This document shows, piece after piece, positions 1 to 38,125 of a stretch of 38,125 nucleotides of DNA. How positions within the stretch are numbered: the first letter of the stretch is position 1; every line of letters begins with the position of its first letter. The position numbers and the translations under genes are program-made. The stretch lies in contig JAJRZQ010000020.1 in NCBI GenBank assembly GCA_024275165.1, positions 1-38,125 on the forward strand, written 5' to 3'. The notes under the pieces are model-generated. The model saw nothing but the letters and a program-made list of their open reading frames with translations. It was not told where the DNA came from and searched no databases. The DNA comes from a bacterium (GTDB lineage Bacteria; SAR324; XYD2-FULL-50-16).

Positions 1-1916
1 TAAGCGACGGCGATCAGGCCGACTTTTTAGCCAAAAAAATCAATCGGGAGGCGAAAAAAGCCTTTGGCCCCAACCCCTATTTCCAGGCCCTGCCCCATAA
101 CCGAGCGAACCCTCAGATGTCGCGTTTGATGGATTACCTAGGCGACTACCTTGGGCTTGCCGCCTTGGTGGCTTTGTTTCTTGCCGGCCTGGGCACCGCC
201 TACCTCTTTCGGGCCTATTTGGCTCAAAAAACCTTGGAGATGGCGATTTTGCGCAGCCTCGGTGCCAGTTCAATGCAAACAGGAGGGTGGATGATCTTAG
301 AAATCAACCTCTTAGGCACGCTGGCCGCCCTGGTTGCGGGGCTCTTGGCACGGGGGTTGATCCCTTTGGCGCAATGGCTCTTAAAAGACATCACCCCCTT
401 TGGCTTTCACCCCCATTTAACCCTTTCCAGCCTCGCCCTCGCCTTGGCTATCGGCTTGGCAAGCAGTGTTTTTTTTTCCCTTCCCTTACTGCTCCGATTA
501 AAAGCAGTGAACCCCAAACAGCTTTTTGAGCAGAGCCAGGGGCAAGGCTCGACCCGCTTTTACTGGGGCTCTCTCTTCGGTCTGCTCCCCTTAGGCCTAC
601 TCTACTGGGGGTTGGCCTTTTTACAGGCAAAAAGCTTTTGGATCGGGACTTGGTTTGTCCTCTGTTTGCTCCTCTCTGGTTTCGTCTTGGCCCTCTTTGC
701 CTGGATCGGTTTAAACTTCGCCGCCAAGGCACGCGCAACGACCTTGGTTTTACGCCTCTTGTTCAGAAACCTCAGCCGCGGCGGCTGGGGCAGCATTGCC
801 AGCTTTGTGGCCATTGGTTTAGGGGCTCTCTTGATCAACCTCATCCCCCAATTGGAGCAGGGGCTGCAAGCAGAAATCCGCCAGCCCGAAACCTCGGTCT
901 TGCCGAGTTTTTTCCTCTTTGATATTCAACCAGAACAACGAGTTGAACTCACAAACTATTTAAAGAACCAGGGCCACCCCTTGAGCAAGCTCAGCCCGAT
1001 GATTACCAGCCGCTTGATCGGCGTAAAGGGGAAAAAACAAGAAGAAACCAACTCCCCCGCCTTGACGAGGGAAGAAGAAACCCAACGGGTCATGCGCAAT
1101 CGAGGGGCAAATCTTTCCATGCGGGGCACCCTCTACGACTCGGAACGACTCATCGCGGGAAGCTTTATCCGCCGGCCCTGGAACGCAAAAAGCGGCAAAC
1201 TCCCTGCGATCAGCCTCGAAGCACGCTACGCAAAACGCTTGAATATCGGGCTCGGCGATGAACTGACCTTCGATGTTTTAGGGGTTCCCTTTACCGGAGA
1301 GGTCACCAGCCTGCGCGAGGTTCACTGGAACAGCTTTGAACCGAATTTCTTTATCCTCTTTCAGCCGGGCAGCCTCAAGGATGCCCCGGCCACCTACCTC
1401 GGCGTTGTCCCGGCCATGCCGGAAAAGGCAAAAATCCCTCTACAACGCCAATTGCGCAAAGCCTTTCCCAATCTTTCGCTCATTCATGTCTCCCGCTTGG
1501 TGGAGCGAATTTTAAAACTCGCTGCCCAGATCAGCCTCGCTATTTCCAGCATGGCTTTACTCTCTATGTTTGCCGGGCTGGTGGTGGTTTATTCCATTGC
1601 CCGCTACAATATCAGTCAACGACGCAATGAGATCAACCTCTTTAAGGTTTTAGGAGCGCAGCACCGCCTGCTCAACCTGTTGTTTTTCTCCGAATTCGCC
1701 CTGCTCGGATTTTTCTCCAGTGCCACCGGCGCTTTATTGAGTTTAAGCCTTTCCGCCTTTTTATCCGAAACCCTATTTCATCGCTCCTTTGCCATTTATT
1801 GGCCCTCTACCCTCTATACCCTCCTCGGAGTCACCCTGATCAGTGCCTTGGTGGCTTGGCTCAGTGGTCAAGCCACCTTGCGGCAAAAACCCCTAAGCCT
1901 ACTCAAAGCGGGATGA
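1..1916 (+). CDS. FtsX-like ABC transporter permease, 5' end cut by window edge
   Basis: The reading frame (first full codon at base 3) is open to the left edge, so the ATG at 117 is probably an internal Met and the true start lies upstream. About 637 residues are visible. Hydrophobic segments follow the FtsX/MacB-like permease pattern: a group of helices beginning just after the internal Met, a second group, a large soluble stretch around 880-1500 that would be periplasmic, then three C-terminal helices ending in QKPLSLLKAG. The motifs EMAILRSLGAS and EINLFKVLGAQ are the two cytoplasmic loops typical of duplicated FtsX domains. Known members (YbbP-like, usually around 800 residues) pair with an ABC ATPase to move or release lipids or lipoproteins, or to act on envelope substrates. 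The ATPase is not in the window and may lie just upstream. The stop overlaps the start of the following lipoprotein gene. Family is sure; substrate is not. Confidence 0.88.
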   Translation, partial: SDGDQADFLAKKINREAKKAFGPNPYFQALPHNRANPQMSRLMDYLGDYLGLAALVALFLAGLGTAYLFRAYLAQKTLEMAILRSLGASSMQTGGWMILEINLLGTLAALVAGLLARGLIPLAQWLLKDITPFGFHPHLTLSSLALALAIGLASSVFFSLPLLLRLKAVNPKQLFEQSQGQGSTRFYWGSLFGLLPLGLLYWGLAFLQAKSFWIGTWFVLCLLLSGFVLALFAWIGLNFAAKARATTLVLRLLFRNLSRGGWGSIASFVAIGLGALLINLIPQLEQGLQAEIRQPETSVLPSFFLFDIQPEQRVELTNYLKNQGHPLSKLSPMITSRLIGVKGKKQEETNSPALTREEETQRVMRNRGANLSMRGTLYDSERLIAGSFIRRPWNAKSGKLPAISLEARYAKRLNIGLGDELTFDVLGVPFTGEVTSLREVHWNSFEPNFFILFQPGSLKDAPATYLGVVPAMPEKAKIPLQRQLRKAFPNLSLIHVSRLVERILKLAAQISLAISSMALLSMFAGLVVVYSIARYNISQRRNEINLFKVLGAQHRLLNLLFFSEFALLGFFSSATGALLSLSLSAFLSETLFHRSFAIYWPSTLYTLLGVTLISALVAWLSGQATLRQKPLSLLKAG

Positions 1917-2737
1917 AACGATATTGCCTGTTGCTCAGCCTGCTTTTTTTGCTCAGTTGCAACTATTATACATGGGCCTATAATCATGCGGAATGGATTC
2001 TTTCTTGGAAGCTTCATCATTATTTAGACCTCACCGCAAAACAAAAACCCCTGGCCCAAGCTCAAATGAATACCTTGGCCAACTGGCACCGCAGTTCCCA
2101 ACTCCCAAAATTGAAAAAAGCGGTCCGGCGGGCCCGAAAATACTTGCGGCAAAAAAAATACGCTCCAGGAGTCAAAGAAAGCATCGCCGCCTACAAGAAC
2201 CTGCGCGACAACCTCTATCAAGGTTTTATTCAGGCGCTCGTCCCTATTTTAATGGAGCTCAACCCACAACAGATTGATCACCTCCAAGAAATCTTGGAAG
2301 AGGAAAATCAAGAAATAAGAGAAAGCCTCGACGACCCCGCCCCCGAACGACTCGCCAAGCGGGTCGCCGGCTTCAAAAGTACTTTAGAGGATTGGCTTGG
2401 CGACCTCTCCGGGCAACAAAACAAAATGGTTGAAGAACTTTTTTTGCGCCTGCCCGAACTCAAGCCCCTCCGCCTGCGATACCGGAAAGAACAGCAAGCC
2501 CATTTTTTTGCTGCCCTGCGACAAAAACCAGAAATCAACGCCCTCGGAGGCCGACTTTTAAAAATCTGGGTTCAACGCCCACCCCAAGACCCCTACGGTC
2601 GCGCGTTAATCCAAAGTTCTAAAACCTATGAGATTTTTTTAATTCATCTCTTAAAAACCACCAGCCCCCAACAAAGAAGCCATCTCTTAAAAAAAATGGA
2701 AACTTTGGAGAAGGACTTGCATTCATTGCTCATCTAA
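1913..2737 (+). CDS. DUF6279-family lipoprotein
   Basis: A protein of 274 residues. I chose the ATG at 1913, which overlaps the stop of the permease gene (ATGA), because it gives a lipoprotein signal: MKRYC, a leucine-rich core and the lipobox LLSC, with the acylated Cys at residue 16. The frame is open further upstream but only inside the permease gene. The mature part starts with NHAEWILSWKLHHYLDLTAKQ, followed by mostly charged helical sequence with an LxxWH motif. This matches my memory of DUF6279 lipoproteins (Y/NxAxWxLxxxxxxYxDLT, then a LLxWHR segment). Function is unknown in that family. Overlap with the permease implies co-translation and perhaps a shared envelope role. Confidence 0.8.
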   Translation: MKRYCLLLSLLFLLSCNYYTWAYNHAEWILSWKLHHYLDLTAKQKPLAQAQMNTLANWHRSSQLPKLKKAVRRARKYLRQKKYAPGVKESIAAYKNLRDNLYQGFIQALVPILMELNPQQIDHLQEILEEENQEIRESLDDPAPERLAKRVAGFKSTLEDWLGDLSGQQNKMVEELFLRLPELKPLRLRYRKEQQAHFFAALRQKPEINALGGRLLKIWVQRPPQDPYGRALIQSSKTYEIFLIHLLKTTSPQQRSHLLKKMETLEKDLHSLLI

Positions 2738-2771
2738 AAAGAGCTTATAATTTAAGATTAAATAAAATATA

Positions 2772-2812
2772 GATAGGCTTTTGCTCCGCTTTTTTGTATC
2801 TTTATGCCTATC
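2772..2812 (+). repeat. Inverted repeat in the leader of the receiver gene
   Basis: GATAGGC at 2772-2778 is repeated inverted as GCCTATC at 2806-2812, with a 27-base T-rich loop, just ahead of the ATG at 2836. A perfect TATAAT hexamer lies at 2746-2751, but I see no good -35 at normal spacing. The repeat could be a 5' leader stem or an operator; evidence is modest. Confidence 0.35.
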
Positions 2813-2835
2813 GCTGCCAAACAGCCAAAAAAGCC

Positions 2836-3246
2836 ATGAAAATTCTAATCGTTGAAGACAACCCCGTAAATTATCGCATGCTGCAAACCCTGCTGTCTCA
2901 ATACGGGGAAACCGAAGTCGCGGTAAACGGCAGAACGGGGCTCGCCGCCTTTGAACGAGCGCACCAAAAGGGAGACCCGATTGAGTTGATCTTTTTGGAT
3001 TTGGTGATGCCCGAAATGGACGGCCATGAAATGTTGCGTTTGATTCGCGAATTTGAACAATCCAAAGGGGTGAGCCGTGAGGAGGATCAGGTCAAGGTGG
3101 TGATTTCCACCAATCAGGAAACCACCAAGGATGTCATCCTCAGCTATGAGCAGGGGGCCCATCATTATTTTCTCAAGCCCTATAGCCCGGCGGAACTAGA
3201 AGACCTCATGAGCCTCATGGGCTACATCAAAACCCAAACCAACTAA
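2836..3246 (+). CDS. Single-domain response regulator (receiver)
   Basis: A 136-residue protein consisting only of a receiver domain. Visible motifs are the acidic pair in LIVEDNP (E7, D8), the phospho-acceptor Asp55 in LDLVMPEMDG, the switch Ser/Thr in VVIST and the conserved Lys in FLKPYSP. I took the ATG at 2836, which places the acidic pair at the normal distance from the N terminus. An in-frame TTG at 2794 would add 14 residues without homology to receivers. No good Shine-Dalgarno is seen for either start. No kinase or output domain is adjacent, so it is an orphan. It may act like CheY or as an intermediate in a phosphorelay. It is followed 8 bases later by the DJ-1 family gene, which may be co-transcribed. 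Confidence 0.9.
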   Translation: MKILIVEDNPVNYRMLQTLLSQYGETEVAVNGRTGLAAFERAHQKGDPIELIFLDLVMPEMDGHEMLRLIREFEQSKGVSREEDQVKVVISTNQETTKDVILSYEQGAHHYFLKPYSPAELEDLMSLMGYIKTQTN

Positions 3247-3254
3247 GCCCCGCC

Positions 3255-3863
3255 ATGAAACGGGTCTTAATCCCCTTGGCCCAAGGGGTTGAAGAAATCG
3301 AAGCCGTCACCTTAATGGATGTACTCACCCGCGCGGGGGCACAGGTTTTCACCGCCAGCATCGACCCCCAACAAGAAATCCATTGCTCAAGAGGGGCAAA
3401 ACTCCTCGCCGATTCCCAGCTAGAAGACCTCCAAACAGAAGAATTTGACTTAATCGCCCTGCCCGGTGGGGGGCAGGGGGCAGCCGAGCTGGCCACCTCC
3501 ATGACCTTAAAGGCCATGCTGATGGAACAGAAAAAAGCGGGCCGCCACTACGCCGCCCTCTGCGCCAGTCCGGCCTTGGTTTTATCCCCCTGGGGCCTCT
3601 TAAAAGATAAAGCGGCAACCGGCTACCCCACCTTTATGGACCGCTTAGAGGCCAAGGAAAAACACCACCAAGGCAACCTTACAGACGGCAACTGCATCAC
3701 CGGCCAAGGCCCCGCCGCGGCAATGGGTTTTGCCCTGGCCTGCGTCAAAGCCCTGTTCGGCGCCAAAAAGCGCGATGAGGTTGCCCAAGGCCTGCTTTAC
3801 CCTCTGGATGCTTTTAAAAAAGAAGCGAAACCCACCCCGCCGACTACCAACCAGCCTCACTAA
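3255..3863 (+). CDS. DJ-1/PfpI (YajL-like) family protein
   Basis: A 202-residue protein of the DJ-1/ThiJ/YajL branch. Visible features are the N-terminal strand KRVLIPLAQGVEEIEAV with the conserved Glu16, the GGG of ALPGGGQGA, and the nucleophile elbow AALCASPALVL with Cys103. The family is linked to protection from carbonyl and oxidative stress; glyoxalase III and deglycase activities have been proposed but are debated. The C terminus carries an extra proline- and threonine-rich tail of about 15 residues. The gene follows the receiver gene closely. Its stop codon overlaps the stop of clpB, read on the other strand, so the two messages are convergent with no room for a terminator between them. 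Confidence 0.9.
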   Translation: MKRVLIPLAQGVEEIEAVTLMDVLTRAGAQVFTASIDPQQEIHCSRGAKLLADSQLEDLQTEEFDLIALPGGGQGAAELATSMTLKAMLMEQKKAGRHYAALCASPALVLSPWGLLKDKAATGYPTFMDRLEAKEKHHQGNLTDGNCITGQGPAAAMGFALACVKALFGAKKRDEVAQGLLYPLDAFKKEAKPTPPTTNQPH

Positions 3864-6484
3864 AGGGGGGCAAACTCCTCACCGGCCTTAACCCGATGAA
3901 AGGAAAGCTGGGTCGGGTTGCGCAAGCGAACCTCAATCACATCTCCAGGCTTGATGGTGCCATCTAAAATCTTATAGGCCATGACATCTTCCACCTCCCG
4001 TTGGATGGTGCGTTTGAGGGGACGCGCCCCAAACTCGGCGTCATAACCTTGACGGGCCAGAAAGCGCAAGGCTTCACTTGTAACCCGCAGCTGGGTGTTG
4101 TGGCTCGACTGCATGCGCAAGGAGAGTTTTTCAATCTCCAGGGCCACCAACTGCTCTAATTCTTTGACCTCTAAGGGATCAAAAACGATAATCTCATCCA
4201 GGCGATTGAGCAGCTCCGGGCGAAAACGGGTCAAAAGCAACTTTTTGGCCATCTCCCCGGAGAGTTTTTTCTTTTCTTCATAAAACTTCAGCACCGCCTC
4301 ACTGCCTAAGTTGGTGGTCAAGATAATGATGCAGTTTTTGAAATCCACCTTGATCCCGTGGCTGTCGGTCAAGATGCCATCATCCAAGATTTGCAGCAAG
4401 ATATGAAACACCTCGGGGTGGCCCTTTTCAATCTCATCGAACAAGATTACCGAATAGGGCTGGCGATGTACCGCCTCGGTTAAAATTCCCCCCTCGTCAA
4501 AGCCCTGATAACCTGGAGGAGCCCCAAGCAAACGGCTCACCGTATGCTTTTCCTGGTATTCGCTCATGTCCAGTCGAATCATGGATTTTTCATCATTGAA
4601 TAAAAAACCCGCTAAGGTCTTGGCCAGTTCGGTCTTGCCCACTCCGGTCGGCCCCATGAACATAAAACTCCCCCAAGGGCGATTGGGGTCTTGAATCCCC
4701 GTTCTCGCGCGACGAATGGCATTGGCCACGGCTGAAAGCGCTCTTCTTTGCCCCACCAGCTTTTCCGCCAATTGCTTTTCCATCTTTAAAAGCTTTTCCC
4801 GCTCATCCATCAACATTTTCGCGATGGGAATCCCCGTCCATTTCGAGACCATCTTAGCTACATCCTCTTCATCCACCTCTTCTTTGACCAAGCGGGTTTG
4901 CCCCGATTCCGCCAAGACTTGATTGGCCTCTTCCAACTCCTTTTGCAGGGCGTCTAGGGTGCCGTACTTCAGCTTGGCCGCCAGCTCTAAATTACCCGCC
5001 CGCTGGGCTTCCAGCTCCGCTTGCAGGGTTCGCTCAATCTCTTCTTTTAAGTGACGCACCTTGCTGATCGCTTCTCGTTCGTCATTCCATTTCGCCTTTT
5101 GCTTTTCGACCTCCTGGACCAGTTTTTTTACCTCTCGATCTAAAATCCTCAAGCGTGCCTTGGATTGGGCGTCTTCTTCCTTGATTAAGGCGGCTTTTTC
5201 GATTTCCAACTGCATGATTTTTCGATTGGCCTGGTCAATGACCGTCGGCAAGCTGTCGATTTCAATGCGGGTGGTGCTGGCGGCCTCGTCAATCAAGTCA
5301 ATCGCCTTATCGGGCAAAAAACGGCCCGTCAAATACCGATCCGCGAGTTTTGCCGCCGCGATGATCGCGCTGTCTTTGATCCGTACCCCATGGTGGACTT
5401 CATACTTCCCCTTTAGTCCCCGCAAGATAGCGATACAATCGCTCACACTCGGTTCCTTGACCAAAACCTGCTGAAAGCGACGCTCTAGGGCGGGATCTTG
5501 TTCAATGTGTTTTTTATATTCGGTAATGGTGGTGGCCCCAATGCATTTGATTTGCCCTCGAGCCAAGGCGGGCTTGAGCATGTTGGAGGCGTCCAGGGCC
5601 CCCTCGCTGGCCCCGGCCCCCACTAAGGTATGCAACTCATCAATAAATAAAACCACACTTGAGCCCCTTTGCTCCACCTGCTTTAAAAGCCCTTTTAAGC
5701 GATCTTCAAACTCCCCCCGGTACTTGGCCCCGGCGATCATGCTCGCTAAATCCAACGCCAGAATGGAAGCCCGCTTTAACCCCTCGGGCACATCTCCTTG
5801 ATAAATCCGTTGAGCGAGCCCTTCAATAATCGCGGTTTTGCCCACCCCGGGCTCCCCGATTAAAACGGGATTATTTTTTGTCCTCCGAGAAAGCACCTGA
5901 ATCACCCGCCGCACCTCTTCATCCCGCCCGATCACGGGGTCGAACTGATTCGCCCTCGCCTGGGCCACGAGATCAATGGTGTATTGACTTAGAATGTCGT
6001 TGTCTTCGACCTCCGCGCCCCGTTGGGTAATGCGTTTACCCCCTTTGGCCTCTTCCACCAAACGGGTGATGCTGGTCGAATCCAATCCCTGGGCGCGCAA
6101 CAGCATGCTGGCTTCTGTAGCGGTATTGGCCAAAATGCCTAAAAAAAGATGCTCTGGACCGAGGTATTCATCACGCAGGCGGTCTGCCTCATATTCCGCC
6201 TTACGGATGCATTGTTCGCAGGAATAAGAAAGGTAAACATCTTTGGATTCCCCCTGGCTCGGTTCAAGCTGTTTTAAAAAATATTCCAGCTCTGCCTTGA
6301 TCTTTTCTTTTTTGATTTTAATCTGGGCAAAGACCTCGGCCAAAGGCCCCTCTCGCTCATCTAAAAGGACAAACAAAAGGTGTTCGGCTTCCATCCGTTG
6401 CTGTTGGTGCTGGCTCACCAAAGCGTGCGTGCTGTAAATGCACTCCTCCGCTTGACGGGTAAAGCGCTCTAAATTCAAACCCAT
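3860..6484 (-). CDS. clpB: ATP-dependent disaggregase ClpB
   Basis: An 874-residue AAA+ protein of normal ClpB length. Order: Clp N domain (about 1-145), AAA-1 with Walker A GEPGVGKT at 210-217, Walker B VVLFIDE at 277-283 and the arginine-finger region ERRFQ at 334-338, the coiled-coil middle domain (about 405-535), AAA-2 with Walker A GPTGVGKT at 611-618 and Walker B VILFDE at 679-684, and the C-terminal small domain. The long middle domain and the absence of a ClpP-docking loop separate it from ClpA and ClpC. It works with DnaK to pull polypeptides out of aggregates. I see no clear Shine-Dalgarno before the ATG and no convincing sigma-32 promoter in the 69-base gap upstream. No co-chaperone genes are nearby. 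Confidence 0.96.
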   Translation of the reverse strand: MGLNLERFTRQAEECIYSTHALVSQHQQQRMEAEHLLFVLLDEREGPLAEVFAQIKIKKEKIKAELEYFLKQLEPSQGESKDVYLSYSCEQCIRKAEYEADRLRDEYLGPEHLFLGILANTATEASMLLRAQGLDSTSITRLVEEAKGGKRITQRGAEVEDNDILSQYTIDLVAQARANQFDPVIGRDEEVRRVIQVLSRRTKNNPVLIGEPGVGKTAIIEGLAQRIYQGDVPEGLKRASILALDLASMIAGAKYRGEFEDRLKGLLKQVEQRGSSVVLFIDELHTLVGAGASEGALDASNMLKPALARGQIKCIGATTITEYKKHIEQDPALERRFQQVLVKEPSVSDCIAILRGLKGKYEVHHGVRIKDSAIIAAAKLADRYLTGRFLPDKAIDLIDEAASTTRIEIDSLPTVIDQANRKIMQLEIEKAALIKEEDAQSKARLRILDREVKKLVQEVEKQKAKWNDEREAISKVRHLKEEIERTLQAELEAQRAGNLELAAKLKYGTLDALQKELEEANQVLAESGQTRLVKEEVDEEDVAKMVSKWTGIPIAKMLMDEREKLLKMEKQLAEKLVGQRRALSAVANAIRRARTGIQDPNRPWGSFMFMGPTGVGKTELAKTLAGFLFNDEKSMIRLDMSEYQEKHTVSRLLGAPPGYQGFDEGGILTEAVHRQPYSVILFDEIEKGHPEVFHILLQILDDGILTDSHGIKVDFKNCIIILTTNLGSEAVLKFYEEKKKLSGEMAKKLLLTRFRPELLNRLDEIIVFDPLEVKELEQLVALEIEKLSLRMQSSHNTQLRVTSEALRFLARQGYDAEFGARPLKRTIQREVEDVMAYKILDGTIKPGDVIEVRLRNPTQLSFHRVKAGEEFAPL

Positions 6485-6553
6485 AGATTGATTGCTGAAA
6501 AAAGACTGAAGAAAAAATAAAACTCAAGCCCCCTATAGGTGCTTCTGCTTACG

Positions 6554-7258
6554 CTAGCACTTTGATTTTAATTGCGCTAGCTTCAAGAAAGGGTCGCCCA
6601 AACCGTAGGGTTTTTTGCTGTAATAGCCTTTGCCATGCTCGACCAGCAAGGCGTGATATTCTTGATAACAAGGCAAGTCCAACGGCAAGGCCTGCTGGAA
6701 TAAGCTTTGAACCTGGGCATAGGTCGCTTGAGGGCTGATCCAGCCTAGGTGACGCAAAAAGCGTTTGCTGTAGGCGTCCACCACAAAAACAGTCTGACCC
6801 AAGGCGTAGAGCAGAATGCAATCGGCGGTTTCAAAACCAATCCCTTTTACGGTAAGCAGCTTGGCCCGGGCCTCCGACACCGACATTTCAGCCAGCTTCC
6901 CAAAGGGATGCTGCTGCAAAAATTCCACAAAAGCTTTGATGTAGTTTGCTTTTTGATTAAAGTACCCGGCCTTACGAATCGCTTGCCCCAAAGGGGTTAA
7001 ATCCGTATCCAGCAAGGCGGAAACGGAAAAAAGCCCCCCTTGGCTCAAGTCGGCCAGAGCTTGGGTCACATTCTTCCACGCCGTGTTCTGGGTTAAAATC
7101 GCGCCCAAGGCAATTTCTAGGCGTTGCGCGTCGTTTTTGGGGAAAGTATAGTCACCCACATGATAGGGGTGCCGAGGGAGGGGGTTGGAGAGGGATATGG
7201 GCCACCAGCCCCGTGGCCCATAATACTTTAAAAGCAGATCATAGAGGGTATCGATCAT
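6554..7258 (-). CDS. HhH-GPD DNA glycosylase, MagIII/endonuclease III-like without Fe-S cluster
   Basis: A 234-residue helix-hairpin-helix glycosylase. Motifs are GAILTQNTAWKNV (about 52-64), the HhH turn VKGIGFETAD (137-146) and the catalytic-Asp segment VVDAYSKRFL with Asp161. At the position where true endonuclease III carries its catalytic Lys (GxGRKTA) this protein has Glu143. The C terminus lacks the four cysteines of the 4Fe-4S cluster, ending in KSKC. This combination resembles Helicobacter MagIII, a monofunctional 3-methyladenine glycosylase, so removal of alkylated bases is likelier than AP-lyase cleavage at oxidised pyrimidines; substrate remains inference. It lies 69 bases upstream of clpB and 45 bases downstream of an HU gene, all on the same strand. 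Confidence 0.82.
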   Translation of the reverse strand: MIDTLYDLLLKYYGPRGWWPISLSNPLPRHPYHVGDYTFPKNDAQRLEIALGAILTQNTAWKNVTQALADLSQGGLFSVSALLDTDLTPLGQAIRKAGYFNQKANYIKAFVEFLQQHPFGKLAEMSVSEARAKLLTVKGIGFETADCILLYALGQTVFVVDAYSKRFLRHLGWISPQATYAQVQSLFQQALPLDLPCYQEYHALLVEHGKGYYSKKPYGLGDPFLKLAQLKSKC

Positions 7259-7282
7259 TCGTGCTCTTAAAGTCCCTTTCCG

Positions 7283-7316
7283 AAAAAGACCGTGTAGTCG
7301 TTATTATTTCACGGCC
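7283..7316 (-). terminator. Intrinsic terminator after the first HU gene
   Basis: Read on the minus strand, GGCCGTG (7316-7310) pairs with CACGGTC (7294-7288), one G-T pair included, across a 15-base loop, followed by five T (7287-7283). The left arm begins inside the last HU codons and the HU stop codon is in the loop, so HU is probably mostly transcribed alone, with some read-through into the glycosylase gene. Confidence 0.6.
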
Positions 7317-7588
7317 TCTTTCAGACTTTTACCCGCTTTAAAGCGGGGTACCTTCGAGGCGGGAATCTTCATCTCCACCTTCGTTTGTGGATTGCGTCCG
7401 TTTCGTGCTTGACGGACGCCCACGCTAAATGACCCAAAACCCACCAAAGTAACCGTGCGACCTGTGGAAATCGCGCCTTCAATCCCCCCAACCAGCGCGT
7501 TGAGAATTTTTTCAGCTGAAGTTTTTGATATTCCAGCCTGTTGCGCCGCATGGGAAACCAATTCAGCCTTAGTGGTATTCTTTTTCAT
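7304..7588 (-). CDS. HU-family nucleoid protein (copy 1)
   Basis: A 94-residue histone-like protein. It has the HU dimerisation helices (TKAELVSHAAQQAGISKTSAEKIL), the VTLVGFGSFSV strand, the GRNPQTK arm and the closing RFKAGKSLKEAV. HU-type proteins bind and bend DNA as dimers with little sequence preference. IHF subunits carry different arm signatures, so HU is the better call, though the two can be confused. It has its own predicted promoter and terminator. A second HU gene lies at 33719 with about half of its residues identical. Confidence 0.93.
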   Translation of the reverse strand: MKKNTTKAELVSHAAQQAGISKTSAEKILNALVGGIEGAISTGRTVTLVGFGSFSVGVRQARNGRNPQTKVEMKIPASKVPRFKAGKSLKEAVK

Positions 7589-7609
7589 TGAGTCCTCAAT
7601 ACAAATTGA

Positions 7610-7637
7610 CTTATAAGTAGATTCGGAGAATAGCCAA
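7610..7637 (-). promoter_or_regulatory. Predicted sigma-70 promoter of the first HU gene
   Basis: On the minus strand, TTGGCT (7637-7632) and TATAAG (7615-7610) are separated by 16 bases, about 20 bases ahead of the HU start codon. The -10 matches the consensus at five of six positions and the -35 at four of six. An inverted repeat sits across the -35 region. Confidence 0.5.
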
Positions 7638-7644
7638 TTCCGAA
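7622..7644. repeat. Inverted repeat over the HU promoter, possible operator
   Basis: TTCGGA at 7622-7627 and TCCGAA at 7639-7644 form a perfect 6-bp dyad with an 11-base spacer that contains the predicted -35 box. The spacing, about 1.5 helical turns centre to centre, suits a dimeric regulator. The region upstream toward 7768 is A+T-rich and would also have to hold the promoter of the divergent epimerase gene. Confidence 0.35.
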
Positions 7645-7767
7645 GTTGACTTTATACTAACATATTTTTACTACTTGAAAATCGGGAAAAAACCCTATTT
7701 TATTAAATAAGTAAGTTTTATAGGAACTCTAAAATAAAGCATACCCACAGCGAATCGAGAAGATTTT

Positions 7768-8691
7768 ATGCAAAACCCCAACAATATTTTGCTCTTGGGG
7801 GCTACCGGTTTTATCGGCAGCCGTCTCGTAAAAGTCCTAACCCAACAAAAATGGAAGCTTCACCTGATCAGTAGAAACCCAACCCAAGCAAGGCAGCGTT
7901 TTCCCTATGCTCAGGTTGAGGCAAGCTTAGATCAATTTTCCAAACAAACCTTCCAGGCTTGCGTCAACCTCGCGGGGGCCGCGATTGCCGAAAAAAGATG
8001 GAGTAAGCGGCGCAAAACAACCTTGACCCAGTCAAGAGTTCAAACCACCAAACAACTGACTCAATTCCTTTTAACCTTGCCGCGGCCGCCAGAAGTAGTC
8101 ATCCAAGGCTCGGCCATTGGGTATTATGGTTTTTCCGCAACGCAAGAATTTACAGAAACCGACCCCCCGGCACAGGACTTCTTAGGCCAATTGGCCCAAG
8201 CCTGGGAGGCCGCGGCCTCCCCCTTGGCCCAGGCGGGGATCCGCCTCTGTCAGATTCGCACAGCTTTGGTTTTAGGCCCGCAGGGCGGGGCTTTACGCAA
8301 AATGCTGCCTCCCTTTCAACTCGGGCTGGGCGGCCCCCTCGGCAGGGGCAAACAGCCCATGAGTTGGATTCATTTAGACGACGAGGTGGGAGCGATCCTG
8401 CACCTGCTGCGCAACCCAAATTGCCGGGGGGCCTACAACCTCGCCGCGCCTGAAGTCCCCAGCAACCAAGCCTTCACAAAAGCCCTAGCCCGGGCCTTGC
8501 GCCGCCCCGCCTTTTTGCCTCTCCCTGCCGTGGCCTTAAGACTCGCCCTAGGGGAAATGTCTTGCCTATTATTACAAGGGCAAAGAGTAAGTTGCGCAAA
8601 ATTGCTTGAATCAGGCTACCACTTTCAATACCCTGAACTCTCCGCCGCCTTAGGCCAAATTTGTTCTCAACTCAACCCAAAGACCTCATGA
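7768..8691 (+). CDS. TIGR01777-family NAD(P)-dependent epimerase/oxidoreductase
   Basis: A 307-residue extended short-chain dehydrogenase-like protein. The N terminus has the Rossmann turn LLLGATGFIGSRLV. Further on are CVNLAGAAIAEKRW, the GSAIGYYG segment carrying the active-site-type Tyr, the PMSWIHLDDEV motif and the C-terminal DUF1731-like tail that ends near LESGYHFQYPEL. These are hallmarks of the YfcH/TIGR01777 family, whose physiological substrate is not firmly known. It overlaps purB by four bases (ATGA), so the two are probably co-translated. The divergent HU gene lies 179 bases upstream across an A+T-rich spacer. Confidence 0.88.
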   Translation: MQNPNNILLLGATGFIGSRLVKVLTQQKWKLHLISRNPTQARQRFPYAQVEASLDQFSKQTFQACVNLAGAAIAEKRWSKRRKTTLTQSRVQTTKQLTQFLLTLPRPPEVVIQGSAIGYYGFSATQEFTETDPPAQDFLGQLAQAWEAAASPLAQAGIRLCQIRTALVLGPQGGALRKMLPPFQLGLGGPLGRGKQPMSWIHLDDEVGAILHLLRNPNCRGAYNLAAPEVPSNQAFTKALARALRRPAFLPLPAVALRLALGEMSCLLLQGQRVSCAKLLESGYHFQYPELSAALGQICSQLNPKTS

Positions 8692-10031
8692 GCGAAGCAC
8701 TCCTCGCCCTTTCCCCGCTAGATGGCCGATATTTAAGCAAGGTCAAAGAATTACGCCCACATTTCAGCGAATACGCGCTCATCCGCTGCCGCCTGCAGGT
8801 GGAAGTGGAATGGCTGATTGCCTTGGCAGACCGCGATGAAACCCCTTTAGCCCCCTTCACGCCGGAACAAAAAAAACGCTTCCAAGAAATCTACCAAAAC
8901 TTAACCCCGGAAAAAGCGCAATGGGTCAAGGAGCGAGAAAAAATCACCAATCACGATGTCAAGGCCGTAGAGCATTATATCGGCGAACAGCTCGAGCGCT
9001 GGGGCATGGAGAAAATCAAACCTTGGGTTCATTTTGCCTGTACCTCTGAAGATATCAACAACTTAAGCCACGCCTTGATGCTCCAAGGAGGGCTCGGCTG
9101 CCTCCTTCCGGTCATGGAAGAGATACTTGCCGACTTAAAAACCAAGGCGGAACAATATCGCCACATCCCCATGATGAGCAAGACCCACGGTCAACCCGCC
9201 ACCCCCACCACGGCAGGCAAGGAAATGATCAATGTCCATGCCCGGCTCAAACGGCAGCTTACGCAATTGCAAGCCCAAGAATTCCTAGGCAAGATCAATG
9301 GAGCCGTAGGGAACTTCAACGCGCACCGCGCCGCCTTTGCAGAGCTCCCTTGGCGGGGATTTTCCCAAGAATTCGTGGAGTCTTTGGGTCTGAGTTACAA
9401 CCCCTACACCACCCAAATCGAGCCCCACGACTACATGGCCGAGCTCTTTGACGCCTTGGCCCGATTCAATAATATTCTGCTCGACTTCAACCGAGATATG
9501 TGGGGTTACATCTCCAACGAATATTTCACTCAAATCCCCGTTCAGGGCGAAACGGGCAGCAGCACCATGCCCCACAAGGTCAACCCCATCGACTTTGAAA
9601 ACTCAGAAGGAAATTTAGGCCTCGCCAACGCCATTTTTGCCCATTTGGCCGCCAAGCTGCCCGTAAGCCGCTGGCAAAGGGATTTGACCGATTCAACGGT
9701 CTTGCGAAACATCGGGGTCGGCTTTGGTTACAGCCTATTGGCGTACCGCTCCTTACTCAAGGGCTTGGGCAAGGTCAAGCTCAACGAGGCAAAGCTAGCC
9801 CAAGACCTTTCCCAGGCTTGGCCCCTTTTAGGCGAAGCCGTGCAGACGGTGATGAGAAAATACGGTATGGCCGATGCCTACGACCAACTCAAGGAATTTA
9901 CCAGAGGGCGCGAGATTGAGGAGGCGGGAATGAAGGCCTTTATCCAAGGCCTCGCTTTACCAGAAGAGGTGAAAAGGGCTCTGCTGGAACTAAAGCCCGA
10001 TACCTACTTAGGTTTTGCCAAGGAATTTTAA
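8688..10031 (+). CDS. purB: Adenylosuccinate lyase
   Basis: A 447-residue fumarase/aspartase superfamily enzyme. It removes fumarate from SAICAR in IMP synthesis and from adenylosuccinate in AMP synthesis. Visible motifs are LSPLDGRY near the N terminus, the TSEDINNLSHALML segment, SKTHGQPATPTT, and the signature GSSTMPHKVNPIDFENSEGN around residues 289-308 with the mobile-loop serine. Length and sequence fit the E. coli PurB branch. I chose the ATG at 8688, overlapping the previous stop, over an in-frame TTG at 8661 inside the epimerase gene. PurA, which makes one of its substrates, is encoded at 32280. Confidence 0.96.
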   Translation: MSEALLALSPLDGRYLSKVKELRPHFSEYALIRCRLQVEVEWLIALADRDETPLAPFTPEQKKRFQEIYQNLTPEKAQWVKEREKITNHDVKAVEHYIGEQLERWGMEKIKPWVHFACTSEDINNLSHALMLQGGLGCLLPVMEEILADLKTKAEQYRHIPMMSKTHGQPATPTTAGKEMINVHARLKRQLTQLQAQEFLGKINGAVGNFNAHRAAFAELPWRGFSQEFVESLGLSYNPYTTQIEPHDYMAELFDALARFNNILLDFNRDMWGYISNEYFTQIPVQGETGSSTMPHKVNPIDFENSEGNLGLANAIFAHLAAKLPVSRWQRDLTDSTVLRNIGVGFGYSLLAYRSLLKGLGKVKLNEAKLAQDLSQAWPLLGEAVQTVMRKYGMADAYDQLKEFTRGREIEEAGMKAFIQGLALPEEVKRALLELKPDTYLGFAKEF

Positions 10032-10038
10032 CTTGTTC

Positions 10039-10055
10039 CAGGGGTCTGGCCCCTG
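10039..10055. terminator. Short hairpin between convergent genes
   Basis: CAGGGG (10039-10044) and CCCCTG (10050-10055) form a 6-bp stem with a 5-base loop in the 29-base gap between purB and the convergent small gene. Five A follow on the plus strand, which reads as a T tract only on the minus strand and on the wrong side for neat termination in plus. It is a plausible weak bidirectional stop. Confidence 0.35.
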
Positions 10056-10060
10056 AAAAA

Positions 10061-10330
10061 TCAACGGCAAAAGGAATAAAAATTCTGCCGTTCTTTTTTT
10101 AAGATCTCTTGATTGCTGAACCCCAACTCCTCGACCCACTGACGAATCTTTTGCAATTGCCGGGTCGCTAGGGTTTTGGTGGCGCGGCTCGTATCGGGGG
10201 CCCTTAAGACCGCTAAAAAGCTTAAGGTCTTGCCGGCTAAGTGACTGTTACGCTCCAACCGCGAGACAGCGGCAGGGGAAAAACGCAGTTTTGAAATCAG
10301 GATATTTCGGTTTCTTTCGTCCATTCTCAT
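10061..10330 (-). CDS. Small basic hypothetical protein
   Basis: I do not recognise this 89-residue protein. The start at 10330 is supported by a strong Shine-Dalgarno, AAGGAGG at 10345-10339, eight bases upstream. A longer frame upstream to 10405 lacks such support. The sequence is rich in Arg and Lys and predicted mostly helical: MRMDERNRNILISKLRF, then a central RAPDTSRATKTLATRQLQKI stretch and a KKERQNFYSFCR end. No membrane segment or metal motif is visible. It is convergent with purB and divergent from queA. The good ribosome site makes it a real gene in my view; nucleic-acid binding is only a guess from charge. Confidence 0.6.
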   Translation of the reverse strand: MRMDERNRNILISKLRFSPAAVSRLERNSHLAGKTLSFLAVLRAPDTSRATKTLATRQLQKIRQWVEELGFSNQEILKKERQNFYSFCR

Positions 10331-10442
10331 GGTAAAGCCCTCCTTGGCTGTATAAATGGCGGGGTTTAAAGAATAGAGTCCTACCTTCCTTGGCCGCGAC
10401 CCCATTCATTGCCCCATTGACTGACAAAAAACAATGCATTAC

Positions 10443-10481
10443 CTGAGGGCGGTTTCGCGCCGTTGGCTTCCTCCCCCTCAG
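10443..10481 (+). repeat. Inverted repeat upstream of queA
   Basis: CTGAGGG (10443-10449) and CCCTCAG (10475-10481) are a perfect 7-bp dyad with a 25-base G+C-rich loop. Inside it GGCG and CGCC (10448-10461) can form a smaller alternative stem. It lies 28 bases before the queA ATG and could be a leader stem. I see no match to a preQ1 riboswitch. Confidence 0.35.
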
Positions 10482-10509
10482 TTTCATGCCTTCCATATAA
10501 CCAAGAAAC

Positions 10510-11580
10510 ATGCCAGACCCGACAAATAAAAAAGTGAATTTTTCCAAACAAGATTTCTCCTATCGTCTACCCCAAGAGTTAATCGCCCTAGAGCCCCATT
10601 CCCCCAGAGACGAAAGTCGGCTCTTGTGGGTACAAAAACACCTCGACTCCTTTGCGGACCACTCCTTTTTAGACCTCCCCCGCCTGCTGCCGGCCAACTC
10701 CTTGATTATCGCAAACAACACCAAGGTAATACCCGCTCGGCTTCAGGGCAATCGGGCGAGCGGGGGGCAAATTGAGGCCCTTTTGGTCCAAGAAACCGCC
10801 TCTCGAACCTGGACCTGTAAGGTAAAAAATTCCTCTCGCTTAAAAATTGGGGAAAAAATTTTCTTCAGCAAAGGCGCCCTTGAAGCCACTTTACTGGAAA
10901 AAAACCCAAAGGGGCTCTGCCTTCTTCGTTTTGGGGGAGAAAAAGACCTCTTCGAGCTGTTCGAGGCCCTGGGCCACCCCCCCCTACCCCCTTATATTCT
11001 GGCGGCCAGGGGAGAAAAGGCAGCGCAAGAAACCGACAAAAAACATTACCAGACCCTTTTTGCCGAGTCCTACGGCGCGGTGGCGGCACCCACGGCAGGA
11101 CTGCACTTTACCGAGCGCGCGAAAAACCTAATGGAAGAAGCGGGGCACGAATTCTTAGAAATCACCCTGCATGTGGGCCTGGGCACCTTTGAGCCCCTCA
11201 GGGCCGACGACCTCACCCAACACCAGATGCACAGCGAAGAATATGAAATCAGCGTGGCCGCGGCGAGCAAAATCAATCAAGCCAAGTCCCAGGGCCGCCC
11301 GATCCTCGCGGTAGGGACCACCAGCCTCCGCGCCCTAGAGGCCTCGGCAAGCCGAGGCCGGGTCACCGCCGGGCGCAAAAGCACCGATATCTTTATCTAT
11401 CCCCCTTACGAGTTTCAGATTCCCAGCCATTTACTGACCAATTTCCACCTCCCCGAATCCACTCTCTTGATGCTTGTCGCCGCTTTCGCGGGGAAGGAAA
11501 AAATCCTCCATGCCTACCAACAGGCCATAGAAAAAAAATATCGTTTTTACTCCTATGGAGATTGCATGCTCATCGGGTAA
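10510..11580 (+). CDS. queA: tRNA preQ1(34) S-adenosylmethionine ribosyltransferase-isomerase
   Basis: A 356-residue enzyme that transfers and isomerises the ribosyl group of SAM onto preQ1 in tRNA anticodons, giving epoxyqueuosine. Diagnostic stretches are FSYRLPQELIALEPHSPRD at the N terminus, NNTKVIPARL, SYGAVAAPTAGLHFT, TLHVGLGTFEPLRADD, and the end segment FHLPESTLLMLVAAFAGKE followed by YRFYSYGDCMLI. Length is normal for QueA. The queuosine precursor genes queD and queE are about 7-8 kb away on the other strand. The ATG at 10510 has only weak ribosome-site similarity upstream. Confidence 0.97.
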   Translation: MPDPTNKKVNFSKQDFSYRLPQELIALEPHSPRDESRLLWVQKHLDSFADHSFLDLPRLLPANSLIIANNTKVIPARLQGNRASGGQIEALLVQETASRTWTCKVKNSSRLKIGEKIFFSKGALEATLLEKNPKGLCLLRFGGEKDLFELFEALGHPPLPPYILAARGEKAAQETDKKHYQTLFAESYGAVAAPTAGLHFTERAKNLMEEAGHEFLEITLHVGLGTFEPLRADDLTQHQMHSEEYEISVAAASKINQAKSQGRPILAVGTTSLRALEASASRGRVTAGRKSTDIFIYPPYEFQIPSHLLTNFHLPESTLLMLVAAFAGKEKILHAYQQAIEKKYRFYSYGDCMLIG

Positions 11581-11631
11581 AGCGCCTCAAGTTTTTTTCT
11601 CCAACACCGATAAGAAAGAAGGAGAAAACAA

Positions 11632-11799
11632 ATGAAAACCCAACCCAGCCTACCATGGCGCAACAACAGGCACCCTGCCCCCAGCTTTGAAACCCTTTTG
11701 CAAAAAAAATTAAGGCCCAATCCAGCCCCTCAAGCCCCTGTGCCCCAAAAATCCCCCCCCTTAGCGCTCTTGGCCCAACTGGCAACAGCCCTGTCTTGA
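11632..11799 (+). CDS. Short proline-rich ORF, 55 residues
   Basis: An ATG at 11632 is preceded by AAGGAG (11619-11624) with a seven-base spacer, and the frame stays open for 55 codons to TGA at 11797. The product begins MKTQPSLPWRNNRHPAPSF, is rich in Pro, Gln, Leu and Ala, and ends LAQLATALS, with no membrane segment or Cys. I do not recognise it. It follows queA by 51 bases and precedes the pentapeptide-like gene by 75 bases, so it could be the first gene of that cluster. The good ribosome site favours a real peptide; low complexity argues for caution. Confidence 0.45.
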   Translation: MKTQPSLPWRNNRHPAPSFETLLQKKLRPNPAPQAPVPQKSPPLALLAQLATALS

Positions 11800-11824
11800 C
11801 GCTATGCTCCCTTACCTTCTAAAC

Positions 11825-11854
11825 TAGGGTCACTTTGATATTATCACAACCCTA
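11825..11854. repeat. Nested palindrome upstream of the pentapeptide-like gene
   Basis: TAGGGT (11825-11830) and ACCCTA (11849-11854) enclose the 11-base palindrome TGATATTATCA (11836-11846). The centre lies about 35 bases before the ATG at 11875. It may be an operator or a stem in the leader. Its core resembles the GATATTAATATC core upstream of the gene at 13007. Confidence 0.4.
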
Positions 11855-11874
11855 TTGAGCTGATCCAACATTTC

Positions 11875-12915
11875 ATGATACCGGCCTTCCTCTTTATCTT
11901 GTTGATGCTAAGCGGCATGATCGCGCTCTATCTTTATGTCGCCCAAGGGGAAGACCGAAGAATACTGGCCCAATGCCCCAATCCGCCCCGCTTGATCAAT
12001 ACCGAGGTCGAGCTTGCCAACAACCGCCTCCAGCGCTTTGCCGCGAAGTGGAAAAACCTGCCCCCGCAAGAACAAGCGACGCAAAAACTTCAATTGCAAC
12101 GCTTGCAAAAAAAGGTGGATGACGCGCTCGCGCGCACCCAAGCTGATTTTTCCGCCTATGAGCAGGCAGCGAGAAACCTATTGCAGGCTTGGTGGGATTA
12201 CGATGAGGCTTTTTTCCAAACCCACTTTTTTCGGCGTAGCCTCTCGCCCCGCATCCACGAAGAAATCCGTTGCTTTCGCGCCCAATTTAAAGCCATGGAG
12301 CGGCGCTATAAAATCATTGAAAAACGCCTCGCGAGCCGAGAACGAATTTGGCTGAACGAGGGACACAACAAGCAAAAAAAAGAGCAGAACGCCCCAGAAG
12401 CAGAACCCTCCCTCAAAAACCACCCTGTCATCTCGATTGGCGGAGTTGCGGATTTAGCCCGGCAACTGCCTCAGGCAGCCGGTTTTACCTTCATCGGTAC
12501 GACTTTGGATTTTTCCGAACTGCCTCTCACGCGCGTTGCGGGGGGCAGCCTTGCTGCCAGCCGCTTTGTAGGGGTACAGATTACCGGTGCCGTTGAGTTT
12601 GCTACTTGCGACTTTACTGCCGCCGACTTTAGCCATGCTCAATTTTCCCCAACGCAGGGGATACAGAACTTCAGCCAATGCCGTTTTATCACCACAAGTT
12701 GGAATCATGCCCAATTAAACGAAGTGGGGTTTTACCACTGCCTCTTTCAAAGCTGTGATTTCACCGGATTAACACTTAAAAAAGTAAAGTTCGTTGATTG
12801 CGCTTTCAGCCAGTGCCAACTTGACGCGCTTGATTTTTCGAGCTGTAGTTTAAGCCAAAGCATGTTAAAGCAGATACCCGTACCAAGCCTAGAAAGCAAT
12901 GATGAGGGAGCTTGA
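11875..12915 (+). CDS. Membrane-anchored protein with coiled-coil and pentapeptide-like repeats
   Basis: A 346-residue protein of unknown function. Residues 1-23 are a single hydrophobic anchor. Residues about 40-175 are highly charged and helical with frequent Gln, Arg and Lys and heptad-like leucines, consistent with coiled coil. Residues about 205-330 show the periodic F or L every five residues typical of pentapeptide-repeat right-handed beta helices (for example LDFSEL, CDFTAADFSHAQF, CDFTGLTLKKVKFVDCAF). Known pentapeptide proteins are diverse, including gyrase protection and structural roles, so no specific function follows. Several Cys in the repeat face suggest a cytoplasmic location. 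It sits at the head of the unknown cluster, with palindromes before and after it. Confidence 0.72.
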   Translation: MIPAFLFILLMLSGMIALYLYVAQGEDRRILAQCPNPPRLINTEVELANNRLQRFAAKWKNLPPQEQATQKLQLQRLQKKVDDALARTQADFSAYEQAARNLLQAWWDYDEAFFQTHFFRRSLSPRIHEEIRCFRAQFKAMERRYKIIEKRLASRERIWLNEGHNKQKKEQNAPEAEPSLKNHPVISIGGVADLARQLPQAAGFTFIGTTLDFSELPLTRVAGGSLAASRFVGVQITGAVEFATCDFTAADFSHAQFSPTQGIQNFSQCRFITTSWNHAQLNEVGFYHCLFQSCDFTGLTLKKVKFVDCAFSQCQLDALDFSSCSLSQSMLKQIPVPSLESNDEGA

Positions 12916-12954
12916 TTTAATCTGACTGATTTGCTAATTTTCACCCATTCTAAG

Positions 12955-12970
12955 GCGATATTAATATCGC
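12955..12970. repeat. Perfect 16-bp palindrome between two genes
   Basis: GCGATATTAATATCGC at 12955-12970 is self-complementary over all 16 bases. In RNA it could extend by a G-T and an A-T pair and is followed by a short T-rich stretch, so it might be a weak terminator of the upstream gene. Equally it could be an operator for the gene starting at 13007, 36 bases away. Confidence 0.45.
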
Positions 12971-13006
12971 TTCTTTACCTCACAAATGGTTTATTCAAGG
13001 CACGCT

Positions 13007-14326
13007 ATGGCTCAGTTCTATCCCCTGCGAGATTACCAACCCAATCCCGGTTTTAAGAAAGGAGATATATTTGTACTATTTGGCGAACTCTTTAACCGAG
13101 GTTATGCCAATGGGCTTATAGATCAAGCCAAGGCAGCGGGCATGACGATTGTAGGCATCACGGTCGGCCGCCGAGACGCGCAAGGAACCCTACGCCCCTT
13201 AAACAAAGACGAATTAACCGCAGCAGAAGAAAAACTAGGAGGTCAAATCATCAACATCCCCCTTTGGGCAGGATATGACCAAGACCCCGCCCTGGACGGG
13301 ACGACTCCGGTAGACCAACTCTCTAAAGTTAAAACAAGTAATTGGCAAACCCCCAGCCTGGATTGGAAAAAAATCGAAGAATCCAAACAAGCTGGAATCG
13401 CTCGCTTTCGCTCTGCGAGCCGAGAGAGTTTAAAACAAATCGAAAACTTGATTCCTCAAGGGGCCAATATCTTTTTTGCCCACACCATGGCAGGTGGCAT
13501 CCCCAAAGCTAAAATCATCTTAGTCCTCACCAACCGCGTGGTGAAAGGGCAAGGCGAGAAATTTATGCCCAGCGGCCAGTTTTGGGCCTCGGAAATCGGC
13601 AAGCTGGTAGAAGATAACTTTTACAGCGTTACGGCCAATACCTTTCGTGAACTCCTCGCGGAAAGCGCGAGCATCCGCGACAAGGTCGCCGGGTGGGGGG
13701 GGAAAGTGGTTTACACCGCCTATGGTTATCACGGCACGGAGATTCAGATTCAAAACCAACTGCAATGGCAGAGCTATAACCCCTATTTGCAAGGGTCGGC
13801 GAAAATTCGTTTAGAAGAGATCGCAGAAGAATATTGGCAGCAAGGGGTGCGGGCCACCGTTTATAATTGCCCTGAAATCCGTACCAATTCCAGCGACCTC
13901 TTTTCAGGGGTGGAACTCTCTTTATATCCCTTGGTCGCCGCTTTGAGAAAAGAAGGCACCTGCCCCTGGTTAGAGCGACTGGAAAAAGACCTAGAAAAAA
14001 AGCTAAATCCCAGTTCCAGCTTGGAAGGCCTGCTCCAAGCAGTAGAAGCCTACCACAGCGACCCCGTTGTCCAAGCCTATTACCGAGACTTTGCCGCCTG
14101 GCCGAAACACAATGACGCAAAGCTTGCCGACTTGATGCTCAATGCCTCCAATCGCATGATGGCCATGAACCAAAACCGCAAGGATGTGGTCACCGACCTC
14201 TTGAGCGAGGTGGTGGTTCAGAGTTCGGGAGTCCTCATATTTTGCGAATCCTGGGAACCCCATGCCCCCGTTGTCTGGTTGGGCCATGACCTCATTGCCA
14301 AGGAGCGGATTGCTGCGAATCGCTAA
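13007..14326 (+). CDS. FabMG-like protein (putative enoyl-ACP reductase family)
   Basis: A 439-residue soluble protein from the ATG at 13007 (MAQFYPLRDYQPNP); an in-frame ATG at 12986 would add seven residues without support. The segment GDIFVLFGELFNRGYANGLI followed by AAGMTIVGITVGRRD looks like a Rossmann beta-alpha-beta with a glycine-rich turn. Downstream are FFAHTMAGGIPKAK, SVTANTFRELL, VYTAYGYHGTEI, and YNCPEIRTNSSDLFSGVELSLYP. I recall this architecture under the name FabMG, a structurally SDR-related enoyl-ACP reductase first found as a triclosan-resistance gene from soil metagenomes, but I cannot verify the match here. If right, it reduces enoyl-ACP with NADH in fatty-acid synthesis. 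No other fab gene is near. It overlaps the next gene. Confidence 0.6.
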   Translation: MAQFYPLRDYQPNPGFKKGDIFVLFGELFNRGYANGLIDQAKAAGMTIVGITVGRRDAQGTLRPLNKDELTAAEEKLGGQIINIPLWAGYDQDPALDGTTPVDQLSKVKTSNWQTPSLDWKKIEESKQAGIARFRSASRESLKQIENLIPQGANIFFAHTMAGGIPKAKIILVLTNRVVKGQGEKFMPSGQFWASEIGKLVEDNFYSVTANTFRELLAESASIRDKVAGWGGKVVYTAYGYHGTEIQIQNQLQWQSYNPYLQGSAKIRLEEIAEEYWQQGVRATVYNCPEIRTNSSDLFSGVELSLYPLVAALRKEGTCPWLERLEKDLEKKLNPSSSLEGLLQAVEAYHSDPVVQAYYRDFAAWPKHNDAKLADLMLNASNRMMAMNQNRKDVVTDLLSEVVVQSSGVLIFCESWEPHAPVVWLGHDLIAKERIAANR

Positions 14327-15434
14327 ACTTATTTTACTCTGTTCCGTGCTATTGCTGAGCCTAAAGGGGGCTCTCTTTGCCCAAAGAGCGCAGCGCGTTT
14401 TTGAGCTGGTTCGGCCCCAGGCGGGCCAACAGCTGCAAGCCTTTCACTCTTTTGCCCATCAAGCCATCTTGCTGGCGGCGACCCGCCCCCCCACCGCAGC
14501 CACGGCTTGTGAGCAAAATCAATACTTCTTTTACGATTATGGGAAGGAGCGATTGGCTCATTTTAAAGCAAATGACCTGATGGTTTCTCGTGACTTCACC
14601 CACATTCTTTACAGCGAGCCCATCACCATTGAAGCGGTTACCTCTGAACAATTAGAAAACTTCGGGGCAAAGCTCAAAGAAAAAGCCGCCCTTCTGCAAG
14701 CCCCCTCCAAACTCTTAGAAGAAACCGGCACCCAAAGAGCCGATGGCTTAGCCCGCTGCTGGTTTCGCCCTCACCTCTACAACCTGGCCAAAGGCACAGA
14801 CCAAGCCTACCCCTTAATCTTAGCCAACCTCTGCCCCCAGGGATTTTGCACAAAACTCGCCTGGGAAAAATCAGGAAGCGCGCTCCTCTGGGTCAGATTA
14901 AAAAAAGGGGTCTTGAATCAGGTGCGCTTAACCCCGGGTTCAAAGCGAATCGGCTACCTCGCCTCGAAAAAACCCTTTACCCAAAAAAAATCCCTGCAAG
15001 CCAATGCCTACCGAGCGAACATCCTGAAAGGGGATCAAGGCCAATATAAGCTGGAACAAAGCAAACGCAATCAGGGGTTTCTGGTTTGGGGGCCGAAGCA
15101 GGTTGCCTTGCTACGCAATGGGGTGGCGGTTAAAAAGGCGCAAACTTTAGCCAAGCCCCTCCGCCAACAAGCCCTAGCCGGAGAATTTACCCAGGCCCAG
15201 CAAACTCTTACCTTTGCCCAGTGGCTTGACCCAGATAACCCAGAGGTTCGCTATCAAAGCTTAAAACTTTTAAGCCTCTCCAAAAACTTTGCCGAATTTT
15301 TTCAGGTGTTGCGCCACCAGTATGATTATAAATCGAGGGTCGCCGCTTGCCGTCGGCTGCATCTCGACCCCGATTACAAGCCCCTGTGGCAAGAAGAAGC
15401 CTTCTTAAAGCAATTTAAGGCAGCCTGCCCGTAA
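14286..15434 (+). CDS. Secreted protein of unknown function
   Basis: I do not recognise this protein of about 380 residues. It has a Sec-type signal peptide (RIAKLILLCSVLLLSLKGALFA, cleavage likely after ALFA), so it is exported. Start choice is uncertain. ATG at 14286 lacks a ribosome site. TTG at 14310 and CTG at 14313 follow AAGGAG (14300-14305) at four and seven bases and give a more typical signal peptide. The mature part has scattered Cys (C-E-Q-N, CWFRP, NLCPQGFC), then a helical C-terminal third that reads like one or two degenerate TPR units (QALAGEFTQAQQTLTFAQWL, DPDNPEVRYQSLKLLSLS). The start overlaps the end of the FabMG-like gene, implying co-translation. Confidence 0.6.
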   Translation: MTSLPRSGLLRIAKLILLCSVLLLSLKGALFAQRAQRVFELVRPQAGQQLQAFHSFAHQAILLAATRPPTAATACEQNQYFFYDYGKERLAHFKANDLMVSRDFTHILYSEPITIEAVTSEQLENFGAKLKEKAALLQAPSKLLEETGTQRADGLARCWFRPHLYNLAKGTDQAYPLILANLCPQGFCTKLAWEKSGSALLWVRLKKGVLNQVRLTPGSKRIGYLASKKPFTQKKSLQANAYRANILKGDQGQYKLEQSKRNQGFLVWGPKQVALLRNGVAVKKAQTLAKPLRQQALAGEFTQAQQTLTFAQWLDPDNPEVRYQSLKLLSLSKNFAEFFQVLRHQYDYKSRVAACRRLHLDPDYKPLWQEEAFLKQFKAACP

Positions 15435-15466
15435 AACAAGCAAGCCAAAAAAAGAGGGGGGAAACT

Positions 15467-15499
15467 GTTGTTGATGAAAAAAAAACAACCGCTTTTTTT
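15467..15499 (+). terminator. Candidate intrinsic terminator
   Basis: GTTGTT (15467-15472) pairs with AACAAC (15484-15489) across an A-rich loop and is followed by CGC and seven T (15493-15499). The stem is short and weak, but the position is right, between the end of the secreted-protein gene and the convergent cheY. Confidence 0.45.
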
Positions 15500-15504
15500 A
15501 AAGG

Positions 15505-15885
15505 TTAGCCAAAAATCTTTTCCATCTTCTCCGAGATGGTCGCCGCGTCAAAGGGTTTAACAACATAGTTCGAAACCCCGGCCTTAATCGCCGCGACAAT
15601 GTTTTCTTGTAAGGCTTCCGCAGTGACCATCAAAATAGGAATGTGCTTTAAGGCATCGCTGGATCGAATCTCTTTTAAAAGCTCCAGCCCCGACATTTTA
15701 GGCATGTTCCAATCTGTAATCACGAAATCGACCTTTTCCGCATTAAGCTTCACCAAGGCGGTTGTGCCGTCATCCGCTTCGATCACATTATTATAGCCCA
15801 ATGAGCGAAGAATATTTTTAATGATCCGGCGCATGGTGGAAAAATCATCTACCACTAAAATACGCATATCCTTGTTTGCTGCCAT
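15505..15885 (-). CDS. cheY: CheY-like chemotaxis response regulator
   Basis: A 126-residue receiver with the CheY hallmarks: the acidic pair D13-D14 in [11 protein letters not shown], phospho-acceptor D58 in TDWNMP, switch T88 in MVTAEA, aromatic Y107 and K110 in NYVVKPF. In chemotaxis phospho-CheY binds the flagellar switch FliM; the DFSTMRRI and TDWNMP motifs are those of true CheY proteins. A GGAG ribosome site precedes the ATG. No other che or flagellar gene is present in the window, so the kinase must be elsewhere. Upstream lies a sequence resembling a flagellar sigma-28 promoter. Confidence 0.9.
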
Positions 15886-15940
15886 ATTAAATACTCCGAA
15901 GGTTCATGGTGCCAAATACCGTAGGCATCTATAAGGCCTG

Positions 15941-15966
15941 TTATCTCCAACAATAAGTGAAGTTTA
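15941..15966 (-). promoter_or_regulatory. Possible sigma-28 (FliA-type) promoter of cheY
   Basis: Read on the minus strand, TAAA (15966-15963), 14 bases, then GGAGATAA (15948-15941). The enterobacterial sigma-28 pattern is TAAA, 15 bases, GCCGATAA, so the -10 matches at six of eight positions and the spacer is one short. The distance to the cheY start (about 55 bases) is reasonable. Confidence 0.35.
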
Positions 15967-16024
15967 AGAAAAATTCAATATTTTTGAGATATTCTTTACA
16001 TAAAGGAATTTTTTTTGCTTGCCA

Positions 16025-16076
16025 AGTGAATTTTTGTTCACTAGTATATGAACATAAGTACACTTATGAGGCCTCA
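16025..16076. promoter_or_regulatory. Chain of abutting inverted repeats up to the start codon
   Basis: Four perfect dyads follow each other. AGTGAA/TTCACT lies at 16025-16042 with a 6-base spacer. GTTCA/TGAAC lies at 16036-16053 with an 8-base spacer. CATAAGT/ACTTATG lies at 16053-16068 with a 2-base spacer. TGAGGCCTCA lies at 16067-16076, its last A being the first base of the ATG. The first two overlap, so they are alternatives as RNA stems but could be adjacent sites as DNA. The last would bury the only GAGG ribosome-site-like stretch. This looks like an operator array or a translation-controlling leader for the gene at 16076. Confidence 0.5.
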
Positions 16077-17494
16077 TGCACTCCTTTCTTCGTTGGAATC
16101 TCATTTTCGGTTTGATTTGCGTTAGTTTGGTGGCCTCTCTTTTTATGATCTTAGAAGCCGGTAGCTTTTACCAACGACTCTACCCCGAGCAAATCGGTTG
16201 GATTCCCTTAGGCTTTCTCGCCGCCGGCTTAAATGAAGTCTTCATGTCCATTATGGCGGGGGCAAAACTCGAACACCAAGGCAAACCGCACCCCATCAAT
16301 TACTTCTTTCGCTTTCTCATGCTCTTGCTCTTCATCACCACCGTGGGGGGAGCAAGCTTCAACTTAGTTTATGATAAAATTCAAATCATCCAAGACCAGA
16401 CAAGCCACCAAAAGGTCATTGAACTCTTAAAAAAGCAAATTGAGGATCAAGAAAAAAACTTTGCGACTTTTATTCAGCAAAACCAAAGGCTCAACACGGC
16501 GGTCACGGCCAAACGCAAGGCAGAGGCTCGTCAAGCCTTAATTCAAGCGGTTCGGAAAAATAAACCCCTGAGCAGCCTCTGGTTTGAGGTGATTTTTATC
16601 CTCACCTTGCGGCTCGGGGTGCAAATGGCCAATCTATCTTGCGTATGGCTAGCCGGGTGGCTTTACCGCGCGGGGAAAGAACCAAAAAAACAAACCCAGG
16701 CTTGGCCTAGGCAAGAAATCCAGGCCCACTTCGGCTTAACCAAAGCCTCCTTCGCCTATCAAAAAGCCTTGCAAACTGCTCCTGCGTTACCCGTTCAGCT
16801 CGCTCAGCCAAACCCGTTCCCCCTCAGCCAAAGCCAGATCAACACAAAAACGACCCCAAAGAAAAAGCTACCGACTCCTGTGCCAAAACCGACTCCCCAA
16901 CCAGTCGCTAAGCATACCCCATTGCGGCAAACTCAAGAAGAATCAACCCCTCAAACCCCGTCCCAGCCGCGTCAAAGCGCCAAAGAACAGGCAACGATTC
17001 AACCAGCCGTACCTCAAAAAGGCCAGGACGCGCGTCCCCGAACAGAGCAACGCCCCAACTTGCCAACAACAACACACCCCAGGCAAAAAACCCAAGCCGC
17101 AAAGGAGGTCACGGCTCCCACCCCAAAACAGACCGAACCGATCCCCCCACCCACCCCGGTATTGGAAGCGGAACCAGTTCAGCCCCCTCCCCCAGAGCAT
17201 TTAGCGAAAGTTACCCCCATTCAACCCAAAATTGAAGAACGAAAGCTGCAAGCCGCAGAAAAAGAGCAAGAAGCCAAAGAAGATTTGCGTTTTAAGATCA
17301 ACCAACTCTTATCTCAGCGCAATCAAGATGTGGGTTTAAGTCAATTTTGCCGTAGCCTCTGCTTGGATTTCAATTTAATCCTCGCCATCGACAACCGCAG
17401 GCAGGGAATCGAAAACCTCGACCAACAAGCCATGGAGAGTATATTCCACAGAATGAAGGAAATCTATGAAGAACAATCCGCGCAATCTTATTAA
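16076..17494 (+). CDS. Four-helix membrane protein with long proline-rich cytoplasmic tail
   Basis: A 472-residue protein I do not recognise. Predicted membrane helices lie at about 4-28, 38-60, 77-99 and 170-195, with a charged, Gln/Lys-rich helical loop (about 105-165) between the third and fourth. Residues about 200-380 are low complexity, rich in Pro, Gln, Thr and Lys with repeated PTPxPxPxP-like runs. After a charged helical stretch comes a small globular C-terminal domain of about 75 residues (FKINQLLSQRNQDVGLSQFC onward). The layout, a membrane anchor plus flexible tether plus small end domain, suggests a scaffold or partner-capture role, but that is inference. Only a weak GAGG four bases before the ATG serves as ribosome site. 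It overlaps the next gene by 29 bases. Confidence 0.72.
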   Translation: MHSFLRWNLIFGLICVSLVASLFMILEAGSFYQRLYPEQIGWIPLGFLAAGLNEVFMSIMAGAKLEHQGKPHPINYFFRFLMLLLFITTVGGASFNLVYDKIQIIQDQTSHQKVIELLKKQIEDQEKNFATFIQQNQRLNTAVTAKRKAEARQALIQAVRKNKPLSSLWFEVIFILTLRLGVQMANLSCVWLAGWLYRAGKEPKKQTQAWPRQEIQAHFGLTKASFAYQKALQTAPALPVQLAQPNPFPLSQSQINTKTTPKKKLPTPVPKPTPQPVAKHTPLRQTQEESTPQTPSQPRQSAKEQATIQPAVPQKGQDARPRTEQRPNLPTTTHPRQKTQAAKEVTAPTPKQTEPIPPPTPVLEAEPVQPPPPEHLAKVTPIQPKIEERKLQAAEKEQEAKEDLRFKINQLLSQRNQDVGLSQFCRSLCLDFNLILAIDNRRQGIENLDQQAMESIFHRMKEIYEEQSAQSY

Positions 17495-17849
17495 AAAGCC
17501 GCTCACCACAAGCCTTGCCCCTTCCCAACAGTGGACGGGCGCCCTCAGACTGGGATTGAGCCTCAAAGCTTACGCCTGTTCTTTGCCCCAAGGAGGGGTC
17601 TGTCTGGTGATCTTGGCCCCCAAAGAACTCTTTCAAACCCCAGAGCGATTAAAGCAAATCTATCCAAGCCTACTTTCGCTCTACCCCGGCTACCGTTTAC
17701 TTTTTTTGAGCGAAGAGCAGGCAGCGAAAAGCTATTTTGGGCACCCCGAAGCAGAGCAAGAACTTTTTGCCTTGCTCGATCAGGTGCGGCACTTACAGCA
17801 AGCCCCTCCCACTTATTGCCTTTTACCCCAAACCGCTTATGGGCTATAA
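17466..17849 (+). CDS. Small hypothetical protein coupled to the membrane protein
   Basis: A 127-residue protein with no family I can name. AAGGAA at 17456-17461 precedes the ATG by four bases, inside the end of the preceding gene, so translation is probably coupled. The sequence reads like a compact alpha/beta domain: KAYACSLPQGGVCLVILAPK strand regions, helix TPERLKQIYPSLLSLY, strand YRLLFLSEE, helix EAEQELFALLDQVRHL, and a short tail ending QTAYGL. No signal peptide or membrane segment is present. It probably works with the membrane protein upstream. Its 3' end overlaps the end of the convergent DUF3047-like gene by 13 bases. Confidence 0.6.
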   Translation: MKNNPRNLIKKPLTTSLAPSQQWTGALRLGLSLKAYACSLPQGGVCLVILAPKELFQTPERLKQIYPSLLSLYPGYRLLFLSEEQAAKSYFGHPEAEQELFALLDQVRHLQQAPPTYCLLPQTAYGL

Positions 17850-18526
17850 AACTCAATGCTTTCTAAATAGGCCTCGCCCTCACCGACTTTTCTCGTATCA
17901 AACTCAATCGCTACCCCCGTCACTTCAGGGGCCTTTTCCCCAAAAGCGTCTTGATAGGCTTGAGCAAATTCAAATTCTGTCGTGACCACTTGATTCTCCG
18001 CGCTATTGCAGGGGATACAGTAATAGCGGGCCGATTGTTTATAATAGCGCCCTTGATAGGCCTTACCGGGAACCTCTTTCTCTCCTAAAAACACACCTAA
18101 GACCCGGGGAACCTGAGGTAAAAACATAATTCCACTGTCATAAAGTTCCTTGCCAAAAGCCAAGGCGATCATCAAGGTCTCTCGCTCTTCCCCGGCAGAC
18201 CAATTGGCCCCCACCGGATACTTGCGAATCCCCCAACGCACCTTGACCTTGGTCGCCCCTTGAATCGCGGTACGCTTGACCAATAAACCCAATTGATCTT
18301 CTTGAATCGCAAAAACCATCCCTTTCTGATCAAAATAGGGATGAAATTCCTTCTTTTTTTTGGCCCCCGCTTGAAAAGTCCATTCTTGCACCACCAGCCA
18401 ATCGTGAGGTTCTAGGTTGCCCGCCGCTTGTAAAGAGAAGTCCAAGCGGAGTACCAACTTTTCGGCCAAAGCGGGGAGAGGAAATAAAAATACGCTGAAA
18501 AGGATTACCAGGATTTGTCTGCTCAT
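17837..18526 (-). CDS. DUF3047-like periplasmic protein
   Basis: A 229-residue protein starting at the ATG at 18526, which has an AAGGAA ribosome site and gives a clean signal peptide (MSRQILVILFSVFLFPLPALA, cleavage after ALA). The longer frame upstream adds 23 polar residues and hides the signal. The mature part follows the DUF3047 pattern as I recall it: a buried-strand region with KVKVRWGIRKYPVGANW, a segment on external ranges (ALAFGKE), then QAYQDAFGEKAPEVTGVAIEFDT and a closing AYLESIEFYSP, suggestive of a beta-sandwich of carbohydrate-binding type. Function of that family is unknown. It lies downstream of queE on the same strand, separated by 73 bases that contain two small stems. Confidence 0.6.
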   Translation of the reverse strand: MSRQILVILFSVFLFPLPALAEKLVLRLDFSLQAAGNLEPHDWLVVQEWTFQAGAKKKKEFHPYFDQKGMVFAIQEDQLGLLVKRTAIQGATKVKVRWGIRKYPVGANWSAGEERETLMIALAFGKELYDSGIMFLPQVPRVLGVFLGEKEVPGKAYQGRYYKQSARYYCIPCNSAENQVVTTEFEFAQAYQDAFGEKAPEVTGVAIEFDTRKVGEGEAYLESIEFYSP

Positions 18527-18599
18527 GTTTTCCTTAGTTGAACTGTTTTGACTTAGGCTATCTAAGGCGTTGCCCCAGGGCAAGCTTTGATGCAAAGTT

Positions 18600-19187
18600 T
18601 CAGGGGATTTGTATCCAATGCTGAATTTGCAGACTCAAGCGCAGGCGCGGCTCTCGCAAAATCAGATCACGGGCGTGGTGGATACTGTTTAGATTCTGCT
18701 GGGGATCCGCCAATGTAATGGGCTGGAGAAAAAAAGGCTGCTTGACTTGGGCTAAGATCGGCTGAATCTCGTTTAAAGAGACCTGCTCTGTGACAAGCAA
18801 TTTCATCTCGTCAAACCAAGGGCCGTAATTGATTTTAGAAATCCGTTTCGGGCTATAGGTAATCCAATCCGCTGCTTGGATATTTTCCGGCTGATAACCA
18901 TTTGTTTCCACCGCCACAAAATAACCTCGCTCTTGTAGGGCGACAATAAGGGGGTTGCGGTCTTCTAAACTCGGCTCCCCACCGGTAAGACAAATGCGTT
19001 TTGCGGGAAAAGAACGAATATTTTTAATTAATTGAGGAATCGACCATTGATATTGCGCCTCCTTATGCTTTTCTTCATCACAAAAAGAACAGGTGAGATC
19101 GCAATCAGTAAAGCGAATAAAAATAAACGCTTGGCCTGCATGCGTCCCTTCGCCTTGCAGGCTGTAAAAATACTCGCTAATTCGCAT
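18600..19187 (-). CDS. queE: 7-carboxy-7-deazaguanine synthase
   Basis: A 195-residue radical SAM enzyme converting 6-carboxytetrahydropterin to 7-carboxy-7-deazaguanine, the ring-contraction step of queuosine synthesis. The cluster motif CDLTCSFC gives Cys29, Cys33 and Cys36 (CX3CX2C). The N terminus ISEYFYSLQGEGTHAGQAFIFIR is the QueE signature, and TGGEPSL is the SAM-contacting GGE motif. Length is short, as in compact QueE proteins. The start overlaps the end of queD by 11 bases, indicating an operon. QueC is not in the window. Confidence 0.93.
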   Translation of the reverse strand: MRISEYFYSLQGEGTHAGQAFIFIRFTDCDLTCSFCDEEKHKEAQYQWSIPQLIKNIRSFPAKRICLTGGEPSLEDRNPLIVALQERGYFVAVETNGYQPENIQAADWITYSPKRISKINYGPWFDEMKLLVTEQVSLNEIQPILAQVKQPFFLQPITLADPQQNLNSIHHARDLILREPRLRLSLQIQHWIQIP

Positions 19188-19650
19188 TCAAGCTTTGCTC
19201 CAACTCCGGTGAAAAGCGAACCCTAGATAGATCAATTTGAATCTCATCATCTCCAGAAAACTGCGCATAGCCTGTTTTGGTTTCATGCACAATGACTTGG
19301 TGGATGGGCAGGGTCAAGGCTTGAGCTTGATAATAGATATGCCGAGCCATTTGCTCTGCTGTTGGATTATAAGGTAAGATAAGGTATCGAGTATTGAGCC
19401 GAGGGGCCATTTCAACCAATTCTTGGTCTTCCTCCCAGACCAGCAGCGCATGGTCAAAGGCATCTAAAAAAGCATTAAGCTTTTCTTTGACCCGCTTGAA
19501 GTCCATCAACATCTGCGCTTGGTCTTGGGTTTCCCCTCGCAAGAAGACTTCAAATAAATAAGAGTGGCCGTGCAAACCTTGACACCTTGTGGTGTAGGCG
19601 TAGCGCACCCGATGCGCGACTTCTGCTTTAAATAGTTTTCGAATGATCAT
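19177..19650 (-). CDS. queD: 6-carboxy-5,6,7,8-tetrahydropterin synthase
   Basis: A 157-residue member of the PTPS/QueD family, which converts dihydroneopterin triphosphate to 6-carboxytetrahydropterin. Zinc ligands are His13 (in VAHRV) and His27 and His29 (GLHGHSY). The catalytic Cys is Cys23. The Asp-His pair is D66-H67 (FDHALL), and the substrate-binding Glu is E123 (VHETKTG). The Cys and the HETKTG end favour QueD over eukaryotic PTPS. A strong GGAGG ribosome site lies just upstream. A perfect TTGACA hexamer lies in the 95-base gap to pyrH (19724-19719), but I see no good -10 at normal distance. It is followed by queE with overlap. Confidence 0.93.
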   Translation of the reverse strand: MIIRKLFKAEVAHRVRYAYTTRCQGLHGHSYLFEVFLRGETQDQAQMLMDFKRVKEKLNAFLDAFDHALLVWEEDQELVEMAPRLNTRYLILPYNPTAEQMARHIYYQAQALTLPIHQVIVHETKTGYAQFSGDDEIQIDLSRVRFSPELEQSLNAN

Positions 19651-19745
19651 GATTCCTCCATAGCTTCTGATCCCTGTAGCGGCTTTTCCAATTTAGCAAA
19701 GCAAGCTACTTCGCCCTTTGTCAACTAGAAGAAATCAGCGTGAAT

Positions 19746-20459
19746 TCATCCCACGATGCGCGTGCCCACGGCCTTTCCCTGAAGAAAATCCAGCAGGTCT
19801 TGCTTACGCGCCAGATTAACCACCCCTAAGGGCAAGTTGTTTTCTCGCAGCAAGCCCATTGCCGCTTGATCCATCACTTTGATATCCTGGGCAAAAACCT
19901 CGGCATAAGTCAATTGATCGTACTTTTTTGCCTCCTTATGTTTCACCGGGTCCCTATCGTAGACCCCATCCACCTTCGTTCCCTTGATTAAGAGGTCGGC
20001 CTCCACTTCTAAGGCTCGTAAAGCCGCGGCGGTGTCCGTAGAAAAATAAGGGTTTCCCGTCCCCCCGCCAAAAAGAACAATCTCCCCGGCTCGCAAGGCC
20101 CTTAAGGCTGCGGGTTTGTTAAAGGGCTCCGCCGCTTGGGGTGCCTGCAACCCCGTCATGGTGCGGGCTTTCATTCCCTTTGCGCGAAAGGCCTCTTGCA
20201 GATAAAGGCCATTCATCAAGGTGGCCATCATCCCCATCATATCCCCCGTAACCCGATCCATGGCAAAAGGCTGGCTCTGGGCACCGCGAAAAAAATTGCC
20301 CCCCCCAATCACAATCGCCAACTCAAAACCCTGTTGGTGAATCTCTTGAATCTGCAAACAGAGGCTATCGACGGTTGTCGCATCATACCCCTGTCCTGCT
20401 TTCCCCCCAAGGTATTCACCGCTTAATTTCAGCAAGATGCGTTTGTATGGCTTCATCAT
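19746..20459 (-). CDS. pyrH: UMP kinase
   Basis: A 237-residue bacterial UMP kinase of the amino-acid kinase fold, phosphorylating UMP to UDP. Motifs are KRILLKLSGEYLGG at the N terminus, GGGNFFRG (52-59), DRVTGDMMGMMATLMNG, the GGTGNPYFSTDTAAALRA nucleotide loop, and TKVDGVYDRDP. The start is one of two adjacent ATGs (20459 or 20456). It sits in the usual rpsB-tsf-pyrH order, but frr, which often follows, is replaced by queD. The 47-base gap to tsf contains a strong terminator, so expression is likely much lower than that of tsf or controlled by read-through. Confidence 0.97.
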   Translation of the reverse strand: MMKPYKRILLKLSGEYLGGKAGQGYDATTVDSLCLQIQEIHQQGFELAIVIGGGNFFRGAQSQPFAMDRVTGDMMGMMATLMNGLYLQEAFRAKGMKARTMTGLQAPQAAEPFNKPAALRALRAGEIVLFGGGTGNPYFSTDTAAALRALEVEADLLIKGTKVDGVYDRDPVKHKEAKKYDQLTYAEVFAQDIKVMDQAAMGLLRENNLPLGVVNLARKQDLLDFLQGKAVGTRIVG

Positions 20460-20477
20460 TATCCAGATAAAAAAAAC

Positions 20478-20502
20478 AAAAAAAAAGGGGACTTAAGTCC
20501 CC
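20478..20502 (-). terminator. Strong intrinsic terminator between tsf and pyrH
   Basis: On the minus strand GGGGAC, loop TTAA, GTCCCC (20502-20487) is followed by nine T (20486-20478), a G and eight more T or A/T-rich bases. It begins five bases after the tsf stop and ends about 18 bases before the pyrH start, which leaves no room for a separate promoter after it. Confidence 0.85.
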
Positions 20503-20506
20503 TGCT

Positions 20507-21352
20507 TTAAAAGGTTGCTTTGTGAAAGCGAGTTACCTTCAAGCTGGCGCCTAAGGCCTTCCCCTTTTCCTCCAGCAACTGAGCAATGTTTTTATCTGGC
20601 TCTTTGACGAAACTTTGATCTAAAAGACAAATCTCTTTTTTGAACTTCTTCAAACGCCCTACAATCATCTTTTCGATGATGTTATCGGGCTTGCCGGATT
20701 CACGCGCTTGCTCGACTAAAATCGCCTTTTCCTTTTCCAAAACCTTAGGGTCTAAATCCGCCTCACTGATTGCCTCAACTTGGCTGGCAGCGATATGCAT
20801 GGCCACATCCTTGGCCAAGGCAGCCAAAAGGGCCTCATCTACCGCCTTATCGGCTTGGATCTCCAGCAAAACGCCGATTTTCCCCTTCCCATGGATATAG
20901 GCGCCGACAATCGCGTTTTCGGAAACATCCCAACTAAGGGCTTCCAAAATCGCCATGTTCTCGCCCATTTTTGCAATCGCGTGAACCAGTTGATCTTGGA
21001 TCTTTCCTTTCGAGCCGCTCTGCTCGAGAAAGTTATCCGTACCGACTTCCAACGCTTGGGTGGTTAAGTCCTGGATAAAACCTTGAAAATCATCATTGAT
21101 AGCAACAAAGTCGGTTTCGCAAGCCACCTTCAACAGGGCCGCGCGGCGGCTGTTTTGAGCTGTGGCAATGGCCCCTTCCTTGGTTTCACGAGAAGATTTT
21201 TTACTTGCCGTGGCTTGGCCCTTCTTGCGGAGAAACTCAACGGCTTCTTCCAGGTTGCCATTGCATTCAGTCAATGCCTTTTTGCAATCCATCATGGCCG
21301 CGCTGGTCATCTCTCGCAATTCCTTGACCATCGTAGCGGTAATTTGAGTCAT
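20507..21352 (-). CDS. tsf: Translation elongation factor Ts
   Basis: A 281-residue nucleotide exchange factor for EF-Tu. The N-terminal UBA-like domain reads MVKELREMTSAAMMDCKKALTECNGNLEEAVEFLRKKG, the core has the conserved CETDFVAINDDFQ motif, and the HIAASQ and QSFVKEPDK segments are typical of the C-terminal half. Length is normal. It lies 29 bases after rpsB, as in most bacteria, and is followed by a strong terminator. The ribosome site is weak (AAAGAG). Confidence 0.97.
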   Translation of the reverse strand: MTQITATMVKELREMTSAAMMDCKKALTECNGNLEEAVEFLRKKGQATASKKSSRETKEGAIATAQNSRRAALLKVACETDFVAINDDFQGFIQDLTTQALEVGTDNFLEQSGSKGKIQDQLVHAIAKMGENMAILEALSWDVSENAIVGAYIHGKGKIGVLLEIQADKAVDEALLAALAKDVAMHIAASQVEAISEADLDPKVLEKEKAILVEQARESGKPDNIIEKMIVGRLKKFKKEICLLDQSFVKEPDKNIAQLLEEKGKALGASLKVTRFHKATF

Positions 21353-21381
21353 GGCTCTTTTTTTATGTCTACAGGTTGCGG

Positions 21382-22122
21382 TTATTTGGTGGCCGGGGCG
21401 GCAGCTTCTTTGTCCGCAACAGAATTGCTGCTTTCAAAAGCTTTTCTTCCATCAATGGAGGCCTGAGCAATCACCTCGGAATAGAGTTCAATACAATGCA
21501 CGGAGTCGTCATTGCCGGGAATCGCAATATCGACCAGACGAGGGTCGCAATTACTATCCACTACGGCGACCACAGGGATGCCTAAGCGTTTCGCTTCCTT
21601 GATGGCGATCTCTTCTCGTTGCAGATCGACGACAAACAGGGCAGAGGGCAGTTTACGCATCTCCGCGATTCCCCCTAATACATTTTGCAATTTTCCACGG
21701 TCCCGCTCAAAACGGACCGCTTCTTTTTTAATGATACCCGGGTAGTTGCCTTCTGCCCCGGCGAGTTCATCTAACTTTCTCAACTTCGTCAAAGAGGCTT
21801 TGATGGTTTGAAAATTGGTCAACATCCCCCCCAACCAACGGAGGTTGGCAAAGTGGTTGCCGCTTTTTGTAGCCGCTTCGATGATCACATCGCGCGCTTG
21901 GAATTTGGTGCCCACAAATAGAACCTTGCCGCCGTTGGCGGAAATATTATAGATGTAGTCGTAAGCTTCTTTAAGACGCTCTAAAGTAATGCGCAGGTCG
22001 ATGATATAGATTCCTGCCTTGCTGCCGTAAATATAAGGCTTCATCTTAGGGTGCCAACGCTCGGTTTTGTGACCGAGATGCACCCCAGCTTCAAACAAGC
22101 TTTTCATGGAAATAACTGCCAT
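21382..22122 (-). CDS. rpsB: 30S ribosomal protein S2
   Basis: A 246-residue S2 protein of the small subunit. Family signatures are SMKSLFEAGVHLGHKTERWHPKM near the N terminus, YIIDLRITLERL, GGKVLFVGTKFQARDVI, WLGGMLTNFQTIKASL, and GIPVVAVVDSNCDPRLVDIAIPGNDDS. The C terminus has a short Ala-rich tail. A clear promoter lies about 60-90 bases upstream, with AAGGAG in the leader as the ribosome site. First gene of the rpsB-tsf-(pyrH) unit. Confidence 0.98.
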   Translation of the reverse strand: MAVISMKSLFEAGVHLGHKTERWHPKMKPYIYGSKAGIYIIDLRITLERLKEAYDYIYNISANGGKVLFVGTKFQARDVIIEAATKSGNHFANLRWLGGMLTNFQTIKASLTKLRKLDELAGAEGNYPGIIKKEAVRFERDRGKLQNVLGGIAEMRKLPSALFVVDLQREEIAIKEAKRLGIPVVAVVDSNCDPRLVDIAIPGNDDSVHCIELYSEVIAQASIDGRKAFESSNSVADKEAAAPATK

Positions 22123-22183
22123 GTTCCAATGCTCCTTTGGGTATCCAAAAAGGGGTTAAGTAATTTATGGAGTAAAAGAGGAA

Positions 22184-22212
22184 ATGCTAGCGTGAAAAAT
22201 CGGGTTTGACAA
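22184..22212 (-). promoter_or_regulatory. Predicted sigma-70 promoter of rpsB-tsf
   Basis: On the minus strand, TTGTCA (22212-22207), a 17-base spacer, then TAGCAT (22189-22184). The -35 matches consensus at five of six and the -10 at four of six. The leader of about 55 bases is long enough for the S2 autoregulation known in other bacteria, but I did not identify a matching fold. Confidence 0.55.
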
Positions 22213-22240
22213 GGGGATTTTTTCACCCCTCCCCCAGGCC

Positions 22241-22825
22241 CTAGGGGCCTTTCATCCGAGAGCGAAGCATTCGGGTCGCCCGTTTATCCCCCTCCGCGGC
22301 CCAAAGGCTCAGCGTCTCCGCATCCGCCTTTTCGTAAGGAATCGCCTCCACTTTAGGCCCTTTGATGGGATTGAGATACACCTCAGTCACCTTAAACCCC
22401 TCTAAACTGACTTGTCTGAATTTTTCTTCCGAGGCCCGCTGAGCCGCGCAATCAAGATTTTTAGGGTTCTTTGCAAGGATTTGAAAGGGTTTGGTGGAGA
22501 CGCAAAAGGGACTCTTTCCCTGCCAGGTCTGGCTTTTGGTTTTGCTATAGGCAAAATAATAAAAAAACGGCCCCTTGAGTTTTTTACGAAAGGTATGACA
22601 GCGGCCGGGACGGGCGAGAAACCAGCCCTCTGAGACCCAGCCCTCTTTGGTTTGATAACCGACAGCGATAAAGGTATCTTCACTCGCCATTTGATTGCAC
22701 AAATAGACCTCAGCGTGAACCCAGCCAGGAAAAAGAAACAAAAGCAGCAAACCGATGAGTTTCCCTCTCCGCCCAAGCAGAAACAAGGGATTTGGCAAGC
22801 CTAGGGGGCAATTCAACAAATTCAT
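22241..22825 (-). CDS. DUF1036 domain protein, probably exported
   Basis: A 194-residue protein from the ATG at 22825 (a TTG directly before it would add one residue). A long hydrophobic N-terminal stretch (KLIGLLLLFLFPGWVHA) is a signal peptide, although its n-region is unusually long. The mature part has the DUF1036 pattern: VYLCNQMASEDTFIAVGYQ, EGWVSEGWFLARPGRC, then an aromatic FFYYFAYS strand and a CVSTKPF motif with paired cysteines. Function in that family is unknown; members are small secreted or periplasmic proteins. The C-terminal 60 residues are helical and charged. It lies just upstream of the rpsB promoter, with no obvious terminator between. Confidence 0.75.
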   Translation of the reverse strand: MNLLNCPLGLPNPLFLLGRRGKLIGLLLLFLFPGWVHAEVYLCNQMASEDTFIAVGYQTKEGWVSEGWFLARPGRCHTFRKKLKGPFFYYFAYSKTKSQTWQGKSPFCVSTKPFQILAKNPKNLDCAAQRASEEKFRQVSLEGFKVTEVYLNPIKGPKVEAIPYEKADAETLSLWAAEGDKRATRMLRSRMKGP

Positions 22826-22876
22826 CAAGGCCTATATGGGTTGTCTCTCAAGTTCAAAGGTAAATCGGTTCGTTTT

Positions 22877-23626
22877 TCACTCCCCTTCCTCTTTGGGTAT
22901 AGGCGAATTCTCTCTCTTATTCAAGGCTTCTTCCCGCACCGCTTGGCTGATCGCCGCGGAAATAAGGCCCGCCGGTACCGCAACGACCCCCAAACCAATC
23001 ATGAGAATAACAAAAGTAAAAATCCTCCCTCCTAGGGTGATCGGGATGATATCTCCATAACCTACGGTGGTCAAGGTCGCCACCGCCCACCAAAGGCAAT
23101 GGAAAACCGATTTAAAATGCTCTGGCTGCACGGGGTTTTCAAAATAATAAATCCCCACCGCCGCGATATAAAGCGTAAACAAAGTGAATACAAAAAAAAT
23201 GGTCATTTCTTCTTTCACCAAAACAAAGGCGCGGGAAAACCGATGCATCGCCTGACTGTAGCGCATCAGTTTAAAAAGGCGGATCAAACGGATCAGGCGA
23301 ACAATCCGAATGCTTCTTAAATCAACCCCTAAAGAGAGAAAAAAGGGAAGGATCGCCAGTAAATCAACCATCCCAAAAAAACTGAATACAAAGGCTTTTT
23401 TCTTCGGAGCGACCACAAGTCTCAAAAGGTATTCCAAAGAAAAAAGAGCAACGGTGACCTGCTCAACGCGATAGAGCCAAAGCGCCTCGCTGGCGGTCAA
23501 ATCAGGCAGGGTTTCTAAAGAAAAGCTAATAATGGAAAGAATGACCAAAAACTGCACCGCAAAATCAAAGGCTCGGCCCCAAGGGCCACCCCTCCCGTCA
23601 ACCATCCGGCGGAGATGATGGATCAT
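22877..23626 (-). CDS. Voltage-gated-type potassium channel
   Basis: A 249-residue six-helix ion channel. Helices S1-S3 occupy about 18-95. S4 is the regularly spaced arginine helix RSIRIVRLIRLIRLFK (104-119). S5 lies near 140-162. The pore helix and selectivity filter read TLTTVGYGD (184-192), and S6 spans about 203-225. The TVGYGD filter indicates K+ selectivity and the Arg pattern suggests voltage sensing. The cytoplasmic tail is short and acidic, with no RCK/TrkA domain. The ATG overlaps the stop of the TerB-like gene (ATGA), so the two are probably translated together. The unusual choice of partner is noted in the findings. Confidence 0.93.
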   Translation of the reverse strand: MIHHLRRMVDGRGGPWGRAFDFAVQFLVILSIISFSLETLPDLTASEALWLYRVEQVTVALFSLEYLLRLVVAPKKKAFVFSFFGMVDLLAILPFFLSLGVDLRSIRIVRLIRLIRLFKLMRYSQAMHRFSRAFVLVKEEMTIFFVFTLFTLYIAAVGIYYFENPVQPEHFKSVFHCLWWAVATLTTVGYGDIIPITLGGRIFTFVILMIGLGVVAVPAGLISAAISQAVREEALNKRENSPIPKEEGE

Positions 23627-24423
23627 CTTTCTGGCGCCATTAAAGGCAAAAGGGCTAAACTCTGCATTTTGACCTGTTCGAGTTCTTTCGCCTTCAAACC
23701 AAGGTGCCGCCCAACCTGAAGGGCAAGCCCCAAGGCTTTGGGTTCCAGACTATGCCCCTGCAAGGCGATTTCAATTAAATAACGAGAAACCTGTAGAGAT
23801 AAACCATGAGAAAAACCCTCTGTATTGATTTCATCAATCGGGTGATTTTGAAAATGCCCACGGATATATCGCAGCTTGGCATAATCCTGCCCCAAGAGAT
23901 AGCTGAGGTGATTTAAATAGGCTCGCTCCGTCGGGGTTACCTTTCCATCGGCATAGACCAGCTTGACTACAACCAGGGCCAGCCACTCCAGTTGTGACGA
24001 GTCCAAACGCGCCATCAACCTTAAAAAAAACTCCAAGCGAAGAAATTCAACGGCTTCGCTCAAGGCAGGGCGGGCTTCTTTTTCACTTAGGCCAAGCAGT
24101 ATAGCGGTTTGCAAGGCAAAGGCCACCTCTTTTTCTCCTATTTCCAAATCACTGGTCAGCGCCTGTAAAATAAAACGAAAAATCTTCTCGCTCTTTTTCG
24201 CGGTGGTTTTCAACGGCTCCTGCGCCGGAACCTTGACCCGCATCAAAGCATCCTTACAGGCTTGACTCACCGGATCGGCATGTTGCATCAGGTCATAGTA
24301 GCGATCCAGAAATTTAAGTTCCGCGTCATGCAACGCTCCATCCGAAATCACCGCGCCACCGGCTCGGGTTGCCGTCCAGATGGCTTCTTCTTCGGTCAAT
24401 TGGGGGATTTTTGGGCCCATCAT
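23623..24423 (-). CDS. TerB-like helical protein
   Basis: A 266-residue, all-helical soluble protein. It seems to hold two or three TerB-like units. The clearest is VVVKLVYADGKVTPTERAYLNHLSYLLG (about 155-182), matching the TerB pattern of an acidic D-G-x-x-x-x-x-E metal-binding turn; the first unit has AVISDGALHDAELKFLDRYYDLM. The family name comes from tellurite-resistance protein TerB, but many members have other or unknown roles and may bind metal ions at the membrane face. The start is one of two adjacent ATGs. Coupling to the potassium-channel gene suggests a regulatory or sensory role for the channel, which is inference. Confidence 0.65.
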   Translation of the reverse strand: MMGPKIPQLTEEEAIWTATRAGGAVISDGALHDAELKFLDRYYDLMQHADPVSQACKDALMRVKVPAQEPLKTTAKKSEKIFRFILQALTSDLEIGEKEVAFALQTAILLGLSEKEARPALSEAVEFLRLEFFLRLMARLDSSQLEWLALVVVKLVYADGKVTPTERAYLNHLSYLLGQDYAKLRYIRGHFQNHPIDEINTEGFSHGLSLQVSRYLIEIALQGHSLEPKALGLALQVGRHLGLKAKELEQVKMQSLALLPLMAPER

Positions 24424-24503
24424 TTTTACTTTGCGCTTCCGTTGCTTATTAACTTTAACTATAGCAAACTCAAGGCACTTTTATCAATCGAAGAAAGCTA
24501 AAA

Positions 24504-25316
24504 ATGCCCCGTCTCGCTCTTTTATTCTTGTTATTGCTGAGCCTCGTCCCCTGCCTAGCAGCCCAAAAGCCTTCTCTCCCCCTACCCAATCCAGAGCGTT
24601 TGTTGTACCGCATCAGCTGTTCCGGTTGGCTCACCTTAGGCTTTGCCGAGATGCGGATCAAAGGCCGTACGCAAGAACAGGGGGTGGATTGCTATGTTTT
24701 TGAAACCCGCACCTGGGCGGCCGATTGGCTGAAGGGGATTTACCCTGTGGATGATTTGATCCAAAGCCATTGGGATCCAAAAAAGCGCCGCACCCTATGG
24801 CATTACAAGCGCATCAAAGAAGGACGGCTTGACCAAGAATACGAAGTTCGCTTTGATTACCCTAAACAAACAGCCTATTGGAAGCAAAGAGGCTTCTCCC
24901 CCCCAACCACAAAAAACCAAGCAACCGGAGAGATCCCCATCCCCCCCAGCCTGCAAGACCCTCTCAGCACCCTGTACCTCGCCCGCAGTTGGCAAGGCGA
25001 AGTGGTTTCGGGCCTCCAATTCAACCTGCAAGTCTTTGACGACTTAAAAATCGCTTCCATCGCCATGGAAATCGGTAAAAAAGAAGAACTCAAAGTCAAG
25101 ATCAACCGACAAAAAACCACCCGCAAAGTCTATCAAATCGAGCCCCACATGGAGGGGACCGGGCTCTTTAAACGCAAAGGCGAGCGTTTGTTCATCTGGG
25201 TAGAACAAACAGGCAAGCGCCTCCCTGTACGCATCCAGAGTGACATTCCCATCGGCAGCATTCGCGCCGAACTCATCGAGGTAAGCCCTACCGATTTCAA
25301 CTCGCCAGGGGAATAA
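24504..25316 (+). CDS. DUF3108 family exported protein
   Basis: A 270-residue protein with a signal peptide (MPRLALLFLLLLSLVPCLAA; the C is not in a good lipobox, so probable signal peptidase I cleavage). The mature part follows DUF3108: an ERLLYRISCSGWLTLGFAEM start, a DPLSTLYLAR motif in the middle, VYQIEPHMEGTGLFKRKG, then LFIWVEQTGKRLPVRIQSDIPIGSI and an ELIEV end. It is expected to be a beta-rich periplasmic protein; function unknown. Its 3' end overlaps the end of the convergent kinase gene by 20 bases. The 80-base gap to the divergent TerB-like gene must hold both promoters. Confidence 0.8.
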   Translation: MPRLALLFLLLLSLVPCLAAQKPSLPLPNPERLLYRISCSGWLTLGFAEMRIKGRTQEQGVDCYVFETRTWAADWLKGIYPVDDLIQSHWDPKKRRTLWHYKRIKEGRLDQEYEVRFDYPKQTAYWKQRGFSPPTTKNQATGEIPIPPSLQDPLSTLYLARSWQGEVVSGLQFNLQVFDDLKIASIAMEIGKKEELKVKINRQKTTRKVYQIEPHMEGTGLFKRKGERLFIWVEQTGKRLPVRIQSDIPIGSIRAELIEVSPTDFNSPGE

Positions 25317-28062
25317 CAATTTCAAAGGTAGTCCCCTCATTTTGCTTGGTGCGGATCAGGATTTTCCCTTTTAGCTTTTCCACCTCCGTCTTCACCGCGT
25401 CCATCCCCACTCCCCGGCCCGAAACATCGGTCACCTCGTCTTTGGTGGAAAAACCAGGTTCAAAAATCAACGCCAAAGCTTGATTTTTCGAGATCTCCGC
25501 AGCTTCTTGATCGTTTAAAACCCCCTTTTTCTTCGCGATTTCGATTACTTTGTCCGTATCAATCCCGGCCCCATCATCCCGCACAAAAAGATGCAATTGC
25601 CCCTCCGACTTTTTCGCCTCAATGCAAATCCGCCCTTCTGGGGGTTTGCCCAACATTTGCCGCAGGTCGGTTTCTTCCAAACCGTGATCGACCGAATTTC
25701 GCACCAAATGAATAAAAGCCCCAAAAAAGGAGTCCAGTCGTACCGAGGGGATCTCGGTCTCCATCCCCTTTAATTCCACCTTCACCCTTTTGTTCAAGCG
25801 GCTGCCCAAATCCTCCACCGCCGAGGCGTACTTGCGCAATAAAGGCGCAATGGGCTGAGCGCAGAGATGCTCGATCTCATTTTTAATCAAACGCAGATGC
25901 GCCTTACCGATTTTTTCCAGCATGAACTCTTCGAGTTGAATAATCTTCGAGTTGGGCACCCGAAACACCCTCTCTTGCCGATTCCGTTCTTCGGGAGGAA
26001 GAATATCCCCCAACATGCTCAAGACCTCATGCAGTAAAGCCTCAAGCTTTTGAGTCTCTTCTCGAATTTCCTGCAGGAATTCGGCGGAAAGCACAGCACC
26101 CTCTCGCGATAAGGGAATCAGGCGATCTTCAACCTCATGGGCGTAATGGGCAACCTGAGTCATGGCGTAACTCGCGCAGCCCCCCTTGACCGTATGAAAG
26201 TCACGCAGCAACTGATTTAAGTCAAACTCGTCCAAGGGGCGGATCAAGTTACTGTGGATACTGCCAAACAACTCTTCGATTTCTCGCAGAAATTGCAAAA
26301 AACCGTTTTTATCCACGGCGACCTTTACGATAATCGCCTGCCGCTCTTCATCGGCTTGAACCTGTTCTGCCAGGGCGACTTCCTTGGTAATGTCGGTCAA
26401 AATAACCATCACCTTTGGTTTTTGATCCCCAATAACTTTAAATTCCACCGCTACAACCCGCTCTCCCAAGGTCAACCGCTTGGGCAACAAGACCTCGACT
26501 AAAGCGATATCCGTGCCTGAAAAGAGCATTTCCATAAGTTCTCGCACCTGCTCAGGGGCATGGCTTTTGGAGGCGGCAAAAAGCGACTCCATGGCATTTT
26601 TTCCGGTGAGTTCCTCCCCTAAAAGCTGCTCGCAGGCCTTGGAGTATTCTTTATGAATAAGGTAATCCGCGCCAAAACTCAAAAAGCCCTGCCCGGTGTT
26701 GTCCATCAAATCACGGATCGCGGCCGTGCGTTTTGCCACCTTTTTTTCTAAGGTACGGTTGTTCTCACTGATAATGCGTAGGTTTTCTTCTTTTTGGGCA
26801 TCGGCGATGCGTAGGTTTTCCAAGGCTTTTTGGCTCGCTTCGCGGGCTTCTTTTTCCGCTAGGTATTTCTCCTTACGCATCACATTGATGCGGTCGGCCA
26901 GACCTAAAGAGAGCAGGATCACTTCCAAGGCCGAGCCCACCTGCATCCCATTGTTGGTGATAAACGAGGCAGGCAAGACCCCAAAGGACTTTAAGGCAAA
27001 AACCATGGCCCCCGCCAGAATGGAGGACCAAGCCAAGAGGTAATAGACCGCCGGGCGATAGCCCTTTTTCCAAGAGCGAATCCCCGTAAGGGCGATGATC
27101 ACCACCGAAAGCAGCGCCAAACCGGTGGAGAACTTAATTGCCAAGGCGTAATGAGCAAAAACGGAAACCCCCAAAGAAACCCCCAAAAGCCCGATCATCC
27201 CCCACATGGCCTGATTGGTTTTGGGCATGGATACCGCGACCATCAGATAAGATTGGGCAAAGCGCAGAGCAAAAATCAAAGCAAAGGCCATGGTAATGGG
27301 AACCGCCACATTCGCCCACCAAATTGAATTGGGCCAGAGATACTCATAGGCAAGCCCGTTGAGGCTCATCTGCAACATCACATAAGCGAGAATATACAAT
27401 ACATAATTCAAATAACTCGCGTCACGCACCGAGAGATAGATAAACAAGTTGTAAAAAATCATGGAGAGCATGATCCCGTAATAAATCCCAATGCCGTATA
27501 GCTCGTGGTTGATCATTTCGGTAAAGCCCTTGTGCGACCACAGAGTCAACGGCATTTGCATGCTCGATTCCGTTTTAAAACGAAGGTAAACCGTTTTTTC
27601 TTCCCCCTTTTTTAAGGGTAGGTGAAACAAAAAATTATGATAAATCAGCTCCCGGGCGGAAAAGGGTTGCGCGTCCCCGGTCTGCAAATGTTGATAGCCC
27701 CCCTGAGCCTTGGGAAACCAAACATCCACTTGATCGATGAGGGGGTAACCCAACTCCAGCAACCATTCTTCTTTGCCGTCCGAGGGATTGGCGATGGTAA
27801 AACGCGCCCAATATACGCTTTTAGTGAACCCGAAATTCGGGATTTCTTTCTCGCTGGTAAAAAACCGTTGGTTGTTCGCCTCTTTTTGCGCCTCTTCTAA
27901 GGTAAGAGCCCCTTGGGGGTCTTCTAAAATCTCTAAATGACGACCGAGATGGTACGATTCGACTCCAGCCTGATCCAATACCAGGGGCTGAGCCTGCATC
28001 ACCCAGGGAAGAAAAAAAAGAGCCCCGGATAAAACCAGGCTTTTGACGCGAAAAATAATCAT
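25297..28062 (-). CDS. 7TMR-DISM sensor kinase with Hpt and CheA-like HATPase domains
   Basis: A 921-residue transmembrane sensor. Order: signal peptide (1-24), periplasmic 7TMR-DISMED2 domain (about 28-175, with SVYWARFTIAN and WLLELGYPLIDQVDVW), seven membrane helices (about 188-395), coiled coil (395-450), a PAS-like region (450-560, ending VMVILTDITKE), an Hpt domain with phospho-acceptor His623 (DFHTVKGG), and a HATPase_c domain with N box HLVRNSVDHGLE (785-796), G1 DDGAGID (829-835) and G2 GRGVGMD (882-888). As in CheA, the phosphorylated His is on Hpt; unlike CheA there is no CheW-like regulatory domain and no receiver. It should phosphorylate a separate response regulator. Two orphan receivers lie in this window. 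No ribosome site is obvious at the ATG. Confidence 0.92.
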   Translation of the reverse strand: MIIFRVKSLVLSGALFFLPWVMQAQPLVLDQAGVESYHLGRHLEILEDPQGALTLEEAQKEANNQRFFTSEKEIPNFGFTKSVYWARFTIANPSDGKEEWLLELGYPLIDQVDVWFPKAQGGYQHLQTGDAQPFSARELIYHNFLFHLPLKKGEEKTVYLRFKTESSMQMPLTLWSHKGFTEMINHELYGIGIYYGIMLSMIFYNLFIYLSVRDASYLNYVLYILAYVMLQMSLNGLAYEYLWPNSIWWANVAVPITMAFALIFALRFAQSYLMVAVSMPKTNQAMWGMIGLLGVSLGVSVFAHYALAIKFSTGLALLSVVIIALTGIRSWKKGYRPAVYYLLAWSSILAGAMVFALKSFGVLPASFITNNGMQVGSALEVILLSLGLADRINVMRKEKYLAEKEAREASQKALENLRIADAQKEENLRIISENNRTLEKKVAKRTAAIRDLMDNTGQGFLSFGADYLIHKEYSKACEQLLGEELTGKNAMESLFAASKSHAPEQVRELMEMLFSGTDIALVEVLLPKRLTLGERVVAVEFKVIGDQKPKVMVILTDITKEVALAEQVQADEERQAIIVKVAVDKNGFLQFLREIEELFGSIHSNLIRPLDEFDLNQLLRDFHTVKGGCASYAMTQVAHYAHEVEDRLIPLSREGAVLSAEFLQEIREETQKLEALLHEVLSMLGDILPPEERNRQERVFRVPNSKIIQLEEFMLEKIGKAHLRLIKNEIEHLCAQPIAPLLRKYASAVEDLGSRLNKRVKVELKGMETEIPSVRLDSFFGAFIHLVRNSVDHGLEETDLRQMLGKPPEGRICIEAKKSEGQLHLFVRDDGAGIDTDKVIEIAKKKGVLNDQEAAEISKNQALALIFEPGFSTKDEVTDVSGRGVGMDAVKTEVEKLKGKILIRTKQNEGTTFEIVIPLAS

Positions 28063-28230
28063 AACGAATCAACAATAAAAAAGAGGATACCCTCCCTAAA
28101 TTCGACCTAAAACTTGTGCCTAAGCCTATTAAATATCAAGAAGAAAAGTCAAGATCAATACAAGTTGCCCCTAGGGCCTGAAACAGCAAAGAAGCTCTAC
28201 TTGCGACCCCTTGACCGCACAGACCCGCTA

Positions 28231-28250
28231 AAAAACTCAACAGAGTTTTT
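28231..28250 (+). repeat. A/T-rich hairpin in the gap before trpB2
   Basis: AAAAACTC (28231-28238), loop AACA, GAGTTTTT (28243-28250), an 8-bp stem with only two G-C pairs whose ends double as an A tract and a T tract. It might act as a weak bidirectional terminator. The rest of the 278-base gap between the divergent kinase and TrpB2 genes is A+T-rich and shows me no coding frame, clear promoter or Trp-rich leader peptide. Confidence 0.3.
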
Positions 28251-28340
28251 ACGAAAAAGAGGCGCGCTCTTTTATTCTTCTCAAGTCGATTTTTTTTCAA
28301 TATGCTTGAATGTATCTTTTCCCTTATCCATAAAAAGACC

Positions 28341-29690
28341 ATGCAAAAGCTAAAATACCTTTTAGACGAATCCGAAATTCCCACCCATTGGTACAATGTG
28401 GTTGCGGATCTACCCAATCCCCCCGCCCCCACTTTAGGGCCGGACGGGAACCCGATCAGCCCCGATGCTTTGAGCGCGATCTTCCCCGATGACATCATTG
28501 AGCAAGAAGTCTCCTCCAAGCGCTGGATCGACATCCCCGCCCCAATACGGCAAGCCTACGCCCTTTATCGACCCAGCCCCCTGTACCGGGCCAGACGACT
28601 CGAAGAACTACTCGGCACCCCGGCACGCATCTATTATAAATATGAAGGCGTCAGCCCCACGGGGAGCCATAAATCCAACAGCGCCCTAGCCCAAGCTTAC
28701 TTCAATAAAAAGGCGGGAATCAAAAAAGTCACCACCGAAACAGGCGCCGGACAATGGGGCAGCGCCATCGCCCACGCGGGGAGCTATTTCGGGCTCAAGG
28801 TCAAGGTGTACATGGTCAAGGTGAGTTATGAACAAAAACCCTTTCGCAAATCCTTAATGCATACCTGGGGGGCCGAGGTCATCCCCAGCCCCTCCGACCA
28901 AACCGCCGCGGGAAGGCAGATTTTAGACCAAGACCCAAAGAGCCCGGGCTCCTTAGGCATCGCCATCAGCGAGGCCGTAGAAGAGGCGGCCCAAAATGCC
29001 GATACCAGCTATACCTTAGGCTCTGTCTTAAACCATGTCCTCTTGCACCAGAGCGTCATCGGCTTAGAAGCCAAAAAACAATTCGCCCTCGCGGGAGATT
29101 TCCCCAACGCCATCTATGCCCCCTGCGGCGGCGGCAGCAACTTTGGGGGGGTCACCTTTCCTTTTTTAGAAGATAAACTCGAAGGCAAAGACCTCCGCCT
29201 CGTCGCGGTCGAGCCCACCAGTTGCCCCACCTTGACCAAGGGCGCCTATGCCTATGATTTCGGGGATACCGCCGGGCTAACCCCCTTGATGCTCATGTAT
29301 ACCCTAGGCCATGACTTTGTGCCCCCCTCCATCCATGCGGGGGGATTGCGCTATCACGGCGATTCGCCTCTGGTCAGCCAACTCCATCACGAAGGCTTGG
29401 TCGAAGCCAGAGCGGTGGGCAATGTCTCCACCTTTGAGGCCGGGGTCGCCTTTGCCAAAGCCGAAGGCATCGTCCCGGCTCCTGAATCCTGTCACGCCAT
29501 TCGGGCCTTGATCGACGACGCCATTGAATGCAAAAGCAGCAAAGAGCCGCAATGCCTTTTTATGAACCTTTCCGGCCACGGCCATTTTGACATGGCGGCC
29601 TATGATCTGCATTTTTCCGGGCAGTTGCAAAACCATCACCTCCCCCAAGCAGAGATCGACAAGGCCTTGGCTAATTTACCCAAAACCTAG
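28341..29690 (+). CDS. Tryptophan synthase beta-like enzyme (TrpB2 type)
   Basis: A 449-residue PLP enzyme of the TrpB2 branch. The N-terminal extension PTHWYNVVADLP, PIRQAYALYRPSPLYRARRLEELL, and the PLP-Lys motif PTGSHKSNSA (Lys111) are typical, as are ETGAGQWGSA and the phosphate-binding GGGSNFGG. A late FMNLSGHGHFD closes the core. TrpB2 enzymes condense serine with indole and are often found unlinked to trpA, as here; some work as indole salvage enzymes. I chose ATG 28341; an upstream ATG at 28302 adds 13 residues not seen in the family. The ribosome site is weak for both. Confidence 0.93.
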   Translation: MQKLKYLLDESEIPTHWYNVVADLPNPPAPTLGPDGNPISPDALSAIFPDDIIEQEVSSKRWIDIPAPIRQAYALYRPSPLYRARRLEELLGTPARIYYKYEGVSPTGSHKSNSALAQAYFNKKAGIKKVTTETGAGQWGSAIAHAGSYFGLKVKVYMVKVSYEQKPFRKSLMHTWGAEVIPSPSDQTAAGRQILDQDPKSPGSLGIAISEAVEEAAQNADTSYTLGSVLNHVLLHQSVIGLEAKKQFALAGDFPNAIYAPCGGGSNFGGVTFPFLEDKLEGKDLRLVAVEPTSCPTLTKGAYAYDFGDTAGLTPLMLMYTLGHDFVPPSIHAGGLRYHGDSPLVSQLHHEGLVEARAVGNVSTFEAGVAFAKAEGIVPAPESCHAIRALIDDAIECKSSKEPQCLFMNLSGHGHFDMAAYDLHFSGQLQNHHLPQAEIDKALANLPKT

Positions 29691-29703
29691 ACTGAAAGCC
29701 GCA

Positions 29704-29807
29704 CCCCAGCTACATTCTCCAGCTGGGGCAATCCCCTCTTGACGCCTTGGAGGCATTGTTCCAGAGTGGTCTTTTGCCTTTTCCTTCCTGGTTTTGCCTT
29801 GGAACAA
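29704..29807 (+). repeat. Two inverted repeats in the gap upstream of purDE
   Basis: CCCCAGCT (29704-29711) and AGCTGGGG (29721-29728) form an 8-bp stem with a 9-base loop, 14 bases after the trpB2 stop, not followed by a T run. TTGTTCCA (29756-29763) and TGGAACAA (29800-29807) form a second 8-bp dyad with a 36-base T-rich loop. Together they fill most of the 189-base gap and may be a terminator or leader; no purine riboswitch pattern is visible. Confidence 0.4.
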
Positions 29808-29879
29808 AAATCGCATCCTTTGGCGCCGCGCCGCTTTACCGCAAGGGAGTTGAGTACGCGCTAAAAAGAACTAGATTCA

Positions 29880-31658
29880 ATGAAAGTATTAATCGTCGGT
29901 GCCGGTGGACGAGAACACGCCCTAGCCTGGAAAATAAAAGAGTCCCCCCGCTTAACGAGCCTATTCGTCACCCCGGGGAACGCGGGCATAGAAGACTTAG
30001 CCCCATGCTGGGGTTTGACCGACTTAAAAGAGATCCTTGCCCGGGCGCAGTCTGCCAAAATCGACCTCGTGATTGTAGGGCAAGAAGACTACCTCGTGCA
30101 GGGCATCACCGATCAACTCGCCAAGGTGGGAATTGCCTGCTGCGGACCCGACCAATATGCCGCTCAACTCGAGGGCTCCAAGGCCTTTTCCAAAGACTTC
30201 ATGCAACGAAACAGCGTGCCCACGGCCCGCTATGGAGTTTTTACCGACTATGACGCCGCGGCGGAATTTTTAACCACCCTCCAGCCCCCTTTTGTCTTAA
30301 AAGCCAGTGGCTTGGCCGCAGGAAAGGGGGTGCTGATTTTAGAGAGTTTAGCAGAGGCCAAAGCAGGGCTGCAATCTATTTTAGTGGATAAAACCTTTGG
30401 TGAGGCGGGCAATCAGGTAGTCATCGAAGAATTCATGCCCGGAGAAGAAGCGAGCTATTTTATTTTCAGCGATGGGAACTCCTTTATTTCCATGCCCAGC
30501 CTGCAAGACCACAAGCGACAGCTTGAGCTGGATCAAGGCCCCAACACGGGCGGCATGGGCTGCTATGGCCCCGCCCCGGTAGTCACCCCTAAGGTGGAGC
30601 AGCGCATCATAAAAGAGATCGTCACCCCCACCCTAGAGGGCATGAAACAAGAAGGACACCCTTACCGAGGAATCCTCTATATTGGTTTGATGATTGATCA
30701 GGGGGCCCCGCGGGTCGTAGAATACAACATCCGCTTTGGCGACCCCGAATGCCAACCCTTGATGATGCTGCTCGATTCCGACCTGCTCCTACTCGCTCAG
30801 GCCTGCGCCCAAGGAGGGCTGAACCCAAAACTCGCCCAATGGAAACCAGGAGCCTGCGCCACCGTGGTGCTGGCTAGCGGGGGCTATCCGGGGAGTTATG
30901 AAAAGGGCCTTCCCATCACGGGGTTAGACCAGCTAGATTTAGACGCGACCCACATGATTTTTCACGCCGGCACCCAAAAAGAGGGCCTACATTATATCAC
31001 CCATGGAGGCCGGGTTTTAGGCTGCACCGCCTGGGGCAAGGAACTGCCCCAAGCCTTGGAAGAGGCTTACCGACTCGCTCGCTCCATCCATTGGCCTCAA
31101 ATGCAATACCGCCGCGATATCGGGGTAAAGGGACTAAAAAATCGTATGGAACAACAAACCACAGGCCCTCTGGTGGGCATTGTCATGGGGAGTGCCTCGG
31201 ATCAACAAATCGCGCTCAAGGCCGCTGCGCTGTTAAAAGAATTCAAGATCGACTTTAAGATCATCGTTGCCAGCGCGCACCGCACCCCGAAACGGGTGCA
31301 TGACTTTATTCAAGATTGCGAAACCGCAGGGGTAGAGGTCTTTATCGCTATTGCGGGCTTGGCGGCGCATTTGCCCGGAGTCATCGCCTCCTTAACGGTC
31401 TGCCCGGTCATCGGGGTACCGGTGGATTCCAACTTAGGCGGGGCCGATGCCCTGCACGCCATTGTGCAGATGCCTCCGGGCATTCCCGTTGCCTCAGTGG
31501 GGATCGGTCGGGGAGACAACGCCGCCTTATTGGCCTTACAGATTTTAGGCGCGAAGTTTCCCGAATTGAAACGCATTCACCAAGAATACCGCTTCAAGCT
31601 GGCAAGCAAGGTGATTGCGAGCCAACAAGAAATTGACGACCGCTTAAAGAATCTTTAA
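29880..31658 (+). CDS. Bifunctional PurD-PurE fusion (GAR synthetase / N5-CAIR mutase)
   Basis: One uninterrupted 592-residue frame. Residues 1 to about 420 are glycinamide ribonucleotide synthetase (PurD): VLIVGAGGREHALAW, the ATP-grasp segment LKASGLAAGKGVLI, GPNTGGMGCYGP and EYNIRFGDPECQPL. After a short linker (about 412-428), residues 429-592 are PurE: VGIVMGSASDQQ, the active-site loop ASAHRTPKRVHDF with His467, GLAAHLPGVIASL and IVQMPPGIPVASVGIGRGDNAALLALQIL. The AAHLPG and VQMPPGIPV motifs point to class I PurE (N5-CAIR mutase), which needs PurK, not seen here. The two domains catalyse separate steps (2 and 6b) of IMP synthesis. Met423 (31146) could be an internal start, but no ribosome site is clear. 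It is followed by purN six bases later. Confidence 0.93.
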   Translation: MKVLIVGAGGREHALAWKIKESPRLTSLFVTPGNAGIEDLAPCWGLTDLKEILARAQSAKIDLVIVGQEDYLVQGITDQLAKVGIACCGPDQYAAQLEGSKAFSKDFMQRNSVPTARYGVFTDYDAAAEFLTTLQPPFVLKASGLAAGKGVLILESLAEAKAGLQSILVDKTFGEAGNQVVIEEFMPGEEASYFIFSDGNSFISMPSLQDHKRQLELDQGPNTGGMGCYGPAPVVTPKVEQRIIKEIVTPTLEGMKQEGHPYRGILYIGLMIDQGAPRVVEYNIRFGDPECQPLMMLLDSDLLLLAQACAQGGLNPKLAQWKPGACATVVLASGGYPGSYEKGLPITGLDQLDLDATHMIFHAGTQKEGLHYITHGGRVLGCTAWGKELPQALEEAYRLARSIHWPQMQYRRDIGVKGLKNRMEQQTTGPLVGIVMGSASDQQIALKAAALLKEFKIDFKIIVASAHRTPKRVHDFIQDCETAGVEVFIAIAGLAAHLPGVIASLTVCPVIGVPVDSNLGGADALHAIVQMPPGIPVASVGIGRGDNAALLALQILGAKFPELKRIHQEYRFKLASKVIASQQEIDDRLKNL

Positions 31659-31663
31659 ATTTG

Positions 31664-32266
31664 ATGAAAACCGCAGTGCTCATTTCCGGTACGGGGTCCA
31701 ACCTGCAAGCGCTGATCCAGCGCTGGCAAGCAGGGGGCAGCGCCTATGACCTGAAATTGGTCGTCAGCAACAAAAAAGGGGTACCGGGCTTGCTCCGCGC
31801 CCAAGAGGCCAACCTGCCCACGGCAGTGATCGAGCACCTTGCCTACCCAGATCGAGATCATTTTGATCAAGCCATGGATGCCTGCTTGGAAAAACATCAA
31901 ATCGAACTCATCGCGCTAGCCGGCTTCATGCGGTTGTTGACCCCTTGGTTTGTAAAAAAATGGAGTGGCCGGATGATCAATATTCACCCCAGCCTACTCC
32001 CCGCCTTTCAGGGCCTACATACCCATAAAAAAGCCTTAGAATACGGGGTAAGGTATTCAGGTTGCTCCGTCATTTTTGTGGATGACGGGGTGGATTCCGG
32101 GGCCATTATTGATCAAGCGGTAGTTGAAGTACTGCCCGACGATGACGAGGCCCGCTTGGCAAAACGAATTTTGGCACAAGAACATATTATTTTTCCGCAA
32201 GCCCTGGACGATGTCGCCCGGGGTAAGGTTCGGCTTACGCAAGGCCGGGCTCTGCGCACCGGCTAA
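31664..32266 (+). CDS. purN: Phosphoribosylglycinamide formyltransferase
   Basis: A 200-residue GAR transformylase, transferring a formyl group from 10-formyltetrahydrofolate to GAR, the product of PurD. Motifs are the phosphate loop VLISGTGSNLQALI, the folate/catalytic segment MINIHPSLLPAFQGLHTH with the catalytic Asn-His pair, and FVDDGVDSGAIIDQ with the catalytic Asp. I chose the ATG at 31664 over the TTG three bases earlier. It lies five bases after purDE and 13 bases before purA, so the three form a purine operon. Confidence 0.96.
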   Translation: MKTAVLISGTGSNLQALIQRWQAGGSAYDLKLVVSNKKGVPGLLRAQEANLPTAVIEHLAYPDRDHFDQAMDACLEKHQIELIALAGFMRLLTPWFVKKWSGRMINIHPSLLPAFQGLHTHKKALEYGVRYSGCSVIFVDDGVDSGAIIDQAVVEVLPDDDEARLAKRILAQEHIIFPQALDDVARGKVRLTQGRALRTG

Positions 32267-32279
32267 TCAAGGAAGCAAG

Positions 32280-33578
32280 ATGGCAAATGTGATCGTAATC
32301 GGCTCCCAATGGGGGGATGAAGGCAAAGGCAAACTCGTGGATATCCTCGCGGAAAAGGCGAGCCTCGTCGTCCGCTTTCAGGGGGGGAACAACGCAGGGC
32401 ACACGGTCATGTTTGGGGACCAGAAATTCATCCTCCACTTGATCCCCTCAGGTATCACCCAACCCAATTGCCGCTGCGTCTTAGGCAATGGCATGGTCAT
32501 CGACCCAGAAGCATTATTAGAAGAATTACAGATGCTTAAAGATTTAAACATCAAAACCGAGGGTCGGCTTTTTGTCAGTGATTCCGCCCATTTGATCATG
32601 CCCTATCACAAGCTCATCGACCAAGCGCGAGAAGATCGCTTGCGGGACAATAAAATCGGCACTACCGTACGCGGCATTGGCCCTGCCTATGAAGACAAGG
32701 TGAGCCGCCAGGGAATCCGTTTTATTGACATTGAAAACAATGCGGAATTTAAGGCCCACTTGGATCAAATCGTAGAAGATAAAAATCGCTATTTAAAATA
32801 TATTTTAGAGCATACAGGGCCCTTTTTAGACCCCAACGAGGTCTTTGAAAAGCTCTTACAGGCCCACCGGGCCATCGCCCCCTTTGTCATCGACAGCCAA
32901 GCCTTGATGCAAACCGCCACCGCGGCAAACGAAAACATCCTCTTAGAAGGGGCGCAAGGCACTTTTTTAGACATCGACCACGGAACCTTCCCCTTTGTCA
33001 CCAGCTCCAACACCACCGCCGGGGGAGCCTGCACCGGCTCGGGCTTGGCCCCGGGCAAAGTGGACCAGGTACTCGGGGTCGTGAAGGCTTATACCACCCG
33101 GGTCGGAGCCGGCCCCTTCCCTACCGAACTGTTTGATCAAACAGGAGAACACCTCAGTCAAGTGGGCCGTGAATTCGGCGCGACCACGGGCCGCCCCCGC
33201 CGCTGCGGCTGGTTTGACACCTGCATGCTGAAAAACTCCGTGGAGCTCAACGGCATGACCGGATTAGCCCTGACGAAGCTTGATGTTTTAGATCAGCTCC
33301 CGACCCTTAAACTTTGTGTCGCCTATGCCGACTCCAAAGGCAATCGGCTGACCCGCCTCCCCCACCAAGGGAATGAGCAGGAAAAACTAACCCCCATCTA
33401 TGAAGAGATGCCCGGCTGGCAACAAAGCACTCAAGGCATCACCACTTACGAAGAACTGCCGCCAGAAGCAAAGAACTATCTTTCTAAAATATCAGAACTT
33501 TTATCCGTTCCCATTGCGATGATCAGCACCGGACCCAAGAGAGAAGAAACAATAATTCTATCTCATCCCTTTGTTTAA
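32280..33578 (+). CDS. purA: Adenylosuccinate synthetase
   Basis: A 432-residue GTP-dependent enzyme joining IMP and aspartate to adenylosuccinate. Motifs are GSQWGDEGKGKLVD (residues 8-21) with catalytic Asp13, FQGGNNAGHT with His41, GTTVRGIGPAYEDK, EGAQGTFLDIDHGTFPFVTSS, TRVGAGPFPTEL, and TGRPRRCGWFD. The ATG at 32280 has AAGGAAG just upstream; the longer frame reading back into purN has no support. It ends with no clear terminator before the HU gene. Confidence 0.97.
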   Translation: MANVIVIGSQWGDEGKGKLVDILAEKASLVVRFQGGNNAGHTVMFGDQKFILHLIPSGITQPNCRCVLGNGMVIDPEALLEELQMLKDLNIKTEGRLFVSDSAHLIMPYHKLIDQAREDRLRDNKIGTTVRGIGPAYEDKVSRQGIRFIDIENNAEFKAHLDQIVEDKNRYLKYILEHTGPFLDPNEVFEKLLQAHRAIAPFVIDSQALMQTATAANENILLEGAQGTFLDIDHGTFPFVTSSNTTAGGACTGSGLAPGKVDQVLGVVKAYTTRVGAGPFPTELFDQTGEHLSQVGREFGATTGRPRRCGWFDTCMLKNSVELNGMTGLALTKLDVLDQLPTLKLCVAYADSKGNRLTRLPHQGNEQEKLTPIYEEMPGWQQSTQGITTYEELPPEAKNYLSKISELLSVPIAMISTGPKREETIILSHPFV

Positions 33579-33718
33579 GGCTCTTGGCAAAAATAATTTT
33601 TTTACCTTTCTGAAGAAATGTTGTTGCCTTTTGCAAAATTTTTGATAAAGATACATTTGCAATCTTTCGCATTGGCCCAATATCAATAAAGATACTCAAT
33701 TCTTAGGAGAAGAGATCC

Positions 33719-34006
33719 ATGAGCGACAACATTACTAAAGCCGAGTTAGTAAACAACGCCGCCAAAGCTGCTGGCGCCACCAAAGCCGCCACCGAAAAGG
33801 TACTGAATGCCGTTTTGGATTCAATCCAAAGTGCCCTGACTAAAGGTAAAAATGTAACCTTGGTTGGTTTCGGTACTTTTACCACCGCCACTCGCAAGTC
33901 TCGCGAAGGCCGTAATCCAAAAACAGGGGCAAAAATCAAAATTCCCTCGGCTCAAGTCGCTAAGTTTCGCCCCGGTAAGAAATTGCGCGATAGCGTAAAT
34001 AAATAA
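33719..34006 (+). CDS. HU-family nucleoid protein (copy 2)
   Basis: A 95-residue HU protein with MSDNITKAELVNNAAKAAG, NVTLVGFGTFTTATRKSREGRNPKTG and FRPGKKLRDSVNK. An AGGAG site lies about eight bases before the ATG. The GRNPKTG arm and the overall length match HU. It differs from copy 1 in charge (more Lys and Ala) and may form homo- or heterodimers. It has a strong terminator of its own, and a 140-base A+T-rich leader region upstream in which I could not pick a single convincing promoter. Confidence 0.94.
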   Translation: MSDNITKAELVNNAAKAAGATKAATEKVLNAVLDSIQSALTKGKNVTLVGFGTFTTATRKSREGRNPKTGAKIKIPSAQVAKFRPGKKLRDSVNK

Positions 34007-34042
34007 CTCGGCAAGCTCCGACCTTTTCAGCCTAGATTTGTG

Positions 34043-34086
34043 AAAAAAGCCCAGATTTATGAAAAAGCATAAATCTGGGCTTTTTT
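34043..34086 (+). terminator. Strong intrinsic terminator after the second HU gene
   Basis: A 19-bp perfect inverted repeat (34043-34061 with 34068-34086) around a 6-base loop. The core is GCCCAGATTTATG with CATAAATCTGGGC, flanked by an A tract on the left and a T tract on the right. It works on paper in both directions and sits 37 bases after the HU stop. An imperfect copy of the left arm (CCTAGATTTGTG) lies just before it. Confidence 0.85.
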
Positions 34087-34102
34087 ATTATCAATATTTA
34101 TT

Positions 34103-34540
34103 ATGTCAACAATGAGTTACGAACTATTAAAGACCCTACACCTCATCTCACTCATCTCTTGGTTCGCTGGTCTTTTTTATCTACCTCGACTCTTTGTTTA
34201 CCATACCATGGCGGTTTCCGAGCCCGCGGGAAATGAACGATTCAAGGTAATGGAACGCAAGCTGTATCGAGCCATCATGACCCCGGCCATGATCTCCACT
34301 TTGCTGTTTGGTTTTTTACTGTGGGAAAAAATAGGGTATGGAAGAGAAGCGGGATGGCTCCACGCCAAGCTGACCTTAGTCTTCTTTCTTGTGGTTTACC
34401 AGCTTTACTGCGGCTACTTTATCAGTGACTTCGCCAAGGATCAAAACAAAAAAAGCGAGACCTTCTTTCGTATCTGGAATGAAGTCCCCACCTTACTGCT
34501 CATCGCGATTACGGTTTTGGTCATCTACAAGCCCTTTTAA
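34103..34540 (+). CDS. hemJ: Protoporphyrinogen oxidase HemJ
   Basis: A 145-residue, four-helix membrane protein. The N-terminal LKTLHLISLISWFAGLFYLPRLFVYH is the HemJ signature, with the heme-ligand-type His in the first helix and the second in FVYH. Further matches are MERKLYRAIMTPAM and WLHAKLTLVFFLVVYQLY. HemJ oxidises protoporphyrinogen IX to protoporphyrin IX in bacteria that lack HemG and HemY. The start could be 34103 or 34112; neither has a good ribosome site. No other heme gene is nearby. It is tail to tail with the acidic unknown gene, ten bases apart. Confidence 0.9.
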   Translation: MSTMSYELLKTLHLISLISWFAGLFYLPRLFVYHTMAVSEPAGNERFKVMERKLYRAIMTPAMISTLLFGFLLWEKIGYGREAGWLHAKLTLVFFLVVYQLYCGYFISDFAKDQNKKSETFFRIWNEVPTLLLIAITVLVIYKPF

Positions 34541-34550
34541 TTGTAAATGG

Positions 34551-35201
34551 TCAATGAAAAACCCCAACTCGATCAGAAGTAATCTCCGCTTTAAAGGAGT
34601 TGATGATTTCGGTTAGATCATAGACAACCAAATCAGCGACCGTTTTAAATTCCTTTTCCGTTTTCAATTTGTGAAATCGGCGGTTCAACTGGTTGTTGAT
34701 CAGGTTTCCAGGTTGCTTGCGCTGTTCGTTAAAAATATCTCTCAGGCCAAAACGCAACCAATTCCAATACTGATTTTTAAAAATCATCAAAGCTAGGTTT
34801 CGCTCTAGCTCTCGATCGGAACGAACTTGATCCGATAATTCCTCAATCGCCTTATTTCGAATGCGCTCTGATTCTTCCGTTGTCGCTTGAGCCATTTGAT
34901 TTTTTACCCGGATCTGGGCCGCGTCACGGATGCACTTTCGGCAATGGGCTTGGAAACTGGTTATTAAAGCCTCCACTATTTTTTTAGGATCGGAGTCGTA
35001 AACACTATAGGCTTTGGTGATCACCTCAGGGTCGAGAGGATCGACATAGGTTTCTTTGGCTAGAATTTCCCGCAGTAGGGTAGCCCGGTCTTTTGCAGAG
35101 AGGGATGAGGATTCGGCCTCAACAGCGGCATTCTCTTTTCTTTCGCCTTCTTCGGATTCTTCAGGTTCTTTTCCCTCATCTTTTGGCTGTTCTGTATCCA
35201 T
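34551..35201 (-). CDS. Acidic-N-terminus hypothetical protein
   Basis: A 216-residue cytoplasmic protein I do not recognise. The ATG at 35201 (MDTEQPKDEGKEPEESEEGE) has a purine-rich GGGGG site just upstream; the longer frame would run back toward the neighbouring gene. Residues 1-35 are disordered and very acidic. The rest is helical and rich in Arg, Lys, Gln and Asn, with a CRKC pair (FQAHCRKCIRDA) and a long basic helix near the end (INNQLNRRFHKLKTEKEFK). The opposed charges suggest autoinhibition or nucleic-acid or partner binding, which is inference. It lies 19 bases after the cytidylate-kinase-like gene and probably shares its transcript. Confidence 0.6.
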   Translation of the reverse strand: MDTEQPKDEGKEPEESEEGERKENAAVEAESSSLSAKDRATLLREILAKETYVDPLDPEVITKAYSVYDSDPKKIVEALITSFQAHCRKCIRDAAQIRVKNQMAQATTEESERIRNKAIEELSDQVRSDRELERNLALMIFKNQYWNWLRFGLRDIFNEQRKQPGNLINNQLNRRFHKLKTEKEFKTVADLVVYDLTEIINSFKAEITSDRVGVFH

Positions 35202-35220
35202 CTTCCCCCTTACGGCAGAG

Positions 35221-35913
35221 CTAGCTGATAAAGTTTTCAATCAAGGTCTGAATCGTTTGGCTGATTTCTTTGTTTTTGATTTTCGCATTGTTAAAAATCA
35301 AATGATAATAAGAGATATCTTTTATATCAATCCCTAAAAAATGATTAATGAAGCGTTCGCGCTGGTCTTGCTTATCCTTGATTAAGCTCTCCACCTCTTC
35401 AACGCTCATCTCGGTGCGGCGCACCATGCTGTTGACACGAAACTCTAAGGGAGCCTCTAGACGAAAATGAAAGCTGTTTTCTAAGTCTTGGGCTACCACT
35501 GCCGCGCCGCGACCTACAAAAATTGCCCGTCCTTTTTGGGCCAGGGTGTGAATCGTCTCCACCATAATTTCATATAAATCCTGATCGGTTTTCCAATGAG
35601 GGTTTAAGCTTGAAATTAAGCTGTCCAAAAGATGCGAGCGCTCACCAATGCGCTCTAAAAGTTCTAAGGAGACATGTTTTTCTTCAAGAATTTTATCGAG
35701 CAAAAGCCGATCAAAGATCGTCCAGGTTCCGCCCCAAGCAGCCTCTAAATCCTTTTTAAGTTGCACTGCCAGGGGGTATCCTTCGCAGCCGAACTCGCGG
35801 GAAATCGTAATGGAAATATCATATTTTGACTGTGGGCCTTTTTGACTTTGCCTTTGTAAATCAAACCAATTCTTAATTCGTTGGTCCACTGGAGGCAGGG
35901 GGTTGAAACTCAT
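35221..35913 (-). CDS. Cytidylate-kinase-like family protein
   Basis: A 230-residue P-loop protein. The start at 35913 (MSFNPLPPVDQRIKNW) has AAGGA at normal spacing; the longer frame upstream is unsupported. The motif DISITISREFGCEGYPLAVQL is the nucleotide-binding region of the cytidylate kinase-like family (PF13189 type), in which ISRExGSxG replaces the classic P-loop. Later come IFVGRGAAVVAQD and FHFRLEAPLEFRVNSMVRR, also family hallmarks, with Arg residues typical of a LID region. True CMP kinase activity has not been shown for many members, so substrate is uncertain. It is upstream of the acidic unknown gene on the same strand. Confidence 0.8.
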   Translation of the reverse strand: MSFNPLPPVDQRIKNWFDLQRQSQKGPQSKYDISITISREFGCEGYPLAVQLKKDLEAAWGGTWTIFDRLLLDKILEEKHVSLELLERIGERSHLLDSLISSLNPHWKTDQDLYEIMVETIHTLAQKGRAIFVGRGAAVVAQDLENSFHFRLEAPLEFRVNSMVRRTEMSVEEVESLIKDKQDQRERFINHFLGIDIKDISYYHLIFNNAKIKNKEISQTIQTLIENFIS

Positions 35914-36053
35914 TATTATCCTTGTCTCGTTAAATCCATAAAGTCGGCACCTTCGTGAAGAAGGCAGAACAATCTTCAACCTACATTATGGCTTAACCTA
36001 AGGCAAGGGACAAAGGAAAGATTCAACTGAAAAGGAGAGAGAATCAAGGAAAG

Positions 36054-36090
36054 AGAACAAGGGGCCGAGACCTGCCCGGCCCCTTGTTCT
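36054..36090 (-). terminator. Terminator after the large lipoprotein gene
   Basis: A perfect 14-bp inverted repeat (36054-36067 with 36077-36090), core AAGGGGCCG and CGGCCCCTT, with a 9-base loop. It starts at the stop codon of the lipoprotein gene. On the minus strand it is followed by a C/T-rich run rather than pure T. Confidence 0.65.
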
Positions 36091-37790
36091 TATTCAACAA
36101 GCAGAATTGCCGCTTTCACATCGGCGGGAACATAGGGGTTGATTTTACTTAAATCAAAAGCCTTCATATCCGTAATACTGCTTTGATCTGTTGAAGCGGC
36201 TAAACTGGTACCGCTCCATTTGTAAAAGGTATCTGTACTGGTATCCAGAGTACCTAAGAACCCACTGGTTTGATTATAGAAAGCGGGATTCACCAACGAG
36301 GTAACAGAGGCATAGGTCGCCTTTAAAGAAGCGGCGTTGGTATCGGTATTGCTATTATTAATGAAATCTCGCAATTGGGCCTCGGTAATCCCGCCCGCGG
36401 TGGTCACCGAAGCGACGGTAACCGGCGACATAATGGCAAAGTAATAACTCTCTTTGGAAGGACTGCTCGTACTGGTTGCGGCAGTAAACCCGCTTTGGAA
36501 GGTTGCCAGGTCCGTACCAAAAAAGCTGCTCATCCCTGTATTTCCTGTCCAAAAGGTTTTGGCCGCATCATATTGCGCCTGCGTAAAAGAGCCCGTAAAC
36601 TTTGTCAAAGCGGTTACCCCAGGCAGCATTTCGGTGCCAAACATGTATTTGAGCATAAAGGCCCCATTTTGTTTTTCGACCTCAATCGTACCGGCGCTAG
36701 AGGCATTATTGGCGGTGGCATCAAAGAAAGGATTGATATATTTGTTAAACTGGTTGGTCATGGCTTGACCAAAAAGTTTACCCACCGAATCATTGGTCCA
36801 CATGTTGGTGGTATCGGTCAAATCTTCCGTAGGCAAAGCCAAGTAAAGCTTTGCAATGCTGGTGGTGCCCTCTTTACTCATCGCCTTAAAGCTGTACATG
36901 GTGCGGCCCGTTCCCCAGAAATTGCTATTCCCGTTTAACTTGTCTTGCAAACTCCAACCGGGATGGTAGCTGGTGCCATAGATGGTAAAATAGGTGCCGT
37001 CAAAGCTGGCGTTTAAAAACACCTTGTCTGGCTGGCCCAAATCAATGGCCGTTTTTTGTGCTGCCGTTAAAGTGGACCAATTCGCTTCAGCGTAGGTTCT
37101 TAACGCGGCTAAGTCTTGCACGACTTTTACCTCTAACCCCTTACTGGTGGCCGTTCCGTCAAAAACAACCTCTACAGACCTACCAACGCTCACCCCGGTG
37201 ATCCCCGCGGCGGTCAGCCTGGAATCTTCTTCGGAAAACTTCCAACGCATGATGCCCTTAGCGCTGTCTGTAGTGAGAGAGAATTGAATCACCAAATAGG
37301 GCGTCACTGCGGCCGCGCTATCATAAAGATTGACTTTCCAGTCATAGCCGGTGGCTGGTTTTTCCACCTTGACCTTTTTGGGCGCATTGGGGTCGGCGGG
37401 GTCGTCGGGAATAAGAATTTCTTGTCCCACATTGGCACTGGCAAGCAAAGGACTCTTTACGATATTGCTTACCAGAAGTTTTACCAGATCCTTCATGGCT
37501 TCAGCCAAGGAAACATAATTCGTGATTCCTGAATAAATTCCCTCCATCCCGCTACTTTGCGCGTACTGCGGGTCAGAAGCGAGAAGTTTCCCCACTCTAG
37601 CCGCAGCGGCAGTGGTAGCCTGTAAACTTTTAGGTAAACTGACCACGGAGTTGTTTATTTTTGTACTCCCTTGATCATTGAAGGTACTCGCTGTATCCGT
37701 GGTGGTTACCGTTTCTTCTTTTTTCTTACAGCCGACAGACAAAGCGACGACTAAAAAAAGAAGAACCAAACCTTTCAAAAATAACTTCAT
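36090..37790 (-). CDS. Large lipoprotein of unknown function
   Basis: A 566-residue lipoprotein. The ATG at 37790 is preceded by an AAGGGGG site and gives MKLFLKGLVLLFLVVALSVGC, with the lipobox LSVGC and Cys21; the longer frame upstream adds six residues. The mature N terminus is KKKEE followed by a Thr/Ser-rich linker. The rest is rich in Thr, Ser, Ala, Asn and Tyr with few charged repeats, and contains regions such as VNLYDSAAAVTPYLVIQFSL and FNASFDGTYFTIYGTSYHPGW-type beta strands. I recognise no family. Composition suits an outer-membrane-attached or surface protein. It has its own promoter and terminator and so is probably monocistronic. Confidence 0.75.
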   Translation of the reverse strand: MKLFLKGLVLLFLVVALSVGCKKKEETVTTTDTASTFNDQGSTKINNSVVSLPKSLQATTAAAARVGKLLASDPQYAQSSGMEGIYSGITNYVSLAEAMKDLVKLLVSNIVKSPLLASANVGQEILIPDDPADPNAPKKVKVEKPATGYDWKVNLYDSAAAVTPYLVIQFSLTTDSAKGIMRWKFSEEDSRLTAAGITGVSVGRSVEVVFDGTATSKGLEVKVVQDLAALRTYAEANWSTLTAAQKTAIDLGQPDKVFLNASFDGTYFTIYGTSYHPGWSLQDKLNGNSNFWGTGRTMYSFKAMSKEGTTSIAKLYLALPTEDLTDTTNMWTNDSVGKLFGQAMTNQFNKYINPFFDATANNASSAGTIEVEKQNGAFMLKYMFGTEMLPGVTALTKFTGSFTQAQYDAAKTFWTGNTGMSSFFGTDLATFQSGFTAATSTSSPSKESYYFAIMSPVTVASVTTAGGITEAQLRDFINNSNTDTNAASLKATYASVTSLVNPAFYNQTSGFLGTLDTSTDTFYKWSGTSLAASTDQSSITDMKAFDLSKINPYVPADVKAAILLVE

Positions 37791-37809
37791 AGCTACCCCC
37801 TTTATCATA

Positions 37810-37840
37810 ATTATATGTACATTTTACATCGACTTGCCAA
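37810..37840 (-). promoter_or_regulatory. Predicted promoter of the lipoprotein gene
   Basis: On the minus strand TTGGCA (37840-37835) and a perfect TATAAT (37815-37810) with a 19-base spacer, two longer than ideal, about 20 bases before the start codon. The palindrome ATGTACAT lies inside the spacer next to the -10. Confidence 0.5.
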
Positions 37841-37984
37841 CCCAGCACAAGCCTTTCTTTCTTGTAAAAGGCTTATCTGTTGTTTTTAAGATGATTTTCG
37901 ATTTGATTTCCCGATCATTTTTTATGCCTTTGCGAGATAAATCCGATGAAAAGGCCCTGAGAACAAGCATTTATTAGCTATACG

Positions 37985-38118
37985 CCCCCAAGGGTGCGAA
38001 AGGGCGGGCGGCGCAAATCACTGAGGCATCGAAACACCACCCGAGGCGGGGTCGCGGCGTGCCGCTCCCAGAAAGGAACCGCCTCGGGAATAAATCCAAT
38101 GCCTCCGGCGGCTGGGGG
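37985..38118. repeat. Nested palindromic element or structured RNA
   Basis: Four perfect, concentric dyads: CCCCCA/TGGGGG (37985-37990 with 38113-38118), GAGGCAT/ATGCCTC (38023-38029 with 38099-38105), CCCGAGGCGG/CCGCCTCGGG (38040-38049 with 38079-38088) and GCGGC/GCCGC (38054-38058 with 38061-38065). A side stem TGCG/CGCA (37995-38015) fits in the left bulge. The whole folds into one long branched rod of about 134 bases. It is G+C-rich unlike its flanks. I could not match it to tRNA, SRP, 6S, RNase P, tmRNA or a riboswitch I know. It may be an interspersed repeat or a noncoding RNA; strand is not determined. Confidence 0.5.
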
Positions 38119-38125
38119 TTGAAAA

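Follow-up and report, generated by a model that had tools for sequence, protein, structure and literature searches.

A probable REP/REPIN- or MITE-like mobile hairpin repeat at the end of a SAR324 contig

REP sequences and REPINs, which are associated with RAYT (Y1) transposases, are among the closest known systems to the repeat described here (PMC3116915, PMC3733652, PMC8266576). REP sequences carry a GTAG or CGTC tag at the foot of the stem (PMC3733652), and REPINs are described by their features as inverted doublets of REP sequences (PMC3116915). The window analyzed here, a stretch of 38,125 nucleotides, is the whole of contig C8 of a 2.69 Mb genome in 47 contigs (G000; contigs of this genome are numbered C below), and the contig stops at 38125 inside a repeat. 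We conclude with good confidence that the window ends in a small mobile hairpin repeat, non-autonomous and REP/REPIN- or MITE-like, rather than in a single RNA gene. The features at this end are as follows.

37972–38125, no strand assigned: segment of a repeat element rich in hairpins, truncated where the contig ends and with an uncertain left boundary; its support is the jump in G+C and the matches on other contigs of the genome.
37985–37990, no strand assigned: CCCCCA, the outer 5′ arm of the first-pass annotation; its pairing with 38113–38118 is doubtful because C18 offers the latter arm a closer complement.
38023–38029, no strand assigned: GAGGCAT, arm of a 7-bp stem with ATGCCTC at 38099–38105, seen in the window copy only.
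38040–38088, no strand assigned: hairpin A, CCCGAGGCGG (38040–38049) with CCGCCTCGGG (38079–38088), inner GCGGC/GCCGC.
38054–38058 and 38061–38065: the inner 5-bp stem, GCGGC with GCCGC, around a loop of just 2 nt.
38098–38125, plus strand: the conserved module, cut off, with the tag A-ATGCCTCCGGCGGC followed by the 5′ arm TGGGGGTT of hairpin B and its loop.
38113–38118, plus strand: TGGGGG, the outer 3′ arm of the first-pass annotation, more probably forming the 5′ arm of hairpin B, whose CCCCCA partner in C18 lies beyond the contig end.
36090–37808, minus strand: the neighboring 572-aa ORF, with the element some 180 bases upstream of the ORF start.

The first-pass annotation had described this end as four concentric perfect stems (6, 7, 10 and 5 bp) in a G+C-rich element beside A+T-rich sequence. 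The stems are present at those positions, and the G+C content is 68% in the element and 36% in the adjoining 200 bases on the left. That such nesting is unlikely by chance holds in part. The best concentric chain (stems of at least 5 bp, loops of at least 3) amounts to 23 bp and was reached by 4 of 300 dinucleotide shuffles (mean 14.1), and the minus strand folds with a z score of −2.55 (1 of 200 shuffles folds as well), whereas the plus strand gives a z score of −0.29, with 71 of 200 shuffles folding as well. The nested-stem observation is real but modest. It had also been taken as closed at both ends, which it is not, as the contig ends inside the repeat. The last 28 bases of the window are identical to bases 8519–8546 of C18, which continues with TGGGGGTTGAAAACCCCCAAACCCC to a complete stem-loop; here TGGGGGTT pairs with AACCCCCA 3 nt further on, followed by AACCCC. 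Because C18 completes hairpin B in this way, the 3′ arm of the outer stem finds a closer complement past the end of the window. A partner for the 7-bp stem was found in none of 10 other copies when up to 110 nt upstream were searched with one mismatch allowed (three copies have less than 110 nt upstream). With the 7-bp stem missing from paralogs and the outer arm pairing elsewhere, the paralogs lend no support to the four-stem nest as one designed structure. Hairpin A is kept with compensatory differences in C47 (CGAGGCGG/CCGCCTCG), C5 (CGGGCAGG/CCTGCCCG) and C27 (GGGCAGG/CCTGCCC), as a search for own-genome copies with such changes, proposed in the first-pass annotation, was meant to reveal, and the 10-bp stem is a real hairpin.

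Further copies were identified throughout the same genome. The sequence ATGCCTCCGGCNG occurs exactly 11 times, versus 0 in reversed controls, with copies on C3, C5, C8, C17, C18, C27, C28 and C47; tandem units measure 126 bp on C3 and C27 and 175 bp on C47. With the C28 copy as query, 26 own-genome matches were retrieved at E up to 5, among them a related series, GGGGTC-hairpin-CCGCGGAGCATATT, then a hairpin in place of A, on C12, C13, C16, C21, C22, C29, C41 and others. Its C29 copy runs from TTAACTCAGCG to CGCCGGATTAA over approximately 260 bp with inverted ends. Matches link the window to C27 (27 bp, 93%), C5 to C27 (108 bp, 90%) and C27 to the C13 copy (78 bp, 90%), so that by this chain of similarity the window copy is tied to the related series via C5 and C27. 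The window copy itself, with one end missing, displays no clear terminal inverted repeat. On C30 (133166–133196), head-to-head tag variants, ATGCCTCCGGTGG ... CCACCGGAGGCAT, form one perfect hairpin, apparently just past a stop codon. Another repeat family, whose ends resemble GGAACCTCTGAAAAACTCC / GGAAACTCTGAAAAACGCGGAGTTTCC, is present at C41:10400–11300 and C16:53900–54500 and also at loci L181 and L030; on C41 it seems to have been inserted into a first-family copy.

The conserved module, missed by the first-pass annotation, comprises the 12-nt tag TGCCTCCGGCGG, a perfect stem-loop and RACCC. Sixteen genomes, namely the own genome and 15 others picked for having hits, were searched with the counting pattern TGCCTCCGGCRGN{1,2}YNNGGG, with overlapping matches counted and with a variable gap that may count one place twice. 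Matches were counted in Desulfoluna limicola (193), UBA7700 (152), S. aerotolerans (112), Myxococcota KLAP81 (82), Victivallis (54), Oscillibacter (39), a Clostridia MAG (28) and the own genome (9); all 16 genomes gave at least 5, and reversed controls gave 0–2. The strict pattern of tag, stem and RACCC was found in at least 119 stretches of genome contigs, the carriers among the matches listed being Desulfovibrionaceae, Desulfoluna, Myxococcota, SAR324, Sandarakinorhabdus and relatives, Bacillota and Victivallis, plus one record each from Verrucomicrobiota and Spirochaetaceae, where MAG contamination is possible. The first-pass annotation had likened the stretch TGCCTCCGGCGGC to interspersed repeats of deltaproteobacterial genomes, and the pattern matches there bear out this link. 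Within the own phylum the distribution is patchy: 7 of 52 genomes contain any match, and only the own genome, G028 and G029 contain more than three. Genomes of the own family yielded only isolated core matches, with flanks resembling ordinary coding sequence. Together, the own-genome copies and the matches in other phyla support the earlier proposal of a mobile-repeat copy, and the finding named in advance as fatal to it, that no other copy or homolog exists, did not materialize. The module is also present in four stretches of viral contigs (IMG/VR, L161–L164), a possible transfer route; a blastn comparison of the element with plasmid and phage sequences returned no match.

Outside the tag, pairing is preserved while sequence varies. 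The 7 nt after the tag find a complement within 38 nt, one mismatch allowed, in 165 of 192 distinct segments, compared with an average of 84 (maximum 96) when arms were swapped between sequences and 29 (maximum 38) when the downstream sequence was shuffled. Forty different arms occur among the tagged segments, and the stem is followed mostly by ACCCC, AACCC or AATCCC. In Bacillota RGIG5631 (L144), several different stem-loops stand in a row after one tag, each followed by AACCC or GACCC, as if the stem + ACCC unit could multiply on its own.

Arrangement and context also point to mobility. Neighboring cores within 400 nt were convergent in 21 cases, divergent in 2 and in the same direction in 15 (212 cores, 123 loci); inverted doublets occur mainly in Desulfovibrionaceae, Desulfoluna and Sandarakinorhabdus relatives and were not seen in most other lineages. 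Between the same two genes, UBA7700 and strain DV carry the element in an orthologous intergenic site that is empty in UBA12339, where the genes nearly abut, although loss instead of gain is possible at this sole clean empty site. Terminal inverted repeats surround a short non-coding body in the elements of G029 and in the own-genome C29 copy. Both TARAAGCGCTGTGATTTA-like inverted ends were found in 8 of 12 fetched G029 loci, with the tag directly after the left end; by inspection, 4 of these 8 copies have TA on the outer side of each end.

Candidate mobilizing enzymes were sought by domain. Neither Y1_Tnp (PF01797) nor the IS630-type DDE_3 (PF13358) had a match in the own genome, an absence that does not amount to proof because that genome is 98% complete. 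Among the 15 other carrier genomes, Y1_Tnp was present in 6 and not found in 9; of the 23 matches listed, 8 loci were inspected, and none had a core within approximately 1.5 kb. With no own-genome Y1_Tnp and no core near the inspected loci, a link to RAYTs is unsupported. The stretches read at the G029 end-repeat sites contained no IS. The elements may be fossils.

The first-pass annotation had offered an undescribed structured RNA as its alternative. That the four nested stems form a regulatory RNA or RNA gene would agree with the minus-strand folding and with hairpins kept through compensatory changes, yet the hairpins are all that speaks for it. The Rfam search, at gathering and relaxed thresholds, retrieved only tRNAs in one flank; paralogs lack the 7-bp stem and give the outer arm another partner; and copies are scattered, present or absent, arranged in tandem arrays and inverted doublets and, in relatives, flanked by terminal inverted repeats, with no fixed gene context. 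We regard such an RNA as quite unlikely. An assembly artefact at the contig edge, for which the position of the element at the last contig bases and the similar breaks near copies on C3, C12, C16, C18, C27 and C47 might be cited, is very improbable, given interior copies on C5, C17, C28 and C29 and in the complete Desulfoluna limicola chromosome; the contigs break near copies because repeats cause breaks. Inspection by eye revealed no box or gene of an attC site, CRISPR array or group II intron.

The placement of the cores raises another explanation, namely a host-kept gene-end element, either a transcription terminator or an mRNA 3′-end stabilizer, multiplied for its usefulness. Gene positions were taken from a small home-made gene caller, and cores at locus edges (18 in Solidesulfovibrio, 6 in Desulfoluna) were left unclassified. 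Cores lay inside genes in 2 of 89 cases in Solidesulfovibrio and relatives, versus 85% of random positions, and in 1 of 51 cases in Desulfoluna, versus 76%. Consistent with a gene-end function, 58 of 69 classifiable intergenic cores of Solidesulfovibrio lie behind the stop of a codirectional gene at a median of 35 nt, and none of these 69, nor any of the 44 in Desulfoluna, is placed between the starts of two divergent genes. What comes after the stem, however, is RACCC and not a T run; just 23 of the 44 intergenic Desulfoluna cores lie behind a codirectional stop, and the same gene pair does without the module in UBA12339, all of which renders this explanation unlikely. Ten cores were looked at in Myxococcota, 6 of them unclassifiable, and ORF clusters of the flanking regions contained no protein consistently neighboring the module. 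At Solidesulfovibrio loci (e.g., L063, L079, L149, L156), the tag is preceded by a purine-rich (GA) tract whose length varies, and the complement of this tract comes after the inverted partner.

In the preferred reading of a mobile hairpin repeat, the conserved unit consists of the tag TGCCTCCGGCGG, a perfect stem-loop with variable yet complementary arms, and RACCC. Units stand alone, pair up as inverted doublets, form tandem arrays or lie immediately inside the terminal inverted repeats of elements approximately 80–260 bp long. We infer that the unit is moved in trans by an enzyme that recognizes the inverted ends, the single strand in its folded form, or both, and it may spread between lineages through horizontal transfer. 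Copies would persist chiefly between genes, frequently after stop codons, where they presumably are least harmful. Several copies have TA at their outer ends, a hint that a TA-targeting (IS630/Tc1-mariner-like) transposase serves the SAR324-group versions. Should modules sharing this 12-nt tag prove mobile in the different phyla, a factor acting in trans would have to recognize the module in each of them. Such a mobile module would also account for assembly breaks in many draft genomes and would caution against annotating such hairpins as RNA genes. The tag is apparently undescribed: searching the literature by sequence and topic gave no description of the motif, and one may exist elsewhere.

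Among known systems, intrinsic terminators share with the module a G+C-rich hairpin shortly behind stop codons; the module differs in lacking a T run and in its RACCC tail, doublets and inverted ends. Like MITEs, the elements are approximately 80–260 bp long, with terminal inverted repeats and TA at some outer ends, but the part conserved across phyla is the internal hairpin module, not the terminal repeats, and no partner IS was found. The resemblance to REP sequences and REPINs covers a short hairpin outside genes, with an unpaired tag and in many copies, as well as inverted doublets, tandem clusters and occurrence in several phyla, and the module is likewise repetitive, extragenic and palindromic. 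It departs from them in its tag (TGCCTCCGGCGG/RACCC, with the foot GGCGG ... RACCC, instead of GTAG or CGTC), in the lack of a linked Y1 transposase (Y1_Tnp was found neither in the own genome nor in 9 of 15 other carriers) and in the location of the SAR324-group module inside longer elements with inverted ends. We tentatively suggest that the module might represent a third tagged REP-like class besides GTAG and CGTC, in which the 12-nt tag, perfect hairpin and RACCC are carried as one prefabricated module by unrelated miniature elements of several phyla and would be read by a non-RAYT mobilizing enzyme.
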